A stretch of DNA of 64,000 nt from positions 29,886,001 to 29,950,000 of the forward strand of contig OX485803.1 in the NCBI GenBank assembly GCA_950295325.1. The letters are read 5' to 3'. Under the pieces are notes generated by a model. The model did not search any database. It saw only the letters and a program-made list of their open reading frames with translations, and was not told the DNA's origin. The stretch's first letter is position 1, and each line of letters starts with the position of its first letter. Made by a program: the position numbers and the translations under genes. Of this stretch, positions 1 through 64,000 are shown piece after piece. The DNA is from Polytrichum commune (Eukaryota; Streptophyta; Polytrichopsida; Polytrichales; Polytrichaceae).

Positions 1-429
1 CACCCGCATAACTTAGTAGACAATCTGTTGACCACTCGGCTAAGGTCGAATTGGTTCCCAGACCAACGACTATATATTCAACACACATTCCTCTACCTCC
101 AAAAGCTTTGGAATAATTCCGCTCTTTGCAATGCTTCGAGGCCGCAAAATCATAGAAACATTTAAGTTCACTGCTGAAGCGCCTGACCTAAACAGAGCAA
201 CACCTGCTTCAACTAGCCGCAAAATGAAGAATTCCACCTTCTGTATTAAAACCCTAAACGTAAAGTATTAAACTTTGTTGCAAATTCAAGCCCAATCGAA
301 TGGCGAAGAAAACGCAGTTTCTTCACCACGAAACTGCCGGAAGACCCACGGGTATGCCCGCGCGGTGAAGGGAGGCCACGTGGTTATAGGCAAGTCAACG
401 CTCTCCATGAATGAAAACTTGAGTCATTT

Positions 430-1010
430 GCACAAATCAAGGTAAGGTGTCCGGTCACTCTTAATCGGACACGTGTATTTAAGTGGTATTTAAGTGATAT
501 TGAAGAACAAACACAACAAAAACACGTGTCACAAGGAGATTGGACTAGGTGTATGGTCAAATTACGGACACCATTCTAGTGGATAGAGAGAGAGGGAGTA
601 TTTATCATTCAAAGAGAGCAAGAGAATCTTCACTTTGCACTCTTACATATTTTACACTTCTACTTCGATTTTGTAACTTGAAATGATAATCTTTGTAATT
701 CGTAATTGCTATTTGGGATGAGGCAATTCCTCAACCGATTCAACAACCAAAATTGTATGTGGAGTCGGAAGTGCCCGCAGTATAGGGTTCCATACCTCAC
801 ATAAGATAAACGTGTCTAATTTGGTTAGTTATCTTAATTGGACACCCTATATTTGAGCGGTTTGTGATTAGGTGTGGCTCCAACAACAAATATCAAAGTC
901 ATGTGTTCAAAATATGATAGAGATTTATAGAGATTGGATTGCGTGTTCAAAATATGATGATTCTTCTAGGTTCCATTTTCAACACAATTGGGGTGACCTA
1001 TGTGACCATT
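430..1010 (+). repeat. Dispersed repeat, copy near 0.5-1.0 kb (diverged family)
   Basis: Phrases such as 'agattggattgcgtg', 'acacaattgggg', 'gagattggact' and a run describing 'cttcactttg...actct' recur in the same order near 2980-3310, 31100-31340 and 38440-38640. The copies are strongly diverged and I could not fix the ends. Copies 1 and 2 lie in direct orientation about 2.5 kb apart, so they might be old LTRs, but no polypurine tract or primer site was found. Confidence 0.3.
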
Positions 1011-2979
1011 TAATGAGTTGAAAAATCTTCACTTTGATGATTAATAAGATCTTCATGTGAGCTCCAAAACATAAAAGGTAAGTGGCTATGGCCTCGATTT
1101 GGATATGCTAACTGTCTCGTACTAATCACATGTTTCAAAAGTTCTCGGAGGATTGGGCTAGTTAGTAAAAATAACCATTTAAGACCCATCTTCCTTAGGT
1201 ATATTGGTTGCATTTGTCATTGTTGTTGATAGTAACATTTTGGTGGGAAAGGATGCTTCAAGATGCCACATGTGGAGGGTGTTAATGTGGTTGTCAAAGC
1301 CTTGTAGGGGTGAGAAGTTGAGGGTGCAGAGGTGGGCAACCCTTATGCAGTTTATGTTGAAATATATACTTGCCATGTGGGCGTATGTCACTGACACCAA
1401 CCACATGTGTGTGGTGATGGGTGACCGTCATGTATGCATATGGAGGATGGCAACCATAGGTACTGTAGAGGGCTCTTTATTCCGACATATAATAAATATT
1501 TTCCACTCAAGTTTTGCCATGTGTCATGCTCACATTTGATGAGATCCACTTGTATCCCATGTGGAAACCACGTATGGCATAGGTAAAGATGAAGTAGAGA
1601 ACCCTCTTCAATAGTGCGTAATCTTTGCTCAATGAGTTGGCAATCATATATCGTTTTGTGGGTTGTGGTTGACAACCTTATTAGGTGGGCCAAGGTTTTG
1701 TAACGATGAGTTGACAATCATACGGTGAACCAAAACTTGGTTTCAACATTGGAGGGCTCATTTGTCAGTAAAACAAGTCCATCATACTCGAGTTGCAAAT
1801 TTCCAACTTTTTGTAAGTTAGTTGGTAGGGTTTGCAACCATCTTACTAGTTTAGTAGTCATTTTATATAATAACAACATGCAACATATCATGTTCCTCAT
1901 TCATGTGGCAAGCATGCTTCACACCTGTGGAGGGGGGGGGGGGGGCACTCTTCATTGGAAACCTAAATGATGTGTGTGGGTCTCTATGAGATTAAATTCC
2001 CTCTATATGAGAATTTGAAGGAGGAAAACAATTATATACATGTTAACTACAGACTAAAAAACGGACTTGTGTTTCATACCAAGCTTTTCATTTTGATGCG
2101 ATAAATGCATTGCATATAAATCATGAATTAAATATGCATTTATTACATATAAAATCCACTTTCACTTATGGAGTGCATAACTAAATGAAGCCCATGAGCA
2201 CTCCAAGCACCTCTAGTTATAAACACCTAGAACCCAAAATGCAAACCCAAAATGAACAAGGTTATCATTGAAGACTATTACCATATGACAATAATGGATG
2301 AAAACATGAATCGGATGAAACTAACACATCTATTGTCAGGTTTTCCTCTAAAGCTTAGAGCCGCATGTTGTACATCTACCTTTACTTCATATTTCTTAAA
2401 AACCTTATTGAATTTACACACTAAAAAAAACTCTCCTTTGTGTATATTATGTACGCCAATGCCTCAAATAATACCCCTTTTTACACTCACGTTAGTTCGT
2501 ACATATCAAAAGAGTCCACCCCCGGGACTATATATATGGACATGATTTGTAAAGGATTTCAAAGCAACATATGTGTTACAGTTGTCAAGAAGACCATGAC
2601 AAAACACTGAGTTGGACAAAGACATACTTCAAAACTCTTGAATGTCAAATAAATCATTAAATAAGTCCATGTACTTTATGCACGCTTGCAAGCTCCAACT
2701 TGCATAGATGAACCACGTTCTCTAAAAACACGTTTGACCCAAAAAATAAAAATAAAAACTGAAAAAGGGGATTTGTATGGTTGTATGGATATGGCAATCT
2801 AAAAGAAAATTATTCATGGCACATAAGTTTGAAAAGTTTAATGCATAAGCAATTCAAAGAACACTATATGTAGTGTGCCCAAACATTTGTGCCTATACCA
2901 CACTATATTCCTCACAAACTTCAGTTGAAATGCAGATTGAGCTTTGTGTGGGTGATAAGGTATGTGGCTCTCAATTGAA

Positions 2980-3320
2980 CATTAGTCTTATGAAGACGCC
3001 TATATTTGAGTTCTATATGGCAAGGCTTGTATGTAAGCATATAAATTAAAATGGCAGGTGTTATGTTGAGATTGGATTGTGTGCTCAAACATGACATCAT
3101 AATAGGTTCAATATATAGTACAATTGGGAGGGTCTATGTGATTGCTTATAGAGGAAGAAGAGTCTCTACTTTGAACTCTAATGCTTTTCGCATCCCAACT
3201 CCAATTTTGACACTGTAAACAACAATCTTCCTTATTCATTGATGCTAACCATGTGAGACAAACTGCGATCTCACCAAGTGATCAAAAGTGTATGTGGAGT
3301 TGAAAGTGTCCCTTAGGCAC
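2980..3320 (+). repeat. Dispersed repeat, second copy of the 0.5-kb family
   Basis: It shares ordered blocks with 540-1000: 'gagattggattgtgtg', 'acaattggga', 'ctctactttgaactct' and 'gtggagttgaaagtg' (compare 'gtggagtcggaagtg' at about 760). It is an old, diverged copy with undefined borders. Confidence 0.3.
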
Positions 3321-3570
3321 GCATATCTTATGACATGATTCCCCTTCCACAATTTCCTCCCTAAAATCCTTCTCACTTGCAAAATAACTTTGTGCAGTAA
3401 AATATTTGAGTTTGAGCTCCCTCCTTCTCGCATCTCCTTACCAAATCTAGCCAACATTAATTGGCGAAACTGTAAGCTTTAACACTTTATCACGTAAGAG
3501 ACCCCCACGAGGCTTCTCACAAAAAGAGAAGCCATTGTGGAGCCACTTCATGACTTCATCCCCCTCCCCT

Positions 3571-3591
3571 CCCCCCCCCCCCCCCCCCCCC
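3571..3591. repeat. Poly-C tract, 21 bases
   Basis: An uninterrupted run of 21 C, the longest of several G/C homopolymers in this window (others at 1932-1945, 12547-12556, 20954-20964, 26408-26421, 30725-30737, 31909-31920, 40156-40167, 54957-54967 and 62107-62125). The exact length may be affected by sequencing. Confidence 0.9.
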
Positions 3592-4459
3592 AATACCCCA
3601 CCTCAACAAAGGATATTCTTTGATGTTTTAAGAATAGGTAGGGTGCAAGTCTTGTTTGATTTCATTTTGATTTGAAGGAGAACAATGTTCCGAAATTCTT
3701 TTGAAGCTCATAGAAGGTCACTGAGATGTGAGGAAGAAAAATTTCATGCTTGTGGGTGTTGCATGTTGCAATAGTAACTTTTCAAGTAGTGTGGGCAACA
3801 CTTTGAACCAAACTTGTTTCAAAATTGGCATTCAAGCTCATTGTGAGAGACATTCATCATCACTCATCATTTATTCAACATTTCTATTGTATCAAGGGTC
3901 CCCATCCATCCTATCCTTCTCATTAGATACCCCAACTCCAACATTTAAGCTTTGCAACCATTGGATCGTCTCAAATTCTGTTGAAATGAAAATATATTTC
4001 TTCTAAGATCTTTATGAAGGAGTTTCTTTCCACATAGAAGTGGAAGACTATGAAAATGTGTTGAAGATAGTGGGTTATGTTATCCTCGACATCAAGAGTG
4101 GTGTGGAAGTATCAAGTTCATTGGAATGCAACCTTCAACAAAAGAAGGTTAGAGCGTTGCCCATACACCATGCGTCCATGTTCTCAATGCACCATGTGGT
4201 GGGCTACCATTTTATTGTTGTCAACTTGGTTGGAACCAGTTGTTGGTTGTAAGTTGGTTATATGTAACACCTTTCACAACTATTAATGTGCCCACTACAA
4301 GTTTGACATACCACAAAACTTTGATTGTTGTAACTTTTCTCAACCCACACCATTTTTGAGCCCACAACATCATATGTTTAAGAATCAAAATTATAGAATC
4401 AAGGCTTCTTATGCAATGTCGAATATTGTGGGTTGAAAATATAATATTCATTTGATATC

Positions 4460-6500
4460 AATCTTTTAACAAAATTAAAATATAGTGTTACCCCAATAAT
4501 ACAACACTCGACAATATGACACCTCAATTATACGACGCATTTCCCGTCGAGTAAACTTTCTAGTGTTAATTTACCTTGATATTACAACTACGATGCTTGT
4601 AATACAACATTTTGTAGGTTTGATTTGTCATTTAATAGAAACAATCAATGCGCACATGTGATGGAACCCACACTAGCATTTGCATTGGGATCGGGTAGTA
4701 AATGGTGAATTAATTAATGGGTTAACTGAACTTAACTCAAGTTCATTGTTTTAAACCTTGGTTTCAAAACAAACATTGCATATTTTTTAGTCTTTGGATT
4801 CGGGTGGAGATTGTAGGTTTAGGGATTGTTGGATTTGCACACCATAATTTAGAAGGTTTTGATTCTCTTCTTGATTTGAGATTTGTCTTCTCACCTAAAT
4901 CCCACATCTATGTAGATTGGAAACTTTAATCCTCAACGACTTATACTCCTAGATTTGCCCATGCCACTCTTCAATTTGTGGGCTCTGAAGGTGATGACAA
5001 TCTTGAGTGGCAAATGCTCTTCATTTCCGTTATAATTTCAACAATTTTGGTGTTGATGACCACGCCTGCACACAAAACAACTTGCACACAATTTGGTAAG
5101 CATTGACCTCCTCTACATTGGTTTTAAGCACCGGAAAATGCTTACAATATGGATGAGACTAGTTTATTTTATCATGCCCAAACATACAAGACACTAAGCA
5201 CAAGGAAAAGTTCGTGGGCACAAAATTTAGAAGGATTGTGTCACTCTTGCTCTTGCTATAAACATGACGGGCGTTAACAAAGTTGAAATATGTGATTATT
5301 TGCAAATCTCTACGCCCAAGATGCTTTGGGAGGTGGTTGCTAACAAATTATGTGTGGTGGTTCGCAAACCAAACAACCTGGATGGCATCATATGTCTTTG
5401 AGAGTTGGATGATGATCCTCACTGCAAATTTCAAATCTTAAAAGGGGAAGGTACTTTCAATTATGGAGAATTATGCTACTCATTCCCTTAAGCATGTTGG
5501 TAGGGGTGAATCAATTGGTTTCTCAACCTTGCAGTTGAGTAATATTACTATTGTTTTCCTACCACCTAATGCTACAAGTGTGGTACAACATTTGGATTAG
5601 GGAATAATTGCTTCCTACAAAGTTTGGTATAAGAAAAAACTTTTCGTATGGGTTCCTTCTTAGTTTGATTCTTCTTCTACTCACTAGGACTTGAGGAAGA
5701 TAATGCCTAATGTAGGGTATGTTATTATGTGGTGCTCTCAAGTGTGGAGAGAGATGAATCCCCAAATCATATGAAACAATTGGAGGGTGTCCAAGATTTT
5801 ACCTGCAAGTTGGAATGCCAATTTGGCCATGAATGACAAACATGAGAAATTGAGAATGAAAGAAGCAACAAATGAAATGGCTATTCTTAAATCCTCTTTA
5901 AATCTTGAAAGTAAAGAAACACCTATTGAAAAATATGTACAATTGGTAGGAGAGGATATTGTTGACGTGGAACACAACATGATGGAGTTAGTGGATTTGG
6001 CATGGGGTGGAGAAATCCATTTGAGGTTAGATTTGAATGAAGAGCCAATAGAGGGGAATGATGTGGATGACCAACCAACACCAATAGCCAAGCGTCCTCA
6101 AGCATGTGAGTATGCCCAATTACTATAAAAATTTGCAGTGAAGCATCCTTTGGAGTTTTTAATTGTAGATGTGGTGCACATGAATTATTAAATGATTAAA
6201 TTGAACAAAATGTCAATCACCAACATCAACAAACATCATCAGAAGATAATAAATTCTTACTTTCGTAGTGTGTGATGTGGTACATATATCATCTTGAGAC
6301 TATATATTGTGTGACATTGTGAGCATCTTTCTTCACTAAAAATGTTCTTTCATACTTATGTATCTTCGTTGCACATATAAAATGACATTCTACATTGAAA
6401 TATGCAATTTTCTTGAAATACCTCGATACTACAATATTTGAGGCCAAAATATCATATCATGCAAGATACAACATTTGGATATTACGACATTTTTTTGCAC
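4460..6500 (+). mobile_element. Decayed pogo-like (Tc1/mariner superfamily) DNA transposon
   Basis: This is the body of an old autonomous element. The transposase remnant is at 5137-6128. On both sides lie short repeated motifs with the pattern 'tacaacat' / 'atacgacg' (4490-4640 and 6420-6500), of the kind often found just inside transposon ends. I could not define terminal inverted repeats or a TA target duplication, so the limits are approximate. Flanking remnants may have been lost or overwritten. Confidence 0.5.
5137..6128 (+). pseudogene. Pogo/Tigger-type DDE transposase, pseudogene
   Basis: Pogo-type transposases cut and paste the element using a DDE/D catalytic triad. In shifting frames the sequence shows the family landmarks in the right order: NMDET with the first Asp at 5152-5154; VTLALA followed by NMTG near 5240-5270; 'MENYATHS' at 5463, where families usually have (V)DN, so the second Asp appears replaced by Glu (5466-5468); FLPPNATSVVQ from 5556; and HLD at 5589-5597 followed at once by a stop codon (5598-5600) where the family has Gln. 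The frame then reopens through 'GIIASYK' and a C-terminal acidic part to a stop at 6126-6128. Several frameshifts and stops make it non-functional. The DNA-binding N-terminus was not found. Family assignment rests on motif order from memory and is fairly secure. Confidence 0.7.
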
Positions 6501-9500
6501 AGTCAAACATGTCATATTGAAAAGGCGGGAACAATAAAGGGTTATCATTTTATCATTTTTTAATATTTATGAAATAAATAAATTATTAACCACCCTGGTT
6601 TTCAACCCACACATAAAATATCATCGATGATGATCTTCTCGACCCATGCTACCTTTCAGTTCACAATATTAGGTGTGAAAGGTGTAGTTTTCAACCCACT
6701 GTGATGCATGTACATATGCATAATGTTGGCAATGGCATTGTGTGACATTGTATATAAACAAGATTTTACACTTGAAGATACTTGAAACTAGTGTGGAAAA
6801 AAAACGCAATGCAATGGAAGGGGTTCTAGCTTTTGAAAATACGTAAACCAATTTGCCACTCTTTCCAGTTGGTGACACTACCATCATATGAATCCTAAGC
6901 AATCATCCAACATCTGAAAAAAAATTATTCAAATATATTATTGTGGTAAATTTGCAATTTTTCTAGTGACACAAGATAGTCCCCCAATATTCATATGCTT
7001 GTAGTATAACTAATCCAAAATTGCAGCTTGTTGCTGAAATGGGAAAACTTATATGTTGTACAAATCAATGACAATTATTGGAAAGGAGAAAAAAAACAAC
7101 AAAACAAAAACAACAATTGACAAGAGGTTACCAACATTCTGAACAAAAGACACTGAATATTTACAAAACCAAGGCACATTCAAGCTACATGTGTGCAATA
7201 GCCTCTAGAATGTGACATGCATTTGCATGGCTATAACAATGTATAAGGTATGCCGGTGTTATTTGGTACGTTTTTCATGTTCTCCAACTTCTAAAGATTG
7301 GATTACCGAGTGAAACTTTTGTTGTAGCAGTAGCACATCTATGATGAAGCATCAACACAAATTGAACATCCCTAATTTGGTTATGGTTATCAAAATTGCA
7401 TGTTTCTTGATTCCTTAACTATAAAACATAGGTTTTCCCAATAGTGTTCACTATTGAGTGTGGAGTTATTAACAAGCGCGCAGGTGTAGTTTAACCTCTT
7501 TTAGACATATGTCTTTATGGTGTTTGTTCTTTGAACCTCACCAAACCACACACAAATAAAATATAAGTGTTCAAATAAGAACAATAATAGAATAAGGATT
7601 GCATCCTTAAAGAACTTATGCATAAAAAATTGTCGGTATTCACATTGTTGATTTTTCAAACCCTTAATAATTGTCCACGAACTAAGAACATGGTTGTTCT
7701 TTTATCCTTTTTTTGAGGAGACTTTCTGTTAAGAGCTCATTAGTTTGTCATGTGCCAGAGCATGTTTTGAAAGTTGGGTAAAACTTTTAGGACCTACTTT
7801 GGTCATCCCAATAACTTTGAGAGAACTTCAAAATTAAACTAGGGTTTGCTGTGATCTACCCATCCTAGTAGGACAAACTAGAAAGCCGGATTTCAATAAC
7901 TCTACTCAACTCTTTGAGTGAGATAATTCTTTAAACCTAAAAAAAATTGAGGGGACTTTATGCATAAGCTCTCAAACTCGTGTTTTAGCCAACTCAATGA
8001 GAGTTTGATGCCAAGACTCTACAAAGACTCTTAACAAAAAGCGGTTTGTAGGGAGGTGTTTGGGTTTAATGAGAAGTCACATACGTGATGCAAGGTGCAT
8101 GTCACATCATGGGGAAGAATGTACTTATTAATTACGACAATGTTAACGTCTATGCATCGAAATCTTAGGACACCGTTGCCAACTAAGCATGTGGTCCATA
8201 GCATGTGGTCCATCCAGTTGTCACTTTAGCCAAAGAATAGATCCTAAAAAATGCCATGTGTGGAGTATGTGTGCCAACATGCTCTATGGGACATGAGTTA
8301 CAATTCTCATGTGAGAGGATGTGCACATCGTGTCCATCCCCAAAAATTTAAAAATTTATGTATACATATATATGAGAAAATGCACAAGTGGTTGAATGCA
8401 AGTCTTGGGGTATGGATGGATGAGCTTGGGTCAACCTCACGCAAGCAATGTGTTTATGACAAAATGAAAGGTGGCATGGTTTGAACTCTAAAAAGGTAGG
8501 TAAGAAGAGAACACAATTGTGCCCTTGTATCACATGCCACAACAATATAGTAAACGTAAAATATGACTATCCACCAAAGACCTCCATCTAAAATGGGTAA
8601 CTTCTTATGAGACTCGTAGTAGATCACCGATACCCATATCACTCAAGTCCTTAAATTCCACTACATTCAACCTCAAACAAAGTATCTCCTCACTATGGGT
8701 CCATCATGTAACCTATGCCCACCAAAACAAAATGACAATTGTCTCTAGGTCCTATCATCTTGCACAAATAAACACATAAGTAAACTTCTCACTAACCCCC
8801 ACTTTAATTCATATATTACAATGATTGGTCGCCCAAGCAACCATCCCAAGAGAACTATAAAAATACGACATACTCCACCTATTACTTATTCAACAAGGTT
8901 GGTTGGTTCTGCCCCTAATAATTGTTAAAATGCATATGAGGCTCCACCCACACTGCCACCACCCAACGCCTTCTAGATTTTAAACCCCTATCAAAAAAAT
9001 CCACAATCTAATGGAAACTTTCTCATAAAGCTTTGTTTGATATCATCATGAACGTCATCCTTAATAACACAACATTGTCCTAAATAAAAGGAAACTCGAA
9101 AAGAAACAAATATGGTCCCACTAGACTAATTACCTTTCTTTCCCATGAGAATACATGTAACAAACTATAAACTAATCAACTAATTCATGGTCCACATATT
9201 GACAATATGCACTAAGCCACATGTGCCCCCAATGCCCACATTGACATGGATAGGATGTGGTGAATGGATATTGCATGTCAATGTACACCCATTGGCATTC
9301 TTTTTTTCTTTTCTTTTGTACTCATCAGCAAACCATTGTAATGTTGGGTCAAGAAAATTGTGATAATAATTCTCCTTTTGTGTGTCAGCCTTACAAAATC
9401 AACATTACTCAACCTAAACGTATAAAGAAAATTTGTCACCATAAATTATCCATGGCCATGTCAACAATTGACGTGTGATTGGTTCTAAAGCTTGGATTAG

Positions 9501-10062
9501 GTCCACGAGAACCCCACATGCTCTGCATATGTAACATCAAGAAAGAAAGGGGACAAGGGAATTAATGAGATATGCCACTCTCTCATTGAAAGAGCCCATT
9601 TAGATATGTGTGGATCCTTGAGAGATTGAGTAATGTTATGCACATTGTGCATGTCCAAGTTTGAAAATCGAATTGTTAACCAAGCCCATGTTGTGGAAGT
9701 TTGGGACCACATCAACCTAAATTGTTCAATAAAAATGAGCGTGTGGTTATATCTATGTCATTATCCATCAACCTTAATGGGCTACAAGCATAGTAGTACA
9801 TTGGCACACAACCAAAGACTACTCCACCACTTGTGGATGTGACAACACACATGACTTTTGATATGGTTGGCAACTTCTTGAACTAACAATGGTTATCAAT
9901 GTTGTGTGGTAGGCTCCCTTAAAGTTTTCCAAATAAATTATATTCGCTTCTTCACCAAATATGATCTTGAACACTTTGGTTGCATGTTATTTAGGATTGC
10001 CAACAAGAAGAATTTCACATGTTCGCAACCACCTCCAAACAACTTGAACACAACTACAAACT
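6501..10062. other. Intergenic DNA, nothing recognised
   Basis: Low-complexity, AT-rich sequence with scattered short open frames and no known motif. There is a 14-bp tandem duplication ('catgtggtccat' twice) near 8190-8212. 'tttctagtgaca' at 6959 resembles a CACTA-type end but has no partner nearby. Confidence 0.55.
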
Positions 10063-10369
10063 TAGGGCCGGTTCGCATGGGATGCCAAGTCCCAAGTCCC
10101 GTCCATGCCAACAAGACCCAACAAGCAAGCAAAGTCCCAACTTTTGAGCCTCAAGAAATCGTTAAAATACGGTTGATTATCATTGAAATTGGATCTTGAT
10201 TATTTTATGTAAATAAAATCTTGGGACTAGTGTTGAGAGTTGGGTCTAGCTTTTGCTCAACCCAACTCTCAACAGAAATCCCAAGCCTCACCTTCAAAAG
10301 TGTTGCCATGTAGGCATCCATGTCATACTTGGGACTTAGGACTTGGGACCTTGTGTGAACTGGCCTCTA
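10063..10369. mobile_element. Short non-autonomous element with inverted ends (hAT-like MITE)
   Basis: The left end reads TAGGGCCGGTTCGCATGG and the right end, reverse-complemented, TAGAGGCCAGTTCACACA. Just inside each end is the same motif (AAGTCCCAAGTCCC at left; GGGACTTAGGACTTGGGAC at right). The 307-bp unit codes for nothing evident. The TAGGG-type ends suggest hAT, but no 8-bp target duplication is visible, so the superfamily is a guess. Confidence 0.5.
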
Positions 10370-10804
10370 CTTCGCAATGGTTGGTTGCATAGACAATTAA
10401 TGACGGAAGCTTTCTCCTACTTTGATATATGACAAACTTGCATTCTAATAGTACTTCATATCATATTGAAAAAACAATGTGGGAGCAATGTATACACAAT
10501 GTAACAAAGTGATGTCTCTAATCGTATTCAAATTTTCAAAAGTTAATACATAACATTATTTAGCTTCATTAAGAGTTTCGGTGGGCCTAGGAATATGTCA
10601 ATTTCCGGACAATTGCAAAGAGATGCCTAGGCCTATAGATTCAGGCTGGAAACTTATGATGTATTCAGGTTTCTATACAACCAGTTGTGTGGCATTTACA
10701 ACTCATTAGAATGTAGCTCACCGGCAACAAACCATTTCATGTTGTCTTATTTCTACCTACACCTCCATTTAGTATGAGTGACTAGCCCCGTTAGTCACCG
10801 GAAT

Positions 10805-11308
10805 TAGGGCCCCTTCACACACGAGCCAAGAGCCGTGACCATGAAATTGTGAGAAGCCAAAAGAAAGTGTCCAAAGGCCGTCCCAACACACCTCCAAAAT
10901 CATGTAGTGTGGTCATGGACCCTCAAGTGTAGTGCCAAGTCATATGTGACCAGGCCCTCAACAAAATGCTATTTCAATGAATTTCTTTCTATGCATGTAC
11001 TCACACATGATAAAATAGAATATATCAACGGTTTTGAGCGTTCGGAGTACCATGGTCTCATGGTTTTGTGTTAGGCCTACCTTCAGGAGGTGGTTTTTGA
11101 AAATAATCCAAGTGACCATGAAACACAATCCATTCGATGCCATGTAGGAACCCATGTAGACTTTACATCCATCTTGCATTCCCTTACTCTGTTGGTCCAT
11201 CAAGTGTAGTGTGAAGCGAACTTGGACCGGCTCCGCCTTTTCCACCAATGAGAGTGCTTGAAGTGTAATGGTCACTCGCTCTCAGTCATGTGTGTGAAGT
11301 GGCCCTTA
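10805..11308. mobile_element. Second short element with related inverted ends (hAT-like)
   Basis: The left end is TAGGGCCCCTTCACACACGA; the right end reverse-complemented begins TAAGGGCCACTTCACACACA and continues with a similar GTGACC block. It is 504 bp long with no recognisable protein; a 105-codon open frame on the minus strand (10958-11275) has no known motif. The ends resemble those of the 10063-10369 element, suggesting one family. No clear target duplication was seen. Confidence 0.5.
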
Positions 11309-11445
11309 CAAGCCCTCCGTTTTGCGGCTTGCATGCACTATGCGTTGTTGTTTTTAGAAGTAGACTTGCACAACATTATTCAGATTCATAACAATGTTTT
11401 GTGGGATTGATAATATTAAGTAAAATATTCCCCACATATGATATA

Positions 11446-11475
11446 TATAGAGAGAGAGGGAGAGAGAGAGAGAGA
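11446..11475. repeat. GA-rich dinucleotide microsatellite
   Basis: A short (AG)n run with one GGG interruption, preceded by (TA)n. Confidence 0.85.
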
Positions 11476-11596
11476 ATGAAAAATCAAACTATGAACAATG
11501 GTTTAAAGGTTAAGGTAGATAGCTATGAGATATTTATGGTCTTCAAATGATGTTGAAGTTAGACGATTAGATTGCTCATAGTCTTAAGTTTGTGAT

Positions 11597-11815
11597 TGTT
11601 AGAGTTATATGGGTGAATAAGGTTTGAATAACCCCATATGGTTTGTGGAATGGGAATTGAGATATCCCATATTAATTATATGAACCAAAGAAGAAAAATG
11701 CAATAATGAGCAAGGCAAGGAGTGGAGGTGATCATTTCACTCCAAGCATATGTCTTTGTATATGTGTATTTACTTGTGTAATTTGATCTCTAGTTTTATT
11801 ATGCTTCAATAGGTC
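11597..11815 (+). repeat. Copia-type LTR remnant (copy 1)
   Basis: This segment starts near TGTTAGAGTTATATGG and runs through 'gagatatcccatatta', 'ttatatgaacca', 'aaggagtggaggtga' and 'tgcttcaatag'. The last 160 bp is also present at 14716-14877 in the same order, next to a copia gag remnant, which suggests a long terminal repeat. Borders are approximate; no element body lies beside this copy. Confidence 0.45.
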
Positions 11816-12059
11816 ATGGGCCCACTCACGCAAGTTGTAGAGTTAGAGATTTGATTGCTAGTTCGTTAGGGGGCGAGTCTTAGCGTTTTTAGTGTTTGGA
11901 GGAGGCTTTGGGGTGCTTCGTATTGGAGGTACACTGGTGCACGTTTCGAGCATCGGTTGGTGCTTATGGGCTTGGAGGTTTGAAAACTAGAGCATTGTAG
12001 GTGTACATTTGGAAGGTTGTAAGTGTTGACTTGAGTGTTTCTAAGGCTTGAATGCATAT

Positions 12060-13255
12060 TTGATGCCATTGAGTGGTGATTTGAGTTGGTTAAGTGCATT
12101 TGTGCATATTTGAGTGTTTTAAAGATCATTTGAGTTGAAGAAGACCTAATTTGAAATGCTTAAGTGCGATTGTGCATATTTGAGTGTATTTAAGGTCATT
12201 TGAGTTGAAGAGGTTATGATTTGAGGTTGTTGAGTGTAATTATACATATTTGAGGGTATTAAGATCATTTGAGTTGAAAATGACATGCTTTGAGTTGGTT
12301 GAGTGCAATCGTGCACTTTTGAGGGTATTGAAGGTCATTGGAGTTGAAGATGAGTTGATTTGAATTGGTTAAATACAACTATGCACATTTGAGGGTGTTT
12401 AGGTCATTTGAGTCCAAGAGAACTTAATTTGAGGTTGTGTGAGTGCAATTGTGCATATTAGAGTGGATTGAAGGCCATTTAAATATATTGAGGGTGCAAA
12501 GGGATATTTTAGTTGAAAAGGGCATGATTTGAGTGTATTTTTTGGTGGGGGGGGGGTGCAAAGACAGATTCGAGTTGTAGAGGCTTTGTTTTGATTGGTT
12601 TGAGGGTGCAAATGCATATTTGAATTGCAAAGTACTTGAATTGAGCGGTTTGAGGGTGCAAATTTACATTTGAGTTGTAGAGGGCTTGATTTGAATGGTT
12701 TGAGGATGCAAGTGCACATTAGAGTTGAAGAGGGCATGATTTCAAGGTGAAAAACACATTTGAGACAAACAAGGCTTATTTGAGTGGATTTAGGAGAGCA
12801 AGAAGGCTCATTTGAGTTTTAAAATATATGAATTGAGTGGATCGAGGGTGCAAAAATACATTTGAGACCGAGAGGGCTTGTTTGAATGGATTTACGATTT
12901 AAAAGCAAGAGGGCTCATTTGAATTTAAAAGAATTAGACTTGAATGGATCAAGGATACAAAGGTATATTGGAGACCAAGAGAGTTTATTTGAGTGGATTT
13001 AGAATGCAAGGTATTTTATAGAGCAAGAGGATTCATTATAGTTGAAAAGCATTTGACTTAAATGGATGAAGTGTGCAAAGACACATGTGACAATAAAAAG
13101 ATATGTCTTGGATGAATTGAAAATTTAAAAGGTACATTTGAGAACAGAAAAACTTGATCTGAGTGGATTGAGGTGTAAGGGCACATTTAGAGCAAAAGGG
13201 CTCGATTTGTATGAATTGAGGTACAAAGGCACATTTAAATTCAAGAGGGATTGAA
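12060..13255. repeat. Degenerate minisatellite, ~68-71-bp unit
   Basis: The phrase 'catttgagttgaag' recurs at 12127, 12197, 12265, 12336, 12405 and 12475, a spacing of 70, 68, 71, 69 and 70 bp. Within each unit 'gagtgcaattgtgcatatttgag' variants recur. From about 12560 the unit changes to a related one built on 'tttgagggtgcaaatg.acatttgagttg', then decays toward 13255. About 16-17 units in total. No protein frame runs through the array. Confidence 0.8.
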
Positions 13256-14096
13256 TGAAGTTCATGTCAAGTCATTAACTACATGGGGCCATTCACGGTT
13301 GGGGTACTACTTTTGGCCGTCTAACGGAAAACGGACTTTTTTGGATAACTTCACATGCTTGGTATGCTTAGATTTGTATTGTGAAGCATATTTTGGATCA
13401 TACCTACATTTCATACTCCATATCGAGTACACTGACAAAGTTAATTTAAAAGGAAAAGGGTCATCTAAGATATCCTTTTGATTCCTTAAAGGACATTCAG
13501 GAGTGTTGTCTTAATTGTTCACCTTAGGATCAAGGAATGAAAAGGACAACAAGAATCAATCGAAATGATCCCAAATTGTTTCCTCACAATCATCATTCAA
13601 GTGCGTACCAATAGAACCAAGTATGTATTGAATACCAATTGCCCAATTTTACATGAGGCACCAAACATGGCCAAAAATACATATAATTACGGCCACACGT
13701 AAAAGGAACGTCTAGTATTAGAATTGGACAAAAAAATATATGAACGGACACATGACACTTATACCAAGGTACTAAGATGCAAAACATGAAATAATTGACC
13801 TCCAATGCACGCCTAAATAGCAAAAAAATGCCATTGATGTGGTTTAGGGTTTAGGGTGATTATTATATAATAATAAAAATATTTTTTGATAAAGCTTATG
13901 AACTATCTACTTATTTATGTAAAATTTATTGATCAAATAATAGTAAATCATGATAAACACCAAAATCAATGCGACATAGTCCTTAAGTCCTTTGTCCCAA
14001 AAGTGGTACCTCAACCGTGAATGCCCCCACATATAATCACTAAGAAAATATGGATTTGAATGATTAGAGAGTATATCCCCAATTTTTTAACGTAAG
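13256..14096. other. Intergenic DNA without recognised gene
   Basis: Short unrelated open frames only. Two TTTAGGG repeats at about 13838-13853 match the plant telomere unit but the run is too short to mean anything. Confidence 0.5.
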
Positions 14097-14762
14097 ATGA
14101 CATCACTTGTGTGGACGAATCCAAGGAATCTCCACCTTCCAATGTTGATCCCGAAAGTGAAGAAAGTTCACAAAAGGCATGTCAAGAAGGCAATGTCCAT
14201 TGTTGCGCTCAACTTCATGAACAATCAACTTGTGTACATGAAGACTTTCAAAGGACCAACGGAGACATGGAAGGCCCTTTGCAACATCCATGAAACGAGG
14301 ATTTTGTCCAACATTCAGTTTGTGCGCCACAAGTTCTTAACGTTCAAGATATAAGAAGATGACAACTTGTTGGACCACATCAACAAGGCTAAGGCACTTG
14401 TGGATCATCTCACTTGCTTGGAGATACCCGTAAGAAACGAAGTTGTTGTCAAGACTTTACTTGAGAGCTTGTCATCCTCGTACAAACACATGATCACCTT
14501 CTTGGAGACCATGGCGATAAAGGAATTGACTATGAAGTATGCAATTAGATGTTTGATGCATAAGATGTCTAAGAAGAATGAGAAGGAATCTCAAGGGAAT
14601 GATCTCGTGATAATGTTGTATAAAGACAAATGGACAAATCTATCTTCATGCAAAGATGTCAAGACGTGCTACTATTGTGACAAACTGGGCCACATTGTGC
14701 ATTTTGATTACAAGATTGAGACATCCCACATGCATTATATGAACCAAGGAGTAAAAGTATAA
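14097..14762 (+). pseudogene. Ty1/copia gag polyprotein remnant
   Basis: In copia elements gag forms the virus-like particle. One frame with a single in-frame stop (TAA at 14352-14354) reads through typical gag phrases: 'ETWKALCNIHE', then after the stop 'DNLLDHINKAKALVDHL', 'LLESLSSSYKHMITFLE' and a basic lysine-rich stretch. It ends in a zinc-knuckle-like CYYCDKLGHIVHFD, in which CX2CX4HX4C is present except that the last Cys is Asp. The protease, integrase and reverse transcriptase that should follow are missing; LTR-like sequence follows directly, implying a large internal deletion. Non-functional. Confidence 0.75.
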
Positions 14763-14877
14763 TAAAGGGCAAAGTAAGGAGTGGATGTAATCATCTCACT
14801 TCAAGCATTATTCATCTACCTTTATATGTGTGTATTTGCTTGTGTAATATGATTTCTAGTTCTATTGTGCTTCAATA
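14716..14877 (+). repeat. Copia-type LTR remnant (copy 2), interrupted by a pogo-like element
   Basis: It matches 11647-11815 in order ('gagacatcccacat', 'ttatatgaaccaagg', 'aaggagtggatgtaatcat', 'tgcttcaata'). It abuts the gag remnant and is cut at its 3' end by the element that starts at 14878, using the TA of 'caata' as target. Confidence 0.5.
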
Positions 14878-15507
14878 CAGTAATCTCCCGCTTAAGTACG
14901 CACCCGTTTAAGTATGCATCCCGCTTAAGTGCGCAATTTTTTTGACAAAAAATAGGGTTCAGACTTTATTTTTTGAACATGTCATGCAGAGTCATTTGCC
15001 ACGAATGCATGAATTTTTTATGCTTGACATTAAAAGTCAGTTTGTCAACGTTCGTTGAAACGTCTCAAACGATCGTCGCAGTTCATCATACAACTTTGCA
15101 ACTTCCGTTTGAACATTGGAGCACAACAATTGGCTGTTGATGTCAAGTAGAGCCTCAAAGCCTTTGAAGTCCGTAGCACTTTCAGATTCAGCAAATGTCT
15201 TGATAAGTTGAATTTCGTTGCAAGATGTTCTCCCGATTGTCCCATACTTTCCAGATGGCGCCTTCACTAATTTCATACTCCCACCCCAGTGCATGCTTGC
15301 TTGGCACGATCGGCTTGCTCAACTTTGCAATGATTTCACATCGTTGGGCTTCAGTCAAGCGGGTTGCCTCAAGTTTCATCCGTTTTCCATTGCGATTCAT
15401 TGAATCAAAGTGTCTAGAAAGCTGAATATGAGGAAAGTACGCACCTACCAACTAAGTGCGCACCAATGGCTCCGGTTCAAAGTGCATACTTAAGCGGGAG
15501 ATTACTG
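14878..15507 (-). mobile_element. Pogo-like non-autonomous element with 26-bp TIRs and TA duplication
   Basis: The two ends are 26-bp inverted repeats beginning CAGTAATCTCCCGCTTAAG, with one mismatch (ACG against ATG), flanked by TA at 14876-14877 and 15508-15509, the Tc1/mariner-superfamily signature. Inside each end the motif 'CTTAAGTRYGCA' is repeated several times. The 630-bp element carries the N-terminal part of a transposase on the minus strand and lacks the catalytic domain, so it must have depended on another element. It sits in a copia LTR remnant. Confidence 0.8.
15188..15451 (-). pseudogene. Transposase N-terminal DNA-binding fragment (CENP-B/pogo-like HTH)
   Basis: The frame contains 'RLTEAQRCEIIAKL', then 'EISEGAIWKVWDNRENI', the spacing of the pogo/CENP-B N-terminal helix-turn-helix (LT..Q...I...L, then S...I...W..R..I). 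This domain binds the element's terminal repeats. A second frame (15037-15294) continues with 'KLYDELRRSFETFQ', of unknown meaning. No DDE domain follows. A remnant inside the 14878-15507 element. Confidence 0.55.
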
Positions 15508-15664
15508 TAAATAGATGGGATCTAGTATATTTGTTATTCATTTTAGAACGCAATTGCAAAAGGATGATTCCCACCGTGGATTTTTGCCAAAATCTTGAAA
15601 AATGCCTTGTGAGTGGTGCCTTGAAAAGTGGAGACAAGAAAGGACAACTAAAATAGTGATCAGG

Positions 15665-15900
15665 GAGATTTTTGGGCATAATCGGTTGAGATCTGAGTGT
15701 TTGCAAGTCCAACCCGTTACATGTTGACATCCTCCGGTTTTCCTTCATTAAATTGGGGTATATTCTATAAATTCCTCTAAAATGATCGGTAATTTTCTTG
15801 CAGTCTCGAACTTCAACCGGTTATTTCTCAAACTCAACCAGTTCATTTGTAACTAATTGCCAGTTCTCCCCGGTCATTGAACTAAAACCATCACATGCCA
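15665..15900. repeat. Dispersed repeat, copy A of a three-copy family
   Basis: Blocks 'gttacatgttgacatcc', 'ggtatattctataaattcct', 'cttcaaccggttatttctc' and 'actcaaccagttcat' recur in the same order at 62212-62330 (continuing at 62560) and 63785-64000. All are in the same orientation. Non-coding; family unknown. Confidence 0.7.
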
Positions 15901-17241
15901 ACCCCCAATTTCTCCCTTATGTTTCTATCAATGCTTCAACTTTGACATCGGGCATTGACAAATGAAGCTTGCTTAAAACAATGAGAAATTCTATTTTTTG
16001 AATTAACAATGGCCATCACTTATTTCAATTAGCGTGAACCCCTAATTAATGTAATCCATAAGTGGACCACATCAATTCAAGAGTTGCATTAAATAACTTG
16101 GCCCCTTGTCAATAAACATGGATACAATCAACAACTGACCACCCATAAATCACTCGTGTGAAGGCCATGCACATGTGCTAAAACAACAGTCTTAAAGTGG
16201 AATTTGGTGGGCTAAGGTCAAAGAATTTCAACCCTAAGATGTGACTATCTTTGGGGAGCTTGTTTTTAAGGTTAGTCCATCTTTTATTGGGTGGAAATTA
16301 AACATTCGTCTCCAACTCCAATCCAAGATGGTAATCTTGCGGGCTTAAAAACTCATGTTTATCATTGGAGTTGAAACAAGCATTTCTAACCCAAACAAAA
16401 GAGGCTCCAACCGTGAAACCAAACTCCTTAGGGTTGGGCACATGTTAAGGCCAAAATTCTTTTACCTTGGCCCACCGAACACTATTTCAAAATCGGCAGT
16501 TTTGAACATATGTGGCCTCCCCTTCATGTATGAAGTTGACATTCTCATGTTGTCATTAGTGCTTGCCTATGAGCCAATATTTTTCTTCTTTATTGTATTT
16601 GAATGTGCACCTACTTAAAAGTCAACACTCCTAAACCAATATTCTTCTTCCAAAACTTTAGGCACCCGTGGTCAAAAGTTAGACACTCCATGCTATTACC
16701 TTTTGCATTGTGATAGAAACAAACACATTATATTTATTGCACGCCTTCAACATTATATGTGATACAACAAGATGGGTGCGGTGGACATCCCATACACATT
16801 AATCATATTCATATCTAAAATTGAAATTAAACAACTTACTTTGGACCACACCAAATTTTTAAATGCGGATGCTCCAAAATTAGTTTGGTTCACATGAACC
16901 CTATTAAGTGGCAATAGCATGGCTTAGTTTTCGGCGACCACCCTTTCACATGCATAGCCAAAACATAGAAATGGTTGAAGTTGGTAAGAAAGGCGGAGTT
17001 TCATTTGTATGATTGGTTCGGCACATGACCTCAATGCCTAGTATTTGATAGAGTTGACCGTAAAGTCACCAAAAGTGTGAAGCAAAACCCAAATTTGAAA
17101 GATTCTCCCATATTTGTCACTTCTAACATTTGTGTCGGTGACCTTAAAAGAACAAGAAAGCAAACCCTTTTTGTTTCTATTCCGAGGCTAAGAAACTTAC
17201 AAGTTTTGTTCTTTAATTTGATAATGTATGGGGAGTACTCA
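15901..17241. other. Intergenic DNA, nothing recognised
   Basis: No motif-bearing frame and no repeat structure seen by eye. Confidence 0.5.
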
Positions 17242-19211
17242 CACTACTAGAAACAAGGTATTTCCACGACAACACCGTTTGATAGCTTTCGTTCTTAGTC
17301 AAAATATTTTGACAGCTATCATTTCGAGTTGAAACATTTTGACAACGTTTCAGGAGGTCAATCGGGGTAGGTTCGCATTGGTCGAAATAGGTTTGGTTTG
17401 ACACAAGAGGTTTGGCGACCTGACTAATGTGTTATGATTGAGGTATAGTGTTTGCTATGTAATGCTTGTGCAATCCTAATTATTTTATGGGCATGAGTTG
17501 AAATAAAAATTTGGCACATGATTTGTTTTTTCATGCTACATTTTCATCTTTGCTCTGCAAAGATTATCCCAATTAGTGTGCATTAATGTTTGGAGTTACG
17601 TAGTGCTATAACTATTTAATGAGAATGTAATCTTTTACCATGCAAAATCATTTATGTTCTGCAATGTCCAAACAACTTATTGAACTTTCGTTAGTAAAAA
17701 AATGAACTCTTGAGTAAGATGTTATTGCATTGTGTAACTCCAAGTGGTAACACTCACTAATTGGGATAATCAATGTAGCATAGGGTATTCAACAACCATA
17801 AAGTCCAATGGGTGAAATGTTTCATTCACAAAGCGATTGCAAGTCACAAAAATTGTCATATCAAGTTCACAATAGGAGCTGACATGGAAAATTTTACAAG
17901 AGGTGGTGGTATGTGTAGTTCTTCTCAACTGTGTTCATTATTAATTCTAGAATGGTCTCTATATTTGAAGCACTTGCTATGTTCTCATTGATTTGATGTC
18001 AACCATTCCACTCCACTTTACATTCAAGCTTTGGGACTCAAGGAAGTTTGAATGAATGGAGTAGCACATGGACTCTACATGACATAAAGTGGATAATGTG
18101 TCAAAGGTTACTACACCAAATATTGTATTTAATGTCATATGGTATTTTATGTCACTATGATAAGTTTTGTAATGACACTTCTTATGAATAAGTTTACAAA
18201 TATTGTCACCCCAATTTACTTTTAGTTCATCCACTTTTGCATCCTAACATTTTTATAATGAATTACCATCATAGATGATTGAAAATTTGATGAAAAACCA
18301 CTCAGTAAGTGGCAATAATTGCAATGTTATAAATCTATATTGTCCAATTTTTTGACAAGGAATGAGAAATAATGCTAGGATTACATTTAGTGTCGATGAT
18401 ACTACATGGGCGGTTCACAATTAGTATTGAGCTAGACAAAGAAAATTGGTGGCACGAACTACAATATTTAGTGTAGATTTTGTGACAAACCCACCTAACA
18501 AGAGGTGGCTCTAACACAAAATCGAAAGGCCATGATACTTTAGTATCTCACAACCCTTGATTTGGAATGAGAGTAAGGTTGATGTTTCTCGTTCATTAGA
18601 TTAAACTTCATGAATCGATGTCCAAACACTAAATGTTGAAAACACTAAATGTTACATGACCTCCTCTCTAGGTTCCACCTAGTTATTGCAATGCGAATAA
18701 TTTGCATGATAATGAATAATGTGGGCCAATGTGGATTAGTTGTTTAGGGCAATGGTATCTAATAATTATAAACTTTTATCTCTATACATCAAGTAAGCTT
18801 GGATGTGAAGTTGGCTAGGGTGTTGGGCTCTAATGAAGTGACGGAGGGTTCTATTCTTTATTGTGGCAAAGATCGAGTGTGGTGCTATCCAATAAGGTGT
18901 AGTTGCCGATTGAAATACATTGTTTATGATATAATTTGGTAGCTACAAATTTTTAATGATATGATTCATTCTTAATTAAAGATCCGTCAGTGAGGCTTGG
19001 TATAGGTTCGGGAGATGGACATGACATGAGTCACGGGTTTTGCACAACACGAAGCATGGGTTTCCAACGACACAAACAAGTGACCGGGATAACTACACAA
19101 TTGACACTAAACTTGAAAACTCGGACCTCATTCAAAGTGGATGGAAGTAGCCCACACATAGTCATAATGTAGTCATTTTGTTGTTGTATTGAGGCGCATT
19201 TTCTAGTAGTG
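17242..19211. mobile_element. Possible CACTA-type element delimited by CACTACTAGAAA ends
   Basis: CACTACTAGAAA at 17242 and its reverse complement ending at 19211 (TTTCTAGTAGTG) are 12-bp inverted ends of the kind seen in plant CACTA (En/Spm) transposons. The flanking trinucleotides are TCA and ACA, so a perfect 3-bp duplication is absent. The 1970-bp interior shows no recognisable transposase. It could be a non-autonomous copy or a coincidence of two unrelated ends. Confidence 0.4.
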
Positions 19212-19357
19212 ACAAGTGGTGAGAGGGGAACATGGTGCTTAGATAAGCATATTCCATGTGCATATAGGTAGGTGGCAAAGAAAATGAGGAGATTCTTTAA
19301 TTGTATAAACATGAAACATGTTGGCACCTAAAACTCAAAGAAACACTCCAAGACTTT

Positions 19358-20380
19358 CTAGTTACATTCGGAAGAAGGACCATTAGGGGATTTTAACCCC
19401 AGTTGATCCAATAGTCTTTGCTTAACTCTATTTTCTATCATTGTTTTAAATGTGGGTGCGATGGCACATGCTATTTTGAAGGTTATTCTTTGGTAGAACT
19501 TGAAAATCTCAGCCTCTAGAATTTCAACATTTCCAAAATCACTTGGGTAAACCACTCACGATACTACTACAACATGATTGATCATAAAGTACGGGGATGA
19601 AATGGGTTGAGATACCCTAATGATCCTTTGCTTGAGTGTAACTAGAAAGCATGGAGGGCTTCTTTGAGTTTTAGTTGCCGACATGTCTTATTTCTACATA
19701 ACCAAAAGTCTTCTCATCAACATTACTAAGAGGCGGGATCTTGTTCTCTTTCTAATATTGGGTACAATGTTCATGCTCTACAATGTTTGAGTTACATCAA
19801 TTGTTGATATCTCTTTGTTGAACTCAAATTTAGATTGAAAGCTCTATAGTGTCAGGGCCATAAACATTCTATTACCGGATTTAAATCTTCACATGTTGGG
19901 CCCATAGAACATGCTCAATATGATTAAAACTTTATATTTGCCACCTAAGTGTTTATGCATCTCTTTGTTCCTCTTACCACCCGTATACCCCCCAAACAGA
20001 ATCATATTCAAAATTCTCTCAAAGTTTATTTCCGTGGAATAAAGCAAAACAACTTCTCTCTCAAGAAAGTGGCAAAGTGAGAGATTCCTTAAGAAGACTA
20101 AGTTGGCCCCCACTTTGAGTGGCTCTAATATAAGTAATGTTTTGACCATCTCAAAAAATTCCATTGTCCAAGGCTTTGGTGGCAAAGTGAAACCGCACCC
20201 ATCATATGGAAACGGAAGGGGTACCATTTACCCATAAATGTCTTTGTACATGGGAGCCTTTTTGGCGCCGTAAGGTGAGAAGATGCGCCAATATTGGCCC
20301 ACATACGTGAGCGAGTCACCATGTATGGAGACTTCCATGTGTGTTTTTATGCTCTTCGAGTGGTTTGTAATGCCCTAGGC
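19358..20380 (-). pseudogene. Broken coding-like sequence, family not recognised
   Basis: The minus strand has a long reading frame from about 20380 to 19889 broken by one stop (at the position after 'APMYKDIYG'). It reads 'SLTYVGQYWRIFSPYGAKK', '..PFPYDGCGFTLPPKPW', '..LKVGANLVFLRNLSL', with protein-like composition. A second coding-like stretch (19555-19358, 'FKTMIENRVKQRLLDQLG') lies downstream on the same strand after several stops. The order suggests one decayed gene or transposon protein. I do not recognise the family. Confidence 0.35.
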
Positions 20381-21346
20381 ATTTAATGTGCAGTTGGAAA
20401 AAGGAAGTCCCTTTTGAGGGACGAGCCAAAACGCACGTGGAAAAGGCCCATATGTGAGGCGGAGAAAAAAAAAATTCCAACGTTGATCGCCCTTATGATC
20501 ATGCTTCAACTACTAACAAACACACTAACTCCCTTAGTCTTTGTTTCAAGGGTTGGGGCGTTTGATGGATATCTAGCCATGGGAAAGTATTTCAATATAT
20601 TGGCCTCTCTCATGACAACGTGAGTCGTGTGGAGCACTCACAATGCATTTGACTTGAACCGACGAAAAGTGACATGTCCACTTCAAAGAGGAACCAAAAT
20701 GAAATGAAATTATCTAAATGTCCGCGAAGCCACATGGCTCATAGGAGTAAAAAAATAGTACACCATGCCAAGGTACATTTTGGCACTAGCCTCCTTCTCG
20801 TAGGATAGGATATGAAACACGCGATTAGTACAAGATGGTTACCATATCCAAGTCGAGGTGGTAGCCGCTTTCCTCATGGTTCTTGGAGTCCATGTTAAAT
20901 ATCCTATTCATTGTCAAAGTGACGAATTTCATTGCTCATTACATGGTCATATACCCCCCCCCCCAACCTCGTTATGTTGACTATTGAATCTGAAATGGTT
21001 ATCATGTTTTGAGCATGTAGTCCAATTCTTAAACACGTGTCTTTTTTTGTGTGTTTGTTATGGTGTCACATCAAATCACACACCACTCAAATATATGTGT
21101 CTTAATAAGAGAAGTAACCAAACGAGGGTTGTCTACCTTAGCCCAATTGGGCATTTTTTAATTTTTTTAATTTTCTTTCTCCTTTCTATTTGCTATATCT
21201 TTCTTTTCTTTACTTTGAATTTTGGCTTAAGTTGGTAGATTACATTAATTGTGACATTCACATAAGAGTATGTGGAGAAATGGATTTCATAGTTCTTCCA
21301 CATGTTTGGTCACCCCCCTAAGATTCACTTCTAAGATAACAACTAA
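20381..21346. other. Intergenic DNA, nothing recognised
   Basis: Includes an 11-base C run at 20954-20964. No supported gene. Confidence 0.5.
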
Positions 21347-21549
21347 CACTAGAAAAAAACTTGTCCATTGCAATGATTTGTTGCAGCTCGTGGCAAATCA
21401 TTGTGGTTGGCAAGTGGAGGGTTGTGGTTGCCCATTGTCCAAAAAATCACAGCGAAAAACTTATGATTGACAACCAAAATGATTTATTTATACATTCTCT
21501 CATCACGAGTCACAACGGATGGTTGTAGTGGAGAAGTTTTCTTCTAGTG
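21347..21549. mobile_element. Short element with CACTAGAA-type inverted ends
   Basis: The left end CACTAGAAAAAAACTT pairs with a right end that reads CACTAGAAGAAAACTT on the other strand (15 of 16 match). The unit is 203 bp, non-coding, with no clear target duplication. It is probably a miniature derivative of a CACTA-like or similar transposon. Confidence 0.5.
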
Positions 21550-23540
21550 AACAAGAGAAGCACTTATCTTAGAACTCCATATACACATGGAGTCCTTGCA
21601 TGTTACGCTTTCTTATCGTGCTTCCACATTACACAAGCGTTAAATGGGAATGAAAATTGCGAGGTCTACTATGAAACGTGCACCTAAATGAATATGATCA
21701 AAATCCTTTCTTCTAGAACACTATTCGTATCCGATGGAACCTTGGCAAGCTTTTCTTTCTAATAGCACTTCCGATATCAAACTTTCAAGTCCATACATGA
21801 AATGTATAAGTGAAGTAGTAGGGTCACATCGAATGTTTAAAGGTCGATGTATGAGGAATTTGAAATAATGAACAGATGTCATATCCTTCAGCCTTTGCTT
21901 TTATGATACATTTTGACATTATAAGCCTTGAGTACTCGGGCCTTAAGGGTAGAATTTTAGTTTTTAGGAAGCAAAGTTGATGTGAAAGCCCTTAACTTTT
22001 GAAGGATACATGGTCTCAATATACAGCCATGTATACAATATATATGGGCCTCACCAAGCTCAAAGATCATATTCTATATATTTATGGTTTTTAAATTAGT
22101 TCATACATTTTCTCATGGCAAAAAACAAAAACAAATAAATAAACGAACAAAAATATACTCATACTTGACATTGGTGATAAAATTACAATATGTGTATGTG
22201 CATACAAGGGAATCACAACTATGTATTTGAACTTAAATCTTCAATAACATCAAGGTATTCAACAAATCTAAAAAGTGCACTTAAATGGAAATACCACTTA
22301 GGGGCTATTTACATCATGGACCACGAAGTTGTTCCATGTCATATGGCTTTTTTTCATGATCACACTTTCATGGTCCAACTTCTTAAAATGCATTTTTAAA
22401 GGCCTTTGGGGCACTCATTAGGTGTAAACCGAATGTGGACCAAAAAAGTAACTATGCACCAAAAAGTGGTTGTGTTGATTTCTTTTTCAAAATATGTCCA
22501 AAATAAATAAATTATGGGATCTTTTTTCTTTTTTCTTCTTTGTGTTTGACCTTCTCCCCTTCTCCCCTTCTTTCCTCTTCCTTACAATACCATTTGGCTA
22601 AATTTATATATATATATAAGAATATCAAATATTAGAGTTATCCGTAAAGTAAGTTGGTGTTTTGATAGATTTGGAGTGCACTATTCACACAAACCCATGG
22701 AAACGCAAAGTAAGGCTTTTGAATTCCGGGGCATAGTACACAAGGCCAGGGTTTAGGGTCAGAGCTGGTCTGCTTGTTTTTGGAGCTGGTCTGCAGTCCT
22801 TTAGTTTCTCCGGATTTAGGCTGCGACAAATTTGGGGTTGTCCCCGCGGACTTCGCCCCGCCTTGTCAGTGGATCTTCTTTGTTGGCGAAACAGGAGAGG
22901 GCCCTCTGACAAAACGACGCTAAATTCCCGGGGCGCGCTCGCAACACAGGAGCAAAATTTTTTTTCACCATTTCCGGTCCCTCAAAAGATTTGTGCCTGT
23001 GTTTTTTTTATAGCTATAGACACCTGCTCCACTTTTAGGGCTTGTCACACAATTTTCTCAAATCCAGGCCCAAAACCCTCTCTTCAGGTCACTTTACGGA
23101 TAACTCTATTAAAACAATATTTCTCTACAATGGTCCCTTGACATTTGCAATGAGAGAACCTCTTTTGCCTCTCTTATCACAAAACCCGTTGGACCATGAC
23201 AGTGGACAATGTAGGCGTGACAACATGTCTTTTGGGGACCTTAAGTTCCATGGTCAGTATTACATCTTTTTTTTCTTGATGTAAATTGAAGTGGTCCCAA
23301 GACAAATTCAACAACCATTCACATATTTTATACGAGCCAAGGACGACTTCATGGTCCATGATGCAAACAATACCTTAAGTGCATTGAACCGTAAGTTAAT
23401 TGAGATAGGGTCACTTTGGACACAATAAGCTTGAAATGAAAGTATGTGACTCAAATACGCATTTTTGTGCATGGAGAGGCCTAGCATGGGCTCTTGGATG
23501 TTTTTAGGGTTAAAGTATAAATAAACCAATATTGAACCCA
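21550..23540. other. Intergenic DNA with a local GC-rich patch
   Basis: Mostly AT-rich and featureless. About 22690-22960 is distinctly richer in G+C and CpG (for example 'cccgcggacttcgccccgcc') than its surroundings. An open minus-strand frame there (22685-22912) has no known motif, so I do not call a gene. Confidence 0.45.
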
Positions 23541-23544
23541 CATA

Positions 23545-23765
23545 TAGGTGAATGCATGGGTATCAAATATCAACATCAATAAGGATATCAAAGAACCTAC
23601 ACATGGGGTACCAAAATTGTGATACCAATCAAATATTGATATGTTATAAGTATGTCCATGTGAAAGAATCATTGTATACCATAGTTGTTATTTGGGTCCA
23701 TAACATTCTAAATCATATTGATATTGCAGCCACAAAGGGGTCACCTAGTGGAAAATGTTGCATAT
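23545..23765. repeat. Dispersed repeat shared with 46345-46530
   Basis: 'ggtgaatgcatg', 'caacatcaataa', 'atcaaagaacctac', 'tttgggtccataacattctaaa' and 'attgatattg' occur in the same order in the second copy. The plus-strand frames of both copies look alike only because the DNA is related. Similar 'ggtaccaa/ttggtatc' vocabulary occurs near 25210-25330 and 33590-33960. Confidence 0.55.
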
Positions 23766-23769
23766 ATGT

Positions 23770-26700
23770 GCAATATCCAGCAATTTAATTTTAGTTTTAA
23801 TTTTTTTTTCTAGGGGAGGGGTATTGGATTTTATGGAATAAATTATGAGGACCATATAATTAAATAATATTGGCATTCAAGTTGTTTGATGGGATGGTAT
23901 GTTAATTATAAATTTGTTAGAGATTTTATATCCATAACTATATATTTATGTTATGAAATTGGAAAGTGTGAAAGTAGGACTAGAAGTGATAGAGCCATTT
24001 TTCAAGATTCCAATAAACAAAAACATAGCAATGCAAATTTCTTTTGGTGTATATTTATTGATGAGATGTAGTGTAGAAATTGCATCACAAATGGTTCAAG
24101 TATGAACCAATAAGGTCTAGCATACACACAGACAATTTAACCTCGAGCATAAGAAATTATGCTAGACACTTAGCATCATTGCTATCCAATGCATACAACT
24201 TGGAGAATGGTTGATATGTCGTTGTCGCGGTTGATATGATTGAATTGAAATCTATCCACTTAGAGTTTGAAGCATCATATTTGTACTTCAAAGAACCTTT
24301 AGCTTTAGAAAACCAATATAATAAGACCATAATGTTGCAACTAGACTTAGTTTTCTTCTCATTGGATGATGGTTTGTTTAGAAGGTCCATAATTTGTTGC
24401 GATATCCCTAGTTTGATCCGACTTTCCTTTACATATTCAACACCCTTCCTATCCAACAAGATCCCACATCTTTTGTTGTCACCACACTAGCTACAGTTGC
24501 AACTTTGCCTCATGTTTGTTTTCTTGCAACCTTTTATAGCAAATGTCTTCGATGTGTTATGCCTTTGCAAAAATATACTCCAATATATGAGCCCAATCCC
24601 AACTGACAAGTAGAACTAGTAGAAACAACAATCATATGGTTAGTAGATTTATTGAAATCACACACCCTCGTTGCCCACACAACACATGAGAGAGAGGGGG
24701 TGGAAATGAATCCCCGTTAGGGTTTCAGGGAGGTCATTCCTCCTTCCCTAAGGGTTTTCTTTGATCAATGAAATATTGAATGTTATGAATGAAATTCGTC
24801 TTAGTATTTGGGATGACGGGATAGTAGTCATTCATATTAGGCAAATGACATAAGGTTTCCTTGAGGTCTATGCAACAATTTGGCATTTGTTGGCATTCCA
24901 AAAAAAAAAAAAAACAAAAAAAAAACAACTTTAACAAACTTTTGATATTTCTCTTGGGATATTTGTTCACATAAGTTACATTTTTTTCTTTTTCTTATAT
25001 CACCTCATAACTAGTAGGCTAAGTTTCTTTAACATAAGTAAAAATTTATAAAGGCCACCCTCTGTTGATTATAACTTTGTTATAATTTTTTCTTTTGAAA
25101 TAAAATGCCGCCCAATGTTAAATTCCACCCCCTTTTGAAAAGTATTGAAAGTGTGGCCCCCCAAGATTGTGGCAAATTGACATGGGTATGAATGTTCTTG
25201 TATGAGATATAGATCCAAACGGTATTATAAGACAATTATTGTCAAACACCCACACTCTACATGTATCACAACAAATACAAATTCTTCATTATAGATACCC
25301 AAATGGTATCTAAAAAAGAGATACCATTTTAACATTGAATTAAACTTAATATCCTTTGGGATTAATACTTGTAACGTATAAGTATGAGGTCATTGTATAA
25401 TTTTTGACAAACTTATTCCATATACTCTCCCTCCGCGTGATAGAAATGTATCCAATAGACATTGGATACATTCTTGTGTCAAGAAATTGTCCTCATAATA
25501 AAATTCTTAACCCTTAAAGGATGTGGGGTGTGTATATAACGAGTATGTGACAACTTATGTGAAGCCTCAACCAATAGTGAAATATTGTTTTATGTGACGT
25601 ATTGTATTGAATCCTTTTCTAGCACAACTTATTAAAAAAACAATGAAAATAAATTTTTGTGTATTTGTGTCTAGATTACTTATACAAACACAAATGCTCA
25701 TAATATTCCATTCTGCATATGTGTACGTTCCCACCTGGATTTATGCACATGATAAATGGATGAATTTTGTACATGGTTGTTTTTGGGTTTTTTATTATTT
25801 TAAATATTTAAATGTCATTAAGTAACCTTAAGCCCCATTGTATGACATATGGAAGCCTCGATTGGGCCTCTCGGACATTTTAGGGTTAAGCATTGGAAGT
25901 ATGTTCCCTTTCCATCCTAAGTAGGACTAAGGTGGGCCTTAGATGTGAAGTATTCTTAGATATGTAAGAAATTTCCCTCTTCTCGTACCCACTTGAGAGC
26001 TTTGAGAATAACTTGGAACCATATAAAACACACCATTTGTAAATGTTTGAACTATTTAAAACACATTGTTTGTGAACAACTTGGATAAATTTGAACTTGA
26101 CCTCATATTGCTTGCTTTCTTTAGAGTGTTATTTCACACAAACATTTTTTGTGTAAGACCTTTGATTAAAACGAAATTGAAATAAAATAAGCATTTCATA
26201 TTTATTGAATGGAAGGGACGAAGTTGGTTTGAAAGTGCAAAAGATCATCTCACAATGTAAAACACCCTCTATTTCCCTATCCATAGGTTCAACATATTGC
26301 ATTAGTTGATTCATCTATAATATTTTGATATATGTTTCCATCAAATGGCTTTGATGTTGAATAATATCCATCAATGATAAACACTTGCTTTTTATGTGTG
26401 TGTGTGTGGGGGGGGGGGGGGTGAGATATGATGTATTTGGTTAGCTATTACTGCCCTAATGATGAGATCATCTAGGTCAGAGCAGGCCTACATGCTAAAA
26501 GTTGCTTTGTGTGGGAAGAGTGGATGGTTGGGCTTCAACCTTCAACTTTGTGGAGAGGCCCAAATATTTAATAAAAAGAAGGAGTAGCTTGAAACTCTTC
26601 ATTAATGTTACAAACTACTTTTTCTTTTTCTTTTTTTTTCATTCCATATGTTTCTCATCCAAGCTCAACATGCACATGTCATGTGAAAACGTTGGCCATA

Positions 26701-29700
26701 GCATTTTGATGAATGTAGGAGAAATTTGTCAAATGATAATATGCACTACTTAGTAAATGAAAGGCATTTTATAGCATATTAGTAAGGTTTTAATACAATA
26801 AAAGGCAGTTTCAAGTGGTTTTAACCATCTATGACATCCGAAGGTTAAAGAGGGCCATAGCCATAAGATAGCAAGCACTCAAAGTTGAAGTACTAAACCA
26901 TAGTATGTGTAGAATAGGCTATAGGCAAGAGATCTGAGAGACTTAGTTGCGATGTAGGAAGTCAAATAGAGTGAGAGCATGTGACTCATTACCACCTGAG
27001 GTAATGGAATGAGCACCGCAAGACAAAGATTCTAGTGGAGTAATTTAGCCAAGAATTGAGGATGTCATTCTATAAACATGATGTGCGTCTAGTTGAGAAG
27101 GAGTCATTGAAAGTGTGTGTGTGTGTGTGTGTGTGTAATCTATGACAAGATGCATTTATGTTTGAGTAAGAATCCAGTGATTGGAGCAAACTAAATGTGA
27201 GATGAGTTATTTGAGCAAAGCACACTAGTTGTAGAGAGCAATTACCAATAAAGTTTTGACAGTTGATGGATGTGGAATTGTGAATAAGTTGTAGACTTTG
27301 CTTGTGAAAGAAAAAAATGTTGTGGAATAGGGATGAATAAGCATGAGATGTGTCAGTTGAAGAAGATGAGCTTCTTGATGTATGTGAAGACAATAACTTT
27401 GGGCAATATAGACTGCAAAGTATTTCTAACCCCAAACGGGTGACAATCCTTTGAAAGACTATTGCCAACACAAAAGATTATTGCCAAACCACAAAAGTTA
27501 CATGACAACCTTAGAAGCATATCGTTGGACTTTAGGAATTTTCGTATAGGACATATTCACACACAACTAAAGGAGCCAAAAATGAACCTTCAAGGGGAAA
27601 AATTGAATAATGATTTGTGTCAAATGAAAATTGGAAGGAAAGAACCTTAAATTGTTACAAAATTCCTTAAATCAATGGGACATTTAATCCTCATAGACAT
27701 TGGACTAGTCTTTCTGAGACTTAGTACCTTGGGTTTTGTTATTTCAATCCATAACACATACCAAATGACAACCCTATTCAATGTGACTTGCTCCATCCCA
27801 CAAAAATCAACTTAATTGTTCTAGTCAAATCAAGAAAATAAACACTTGAATAATTAAGAAAATATGAACAATTGAGTGGGTTGCCCAAAGGACATTCTAG
27901 TTTCCTAAATGTTTGGTTTGTTTTGTAATAAATCATTTTACTTCATTGGTGGTTCTTCATTTAGTCATACATCTTCATGAAATCATCCCCTGGTTTTTAA
28001 AGCTTTCATGTTGCCGGTTTTTGTCTATGTGGTTATGTGGATCACATTGTGCTTTGGGTTTTCTCCCACACTTTGGTTCTCTTAGGTTTTTTGGTTTTAT
28101 GTGTCCTCTTATTTCATGGTCTCGGTTGATTTATTGGACCACAACTTGTTTTGGGGTTTGATTTTTTGGACTATAATCGTGTTTTCCTTTGCAATGGAAA
28201 TACTTCTTTTCCTAAAATGAAAAAATAAGAAAGAAACAAAAAAACAAGACATCTATCTTAAGTGCATTTCCATAAACACAAATAGAATGTGTGAGAGCAC
28301 ATTGTCTTAGGTGCACATTTTTATGTATCAGATTAAGGACTTGAATTTTGTGTTGCATGAGTAAATTTACCATTAAACATTAACAATAATTAGATCGGTA
28401 AGAAAGCTTTCCTTCCTTTACTTATAGTTTTTGGAAGTACATGTTTGTTGATCTCTTAACTAAAGCCAAAGTCCCTCCCGCTTGTGCTCACAATTGAATT
28501 CAAAATAGTTAATAAAAACTCCAAGATGTAGTCCAATCTCGTTGAAACACGTCTTTATGGTATTTGTTCTATAATCCTCATGTAACCACACACCAATCAA
28601 ACATAAGCATTCGATTGAGAAAAATAACTGAACAACACCCATACACCTAAACTCCACCCACTACTACAACATATGCAAAGTCTAGGCAAATCATGCCCTA
28701 TAACCGCATGTTGGAGTTTCCAAGACCAATTTTTTCAAGCAATCAAGTCTTCAAAAGGTAAAATAAATCTTGCAAATTGCCTTTAATGTCGTATTGAAGT
28801 CCGACTTCGATCGGATGCGATCCGGCCCAATGCAATCCAACCGTTTCAACAAGGCCACTAGGCACTTAATTACTTGACCGACCCCAAAGGTAAGGTGGTT
28901 CACCAATCCATGAGGCTTGAAGCTCCATTTCCACCCGTTGTCCATGTAGACACATTTACTCATGGGGCCGGGCCCTTGTAAACGCCCCCTTAATTGCCTA
29001 CGGTAGATATTGTCGATCTAGTTGCGATGAATGAGCATGCATGAACTCACTCCGACTAAGTTAGGGCACCACCCCATGATCGATCGTGACTCCTCACGGG
29101 TCGTCACGCATTCATTGGGCCAAAAACTTGGTGAGCTACGAATCCTTCACCTCTACGGGGCCAAAATCATGCCATGATCGGAACCTCATCAACACCACAT
29201 AGCTAGCTTACTAACCACTTGTGTGTAGTTGTATGCTTTTACCCTCCCACCGTTTGCGCATGTGAGGGAACATGGAAAGTGATCCCCCAAAACTATCGTC
29301 CCTAACGTGCAAAACATTGCGTGAGGTGGGGCGGGGGGCAATAAAATAAAAATAAAAATAAAAATAATTTAAGAAATAATGTTGTGTTCTGTCATATGTT
29401 TGTGAGTTGCGAAGCAACCCACCTTTTTTTCCTCCCTCTACAGTGGTTGAGGTGACCTTCTGTCGTCTTCTAATGCAATGGTTGTTTGGTTACTGTCATA
29501 TTACCATGTTTGGTCCCTAAGTTCTCAAAGGTATCCCCACTTCCCACCAAATGTGGCATTCATGTTTGCCATGGGAAGTTATGCGGGTGTTAGCAACTCA
29601 CTATTTGTTTGCGGCCACTAAAGGGCCTCCATGTCTATTGATTTGTAGAAACTGAGAATCCTCAAGAGAGAGAAAGAACATCTTGGTATCCTATGTTAAA

Positions 29701-30700
29701 GTGACATTTGTCACTAATCATTGCAAACAGAATTTGACCAACACAATTACATATAAAAAGAAACCAACTTGATAGGAATGAATCTCTCCAAAAACAATCT
29801 AAAGCCAACGTCATTTGATCGCTATGAAATCTATTCATATTTTCTTGATTTGAGCTTGATTTTCCTTGGTATTTGAAAACGATGAAATAATAATAAATTT
29901 GGAATTAACTTGTTGAATTTGAAAGAGACAAATGTAGCAACCACCTTATCGTCTTCTAATGAAATATTTCGTTACATGCAATCCTCACTTTGACAAGATT
30001 GAATAGATGCTTATAAGTGTACCTCTCATTCATCCAACAAACACATTAATTTTATTTTTTAAATGTCGTTTGGATGTTACTTCTTCTGAATTAATTTGGC
30101 CTTACCATGCCTTCACAAACCCTAATTTGATTTGGTATAACAAGATAGAGATGACAATTCAGTGCCCGCAAATGTTAAGAATGTATGCTTTTTAACCTCG
30201 ATGGATACGAGGCACGCGTGTTGTTGTATGCAACAATTCACCTCTAACTTTCAAACCCATTAAACACGGGGCTTTCCGTGAAAGCCAAAAAGTGATACAT
30301 CAAGGTCAACTCTCGGAGGAGGGAGAACACGAATAACTTAGGTGACTCAACCCAACCTCTTGCCGTTGTTGGAGAGGCCACCCGATGTACCCGAGGAGCA
30401 TCATCATCATCATCATCATCCCTCCGGTGTGAAAACCCAAACTCCGCTTGATTAAATTATTCTATCCCCGTGTGGACCCAACATGAGAGTTGAGGGCTTA
30501 TTACGCTTGTCAAAGTCCAATCATTCCCGACCCAAGGTGTACTTACACTCTAGATGGAAGGATCGAAGGTCAAGAATATCAAAAGTGTGAGCCGGAATCC
30601 ACCATGTGTGTGTATACTTAAATGCGAAGGCAATCCGTAAAGGGTCGTCCCCAACTAAGTCCATAGCTCCCCTTTATGTTTTTTTTTTATTTCTCTCTCT
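23770..30700. other. Long intergenic stretch; no confident gene
   Basis: Contains simple repeats: poly-G after (TG)n at 26400-26421, (TG)n at 27114-27136, (ATC)n at about 30395-30420 and (TC)n at about 30692-30708. The only coding-like frame is the weak one at 24157-24459. A 133-codon minus-strand frame at 27070-27471 is serine/histidine-rich low complexity and partly translates the (TG)n repeat. Confidence 0.5.
24157..24459 (-). CDS. Coding-like open frame, family unknown
   Basis: A 100-codon open frame on the minus strand with protein-like composition (phrases 'GVEYVKESRIKLGISQQIMD', 'LLNKPSSNEKKTK', 'YDASNSKWIDFNSII'). There is no recognisable domain, no signal peptide or membrane segment, and no supporting splice partner. 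It may be a remnant of a transposon protein or a chance frame; there is no expression evidence. Confidence 0.2.
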   Translation of the reverse strand: MLDRKGVEYVKESRIKLGISQQIMDLLNKPSSNEKKTKSSCNIMVLLYWFSKAKGSLKYKYDASNSKWIDFNSIISTATTTYQPFSKLYALDSNDAKCLA

Positions 30701-33700
30701 CTCTCTCTCCCTCTTGAGGCTTGACCCCCCCCCCCCCTTGGAATTGACCTCAAGTCACAATGTAATTATAAGTTTATACACTCTCGTCAACATCACGAGC
30801 TGACTAACTAGACCACCCCCAACATCTTTCTTTCTCTCTCTCTTGTACGGGCCCGAAAACCATTACCACCCGGCGCCCATGTATCCATTTGTTGGAAGAT
30901 GTGACGTGGCCAAACGCAGTGGATGAGTGGTGGCAGGAACGGTGGAGATCTTACATCGGTCAAATCCGACGGTCGAGAATGCACATGCAACGTGGCCTCA
31001 CCAGAAGCCAGAAGCTGCTTTCATCGCCCATAGACTTCTTCTCGACAAGGACTCTTCCAAAAGCAAACAAATGTTACACCACATGGGAGTTTCACTACTA
31101 AGGTAGGTGTGCTTAATTCGGTTGCACATTTTAATCAAACACCTATACTTAAAGTGGTATGTTGGTTAGATTTGGTTCCAAGAACGGATATAAAGAAAGA
31201 CACGTGTCTAAAAGAGGTTGGACTATTCGTTGAAATATGATGATTGTTTGGGTATGGCATAGTGATCATGTGTTTCGTATTCTAAGAGAAGTGAGCTACT
31301 AAGGAAAAGTACCCTTTTTAAGACCCATCTACCTTATGAGTAAGGTAGATGAATATCGTACTCATTACCAAAGTAAGCATTCTTATTGTTGTATTCTTAT
31401 GGGTGTGTGGGTGTTGGGAACGCTTGTGAAACCTGAGCAATATGTTTACGGATGCAAGAGGGACTTCCCATACCATGACTGTGGTGTGGCTTCAGAGAGC
31501 TCTACACGTTTCAGAGGAAGGTACGCAATTTGTTGTTCGCCAAACACAAAGTGGCAAAATGAAAGACAAAGTGGTGGGTTGCAAATTGTGTATCATGTGG
31601 AGAAAATCTCACGTCTCCCGCAACAAGTTTTACACTACCTGTGCATATTTTGTTGTTGACATTTTTCTTCTTGTTAATGCATGTGTTGTGGAGCATTTCA
31701 TGTACCAAAACATTATTGATATTTTCACAATACGAAGACTTTGAAAACTATGCTATACATATCCTTGCTAATTGTAAATATCCAAATTTGTGATAAGATA
31801 TTTACCATGGCATTTCTTATGGTATGAATTCTCAAATGTCCCATACCATGACCCTACTAGTATCATTTGAAGATGATACCACACCGACATTGGTTTCGAG
31901 GACTTCAACCCCCCCCCCCCTCAATTGTGTTGTTTAGGGTTGCATCATTTTTTAAGATTGTTTTATCTTGCCTTGAGAAACCATCTTTGACCCAATATAC
32001 AAAGATGCCACAAGGGGTTTTGGGTTAAAACCTGTCATTTTGAAGCCCCCTTTTAAAGAATTTTAGTTAAAGATTGAGAACCAATTCACACAATCTAAAT
32101 GCATGTTGGGATTTAATGAACTTGGAATCAAAGAATTCAATATTTGAAGAAACCAAAAATATTTGCATAAATTGCAAGAATATGACAAGTATGAGAGCAG
32201 ATTTAGGATTGGGACAACATTGGAGCATGTTTTGGGAGGGTAAGAAAAAGTGAGAACTTACATGTATAATGTATGTTTTCAACAAATCATAATGGGGATT
32301 GAAGATGAAATGTTTGACTTATCCAATGCAAAGAGTTTCATTCCATTTCACTTTGATGTGAACTATTTTGATTCTTGTAAACCCAAAACCCTAAAAGGGG
32401 CCCTCGAAATTCTTTGGAGCTCACATTTTGAACTATTGCAAACCATATAGTCTATGCTCATTTTAAGATAGCCAAGAAGTGGTTGGGAACCATTTATAAC
32501 ATTGAGAGAAATCGTAGTATAAAAACAACCCCAAAAGTAGATGTGCTCTTTGCGGGGAGGGGGTAGAATTGGTTTTTGGGGTACAAATCCCAAACCTACA
32601 CATGTTACTCAAATCATCCGAGGACATGCTAATGTTACATAATTGCACATAACTTTTATACAAACATCGAATATATATGACTTGTCATCATGCCCTCTCC
32701 AACTTACGATCGTTGTGAACATATTTTCCAGCTGCATATTAGTTTGGACACATACATGTGTCAAAAATGGCAACAAAGACCCCAAATTAGTTCAAATAAG
32801 GTCCAACTGAAATGAACCAACCCTCAACATGTGGGTGAGGGATATTTTTGTTTTAAGAAACAAAACATAAAAAACTTCTCCATCCACAATGAATGAATTT
32901 ACCTAGACATCACAAAGGCCAAGCCAAAAATTTCATACCATATTAAAAACATGATTTAAGACCGTTTGAGGCTAAAAACACCAGCGCCATGCCATGAGGC
33001 ACCCCCATTGCAAAACACAGGCCAAGACCCACTTTGTTTGCACAACGAAGAAGGGACCGGTGAACAAGTGTCCTTTGTCCAGCGTGCTTTGTTCCATTTC
33101 ATAGCGGGGCTATTTTTGTTTTATATTACTTTACGTAGTAGCATCCATGAGGGTGTTTGACAAACTTCGTTAAATTCCAATAATTACAAGTCACGTACAA
33201 TAATGTGAACATAACTTGAGCGATGTGTGGTTCTCAAAGACTCGTCAATAAACATACTTTCGTAATTTTGAATTCAATGTCAAGCACATTACATGAACTC
33301 TTCATTGGGAGAAGGAACCGTGTTCCAATCAATGTTGTGCATGTATATAAGGTCCCACCTAGATGTGGTGCAATGATATTTGAGTGACATTCTTGACTAG
33401 TATGAAGAGTTTATAATACCATGCGAAGTTTGATAAGTCATCTAATTAGATAATGCTCTTGTATTAAACTCAACATTTAAGTCAATACCAAAGAAACACG
33501 TGTAATAACGTAAACTAAAGATCAATGTCATTGCATGGTACATGGACATGGTTGGTGCTATTAACTACCCATGCCCAATTGATATCAAGAATGGTAAACA
33601 TATTTACTATATAGATCCCAATTGGTATCAAACGTGGTGATACTACCACGACATCCTTCGGTTTGAAGTTTAAGTCAATGTTAGTCTAGTATTGTCTTTT

Positions 33701-36700
33701 TGTATATTATTCGGCATCTATGATGTAGGTTTCATACTTTTTGGTACCAATATGGTATGGATTTTTGATCGTGTTGTTGTTCTTAATACCATTCAGGTTT
33801 ATATACCATGCAGTGACCTTCATACGTAGGTAAATCGTCATGCTATCAACTTGGTTTAGAATGGCATTGACCAAACTAAGAACATGGGCACACAAAGATT
33901 CTCTCTCCTTGACATGCCCACCAAATATCAACAATTGACTAGTATCATAATTATGATATCAACAGGTTGGTTGTCTAATATCATTCTTGATGTTCACCAT
34001 GCATTTACATACATACTAAACAAACATTAGTTTAAACATTTGCCACCTACGATGAAAATCTATCTAATTAGTGTGGGTAATCATTTGGAGTTAAGACTCC
34101 CTCTCTCCCTCCTATTCCTTGATGTCGATTCCAACTATCAATATTGTTTGGACCATTGAATTCTCCATAAGAAGTTGCGGCAACATGTGACGTCAAAACG
34201 ATAACGAATGCCAATAGGACAAATTGGTGCGTAGTCTCTTGTGGATTTGAATCACTTGTTGAAAGGTTTTGAGGTCAATTGAGAAATTGGGGTGTCACAA
34301 AATTGGTGTGGGAAGAAATTCGTTGACGATCCAAGGGCTCACGTGCATGCTCAAACAAGGTCTCGAGAAGTGGTCTACCTTGGGCATGGTTGTAACTCAA
34401 GGGTTGTTGAGGAGAAAATGAACTCTCCAACTCCACCCACCGAAAAAGACGTCGTAACAACATGGCAAGAAACATGTCCTTGCACACCCTTGACCTTGTG
34501 GTAGGTGCTTGGCAATCGTGATAATAACCCCTTCATCATGTAGATGTGGGATTTCCCTCTATATATATATATATTATAATAATATATTTGTGTGGGAATT
34601 CATGTTACATCTTGAAATTGCTCCCACATAAGTTACGTGGGTTGTGTTTCGCTTGTATTGTTTTATAAGGACAATCGTACGGAGCTAGATGAATCAATGT
34701 TTTGAAAGACGATTGATCACAAATTTACACTCATGGGGATTTTCTTGGAATGAAATTGACTTATTTAAGGAATATAGAATTTGTGGTTACCTCAATGTTA
34801 TGAAAGGATTTGTCAATGTACTTCAACATATCTAAATTTCATGAGAGATGAGTGAATGTTTGGTAATTGTTTTAATGTATTGATATTGATCTTTGATGTG
34901 AAGTTTTGTTTATGATTAATTAACACCTTTAGATTGAGTAGCAGAGACATAAAAGTGTTGACGAACACTGCCAACGAACATAAACATGGCATTTTTCACA
35001 AAAGTAACAGGGTTACGCATAACATCTACTGATGTACTCCATGATTGAGTTGTACCCTCTTTAGGTGTAAAATGTGATGTTGTAATCAAAAAATTCTTTG
35101 GATATTATCAAAATCATGCATGCATATTATATTATAACATTCTACCATAGAATTCAACATGTTGTAATTATGAACTAGACCTTGATTTAGTTTTATTGAA
35201 CTATCATGGGATGAATTTATGAATGCTCGTGAACGTATACCTATTGTATAAAATTTGGAGTCTTGTTGAATTCAAAGTTCAAGTGAATGAAGAAAAAATT
35301 GTTATCTGAAGAAGTAATATGGAATTGAAGGATCATACAAATCAAAATAAAAACATGGTTGTTAATAAAGGGGTGACTCAAATGACCCCAATGTTGCCAC
35401 TGGTGTGAATTATGGTGTGGGTTTATATCTTCAAGTTGGTCTAATTATTGTTTAATTATATATGTGATACCCAAACATGCATCACATGGATTGAAGGGGG
35501 TTGTTTGCAACAATTATTTGGAATGGGTGTTAAAATGACACTACCAGAAGTAAATAGAATACATGTGTTTTCTTAACACCGTATCCTACTTCAAGTACTA
35601 CCAGCATATGAGCCTTGGCATTCATCCTATGTATTAAAAAAATAATTACAAGTCTACCACATTGGTAGATTTGCAAATTGTAAAATGACATGAAGCAATC
35701 GTCCATTGATGCATGTCTCTTTTATTTGTTTAATCATGTTTTTGGGCACAAATTGAAAAAATAATTCAATTGCAAGAGAAACTAGCAGGACCACCTCAAG
35801 AGCAAAGAATGGACTCAGGGGAGATTAAGAAATAATGCCCATCCAGGGCCGGACCTTCCACGTAACAATCATGATTGCTACAAGTGACAACAAGACCTTT
35901 AACGCACCAAATCAAATCAAATTCTTCAAGCATGTCCTGATAAGCAACATCCTTAAACCTTTTGGAGGTCCTTGAACGTAAGTTGCCACTCAATAACTTA
36001 GGACTCATGCATGCTTGTAGTGAAGGTTGTACAATTATTGCATTCTTGTGATCCTTTCATTCTTTCGTTTGCATGTAAGTTCCCAATATGTGAAAGAGAA
36101 GTCTCAAGATGCAAATTGAAACATCTCTTATTTAATTTCATTGACACATGGATGGGTCATGATCCTACGGTTCAATTAGGTTTGTTGAGAATCGCTACTT
36201 GTGGTTTGTATTTACTTGAACTCAATAGACTTAACTTGGGTACCCCTTACCTCTGATTAGTGAGCTTGAAGCTTGTGACCTCAGGGAATCGAGTTCTCTA
36301 AACAACTTACGAGTTTCTTTCTTCTTATTTTGTCATTTTGACCCTAGTACAAAAGAGCTATTAATAAAAAAAACCATTTTGTATGTTGTATGTTTTAGCT
36401 TTTAGCTTTTTACCTCTTAATATTTAAGATTTCAAGGTGCATAGTGCCTAAATAACATCTTTCATGGATATATATCACGCTACACATCCATGTAACATTT
36501 GACAAACTTTTGGATTCAAAGCATGGAGCTACCAAACATTGAAGTCCATATGCCCGATCGCAAAACACATGTTTGTTGTATCAAACCCTATTTGTCAAAA
36601 CCAGTCTTGTTTGGTGTGTCCCAAGTCAAGTACTCTTTAACATGTCATGAAATATCAATGGTTGGATTTTCATCCTCCATGTTACCTCAAAGATAGCGCA

Positions 36701-39430
36701 CCACTTAACAATGCGATGTTGCATTTTTAGAGGTTTTTCTACACTTGAATTATCGGGTGCTTGCTCGCTTGTCAATTAAGATGCAAAATTTACCCTAGGT
36801 TTCAAACAACCACCATAACATTGTTGAAATCCATAACAATATTACATGGGACTGACAATATTCAAAGGGATATTCCCGGATATTCCCCACATTCAGTCCG
36901 AATAAATGTTATGAATGCTTGTTCGAGCTTCCAACTAAAAAGTAACCACAACATCATGAGACTTTCAAATATTAACTAAATTACTTTCAAAACCAACAAT
37001 GTAAAGTTTCTATGATGGAAAGTGTGGACTCCCGGTCTCGCCCTTTACATCGTGATTGAGAGAGTTTGAAGAATGGAGTCTTCTTGTTGGTGATGGTTCC
37101 AAGTATTGGGTTGGCCTTGTCACCTTACTTTGACTTCTCACACAAGAGTTTGAAGGATTTGGCACCTCCGTGGCACTTTACCCACACTATGTCACGAGAT
37201 TGCTAAGGGTTGGCCAAGGTCTCAATCTCTTGTTTGTGGACCCCAAACCCATAGAGTTTTCAAGTGAAGGTTGAGCGATCATCGGATGTAATGTGGAACC
37301 CAATTCCACCTTTACACATTTTCCTCCTTTGAGACCTTAAATGATAGATTGGAAGCACTTAAGATAAATGAAACTCATAGAACTTTCCCTTCTAAGCTAC
37401 CGCGTAGATTGTTGATTCATGTCGCATTATATTGTCGTAAAGCGTGGGGGGCTAGAGCTTCACGGTGTCTAGGTAAACTCGTGCATTTGGAGGGTGAAAA
37501 AATGTAGTGAATTTTCTATAGTATATAATTTTATATTCAACATTGATTTCACTAAAAACAACAACAAAGATGTAGAGGGATGTATTTGGAATGGATTGAC
37601 CTTTGACCTATAGAATGACTTATTTTATTTTAAAATGTAACCACTTTCATCCACGATGGATGAGGTTACGTAGATGCCACGAAGCCCGAATCGTAAAAAG
37701 GTGGTGACTTCAACACTTTCAAAATGAAATTTCCACATGCATCTCATCGTCAAGTAGCAGCTTTTTTTTAAAGTCGTATTTATATGTGTTGAACTAGACC
37801 ATAATCTACATTAAGTTGGAAAAAGAAAGAAAATCTTAAACGTGAAAATCAATGGATGTAGTATATAAAATATGTTGGCTTGAGGAACTATTACAACACA
37901 ATTATACATTTTCTAATAAGAACATACAAGGAATGAATCGCTTTGGTTGCATATTATTGTATGGCTCCATACCATGTCATGAAAAATACTTTGGGTAGTG
38001 TATTAATCTAAATTCCTTTCTAATTACTACACTCTATACTTGATTTAAGCATGGGCCACATTGGATTTTCATTAACATTGATACATAACAACAAATATTG
38101 TACTTATTATTGTTGGCCACATTGTTCTTCTAGTAACACATATGTTCTCGACGATGTTTGTTTATGTGGACCACATGATTTACAATGACACATAGATGCC
38201 ACGTAGGCCACTAGATTATGATAGGCAACATATAAAAATATGACGTGTGACACCAAATGAGAGGCTTCAACATTCCATAACTAGACAACACATATCAACT
38301 TTGAGGAGCTTGAATGCCGATGTAGCCCACAATAAATGTACTCTACCCTCATAAACAATGCGAGTTTAGACATATTGGAATTCAAAGCCTCTCATGTGCA
38401 TGTAAGTTATGTGTTTGTCATTTGGTTTCCTTTCCTATTTGGACATCTACATGTGATTGGTATGTAGTTAGCTGAGGATCAAAGAACAAACACATATTTA
38501 AAATAGATTGGATTGCATTTTCAAATTTTAGCAACTACTCCACACTTATAACAATCATGATTGGGAGGACTTCTGCATTATTTAAGAAACCAACCAATAT
38601 GCACTTCCGATAACCACAACAAAACCATGGGAGGTTTGATTTTTGATCCAATCTTGTTTGTTTTTTTATGATTCTTCATCAAGGATTCATTGATGCAACA
38701 CAAGTTTTGTGGTGTAGATCTAATCTACAGCAGTCGGGGAACACAAAACAATGAAACGAAGAACACCCAAATACCTTATATTCCACCCATCGCAAGCAAT
38801 GCAAATTTTAGACATACTATAGAGGGCGCTCTATTTCATCTTTACGAATGCTGCGGTGTAGTTTCCATGCGAAATTCAAGAAGGGTCTCAACCAATGTAG
38901 GGTGGACACGTGGCAACACTGGAGTGGCTTACAATTAATATGTGTCGAAATAGAGAGCCGTCTACAGTAATGGAAATCCAAAACCTCAAATCATGATAGG
39001 TGAATAGTACTAAAGCCATCATGCTCTAGGAATAATGCGCTGAATTTTATAAGATTAAAAGGCTCTTGATGCGAAGTGTAACATGTGTGTTGTATGCATA
39101 TAATAAATGAAGGTGACCTGTTACCGACGTGCCAGGTTGCAGCAGTAGCTCATGATTTACCCTACTCTAACTCCCGCAGTAAAAACCAAATTTACTGCCC
39201 TCCAAAAGTAACTCTCCTTCACAATCTCCATTCATAGCTAGATCGGGGCTGGCAGGATATCTATGCCAGAGGTAGATAGGATTGGGGACGCAAACGTGGA
39301 CGATGGATGTACGTAGAAGGAGGAGTACAAGCGCTGGAGAATCTTCGTACGTCGTAGATATAGGAGGGTGGGGGTCGTTGGGGGCTGGGAGAGTAGTGGG
39401 TTTGGCCCTGCCTTTCAGAGGAAGGCAACG
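30701..39430. other. Long intergenic stretch; repeats only
   Basis: Poly-C runs at 30725-30737 and 31909-31920, diverged copies of the 0.5-kb dispersed repeat near 31100-31340 and 38440-38640, and a 5S-SINE body fragment near 35375-35485. No reading frame shows a motif or codon pattern that I would defend. Confidence 0.5.
35375..35485 (-). repeat. Fragment of the 5S-headed SINE-like family (body only)
   Basis: 'ccaatgttgccactggtgtg', 'aattatggtgt' and 'caagttggtctaa' match the body of the full copies at 48120-48542 and 50157-50565. The 5S-like head is absent. The sense strand is minus by comparison with the full copies. Confidence 0.55.
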
Positions 39431-39439
39431 CTAAATATC

Positions 39440-40270
39440 TCACTAATCACTCACTAGTCGGACCCCTCACTAATCATGGGCTTGTGTCACTAATGAGTCA
39501 CGAAACTAGTCAAGGGCGTGGATGTTAACTCCTTCGCTGCCTCCGTCCCCTGCTTCCGTGGCCAGTCCCAGTTGCGCTCCCTGAAGCCAATAATGTTACT
39601 AATATCTCACTAAGATGTCTCATTCAGAGGTGTATCCTGCCACTAATCAAGTGTCTGTCTCACTAATCAGGAGCGTAGTCTCACAAATCAGGGGCGTGGA
39701 TGTAACGCCTTTGCTGCCTTCGTTCCTGCTTCCGTTCCCTCCTCCCCAAGCTTATTACCGCCCTAATTTGTGACTAAGGAGTCACTAATCAGGGTGCGTT
39801 TGGGCAATGATAGATCGCACTAACCAGTGTTGAGTGACTAATCAGCCTGTGTGGGTGTAACCTCCCCCTTCATTGTCTTCGTGGCCGCCAGCGATGCGAT
39901 GCGCTTCGCCCACTTAAGCACAGCGGGTCACTAATCTGCAAGTAGGGAGTTACTACTAATCGGGTTGCAAGAGCAGGGAGCAGGAGGGTGGCGTGAGTAA
40001 TGAGGGATTAGTACTAAGAGAGTGACTAATCAGGTCATTAAGTGTACTAACTCCGAGGCTGGTTGCTGCCTTCGTGGCCGCCAGTGATGTGATGTGCTTC
40101 GCCAACTTAGTCACTAAACTGCGACTAAGAGGTTACTAATCAGGGTGCGGGACCCGGGGGGGGGGGGTGGGTGTGCGTACGAGGGGTTAGGGCTAAGACA
40201 GTAACTAATCGGGCGATTAAATGTAACTCCTCCGACTTGTCTGTCTGCCTTCGTGCGGGCTTCCGTGCGC
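39440..40270. repeat. Degenerate tandem array, ~170-bp unit, upstream of gene 1
   Basis: A unit with 'tcactaatca', 'gggcgtggatgtaac' and 'cctttgctgccttcgt...gcttccgtg' recurs with anchors near 39513, 39690, 39860, 40048 and 40215 (spacing about 167-188 bp). The core 'NACTAATCA' occurs roughly a dozen times. The block is much more GC-rich than the DNA to its left and lies 0.3 kb before the purine-rich leader of gene 1. It could be a satellite fragment or clustered promoter motifs. Confidence 0.65.
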
Positions 40271-40589
40271 TGTTGCTGTTGCAGAGCTTGCCAGCCAGGT
40301 TGTTTGTTCTTTCTTTCTTCCTTCCTTTCTTTCTTTGTGTTTCCACGCCTTCTTTCTCCGCGCTCGCACAAACCGTAGGTATTTGTGGTGGAGTCCGGCT
40401 TTTTACCAGCCTACTAGGAGGCCTGTTGTTCCTGTGCACAGCAGAGCAGAAAACAGAGAGCAGAAACAGACAGCAGGCTGTCTCGGGACTCGTGCTCATG
40501 TTTCACCTGCAGCGGAGCCCTATCCTGTAGTGAGTAGCCTGGCTAGACCAAACCCCTCCCGACAGACTCTCCACTTCATCGCAACACGG

Positions 40590-41989
40590 ACGATCCGAAA
40601 CCTCGTGGCAAGAGAGAGAGAGAGAGGGAGAGAGAGAGAGAGAGCGAGCCGGGAATAAGGGAGGGGGAGATGCACTGAGGAGGGCAAGAAAGGAGGACGA
40701 GACGAATAGTGACGGAAATAGTAACCGGAAAGAGAAGAGGAGCTGAGTTAACTTAACCTCCTACGAGAGCAAGGGAATAGGAACCCCGGGGAACACTGGA
40801 AACCTGGAGATACTTGAGGGGAGAGGACAAGTAGAGAGAGAGTGAGGGAGAGAGACACGGAAAGAGAGAGAGAGAGAGAGAGAAGAATAGAGGGTAATAT
40901 TATCATTGTCTGCGAGGGATTTGTAGCTGTCTTTAGAACCGGGAGATGTCGTGAGAGAAGCGTGTATGTATTAATCGGGCGTTTGTTTTCCCGATGTTTG
41001 GAGTCATGTCACGCGGTAGAATTTAGAAATGGAAGTTTAAAGCGGAATGCACGAGAAATTTAGAGGCCTGAGGCTGAGTGAGTGTGGTGCAGACAAGTGT
41101 ATTTTTGGTATTGTGGAGGATCGTTGTGTTGTTTCGACGGATGATTGCAGCCTGCCTTTGCAGTGCGTTGCTTGTAGTGATTTTTCAATCTTTTGAGGAT
41201 TACCTTTTCTGAGATCAGGAAGTGCGCTTGCCGAGGGGTTTTAGGAAAATTTTAAGGATGAAAACGCCTCGTTTTTGGCCAGGACTCCGAGCAACAACGA
41301 TGTGTTGTTGTCTTTGTAGTTTGTAGGTCTAAGTTTTTTCTCGCTGATGATTTTTTTCTGTGAATGTGTCTCGCGCCTACGATTTCCCGGAATGAGGCGC
41401 TCTTTTTGGTGAGGGTTTGTCGGGGTTTCCACGCATTTCTTGGCTAGGATCCAAAGTTTTACTCGCCGTTTGGCTTGCGGCCTGAATCTTTTTGTCTTTC
41501 TTGCGTGCAATATACAGACCGGTAGCATTCGCCGGTGAAGAAGCGCGTTTATTTGTTATTAGGTACCTTTTTTCCTTGTCCAGTTCTTGATTGATCTTTT
41601 GTGTTCGTAGATTATAATCGTGGAGATTTCGCGGCTTACGGCATTCTTCCCCTGGTTAAGGTCTGTTTATCGATGTTACGAACTCTATTATATAGGGGAA
41701 TGCTTCAGAATCCTGACGAAGCTGTTTGATTGATGTCTACCTCTTCTTTTTCACCGTCGACTTTGAGTGACGAGCATCATTATTACTTTCGTTGTAGTTT
41801 TACGGAGCTCCTTCACGTTCTGGACCATTGCTTTCTTGCTCCATCTTTATCTCATATTATTACTCACAGATGCGCATGGAGGCAAGTACTTGGAGTTTTT
41901 GATAGATGATCGTGGAGTCTATTTATTTAAATCATTGAAATTATTAAACGAGCACTTCGCCTGCGTTACCTTTCTTCACGTTGGTCGCC
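40590..41989 (+). promoter_or_regulatory. Purine-rich promoter/5' leader region of gene 1
   Basis: GA-rich tracts ((AG)n at about 40610-40645 and 40840-40882) and a GC-rich, CpG-containing composition set this apart from the AT-rich flanks, as often seen at plant promoters and 5' UTRs. A GTACCT donor-like site at 41562 and a pyrimidine-rich acceptor-like site ending 'ttactcacag' at 41870 could bound a 5' UTR intron. Short upstream open frames precede the main ATG (for example ATG at 41871). The transcription start cannot be placed by eye. Confidence 0.4.
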
Positions 41990-44197
41990 ATGGCGGAAGA
42001 ACCAGACCTGCATAATGAGGTGTATCGAGAGTTTGATGTGCGAGTGGTGGACAACGAGGAGCGATACTTTTGTCTGCTCCCTCCTTGCGTCGACAAGAAC
42101 AAGTCCCTTTCCAATCGCCAGCATTGGATCACACACAGGAAATTTGTGCACAAAGAAAAAGAGAATGACAATCTTCCAAGCGGACGTGTGATTCGGAAAT
42201 GGCTAACAGAAAAAGCAGGATACCCGCCAATTAGTCGGATCAGTGCTTCAGTAGATAGGAGAATGGTCGCGGCTCCAACCAGTATAGAGGAAGGAAATAA
42301 TAAAACGTACAACCTTGTGCTACAAATTTCTGGCCTCATGACGCAGCTCGGCAGTGCCTGGCAAGAGCTCGCTCGTGCTGTCCAAGACACCGACCAATGT
42401 AAGTTCTAAATTACAATGTTCCTTCTTCTACTATAATATTTCCAGAAATTTCAGTGTTGCTTTTGCCGAGATTTGTAAATTCAACATCATAAAAGCATTT
42501 AATGTCTGTACCGAATAGTGGCGGTCTGTAAGTATAGAGAAAATGGCTATTTCTGATATCTGTAGCCTTGAGAAACTCGATCTGTTCATACTTTAGTTCC
42601 TTGCTAGGTCCAGTTGTCGAAGTAGGAAGTAGTGTATCTTTGGCGAGATTTGTAGATTTAACATCATAATCGCTAGTTGTTTTCTCAGAACTTGAGGCAG
42701 TTAATGTCTGTTCCGAATAGTGGCGGTCTGCAAGTAGAGAGAAATTTAGCTACGTCTGATTTTTGTGGCCTTGAGAAACAGGATGGTCTGTTCATACTTT
42801 ATTTCTTTAATTGGTCCAGTTATCGAAGTAGGAAGCGGAATCTTTACACCTACGTCTGTAAGTTCAATATGGGCAACAGATCTCTTTTTGTTCTCGATTC
42901 TAACATCTGGATGATGCTCGCAGATTTCACTAGTTTTGAATAGGCTTCTGTCATTCCATACAGGTTTTCTTGAAGGGGAAACTGACTCTGAAGTTTTGAA
43001 TGCTGCAGTTAGCAAATTAGAAATTGATGTTTCTCCGTATAACTGTAAAATTAATGAGGGAGAACTCAACAGTTAATAGCAAGTTAATCCTTTTAATCTC
43101 TCCTCGATAGTTATTTATGGACACCCTGGCAATCATGAGGTGGGCTATATAAGGGCCTGTCGGTCTTGCAGTTGCGAAGTATGATATATAACATTCAAAC
43201 GAATATTTTCTGAAAGATGTAGTAGTTGTGTGTGCGTGTGTGCGGACAATTCATGAGGTTAAAGTAAATAGTTATTTATTATTAACATGTGAAGAAGCTA
43301 CTTATTACGTGGCTTTGTCTTGCAGCTATACCACATGCATTTCCACGAGTTGTGGCGGAGAAAATGAAGGAAATGTACCTGAATTTTGAGAGGGGGGCTG
43401 CAGTAGGTGGTGATATGCCAAAGAAACTTGAGGAAAGCAAAAGCAGGAAACGAAGAAGGAAGAGGGATGAACAAGAGGACCTGGACACAGGCGAATGGGG
43501 ATCGATGGGAAAAGCACTGGCAGGAGGACTTCATTTACAGAAGCTGTTGAAGCCCTTAGATATTAGGGAGAGCCAACAAATGTATCACACATCCCATGAA
43601 AATGAGCATTCGCTGGAAGGTGTTGTGGTGAGTCTCCTCTGTCTCTGCCAGATTCTTCCTGATCCAAGTTGCATCAATCTGTGGGAATCTAGCACCTTGT
43701 AACATCTGTTCAGAAGTATCTGTGCATAACCATGGATGGGTGAGAGGGTTGTGCTGTTGAATGTTTGCTTGATGATGTAAGCATTCTGCTGAAACACTGC
43801 CTCAAATTAAAAAGAGTATCATTCTGCTTCATCAGTGGAATCTTTTTAGGAGTGGAGCAAATGCACATGTGAACTGTAAAATGGGTAGAGACTTAGTTCA
43901 TGCATTTGATGGTGCCCCAACTGTCAAATTGTGATGAATAGAAAGGTGGAGACAGGTATAGCAGAAATATTTATTTACACCATATTACATCTTTTGCAGG
44001 AGGATGGTCATGAGATGCATGTAATGGGGACCAGAGGCGAGATTGGTTGGGGCCTGCATGCACTTAGCCATGGTTCTGTGATGAGCAATGTTGATCGAGG
44101 GGACCCTGGGATGGTTGGGGGCATGCATGTAGATAGGAATGATATGAGCTCGAGGATGGACGACTTGGGTCCAGCCATGGGCATTGGGGTGGGGTAG
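41990..44197 (+). CDS. Gene 1: 302-residue protein of unknown function with possible zinc-binding motif (3 exons)
   Basis: I do not recognise the family. Exons 41990-42398, 43326-43627 and 44000-44197 join in frame (909 nt; phases 1 and 0) with donors GTAAGT and GTGAGT and acceptors TTGCAG and TTGCAG. The start ATG lies in GCCATGGCG, a strong plant context. Residues 1-60 include C28-x4-C33-x11-H45-x3-H49 (plus H54), which could bind zinc. Residues 60-136 are mixed polar, with RVIRKWLTEKAGYPPISRIS and a hydrophobic helix NLVLQISGLMTQLGSAW. Residues 175-183 (KSRKRRRKR) are a likely nuclear localisation signal followed by an acidic EQEDLD. The last 65 residues are rich in Gly, Met, His and Asp. 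This suggests a nuclear, perhaps nucleic-acid-associated protein, but that is inference. The exon structure is strong; function is unknown. Confidence 0.75.
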
Positions 44198-44670
44198 CAA
44201 GTGTCAAACTCCAGAATTGCACACCAGGTGGCTTGGAAGTCACCTGCCTCTGAACATTGCAAGGGGATCCTCAAATACACAGATTGTTTGTAGAAAGAAT
44301 GGTATGTCGTAGTTGTACATATTTTTGTGTTCCAATGATGTGAGGTGGTGTTGCTTTTTGCTTGCTAATTCCTCTTTTACTAAATATATCAAAATACAAA
44401 AGAGAAGTGCTTCAATCGAGTCCCCAATCATCACCAAGTGGTGACACTAAGATGAAAGCAGCGCTCCTTTCCCTCATTCTCTCAGACTAACAGAATCAAA
44501 CAGATTGGTGTTGTTTCTGCCAAGAAACTTGGATTTCCTTACTAAAGTGAAGCATCCTTTTTGATAAATATTTGATTTTCCTGCAGTGTGTTGTTTCTCA
44601 ATGCCGTTTTGTCCATCGATGAGGTGCCTACCTATGAATGTAAAGTATTTATCGTACTCAAATCAGTGAA

Positions 44671-44844
44671 ATGTATTTTGCAGAAACTGAGGAGGACCTT
44701 GCGATTATTGCACTGGGTATCTTATTTGAGGCCAAGATTGCTGTGGTGCATTTCTGGAGTGAATCATGTGACAAGATTACCAATTTAGTCTGGGGAGGCT
44801 CTCTGGCTTTCAGTAAAAGCTCCACTGTCTCCTCTGTACCTTAG
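44671..44844 (+). CDS. Small open frame or unassigned exon downstream of gene 1
   Basis: An ATG-initiated 57-codon frame reads ETEEDLAIIALGILFEAK and continues with 'IAVVHFWSESCDKITNLVWG', a strikingly protein-like sequence. A TTTTGCAG acceptor-like site precedes ACTGAGGAGGAC, so it may be an exon rather than a stand-alone gene. Joining it to gene 1 would need phase 1, which neither exon 2 nor the GT sites near the end of exon 3 offer. It may be an alternative terminal exon, part of an unannotated gene, or an exon relic. No family recognised. Confidence 0.3.
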   Translation: MYFAETEEDLAIIALGILFEAKIAVVHFWSESCDKITNLVWGGSLAFSKSSTVSSVP

Positions 44845-45920
44845 CCCTTCGCTCACACTAATTCTGCACCCAGGTGTGTTAGTATCAGTGGTTGAAGTGG
44901 GCTATTCCCCCTTCTCCATCTCATTATACAAAAAAAATTGACATTATGATTTTTCTGTAAATGTCTTCTGGTTCCTTGTGCACCAAGTCGTATTCACTGC
45001 CTCCCACCACTACGCCTCATTTTGGAACTGTCGAGCAAATTGTGATACATTTTCCAGCTTCTCTTTTAATTTGTGACGATAGACTGGAGGAACATGAATA
45101 GATCATACAGTGATTACGTAAGGACATCATCCCATATTTCCTGAACACTAGCCTTTTGAATGGCCTAGATGTCCTTAAATGGCACTCTTAAATCTCGAAT
45201 GATTGAATCTCCCCATAAGAATTTGTCCCCCAGCCGTACCTGTTGAAATCATCACCTCCAGAACCTTGATCATGAAATTACATGAATGGTTGTCCAGCCT
45301 GTAACCCATGAACCGGTCACATCTCAAGTGACATTTCGGGAACTGGTCACTTCAAGATCATTACATGCTTGCAGCTTTCCACCAATCTGTGAAATCGGTA
45401 ACTTCAACCAATCAAATCAAGTTTCTCCTAAAGATAATGAGGGTTGTGATTACGATGAAGTATCTCTATCTTCTCTATTGTGTTCTGAGTTGAAGGGACA
45501 AAATACATCAAAAAAACGTTAATGTGATCCTCTGATGGTGGTGCCTCACGACTTCTCTTTGGTGAATTTTCAAGAACCCTTGGAGATGATAGTTTAAAAC
45601 ACATCTTAGAAAATGCTTTACTCCTCAAAGCCTACAGGGTTAGACACTTATGGAGGTGTGTGAACTTTGGAGAGTTCACTGTTCAAAGTGAAATTTGTGT
45701 CCTGCTTGTTGAACAGAGTGTAATCATTTAGAAACTTCAAGAGTGACAAGAAGTAATTTTCACCTCGTATTAGAGTAGACAGACCTATTTCCATTAACTT
45801 AAGCAATTTCGCTTTGGTGTAGTACAGGGGTGATGTTTGGGTGATTTTCACACGTCTGGAAATTGATATCAAAACATTTAACAAAAAAGTTCATAATCTA
45901 TTTCCAAGTTTGTGAAATTA

Positions 45921-45971
45921 CTATAAATTTTCAAAGGCAAGATTCTCTCCAAAGCCTTTGAAAATTTATAG
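45921..45971. repeat. Perfect 18-bp inverted repeat (hairpin)
   Basis: CTATAAATTTTCAAAGGC (45921-45938) is followed after 15 bases by its exact reverse complement (45954-45971). It could be a small foldback element. The stem is short for a plant microRNA precursor. Confidence 0.75.
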
Positions 45972-46344
45972 AATTTTGCCTTAATATAAAGAGTCGACCT
46001 ATTTCCGATATCTTAATATATAGGTTGACTTATTTCTGATAACTGAGAGATGAAAACTTGAGTACAATTAGTGCCCAAATTAGTACAAGGAACCCAAATT
46101 TGTGCTCTTTTAACTTACTTTTTTCATCATTATGAATGTGAAGGCGACATGTGTGAAACTTTACAGTTTTTCCATCACATTAGAAAATGACGGCTACATG
46201 TGTGGAACTTCACGACTTTAGGGGACTCTATATATTTAGATTTTAATTTAATTTTAAAATAAAAAACTATTTTTTAGGGGGGAGGGTCATTGGAAATAGG
46301 TATGTTTGCTCTAAACATGGTCTTGGCCAATAATCGGTAATGTA

Positions 46345-46530
46345 GGTGAATGCATGATATCGATAATCAACATCAATAATGGCATCAAAGGACTTACCCG
46401 TGGGTATCACATTTATAGTACCGGTCAAATACTGATATTTGGTGGGTATCTCAAGATGAAGGAATTTTTGTATGCTTGGACTATTGTTTGGGTCTATACT
46501 ATTCTAAACATTATTGATATTGGGACAATT
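46345..46530. repeat. Dispersed repeat shared with 23545-23765
   Basis: Ordered matches: 'ggtgaatgcatgatatc', 'caacatcaataatgg', 'atcaaaggacttac', 'ttgtttgggtctatactatt' and 'attgatattg'. Non-coding. Confidence 0.55.
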
Positions 46531-47836
46531 TTGCCAAGGAATGAAGGTTCTTGCATGGTATATATACCCAAATGGAATCAAAAACAAAAATACCATCAAA
46601 TAGCCGTTTATTATTGGTATAAAAAAAATTGAAAATTTTACTACGGATACTTGAATGGTGCCTATTCCTTATTAGGACCCCATCGGCAATGTATAGGGTA
46701 CCAAACTTTCAATTAGGTTGGAACCAATAATGCCATGACACATGTCCTGGTTTTGAGTGCTAAAGTGAGGAGGAATGATGAGTTAAAATGTGCGGTTATG
46801 ACAAACTCTAGACATTGGTAATATGTTCGGGCTAACTTTTGGCTTCCGAACTTCATAGTAATTTCAATTTAAGAAATAAAATTACCAAAAAGTTGCAATC
46901 CTCTTGATTTCTATCTTCCTACATAGGAAAATTTTGCACCACCTTATACTTCTTCATATCTAGTGCATAATCTCTCAAGTGATCCGAGTTATAGGCACCT
47001 CTACTCTATAAAACAAAAGATGGTACCACTCCAACAATGGTCTTGACCAATGTGAACAAAACACGTGGCACATTTCTTCAGAGGAATCATTATTTTGTTA
47101 AATCCCAAGCACCATCCTACTAGTGATGTTTTGCAAAAAAGGGAGATCGCACTACAAGAAAATATGAAAGGTCATATGTCATTTCCATCCAATCTTTGTC
47201 TATGAAACGGCTAATGACAATGCAAATACAATAGTAAAATCTTGGTTCTTACCTCTGGTATTCTTCCATTAGACAGATTTGAAATCTTTGCATATGACAC
47301 CTAATATTATAGTGAATCATAAAACCATCCAATGGAAGGGAACCAATGGCAAGGAACCAAGATTCCCGTAGGGATAGTACAAGAATATGGTTGCATAAGC
47401 ATCCATAAGTTTGGACTCATTGCGAAGGGCGAAGGTGTGTCTAGATACACAAATAGATGCACATTGAGGTACCTAAGAAAATGAGAAGTTGTGATAGATG
47501 CAAGAATCTGCCATTCCATTACAATCTAGGTGTTTGGGTACATACAAACAAACCAAATTAGTTAGTGTGTATCTCCATCAATGACCACAATGTGGATATA
47601 ACAGTGAGCTGTAAATTACATGTCTCTGATGAGGAATTCATATTTCCCTGTCCAATGGCACCTGAGGCCACCAGCTCGAGCTACTCTAGGTGTCAAGAGC
47701 CTTGTGATGCTTCTTATTCCATGACGTAAAAGCACGAGTGATGGTCTACTCTAAAACGTGAACTCACAAACCCGCCAAACCAATCAAGAGTCAGTAGTGT
47801 ACAACAAACTTGGCTGATGAAAAAATCACTCGGAAA

Positions 47837-50800
47837 TCAATTGGTGGTGCCGAATTGTGACAGCATCACGACACCCGAGACGACGAGAGCCGATGAGCCG
47901 ATGAGCAAAGATTTGTCGTAACGGCCTGTTACCTCCTCGTAATAGAATACTGCCCATAAGGAGCTCACAAGAATCTGGCATTGGACCATTGGCCAGCCCA
48001 AAGACATGCCTAAATACAATGTTGCATACACACTGCATACAACACACACAAACATTTTTATAAGTTCAAGAATGGCAAAGATAATCCCCAACTAAGAATT
48101 TGGTCAACATTCCAAACAAGAGAAAGAAAGAAAGAAAGAAAAGACTGACAACTCTGATATTACCATTGGCGTGGATTATGGTGGTGCTTCATTTGTTCAG
48201 TTGGTCTAAGTCCATATGTAATGCCGAAACATGCGTGACGAGAATTAGAGGGGTCCCAATGAGAATTGCCTCCCTTCGAAGGTGAACACCTTGAATGGAC
48301 GCGGACAAGCTAGCCAATGCCTATCTCCCCCAAGGGCAAGCTTTAGGTTCTCACATACTTATATGAAAAATACTTGCTTCACCCAAATACCCCACTATGG
48401 TTTGGTGGACTATACGTGGTAGGGTGCACCGGAAATCAAGTGCTAGGAAGGTTGCCCGCCCAAGTGATGTTCCGGTCTTAGGTGGCTTAATATCGGAGTT
48501 CCCATGGGATCCAAGTTAAGGCCTTGGGTTTAAGCCACCCTTTTCCAAACAACATAGCATTACTAAGCCTCATGCTCCCTCACCTTTTCTAAACTCCATG
48601 ACATACCTACTTCCTTTCCCTAGGTTGCAAGTCTTTGATGCACATCATCGATCCACACTAATTGTCTTGCAATCACTGTGGGTGGCAACTAGAGAGGATG
48701 TCATATGACACTTTGTGCTATATTACAACTCATGAAGACCGCTCTGATTAACATGGCACACAAATTTGAATGGCACACCAAATATGAGATGTTTAGTGTA
48801 GTTATCACAGAGACAAAAATAGAAGGAGTGGGAGTACCTGCAAATATTGCCCATGCTCCACAGGTAACCTGTTGATAGGGCAGGCAAGGCGGCAACCCGA
48901 AACTGGAAACTGGGACAAGGTCTATTTCTGCAGACTTGAACAAGACAGTAGAGTGGCAATAATAAACTCATGATCGCCATTGCCCCCACTCCAAATGAGA
49001 ATACATACTCTGCTCCCACCACATCCTGCAGGAAAAATCCCAAATTTCATCAGAACTCCCAAACCCAAAGAAGTGTTGAGCATAGTAATAGGTAAAATTA
49101 AATCCAGGTGGGACGTTTGGCCAACCCTTAACCTTTCACAAATTATGAGCTGCATCAAGTCTTGCTTACTGAAGGTGCATTTTTAGAACTACTCAAGTGG
49201 TTGTAGTTGTGGTTTTGGCCCACTTTGAACCACAACTACGATTTTTTGCATTTACATACAAGTACTCTTGTAGAAGTTGAAAAGTGGATTTGACCTCAAT
49301 TATCATCCCACTTGGTGTGATCTGTGGAGTGGAGACAAACCATTCAAAGAGTCCAATGGAAAGTCTGCGCAAGAGTAATTTCCTCCTACAAATCCTCTCC
49401 CGTGCTTTGGCCTTGAAGTCCTCTCCCGGTGCCATTACAAACAAAATAAAACCAAAGATAGAAAACTACAACCATTGCAACTATTCCCAACTACACCTTG
49501 TATCGTAGTTGGGCAAGGTAGAGAAGTCGTGGTTGAGGTTGCCATCAATGCACCTTGTCTCTCCTTTCCCTCAAGAAGAGAAGAGAAAGTAAGCAACAAT
49601 CATCAACCACCAACATGGTGGTTTTATGTAACCGCACTGAACCTTGAGAAAATTTTCATTGAACCTTGAGGTCACCAATAGGTTCATTACCAGGAAAAAG
49701 TTTGACAAAAGGCAAACTCTCAGGATTAAAAGTACGCAGACTGCATAGAACTTACTGCGTGGGCGAATTTGAGAGGAAGCATGAAGCTGCCATTAAGGAG
49801 GCCAACAAAAACTGCACAGAGAACCCCTTGTATGAACCTGTACTCTGTATCCTTCTTCCCGCAATCCACAAAAGAACCATCAGCTTGCTCTTCGTCCGAA
49901 ACAAGGCTTTTTACGAGGCTCTCATCATTGACAGGTTCTTCCTGCCACACTGTGCATCATGAGAGTTCACTTTAAGTGACCAGGAAACCATCATCATCAT
50001 TATACTTCCACCTGATAATTTACAAATTACAGGTCATTAAGAATGTGGGTTTAGGATGTTCCAACATTTTAACACAGCTTGTCATGTACACAACATGTCT
50101 GTGACAAGGCGCATGTAGAACCCCTCCTCCAAAAAGCCCTTAATTCTCTGCACATGAGGGTGGCTTAAATCCAGGTCCTTAGCCCGGATTTCATGGAAAC
50201 TCCAATGTTAAGCCACCCAAGGCTGGAATAATACTCAGATGGATGACCTACTTAGCACCGGGTTTCCGGTGCACACTACCACCTATGGTCCACCCAATCA
50301 TAGTGGGCGTGTCTGGATAGACTGGACATTTTCAACCAACCATGTGGGAATCTAGGGCTTGCCCTTGGGGGGAGATTAGGTGCTGGCCGGCTTGTCTGCA
50401 CCCGTTCAAGGTGTTCACCTTCAAAAGGAGGCAGTAGTCTTTAGGGGTCCTCTAATTCTCGTAATGCCCATTTCAGGATTACATATAGACTTGGACCAAC
50501 TCGAAAATGAATCAACACCATAATTTGCGCTGTGGCAACATCTGAGTTGTCTTTCTTTCTTTCTTTCTCCACACATGTTCCAGATTACCCTCAGAAACAG
50601 AGCTAACATTACAGATCATAGGGGAAGCTGTTCCGACTTGGAACTACCACCTGGAGTACCCAATTATGTTTGTAGACTCAAGGGATCATTATGTATTACT
50701 TGGTTATCACCCCAGGCGAAGGGCTAGTTCATTTTTGCATCCATTGTTCTTCCATCCAGTTCTTCCTATATAGCGCGATGCAATCAACTCACCTTTTTTT

Positions 50801-53311
50801 GACTGCGGAGATTGAGGTGGAGACTTTTGAAGCTTTGCAGGATTCGAGAGGAGCCTGTTCCCCGACGCTGCTGATCCAACACCAATCATTCCGACTGTCA
50901 TGATGACTAAGGCAAGGAGCGCAAGGGCATGATTTCGTATTGGCTCCTTGAAGTAGTAAGCTCCCCAAATATATGATACAAAAACTGTCCACATAACAAA
51001 CATCAGGAGAACAGTTAGCATTTAATTAATGAGACTACCCAAGCCTCGGATACACAGGGTACATGAATTTTACACAAAAAGCCACACATAATTAAGGAGC
51101 AATCGAGGGAAGAGAAATGGAGACAGAAATTAGGTTACCACTCTAGCAAAATTAGGTTACAAATATTCAAGTAACCTAATTAAGGTCCCACTGCAAACAA
51201 GAGATGCACATCAGAGGATTGGAAGTGAAGAAGATGAAACTAGGTCTAATTTAATCTTGTAAGAACCTTCCCATTTCTGAAGTTTAAAGAATCAAGGTCC
51301 TTGAGTACATGCATGAGTGCAAAGCATAGTCAAGTGGCAAGCTCTCATTAGTCAACATAACCTCATTGTTGCCTTCTTCGGACGCGTAACCTTCTCCCAT
51401 CTAGCAAGATCCAATTGAAAGGGTGTGCCCCAAGTGGAATAATTCTTAGGTTATCAGGATAACCTTAAAATATTCCTTTTGCACCGAGAAACTACATAGA
51501 CTACTGAAGAATGTGATGGAGATTCCAACTGAACTCCCTTTTCTTAATTTTCAAGAATTGAGGTCCTCATTTCCATGCATGAATTCCGAGCATAGTCAAA
51601 TGGCAAGCTCTCATTGATTGACATAACCTCATCGATGCCCTTCTTCGGACATATAACCTTCTCCCATCTAGCAAGAGTTCAAATGAAGGGGTGCGCCTCA
51701 AATGGAATAATTCTTAGGTTATCCAGGCAACTTAAGATTTATGCCATTTGCGCCCGGAGAATACATAGGCTAACTCAAGGATGTAATGAAGGTTCCAACC
51801 GTACTGCTAAGGCCACTCCATAGGGCTTGAGCAGTTCCGATGCCTGCCAATTGAACGGCCGCGATTGCGCCAACGCCTGTCATCACCCATAATCCTCCAC
51901 CAGCTACTCCCCACCAAGTAAACCTCAAAGGCTACCATACAACACAACACACACATTTAGCAATATAAGGATTTTGCACATCAGAAAACATGAATTGCGA
52001 GTCAACCTATCAATTTCTGCTTAAAAATCATTGTGGTATAAGAAACTGAGAATTTTCAAATGCCTCTACTATAAGGTTGAGAAATATTTACCACAAAGAG
52101 TAGGAGCAGCCAGGCGCTAGAGAAACACGCAAACGACTTGTAGAACTGAAATATCATCGGGTCTACTTGTGCAGCCATAACATGTGGAAGTCGTATCGGT
52201 ACAGCTGCATAACCCCCACCACCAATCCCGTGAAATTTCACATTGCTTCAATACGATTCGGCACATGGAAACCAGCAAAAAACTTATGCTCGTCTTTAGC
52301 AACTGTGAAGGTGTCAGCCATTGTCAGAACTATGACCCACAAACTATCATATTAAGAGCATCTCCTATGGTCACTTTGAAATGGATCTCTCATTTCGGCA
52401 TTCATAATCATCCCACCCACAAAGCCCAAATGTTTTCCAAATCCTTGTAGCCACCGATTATTGAGCGAGAGGCAATCATGTAAAACCTTTTCCACCCTCA
52501 CAACTTGTGGATAAAGAGGTTCCGTGAGGATCGAAGTTTAGAGGGCTATCTCTCCCAATAATCGGTGGACGTAATAGGCCTAAAATTCTTTGAAAGCCCA
52601 TAATTGAGAGAATCATTTTACAATAACCATATGAATTGCTCCAAAACCACAATGTAGAGTTCAAGACCCTTTGTCCTCCTAAATTTTATGGACATTTGCG
52701 TGGGCTTCGATACATGATTTGATAGTGTACCAAAAAACAGGTACACACAGAGCAAAGAAAGCCCACAACTGATCCCAGACGCATCAAACGAGCCCAACCA
52801 TCACCGCAACATAAATTTCTCGATAATTGGTTTTCTAAGCTTTTTATGGAGCAAATCACATGCTCGTCCACAAAGGCCATATATGCCCACAAAGCCCAAA
52901 TGCTCCAAATCCTTCTTGGCCACCGATTTATTGAGGGTGAGACAACCCTCTATCTTTAAAGTCTTTAGAGGATTGTGTCTCTCGATGATCGGTTATCTAT
53001 GGTATGTATCGACAATTATGGCTGCGATGACCATGCGGCATTGGCCCAAAGACTTCAGAACCCAATTACTGAGAGAATTCCATTAATCCTTTCACACTGA
53101 ATGTTGGACATGCTCTTAACAACATCCCCAAAACTTTCACCCACTCCCCAAAGAGCACATCTTTCTGCTCAGCAACATAGCAACCAAAAGCAAACCCAAA
53201 GGAATTTTAAAACTCCACATACATCAATTTGCACAACATCGAGTTACCATAGGAGCCGAAGAAGAGCACTGAGCCCAGTGCAGCAAAAACGCCAATCATC
53301 TCGTCCACCAT
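47837..53311 (-). CDS. Gene 2: TMEM144-like multispanning membrane transporter (7 exons, 357 aa)
   Basis: Exons (minus strand) 53311-53248, 52204-52092, 51931-51805, 50984-50793, 49949-49756, 49025-48838 and 48032-47837 total 1074 nt and stay in frame through every GT-AG intron. TMEM144/DMT-fold proteins are predicted carbohydrate or metabolite carriers with ten membrane helices; the plant substrate is unknown. Visible family features: FFGSYAVPIRLP near residue 20, PMIFQFYKSFACF near 38, WWGVAGGGLWVMTGVGAIAA (about 65), ALWSGLSIFVSYIWGAYYFK across exons 3-4, a polar loop (about 145-195), GLLNGSFMLPLKFAHA across exon 5, STGYLWSMGNIC at the end of exon 6, and LGMSLGWPMVQCQILVSSLW in exon 7. The two halves show the expected internal similarity. 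Exon 3's donor (A|GTACGG) is weak but required by frame. The start ATG at 53311 is the first before the first helix. Confidence 0.85.
48120..48542 (-). mobile_element. SINE-like element with 5S rRNA-derived head (full copy, intron 6 of gene 2)
   Basis: On the minus strand the element starts with a 119-bp segment (48540-48422) that begins GGGTGGC and ends GGTGCACCC and contains GGATCCCAT, GAACTCCGA, TTAAGCC and CTTGGGCGGG, all at 5S rRNA positions. A ~270-bp unrelated body follows and the element ends in (TTTC)n. It is flanked by a perfect 10-bp direct repeat TTCCAAACAA (48110-48119 and 48543-48552). 5S genes carry an internal RNA polymerase III promoter, which would explain mobilisation. Same orientation as the host gene. 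Confidence 0.75.
48422..48540 (-). repeat. 5S rRNA-like sequence (head of the SINE-like element)
   Basis: The 119-bp length and the order of conserved 5S blocks (start GGGTG, GGATCCCAT, GAACTCC, TTAAGC, GGTGCACCC at the end) match plant 5S rRNA, whereas the centre is diverged. It is not a working 5S gene: many positions differ and it is fused to the SINE body. Confidence 0.7.
49950..50792 (-). other. Intron 4 of gene 2
   Basis: 843-bp intron bounded by a strong GTGAGT donor and a GCACAG acceptor. Nearly half is the antisense SINE-like copy at 50157-50565. Confidence 0.75.
50157..50565 (+). mobile_element. SINE-like element with 5S rRNA-derived head (second copy, intron 4 of gene 2)
   Basis: The same family in the opposite orientation. 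Head 50158-50276 shows GGATTTCATGGAAACTCC, TGTTAAGCC, then GATGGATGACCT, which matches the 5S intermediate element/C box better than the other copy does. The body matches the 48120-48542 copy and the element ends in (CTTT)n. Flanks TCTCTGCACATG (50145-50156) and TCTCCACACATG (50566-50577) agree at 10 of 12 positions, a likely eroded target duplication. Older or more diverged than the intron-6 copy. Confidence 0.7.
51250..51800. repeat. Tandem duplication (~265-bp unit) in intron 3 of gene 2
   Basis: Unit 1 (about 51535-51800) and unit 2 (about 51255-51530) share 'gcatagtcaa.tggcaagctc', 'gacataacctcat', 'ccttcttcggac', 'aaccttctcccatctagcaag' and 'tggaataattcttaggttatc'. Unit 1 begins right at the exon 3 donor: the first bases of the intron and the start of unit 2 read alike (GTTGGAACCTTCATTACAT against GTTGGAATCTCCATCACAT). 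Confidence 0.7.
52352..53119. mobile_element. MITE-like element with TTAAGAGCAT ends and internal duplication (intron 1 of gene 2)
   Basis: The left end TTAAGAGCATCTCC (52352) is mirrored on the right as TTAAGAGCATGTCC (ending 53119). Two internal segments, about 52420-52640 and 52880-53095, are direct repeats ('cccacaaagcccaaatg', 'ccaaatcctt', 'gccaccgatt.attgag', 'gagagaat'). This suggests a dimer or a tandem copy of one element. It fills most of intron 1. No target duplication was established. Confidence 0.5.
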
Positions 53312-53640
53312 TGTCGCTCAATGCACCTCCCCTTCCCTGCAAACTATGCAATATGACGAAGAATCTAAACTCCACTCCAAACCTTGTTCCTCGCTGATAC
53401 AGACACGAGAGGAAGAAGAAGAAGACGAAGGGGAATCGAAGGAGGTGATTCAAAGCGAGGAAGAAGAGTGTTGGCCGTTTCTACTCCAAAGGCTGGCCTG
53501 CAGAGGGCGCGAGGCATCGAAAGGTGGGGCCTGCGCCACGAAGCTCTTTTCCTTTGCAAAAGCGTGATTGATTGAAAATTCCATGAGGGCCATCGTCTCC
53601 GCTAACTCACTCACTCCAACCCAAAAGCTGACCTTATTTG
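53312..53640 (-). promoter_or_regulatory. Probable 5' UTR/promoter of gene 2
   Basis: On the minus strand the bases before the ATG are CT-rich (repeated CTTCTT) and GC-richer than the flanking intergenic DNA, typical of a plant 5' leader. No TATA box or transcription start could be assigned with confidence. Confidence 0.35.
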
Positions 53641-56600
53641 ATTAGACATTCTTTCGCTTCACTCAACACTCGAAGTGATTCTTCTCAAGGTAGTAAGGTG
53701 AATGTGTCTCAAATGGTTAGTTTTAGTTTTTGGGAGTGGCGAGTCATCCACTTCTTCAAGCTTGTTATCAGTCATAATCAATGTGTCCATGAACATGATT
53801 TGGGTCTTATAAATGATTTGTGTCAATGAGGTATGTGGGTGTTATTTAGTTCATTCTTCATGTTCTTCGACTTCTACTAATTGGATTCACACAAAACAAA
53901 AACCTTTTGTTGCATTAGAAAATTTGTGATGAAGCATCAACACAAATCGAGTTGAAATTTGGTCCTCCCTTAATCTAGTTATGGATATCAAACCATATGT
54001 TTGTTAGCTTTGTCTCATATCATGGGATAAAGGCATTATGGAGATTGCCTTTGAGTGGTAATAGGGCCCGGGTAATGCATGTCAGAACTTAATGAATATG
54101 GTTTGGTGAAGCTTGATGAAAGGCCAATGAAGGCTCAATAGAAGCTCAGTAAGCTTTCCAAATCAATATGAAAACAACTACACTAAATATGTCACCAATT
54201 ATGATTGTCTTGCTCAATACTAATTGTAAACCGCGGTATAGTGTCCCCAACATTAGATGTTAACCCAACATTATTCGGTATTCCTTGTAATTCTTTTTTG
54301 GGACTATAGATTACATTGATGCGATTACTATCACTTACCAAGTGATTTTTCATCCAAATGAGCCATTTGTATGTGGAAACCAACTCCATTATGGAGATTT
54401 GGGAAGACAAATCTCTTTATTTCAACAAAATATGAGAAGATCCTATGGCTGTAAAGTTGAACTTCCCAAGTCGGGGCAACTAGTGAAAATCTAGTTTTTC
54501 TCTAAATTTGGATGCTAGCATCGATGAGGAGGTTGTAAAACCAATAGAACGGATGTATATAGTTAAAACACACATATGGGAGGATATGAATTTCTACATT
54601 TGGAGGTCATAAACCTATTCCAGAGGTGGTCAAAGTTCATTGACCAAATGAGTGTCTCTTATAATGAGCTTGAATGCCAATTTTGAAACATGTTTGGCTC
54701 GGGGTGTTGTCCGTGCTACTCAAGATGGTTGATCTTTGTAATGGGCAACACCCCAGGGATGACAATTAGGCTTCCTCCTTCAAGTCTTAGTGGCCTTCTA
54801 CAAGCTTCGGAAAACTTTGCACTCCTTAACATAAAACAAAATTGAATGAGAGTTGCACCTTTCTATTCTTGAAACATCAATGAGTCTCCATGCCAAGTGT
54901 GTGTGTGCATGTGTGCATGCGTGTGTGTTTTTTCTTTTTCTTTTTCTTTTTTGGGAGGGGGGGGGGGAAGGGGATGAAGACATGAAGTGGCTCTATAGTG
55001 GCTTCCTTTTTTGAATTAGAGCCCGTGGGACTGGCGGTGGCATTAAAGGGTTAAAGTGATTCACAATTCTTATGCACCAAGGTGCAAGCATGTAAAGTGC
55101 ACCAAAAAACATGCTCCAGTTTACTGAAACCAACAAATTTTAGTCAAATGCCTAAAAGTGATTTAAAAAAAGAAAGGATTTTCATTTAATTATGCCCATG
55201 ATTGTTGTGTTAAGTACACAAATATAGAATATGAAGATGAGATTTCCAAATTTTATCATCAAAATAATACTCAAGAGTAACAACTTCATCTAGTTTTGAA
55301 CTTAAATTTCATGGCCTTAAATACTTGAGCTTACTTTTTTTATATTCCTTAAATTCATTGTAGACCTCATGGCATTAGAAAAAAATCCTATAGACAATCA
55401 TCAAATTAATGTCATTGTATCATATTTTAAACAAAACTTAGACAATTAGTTGCTCAATATCAACTATTGGCAAACCACTTGCACTAGTTTTCTAGGGTAT
55501 GTATAATTTTTTTGAAATTGTTTTTTTGTCAACACAACTTCTTTGGCTTTGTATGTCAATATGATTTCAAAATGTTGTGATTTTTTGTTTTACAAGACTC
55601 AAATTTGGTATATAGTATTGGATCACTTTCACTTAACCCTTTGAGGAGATGAAAAGTTGTCCACTTCTTTGTCCTTGCATCCCTTGGTGCAACTAATTGG
55701 GATTGCATGGGTCTAAGCTAGAATTAGAAGAAAAATAAAACATGACTCCAATGTTGCCACCGGTGTGAATTAAGGTGTTCCTTCATCTTTGAGTTTGTTG
55801 AAATCTATATGAAATCTCAAAATGGACAACACAAGAATTAGAGAGACCCTAAAGACTACTAAAGTAAGCGGGTTTGATTTGGTTATTTGTATGGAATGGT
55901 CCATATATTTGAGAATTGTGTAGATAGGTGTAGATCTAAGAATGGCCACCAAAAATACATGTGTTAAAAAACTCAAGGGTGCACTCTTCATTGCGATAAA
56001 AATAGTGTGCATGCATGACCTTTAATTTACCACCCCTATAAACATCAACAAAAATTGCATAGTCTCAAAGTTTTTTTTTTTAAAGATATATCCCTTGTAG
56101 ATGTACACAATAGAATTGGGGTGTGCATGATAGGGCTAAGGTATTCATACAGAAGATATACCTTTTTTTCTTTAGAAAACCACTAAACACGTCCATACTG
56201 AGGCTCAACATACCCTTTATATGAGTTCAAATTTTCAAGGCCTTACATAATAGCCCTCCTATACATACAAACCTTACTTTGAAAATATCCCTCCATGTGT
56301 AAACAATGTATAGATGTCCAAATAATAGGTACCCTCTTTGTGTCACCATATATTTATGTACAGAACCATGGAATGCACCCCTCTGCGCTCAAAAGGGATT
56401 GGACTACATGCTCAAAATCTATTAACCATTCTAGAGTCGACCTAATTTTCAATCTATTTTTTGGGGGGGAGGGGAGGGGGATAAGGGTGGGCTATGTGAT
56501 TCGATCTTAGATGAACTTAGAGCTTGCCCTAAACTAATATGAATTTCCAAAGGTGATAGTAGCTAGGAAGCCATGCCTTCTAGCTCATTTATGACAAGCT

Positions 56601-56786
56601 CTTGGTCAAAATCCTTGATTATCTCATGTAGGTCCCATTTTAAGAGTTTCAACTCTCATCTCTGAGGGTGTCGTGAACTGAAATCCAAGGACCAATGCAT
56701 GAATTATATTTACAAAACCCTTTGATTTTTAATATTAAAGATGTGATTTAAGACTTGATGAGGCTTGTAGAAATTTTGTGTGTGTG

Positions 56787-56819
<33 letters not shown>

Positions 56820-57200
56820 CCTACGTTCTTTAAGGGTTAGGAGGCGTTAATGTTGGACCTCAAGTTTTTTGAACTCGGACTGTGCCCAAATCCTAATGTA
56901 AATCCACTTTTGAGTCTAGGCATGCAATCCACATCCATATTGCAACAACTATATATCGAGGCCTTGCTCCATTTGGGGTCATTCTTAAGTAGTGTGGGGA
57001 GTCCTACAAATATTTTAAAATTAAGTAGCAACAACCAATATGACTAAGGAGCAATGAGGGGTATGGAAGCTAGGGACAATGCTAGGAGAATAGTTGTACA
57101 AATCTATTAAATCATGTGCGCATTCCTTGGATAGTCATGTCCCTAATTGCCGACAGCTAGTTGTTCACTCTCCGCTCATTTGTTATGCAGTTTGTTCAAT
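53641..57200. other. Intergenic DNA, no gene recognised
   Basis: AT-rich with simple repeats ((TG)n near 54898-54930, poly-G 54957-54967, (AG)n near 56785-56817) and one SINE body fragment (55741-55870). Open frames are short and motif-free. Confidence 0.5.
55741..55870 (-). repeat. Fragment of the 5S-headed SINE-like family (body only)
   Basis: It matches the body of the intron-4 copy: 'tccaatgttgccacc', 'gaattaaggtgtt', 'aatctatatg', 'agaattagag' and 'ccctaaagactact'. The head and most of the tail are missing. Confidence 0.6.
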
Positions 57201-57635
57201 TGATAATAACACTAAATAGTTCTATTAGTTTGGGCCATGATACATGCCGGTAGGATGTGGTACAAACGTCTAAGAGATTTCTTAATAGATTGGGGTTTAA
57301 AGAATGATGCTCGGGGGGTGCACTGTACTAAATATGTACGAGTATACGTGAGTGCACAGGAGGGGTATTGATTTGGACCTTGCCGTATTACGTATACATA
57401 TGGTATACATGTTATAATTTATAGTTACGTACATATATGGAAGGCCTTTAAAAAGTATACAATAATTGTACTTGTATGGTACTATTATTATACTACATAT
57501 CATAAGTTTTCATATTGGATGAAATTAGGATTAACTGGGATTAGCGATTTTCGTTAGCAACCTTATAGGGTAGTATGAACCATGTACAAGGTGTCAAGGT
57601 AATATCGGGGAAAGAGGCAGTATTAGGGTTTTGAA

Positions 57636-57851
57636 ATGATTCGTTCAGCTCAAAGTAACAAGGAGATTGGTTTATGTTGGTATCAAAAAGGGGCTAATAA
57701 CAAGTGGACATATGATCTTATTGATCATTTGACGGTAGACTTAGAGACAATAATTGCATTGGCTACAATGACATATATTGGTGAATCAAATATTTATGAG
57801 TTACATCTGGGAGATGAAAAAGTTTTCAACGACTTTGCTAATGAAAGCTAG
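57636..57851 (+). CDS. 71-residue open frame inside the outer 785-bp element
   Basis: An ATG-started frame (phrases 'GLCWYQKGANNKWTYDLIDH', 'VDLETIIALATMTYIGESN') with protein-like composition and an acidic C-terminus. It is identical, residue for residue, in the inner copy. No domain recognised, and it is far too short for a transposase. It could be a captured gene fragment, a small accessory protein or a chance frame. Confidence 0.3.
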   Translation: MIRSAQSNKEIGLCWYQKGANNKWTYDLIDHLTVDLETIIALATMTYIGESNIYELHLGDEKVFNDFANES

Positions 57852-57927
57852 GATATTTTGTTATACATATTATAGGGGTTGATTATTGTTCAAAAGTATA
57901 TTTGTATACTTATGTTAATGACTATAT

Positions 57928-58712
57928 CTCGGGGGGTGCACCTTTCATTAAAACCTAGAATCACGTGCGTTCACTGCATACTCTAAAAACCCCCTATATA
58001 CAAGTTATTTTTTGTGAAATGAAGTAATACACATACAATTGCAACAATAAATATACAAGTGACAATATGTATACACAAAAAAACATCCATTCATATATAG
58101 TCATTAACATAAGTATACAAATATACTTTTGAACAATAATCAACCCCTATAATATGTATAACAAAATATCCTAGCTTTCATTAGCAAAGTCGTTGAAAAC
58201 TTTTTCATCTCCCAGATGTAACTCATAAATATTTGATTCACCAATATATGTCATTGTAGCCAATGCAATTATTGTCTCTAAGTCTACCGTCAAATGATCA
58301 ATAAGATCATATGTCCACTTGTTATTAGCCCCTTTTTGATACCAACATAAACCAATCTCCTTGTTACTTTGAGCTGAACGAATCATTTCAAAACCCTAAT
58401 ACTGCCTCTTTCCCCGATATTACCTTGACACCTTGTACATGGTTCATACTACCCTATAAGGTTGCTAACGAAAATCGCTAATCCCAGTTAATCCTAATTT
58501 CATCCAATATGAAAACTTATGATATGTAGTATAATAATAGTACCATACAAGTACAATTATTGTATACTTTTTAAAGGCCTTCCATATATGTACGTAACTA
58601 TAAATTATAACATGTATACCATATGTATACGTAATACGGCAAGGTCCAAATCAATACCCCTCCTGTGCACTCACGTATACTCGTACATATTTAGTACAGT
58701 GCACCCCCCGAG
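57928..58712 (-). mobile_element. Inner copy of the 785-bp TIR transposon, inserted in the outer copy
   Basis: A complete 785-bp copy in inverted orientation with the same 14-bp ends (57928-57941 and 58699-58712), flanked by the perfect 8-bp duplication GACTATAT (57920-57927 and 58713-58720) that belongs to the outer element. By eye I found no base difference from the outer copy. Together they form an inverted repeat with arms of about 618 bp (57310-57927 against 58095-58712). Confidence 0.88.
58171..58386 (-). CDS. 71-residue open frame inside the inner 785-bp element
   Basis: Identical to the frame at 57636-57851 of the outer copy; the two differ only in strand. The same remarks apply. Confidence 0.3.
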   Translation of the reverse strand: MIRSAQSNKEIGLCWYQKGANNKWTYDLIDHLTVDLETIIALATMTYIGESNIYELHLGDEKVFNDFANES

Positions 58713-58887
58713 GACTATATATGAATGGATGTTTTTTTGTGTATACATATTGTCACTTGTATATTTATTGTTGCAATTGTATGTGTATTACTTCATTTCA
58801 CAAAAAATAACTTGTATATAGGGGGTTTTTAGAGTATGCAGTGAACGCACGTGATTCTAGGTTTTAATGAAAGGTGCACCCCCCGAG

Positions 58888-59849
58888 GAATGATGAAGTT
58901 TTCCATGTATCTTTATTAAACGGACTCACACAAAATTAGTTATTGTGGCCGTATATGTTGATGACCTCAACATCATTGGCACGACTGATGCCATCTCCGA
59001 GATTGTTTCACAATTCAAAGGTGAATTTGAGATGAAAGATCTTGGCGAAACCACCTTCTGTTTTGGCCTACAGGTTGAACACCTTGCAGGAAGTATATTT
59101 TTACATCAGAGTTTGTATACTCGAAATCTATTCAAACGTTTCTTAATGGATGCGGCTCACCCACTAAGTTCCCCAATGGTGGTACGGTCATTGGATCTGA
59201 AGAAGGATGAGTTCAGACCTAACATTGCATTTGCCGTTAATATATTGGCTAAATTTAGTTCTAAGCCAACAAAACGACATTAGAATGGTGTCAAACATAT
59301 CAAACGATACCTCAAGGGCACTAAGGATTTATGATTGTTTTATAAAGTTGGAGTAAATAACAACATCAAAGGATACGTGGATGCATATTACCTATTTGAT
59401 CCACATAAAGGAAAATCACAAACATGTTATGTTTTCCTTAGACAAGGAGCAACGTCTTGGAAATATCTTGGAAATCAACGAAGCAGAGTCTTGCAACAAC
59501 ATCATCAAACCATTCAAAAATCATAGCTTTGCATGAGGCTTCCCGTGAATGCGTTTGGTTAAGACTAGTTGATGGCTTCATCAAAGGTTCTTGTGGTTTT
59601 TCCAATGTTCCAGAATCTCCAACAATGATCTATGAAGATAATGCAACTTGCATTGCTTAGATAAAGGTGGGCTACATCAAAGGAGATCGAATCAAACACA
59701 TCTTACCAAAGTTCTTTTTAACTCATGAATTATTAGGATCAAATTTAGATGTGATGCAAGTAAGGTCTTCTGATAACCAAACAGACTTATTCATTAAGTC
59801 ATTACCAACAGCTAGGCATAGGCAAATTGTTCAGGAAATAGGAATGTGA
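58888..59849 (+). pseudogene. Copia reverse transcriptase/RNase H pseudogene (plus strand)
   Basis: Copia reverse transcriptase copies the element's RNA into DNA. Visible in order: PCIFIKRT; the catalytic YVDDLNIIGT (about 58957); FEMKDLGETTFCFGLQ; LYTRNLFKRF. Then comes a deletion of about 30 residues after KKDEFRP (the opposite-strand copy keeps GPEAPYLGAIGALMYLANC there). NIAFAVNILAKFSSKPT follows, then RNase H parts GYVDAYYLFDPHKGKSQT, ALHEASRECVWLR and IYEDNATCIA. In-frame stops at 59281 and 59658 and frameshifts near 59460 inactivate it. Confidence 0.8.
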
Positions 59850-60034
59850 AGGTTTTCATCCCTACGTGACATGTAAATAATCATGTCTAGGCCCTTCCAC
59901 TCTTTTCCCCTTCACTCGTGATATTTTTTACCTCAATTGTGAGGATTTTTTATTTTTTATTTTTTAATATTTTTTATTTTATCACAGCAAGGTTTTTTAC
60001 GAGGGAAGGCAACATGATATATAAACTAGACTCG

Positions 60035-60316
60035 TGATATAAAATGGGTACAAAATCAATACAAAATAAAAAGCACATCACGAAAGCAAGATTGCATTAA
60101 CCTTGAGAGCTCCTCCTCCGAGCTCTCTCTTTTATATCCCAAAGGAACTCATAGTCTTATCCTTCTTTATTCATAGTATCTAGGAGATACTTTTAGAAGT
60201 CTTAAGTCTTACTAATATTAGACTTAAGTTTCATTTTCTATGTACATAGATCTTTTCACTCTAAATGACGAGGTTGGGTCTACGGACACCTAGTCATCGA
60301 CAACAATTTCATAATA
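60035..60316 (-). repeat. 3' LTR of the minus-strand copia
   Basis: 282 bp, starting on the minus strand after the polypurine tract with TATTATGAAATTG and ending TTTTATATCA. Contains an AGAGAGCTC-rich central part and a TATA-like TTTATATCCC complement. Confidence 0.75.
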
Positions 60317-60538
60317 CTCCCCCTAGACACAACGAGTTTAGTTTATATACCATGTTGCATTCCCTTGTTAAAAACCTTACCGTGATAAAAAAAAACCTCC
60401 TCACAATTGAGGTAAAAAATATCACGAATGAAGGGAAAAATAGTGGAAGGGCCTAGACATGATTATTTACATGTCAGGTAGGGATGAAAACCTCGGCATC
60501 CCTATTCCCTGAACAACTTGCCTATGCCTAGTTGTTGG

Positions 60539-61432
60539 TTATGACTTAGTGAATAAGTCTGCTAGATTATCAGAAGACCTTACTTGCATCACATCTATAT
60601 ATGATCCTAACAATTCATGAGTGAAAAAGAACTTTGGTAAGATGTGTTTGATTCGATCTCCTTTGATGTAGCCCGCCTTTATCTGAGCAATGCAAGCTGC
60701 ATTATCTTCATAGATCATTGTTGGAGATTCTCGAACATTGGAAAAACCACAAGAACCTTTGATGAAGCCATCCACCAGCCTTAGCCAAACGCATTCGCGG
60801 GAAGCCTCATGCAGGGCTATGATTTTTTAATGGTTTGACGATGTTGCTACAATAATCTGCTTCGTTGATTTCCAAGATATTACTGCTCCTTGTCTAAGGA
60901 AAACATAGCCTGTTTGTGATTTTCCTTTATGTGGATCGGAAAGGTAACCTGCATCCACGTATCCTTTGATTTTGCTATCCTCTCCAGCTTTATAAAACAA
61001 TCCTAAATCCTCAGTGCCCATGAGGTATCGTAGGATATGTTTGACATCATTCCAATGCCATTTTGTTGGCTTAGCACTAAATCTAGCCAATAAATTAACA
61101 ACAAAAGCAATGTCAGGTCTGGTGCAATTTGCCAAATACATCAATGCACCTATTGCCCCCAAATATGGAGCTTCAGGTCCCAAACATTTTTCCCCCTCAT
61201 CTCATGGTCTAAACTCATCCTTCTTCGGATCCAATGATCGTATCACCATCGGGGAACTTAGTGGGTGAGCCGCATTTATTGAGAAACACTTGAGTAGCTT
61301 TTGAGTATACAAACTCTGATGTAGAAAAATACTTCTTGCAAGATGTTCAATCTGTAGGCCAAGACAGAAGGTGGTTTCGCCAAGACCTTTCATTTCAAAT
61401 GCAGTGCTACAAATCCTATATGGAAATATCAT
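60539..61432 (-). pseudogene. Copia reverse transcriptase C-terminus/RNase H pseudogene (minus strand)
   Basis: Read on the minus strand: FEMKGLGETTFCLGLQIEHL, LYTQKLLKCF, KKDEFRP followed by a stop, then GPEAPYLGAIGALMYLANC, RPDIAFVVNLLARFSAKPT, GYVDAGYLSDPHKGKSQTGY, VISWKSTKQ, ALHEASRECVWLR, IYEDNAACIAQIKAGYIKGD and ADLFTKS. This is the end of the copia polyprotein, with several in-frame stops. The YVDD catalytic motif is deleted. It is better preserved in its RNase H part than the plus-strand copy. Confidence 0.8.
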
Positions 61433-61608
61433 ATACGCTCTATACTTCTATACTATATTTCACTACGCCTTTCTCTCCTTCATATCACGACATCATATTT
61501 GGCTACGTATTTCTTTCCTTCATCTCACAACACTCAACAAAAGCACTGTTCAACAAAAATCCACTACAAAATCACAACTCCGTTGCTTCGAGCTTCGTGC
61601 TGATAACG

Positions 61609-61890
61609 TGATATAAAACGGGTACAAAATCAATACAAAATAAGAAGCACATCACGAAAGCAAGATTGCATTAACCTTGAGAGCTCCTCCTCCGAGCTCT
61701 CTCTTTTATATCCCAAAGGAACTCATAGTCTTATCCTTCTTTATCCATAGTATCTAGGAGATACTTTTAGAAGTCTTAAGTCTTACTAATCTTAGACTTA
61801 AGTTTCCTTTTCTATGTACATAGATCTTTTCACTCTAAATGACGAGGTTGGGTCTACGGACACCTAGTCATCGACAACAATGTCATAATA
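61609..61890 (-). repeat. 5' LTR of the minus-strand copia
   Basis: 282 bp, about 98% identical to 60035-60316. It is followed on the minus strand by the primer-binding-site-like sequence. Confidence 0.75.
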
Positions 61891-61907
61891 ATTGTGTCTA
61901 GGGGGAG

Positions 61908-62207
61908 TATTATGACATTGCTATCGATGACTAGGTGTCCGTAGACCCAACCTCTTCATTTTGGAGTGAAATGATCTATGTACATAGATAAGGAAACTTA
62001 AGTCTAAGTTTAGTAAGACTTAAGACTTCTAAAAGTATCTCCTAGATATTATGGATAAAGAAGGATAAGACTAGGAGTTCCTTTAGGGACATAAAAGAAA
62101 GAGCTCGGGGGGGGGGGGGGGGGGGAGGGAGCTCTCAAGGATTATGCAATCTCGCTTGCGTGATGTGCTTCCAATTTTTGTATTCATTTTGTACCCGTTT
62201 TGTAACA
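61908..62207 (+). repeat. 3' LTR of the plus-strand copia
   Basis: Preceded by TGTGTCTAGGGGGAG (polypurine tract, 61893-61907). It matches the other two LTRs in inverted orientation but carries a 19-base G expansion (62107-62125) and ends near TTTTGTAACA. It is more diverged than the two minus-strand LTRs are from each other. Confidence 0.7.
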
Positions 62208-62211
62208 ACAT

Positions 62212-62620
62212 CATCCGGTTTTGCTTTATTCATTTGAGGTATATTCTATAGATTCCTCTAAAATGATTGGTAATTCATTCTCCTGAAGCCTCAAACTTCA
62301 ACCGGTTATTTCTCAAACTTAACCCTTAAAGGACATATGCTTTCCCGATACCACACCCAAAATATCTTTTAAAATTCATTTTAAGCATGATTAACCAATT
62401 AATTTACATAGGCTCTATTCTAAAGAAGTATAGATCTTGCTAAGGTGCTCGATTTGGCATTCTAAAAACCCCATTTGGTGCAATGGAGTAGAAGTTTTGA
62501 ACAAGATTCTCCCAAAATAATACCAAGCCCGTGGGGCAGCATTGTCCTTTAAGGGTTAACCGGTTTACCTGTAACTAACCACTGGTTCTTCCCGAGTCCT
62601 GGTGTGAGGTACACGGCCGG
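62212..62620. repeat. Dispersed repeat, copy B, split by a short element
   Basis: It matches 15729-15890 up to 'tttctcaaactt' (62322) and resumes at 'ccggtttacctgtaactaa' (62560) after the inserted element at 62323-62555. The left part of the repeat is missing where the copia LTR abuts it. Confidence 0.7.
62323..62555. mobile_element. 233-bp MITE with CCCTTAAAGGACA ends and TTAA duplication
   Basis: The ends are the perfect 13-bp inverted repeat CCCTTAAAGGACA, flanked by TTAA (62319-62322 and 62556-62559). TTAA duplications with CCC ends are typical of piggyBac; a 3-bp TAA with PIF/Harbinger ancestry is the alternative. Non-coding. The empty site is visible in the related repeats at 15841 and 63930. 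Confidence 0.75.
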
Positions 62621-62742
62621 CGGTGTGGAGAAAGTTGTCAAAGTCCTACCTCCTATTCCCAACACCTCCATACAAGACCTTGAGTATTGATAAGTTCTAA
62701 ATTTGGAACAACATCAGTAGCAGGCTAGTGGTGCATAACATA

Positions 62743-63722
62743 CAGTCAAGACTCTATAAATGTTACAGGTTGGGAGTAACAAAAAGTAACACATATAGAA
62801 TTATAACACGTAACACTTATAGAATTCTTACCGATGATTAATAACATTTATAGAAATAACACTTAAAATTTCCGTACATGAAGAACATAACGTTTTATAA
62901 AAATAAAAGTAAAAATGATAATACATAATTCAACTAAACTAATTGAAAGAAATAATCTATATAATAGTAAGTTGACGAGATTCTTCCAACTAAACTAACC
63001 GAAAGAAAGAGTCTATGGTAGTATGACGAGAAGCTTCCAAATGATGAGATGAAACTTCCTTCTGGAGTAATTGAATGCTCTTGATGTGTGATAGGGCATC
63101 ATTTGGTCTTTGTTTAAAGTATTTTTTTTCAAAGTCTCTAGAGAACGCTCAACAACACTAAATCCTACAACTTCTTCTACCACATCGACCATAACCTCAT
63201 CAATATCAATTTTTTGATGTTTTGAGGAATACATATCCAAAAACTCCTCATCGGTAGGTTCATAGGGGTTGTTTAAATCATACTCCATCTCATAATTGAG
63301 GTGTTCATGAGCATTCATCACGTCACCCACCTCACTGTCAGATGACAACAACGTCAGTTGATGAAGTAGAGTAGCAACTTCATCAACCTCTACCAAGCGC
63401 CTAGCTTCCTCTATCTCCCTCTCAATAAAGATCGAAAGAAACACCCGTGTGCCTCCAACAATTTTGAATTGTTCGCAAAGAATATGGGATAAATGTGATT
63501 ACATTTTAAAAATGTATGCTCTCATATATTATTACCTTGATTTTCTCAAAAATTAACACTTATAAAGGTGCAATTAACAAAGAAGGGAGTAGAGCATGTT
63601 ATAACACTTAACACATAACACTCACTAGTCTTACCAATTGTGTTTTTGTAGGGGAGTAAAATTTTCTTAACATATATGAAATTATAACGCTTATAGGGGT
63701 AACACTTATAGAGTCTTGACTA
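62743..63722 (-). mobile_element. Pogo-like element with CAGTCAAGACTCTATAA ends and TA duplication
   Basis: The left end CAGTCAAGACTCTATAA pairs with a right end that reads TAGTCAAGACTCTATAA on the other strand (terminal C changed). It is flanked by TA (62741-62742 and 63723-63724). The 980-bp element has many subterminal repeats 'AACACTTATAGAA'. It carries only the C-terminal part of a transposase (63013-63444), so it is non-autonomous. Confidence 0.75.
63013..63444 (-). pseudogene. C-terminal fragment of a pogo/jerky-like transposase
   Basis: A 143-codon open frame that is strongly acidic, with 'NNPYEPTDEEFLDMY', then 'VMVDVVEEVVGFSVVERSLE' and TLKK. Pogo/Tigger/jerky transposases end with such an acidic tail containing TDEE(I/F) and a final (E/S)AL.ALETL helix. 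The DDE catalytic part and N-terminal DNA-binding domain are absent. It could still be a short expressed protein, but its position inside TIRs makes a transposon relic likelier. Confidence 0.55.
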
Positions 63723-63784
63723 TATGCCAAATTTCAGATACGTTTGCATGCAATGGTAAGGGGGAATTTTGGGCGAGAACGGTC

Positions 63785-64000
63785 GAGATCCTAGTGTTTC
63801 CAAGTTGAACTAGTTACATGTTGACATCCTTCGGTTTCTCTGTATTAATTTGAGGTATATTTTCTGAATTCCTCTAGAATGATGGGTAGTTTTCCTAAAG
63901 CCTTGAACTTCAACTTGTTGTTTCTCAAACTCAACCGGTTCATCTGCAACTAGCGGTCCGTTCTCCACGTTCATTGCAACCGCGTTCATTTCCTTCTCTG
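63785..64000. repeat. Dispersed repeat, copy C, running off the window end
   Basis: 'gttacatgttgacatcctt', 'ggtatattttctgaattcctc', 'actcaaccggttcatctg' and 'gttctccacgttcattg' follow the same order as copy A at 15665-15900. Confidence 0.7.

Follow-up and report, generated by a model that had tools for sequence, protein, structure and literature searches.

A 785-bp transposon nested in an inverted, identical copy of itself in Polytrichum commune, very probably a non-autonomous derivative of a P-like DDE transposon group

A transposon of 785 bp in the genome of Polytrichum commune has received the insertion of an identical, inverted copy of itself. It is very probable that the element is a non-autonomous derivative of a DDE transposon group that is P-like in layout, and that the self-nested pair is a counterpart of the double Ds of maize. 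The coding members of this group would encode a very large transposase that finds no match in the standard protein library and that may define a new branch of DNA transposons. The nested pair is located in the window, i.e. the whole stretch of 64,000 nucleotides that was analysed, where it spans 1594 bp, at C1:29943302-29944895 of the assembly, and is composed of the following parts, each given with the evidence used.

57302..57309, no strand: left target-site duplication GAATGATG of the outer copy (direct comparison; a single GAATGATG in the empty-site paralogues)
57310..57927, plus strand: outer 785-bp element, positions 1-618, with its terminal inverted repeat (TIR) at 57310-57323 (sequence, 14-mer matches)
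57591..57848, plus strand: putative transposase C-terminus remnant of the outer copy (69% identical to residues 704-796 in the third open stretch of the coding copy L046)
57636..57851, plus strand: 71-codon frame of the outer copy (0 Pfam families at E<=10)
57920..57927, no strand: left duplication GACTATAT of the inner copy, equal to element positions 611-618 (direct comparison)
57928..58712, minus strand: inner 785-bp element, inverted and identical to the outer (direct comparison)
58171..58386, minus strand: 71-codon frame as carried by the inner copy, mirroring 57636-57851 (from copy identity; mirror tblastn match at 58174-58431)
58713..58720, no strand: right duplication GACTATAT of the inner copy (direct comparison)
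58721..58887, plus strand: outer 785-bp element, positions 619-785, with its TIR at 58874-58887 (sequence, 14-mer matches)
58888..58895, no strand: right target-site duplication GAATGATG of the outer copy (direct comparison)

Aligned as the initial annotation had proposed, the outer copy, joined from its two parts (57310-57927 and 58721-58887), shows no difference from the reverse complement of 57928-58712 (785/785), each copy being 785 bp long. The outer copy is flanked by a perfect 8-bp target-site duplication (GAATGATG/GAATGATG) and the inner one, inverted relative to the outer, by a perfect 8-bp duplication of its own (GACTATAT/GACTATAT). The TIR proper consists of 14 bp and is perfect, no similarity between the two ends being found beyond it; this 14-mer, CTCGGGGGGTGCAC, is matched at four places in the window when as many as 2 mismatches are allowed, against a mean of 0.06 and a largest value of 1 in 100 shuffles. 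The inverted arms of the nested pair are 618 nt long, 100% complementary and separated by a spacer of 167 nt; two pairs of 100% complementary arms are present, both confined to the 785-bp element. The initial annotation had described a transposon inverted within its identical copy, a perfect 8-bp duplication around each of the two, four 14-bp ends and hairpin arms of about 618 bp, and all of these were confirmed, the nesting to the base. The empty outer site is represented by two copia paralogues (L086 and L087), which cross the insertion point with a single GAATGATG. Inverted copia-like pieces, 88-92% complementary, adjoin the nested pair at 59022-59956 and 60387-61403 of the window.

Perfect inverted repeats, such as the one present here, are a known weak point of genome assemblies, and a false inverted duplication would be one explanation of the pair. 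However, the inversion stops exactly at the TIRs and is accompanied by the inner copy's own 8-bp duplication, both of the 100% arm pairs reported lie inside the element, and the same insertion anatomy is found across the rest of the family. We regard an assembly artefact as extremely improbable and treat the pair as a real insertion.

The genome searched comprises 407,808,757 bases in 64 contigs, and all the matches listed are carried by C1 to C7 (406.1 Mb). It contains LEAFY (6 matches from 6 scored), a gene of land plants and closely related algae; one LEAFY copy carries a residue typical of mosses, and another carries the common residue. The exact end 14-mer occurs 355+366 times, against 3+4 times for the pattern read backwards, which served as control. 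Among the first 100 places listed there are 27 adjacent plus/minus end pairs less than 8 kb apart, spanning 271 to 1752 bp, and the order plus-plus-minus-minus within a few kb appears once, at the nested pair. The 785-bp query gave 42 matches from 40 scored of 1638 candidates, with 40 near-full-length rows, and the best 30 of these 40 were fetched for the duplication count and for a consensus. An 8-bp duplication is perfect in 21 of the best 30 copies, has 1 mismatch in 4 and 2 mismatches in 1, and has at least 6 mismatches in the remaining 4; it is also perfect in 12 of the 14 adjacent end pairs from 15 further loci. The initial annotation had made its reading depend on such duplications at other copies in the genome, where they are indeed found. 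A target-site preference, judged from 36 distinct sites with perfect 8-bp duplications, amounts at most to a weak tendency of the duplication to begin with G and end with C. Inverted repeats, a duplication of fixed length and a relation to a coding element, which characterize non-autonomous TIR DNA transposons, are all present in this family.

A third copy identical to the outer and the inner one (0 differences to both) was found at C1:59231813-59232597, 29 Mb from the nested pair. These three copies have the same 11 differences from the 30-copy consensus; the whole set of 11 changes is absent from the rest of the 30 copies, and several of the single changes recur in other copies. A second identical 785-bp set is formed by L003, L004 and L006, which lie on three different contigs. 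Owing to these two sets of identical copies, recent movement of the 785-bp family is well supported, and the earlier claim to this effect, which had been drawn from identity plus intact duplications, is upheld. Among the other loci, L041:113-770 has a family end at 301 with family remnants on both sides and is possibly a second nested insertion, of copies that are unlike each other. At L040:1192-2445 (minus strand) and L045:911-2029 (minus strand; both derived coordinates), copies of a DUF4419 gene lie between ends of the transposon family, the DUF4419 assignment having a Pfam E of 2.2e-69 for the L045 frame.

The identity of the two nested copies could also be secondary: a different member of the family would have inserted in the ordinary way, and the arms would later have been homogenised by gene conversion, of which inverted repeats with a short spacer, like the nested arms, are capable. 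The copy 29 Mb away, however, shares this sequence, including every one of the 11 differences from the consensus, so that the identity of the arms needs no conversion, and conversion would have to span two arm pairs separately; this explanation is very unlikely.

The reading that we prefer is the insertion of an already identical copy. The inner insertion would most likely derive from the outer copy, for example from sister chromatid to sister during or just after replication, since, among the copies that were scored, the identical set to which both belong has only three members. By simple arithmetic, a random hit on one of the two existing copies of the set has a probability of 2 x 785 / 408 Mb, i.e. 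about 4 in a million, and it is far likelier that the outer copy, or its sister, inserted into itself. Against a special significance of the pair, a family of this size can be expected to show occasional self-nesting. An insertion route between sister chromatids is the one generally proposed for the double Ds of maize. For Ac in maize, one report describes transposition with reversed ends, the target being replicated DNA of the sister chromatid (PMC4270019).

The 785-bp form corresponds to a 1396-bp form minus about 610 internal bp (junction 355|964), and length classes from 271 to 1752 bp have common ends. Two longer forms with both ends are known: one of 3047 bp, which has perfect ends, a perfect duplication (GATGGCCA) and part of the transposase frame, and one of 2982 bp, which has 1 mismatch in one end and 1 in the duplication. 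The nearest coding copy, L046 (C4:55009500-55018500), is open over 392, 260 and 796 codons, three stretches that lie in the same frame and are separated by single stops, i.e. two in-frame stops; its frame stops 232 bp short of a perfect right TIR, and only its 3' part is common with the 3-kb forms. No left TIR with 3 or fewer mismatches was found in the 3059 bases upstream of its first stretch, the best candidate having 5 mismatches out of 14. Between the 785-bp copies and the last L046 stretch, identity is 69% over residues 704-796, and it is on this match that the 71-codon frame is read as the C-terminal remnant of a putative transposase of about 1450-1550 codons and not as a gene of its own. 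The earlier remark that the frame matches no known family stands (no Pfam match at E<=10), and the reading as a remnant is added to it.

Other copies close to these forms are partial. L059, which alone among the other copies closely resembles L046 at the N-terminus, is broken and without the 3' part; L047 keeps the right end together with a portion of the frame; at L048+L051 and at L049+L052 the two ends are present, but the frame is partial. The search for an autonomous partner, which the initial annotation had suggested, yielded coding relatives, but among the matches found by the genome searches none is an intact coding element whose ends are exactly CTCGGGGGGTGCAC. In the window itself, positions 24148-24656 (minus strand) hold a C-terminal remnant of the same transposase group, 32-41% identical and in shifted frames. 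We propose that the 785-bp cut-and-paste element would have arisen by internal deletion of a longer element with a DDE transposase of about 1500 residues, the presumed direction being from long to short, and that the deletion would have spared the two ends and a few dozen codons at the end of the frame. A putative transposase acting in trans would recognise the 14-bp ends and insert the element with an 8-bp duplication.

A genome search with part of the L046 frame, in which 76 of 435 candidates were scored, produced 79 matches; by hand count, 9 of the 79 fall in frames that stay open for 1493-1549 codons, the match itself being free of stops. Five of these nine intact-frame relatives were fetched, and both ends were found for four of the five: L056 (5802 bp, perfect duplication TCTAGATT), L054+L090 (8426 bp, perfect duplication GTGATTTC), L057+L089 (6351 bp, perfect duplication AAAGAAAC) and L058+L088 (8315 bp, duplication ACTAGTGT/ACTAGGGT with one mismatch). 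Ends of the CYCGGGGGG type are present on all four, those of L057 and L058 having been paired by eye, with first bases that differ between their two ends. L055 shares 99.4% identity with L054 across 5.0 kb; it has a right end and, at the N-terminus, foreign sequence, and neither the locus nor 2500 bases further upstream (L091) yielded a left end. Around the long frames of L060 to L064, which are more distant or broken relatives, no end pair was found. A mini element of 286 bp with ends CTCGGGGGGTTCAC and a perfect duplication CCAACAAG (L061:5581-5866) adjoins the frame (1189 codons) of a relative that is 34% identical. A further repeat, about 970 bp long, lies in or beside the left end of L032 (judged by translated frame), the N-terminus of L055 and L046 at about 7396-8369.

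The proteins of these elements are not recognised by the usual libraries: no convincing Pfam or PDB match was obtained with the 71-codon frame, with longer remnants, with pieces of L046 or with full proteins. A scan of 7 proteins or pieces from 6 loci, and a second scan of 5 full proteins, gave no convincing Pfam family at E<=10, in scans where the HMMER filters drop most matches above E of about 0.1. The best weak match, found in an N-terminal piece from L060, was to a zinc-finger model and stayed below the cut-off of that model (E 0.0016); a thioredoxin model reached E 0.038, also below its cut-off, in L058, and a PDB search with a profile of five proteins had one match, KWOCA_102, at E 1.8. 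In the viral and prokaryote collections, scanned with two peptide patterns each, a kind of scan that can miss relatives, no relatives were found. Known superfamilies are detectable in the same genome, since positive controls match readily: the hAT model gave 150 matches from 150 scored of 1060 candidates, and the MULE model 142 matches from 150 scored candidates.

A conserved core was aligned in 26 rows from 31 loci, which include near copies, 17 rows being kept by hhalign; L055 and L062 were dropped as near copies, L082 and L083 because their longest frame is below 300, and L073 because fewer than 200 residues were aligned. In L056 numbering, and with the sites chosen with the P motif in mind, the core shows D757 in 21/21, D876 in 22/22, D923 in 22/23, H926 in 24/24 and E1118 in 25/26 rows. 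Among the 26 aligned rows, 21 are complete at the five sites and all 21 have D, D, DxxH and E, with spacings of 119-120 (D-D), 42-49 (D-DxxH) and 188-195 (DxxH-E). Conservation alone does not single out the named acids, because 110 of the 461 core columns are near-invariant. For this transposase core we infer an RNase H-like fold.

The D-D-[C/D]xxH-E layout is found in hAT transposases too, and an ordinary but diverged branch of hAT would have this layout in common with the coding group; hAT elements are, moreover, abundant in this genome, as the control counts show. The duplications of hAT elements follow the pattern nTnnnnAn, whereas no strong pattern of this kind was seen in the 36 duplications, and no hAT model was found at E<=10 in the proteins and pieces that were scanned, the same-genome control being positive. 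Ac/Ds elements, which belong to hAT, are described in PMC3260210 as having 8-bp duplications and C/TAGGG ends. The coding group has duplications of the same length and, like Ac/Ds, internal-deletion derivatives; it differs in the absence of a detected hAT domain and in its ends, which begin CTCGGGGG instead of C/TAGGG, in line with the earlier remark that they are not hAT-like. An origin of the group as a diverged hAT branch is, on balance, unlikely. Mutator elements were also considered and rejected, no MULE match being found in the coding proteins in spite of the 142 in the genome. MULE duplications are of about 9 bp, compared with 8 bp here.

The P superfamily is the other candidate in layout. 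P elements make 8-bp duplications, as does the coding group. The signature given for P in PMC8230255 is D230, D303, D(2)H at D339 and E531, with spacings of 73, 36 and 192. Its order is matched by D757, D876, D923xxH926 and E1118 in L056, and the DxxH-to-E spacing of 188-195 is close to the 192 of P; the top local hhalign block covers the E531 motif when 8 rows are used and the D230 motif when 26 are used, and a lenient 26-row alignment places D230 onto D757 and E531 onto E1118. On the other hand, in that lenient alignment D303 and D339 are out of register with D876 and D923, and the D-to-D spacing is 119-120 compared with 73. The scores do not rise above chance, in comparisons of a P transposase PDB chain with shuffles: hhalign gave 18.6 with 26 rows (shuffles 16.7 +/- 2.9, maximum 26.9 of 100) and 17.4 with 8 rows (shuffles 16.3 +/- 2.8, maximum 25.0 of 150), and in hmmsearch the P element ranks behind 19 of 201 shuffled or reversed sequences. 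No P-type Pfam model matched in the coding relatives, and the protein is about twice as long as that of P and has no THAP domain match. The P RNase H model PF21787 had no genome match, a null that says little, as no control matched either.

That the coding group is a land-plant branch of the P superfamily proper is a serious possibility, which we nevertheless hold to be somewhat less than probable. Since order and last spacing agree and the score is not above that of shuffles, we describe the group as one that appears to act like a DDE transposase and is P-like in layout, a label that refers to the order and spacing of a few residues, and we do not file it as a P element. The initial guess of "hAT or P" is therefore kept in its second half, through the P-type D-D-DxxH-E order, and loses its first, no hAT domain having appeared in the Pfam scans. 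Compared with the Drosophila P element and THAP9, the group has in common the order of D, D, DxxH and E, the DxxH-to-E spacing and the 8-bp duplication; it differs in that its protein, about 1500 residues long, finds no convincing match in Pfam, in its D-to-D spacing of 119, in ends unlike those of P and in the lack of a significant sequence score.

The coding group very probably belongs among the DDE TIR transposons, and there is a fair chance that it is a new superfamily. A review of 2022 gives Tc1-Mariner, hAT, Sola, MuDR, PIF-Harbinger and CACTA as the TIR superfamilies of plants (PMC9033089), and the coding relatives had no convincing Pfam model match for any of these six, the controls covering hAT and MULE only. 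In a literature search of titles and abstract openings, with Repbase and closed papers outside its scope, no description of such a group was found, nor any paper pairing CTCGGGGGG with "terminal inverted repeat". We tentatively suggest, as a reading only a little short of evenly balanced, a previously undescribed superfamily of land plants that has CYCGGGGGG ends, 8-bp duplications, a frame of about 1500 codons with a zinc-finger-like N-terminus (one match below its cut-off) and a D(119)D(47)DxxH(195)E core, that is distantly allied to P, and that has many intact coding copies and short derivatives in a double-Ds-like, possibly chromosome-breaking structure. If the lineage is new or of P type, annotation based on Pfam-like libraries overlooks a large, recently moving fraction of a plant genome.

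Among known kinds of short elements, MITEs and Ds-del type elements resemble the present family in being short, in having many copies and in having ends in common with coding elements; the 785-bp element differs in that it retains a coding remnant and is nested in its own copy. The double Ds of maize (state I, the chromosome-breaking Ds) consists of a Ds inserted in inverted orientation into an identical Ds, and this architecture is found in the nested pair. The self-nested pair is a natural counterpart of the structure behind classic Ds chromosome breakage. In maize B73, according to PMC3260210, double Ds of the chromosome-breaking kind were not detected, and nested Ds in maize are argued to be selected against. 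A plant that carries such a pair makes selection against nested pairs testable outside hAT. The two systems have in common a deletion derivative of a coding element, inverted in an identical copy, with 8-bp duplications; they differ in their ends and transposase group, and in that the present pair is known from a genome assembly and the maize one from a genetic stock.
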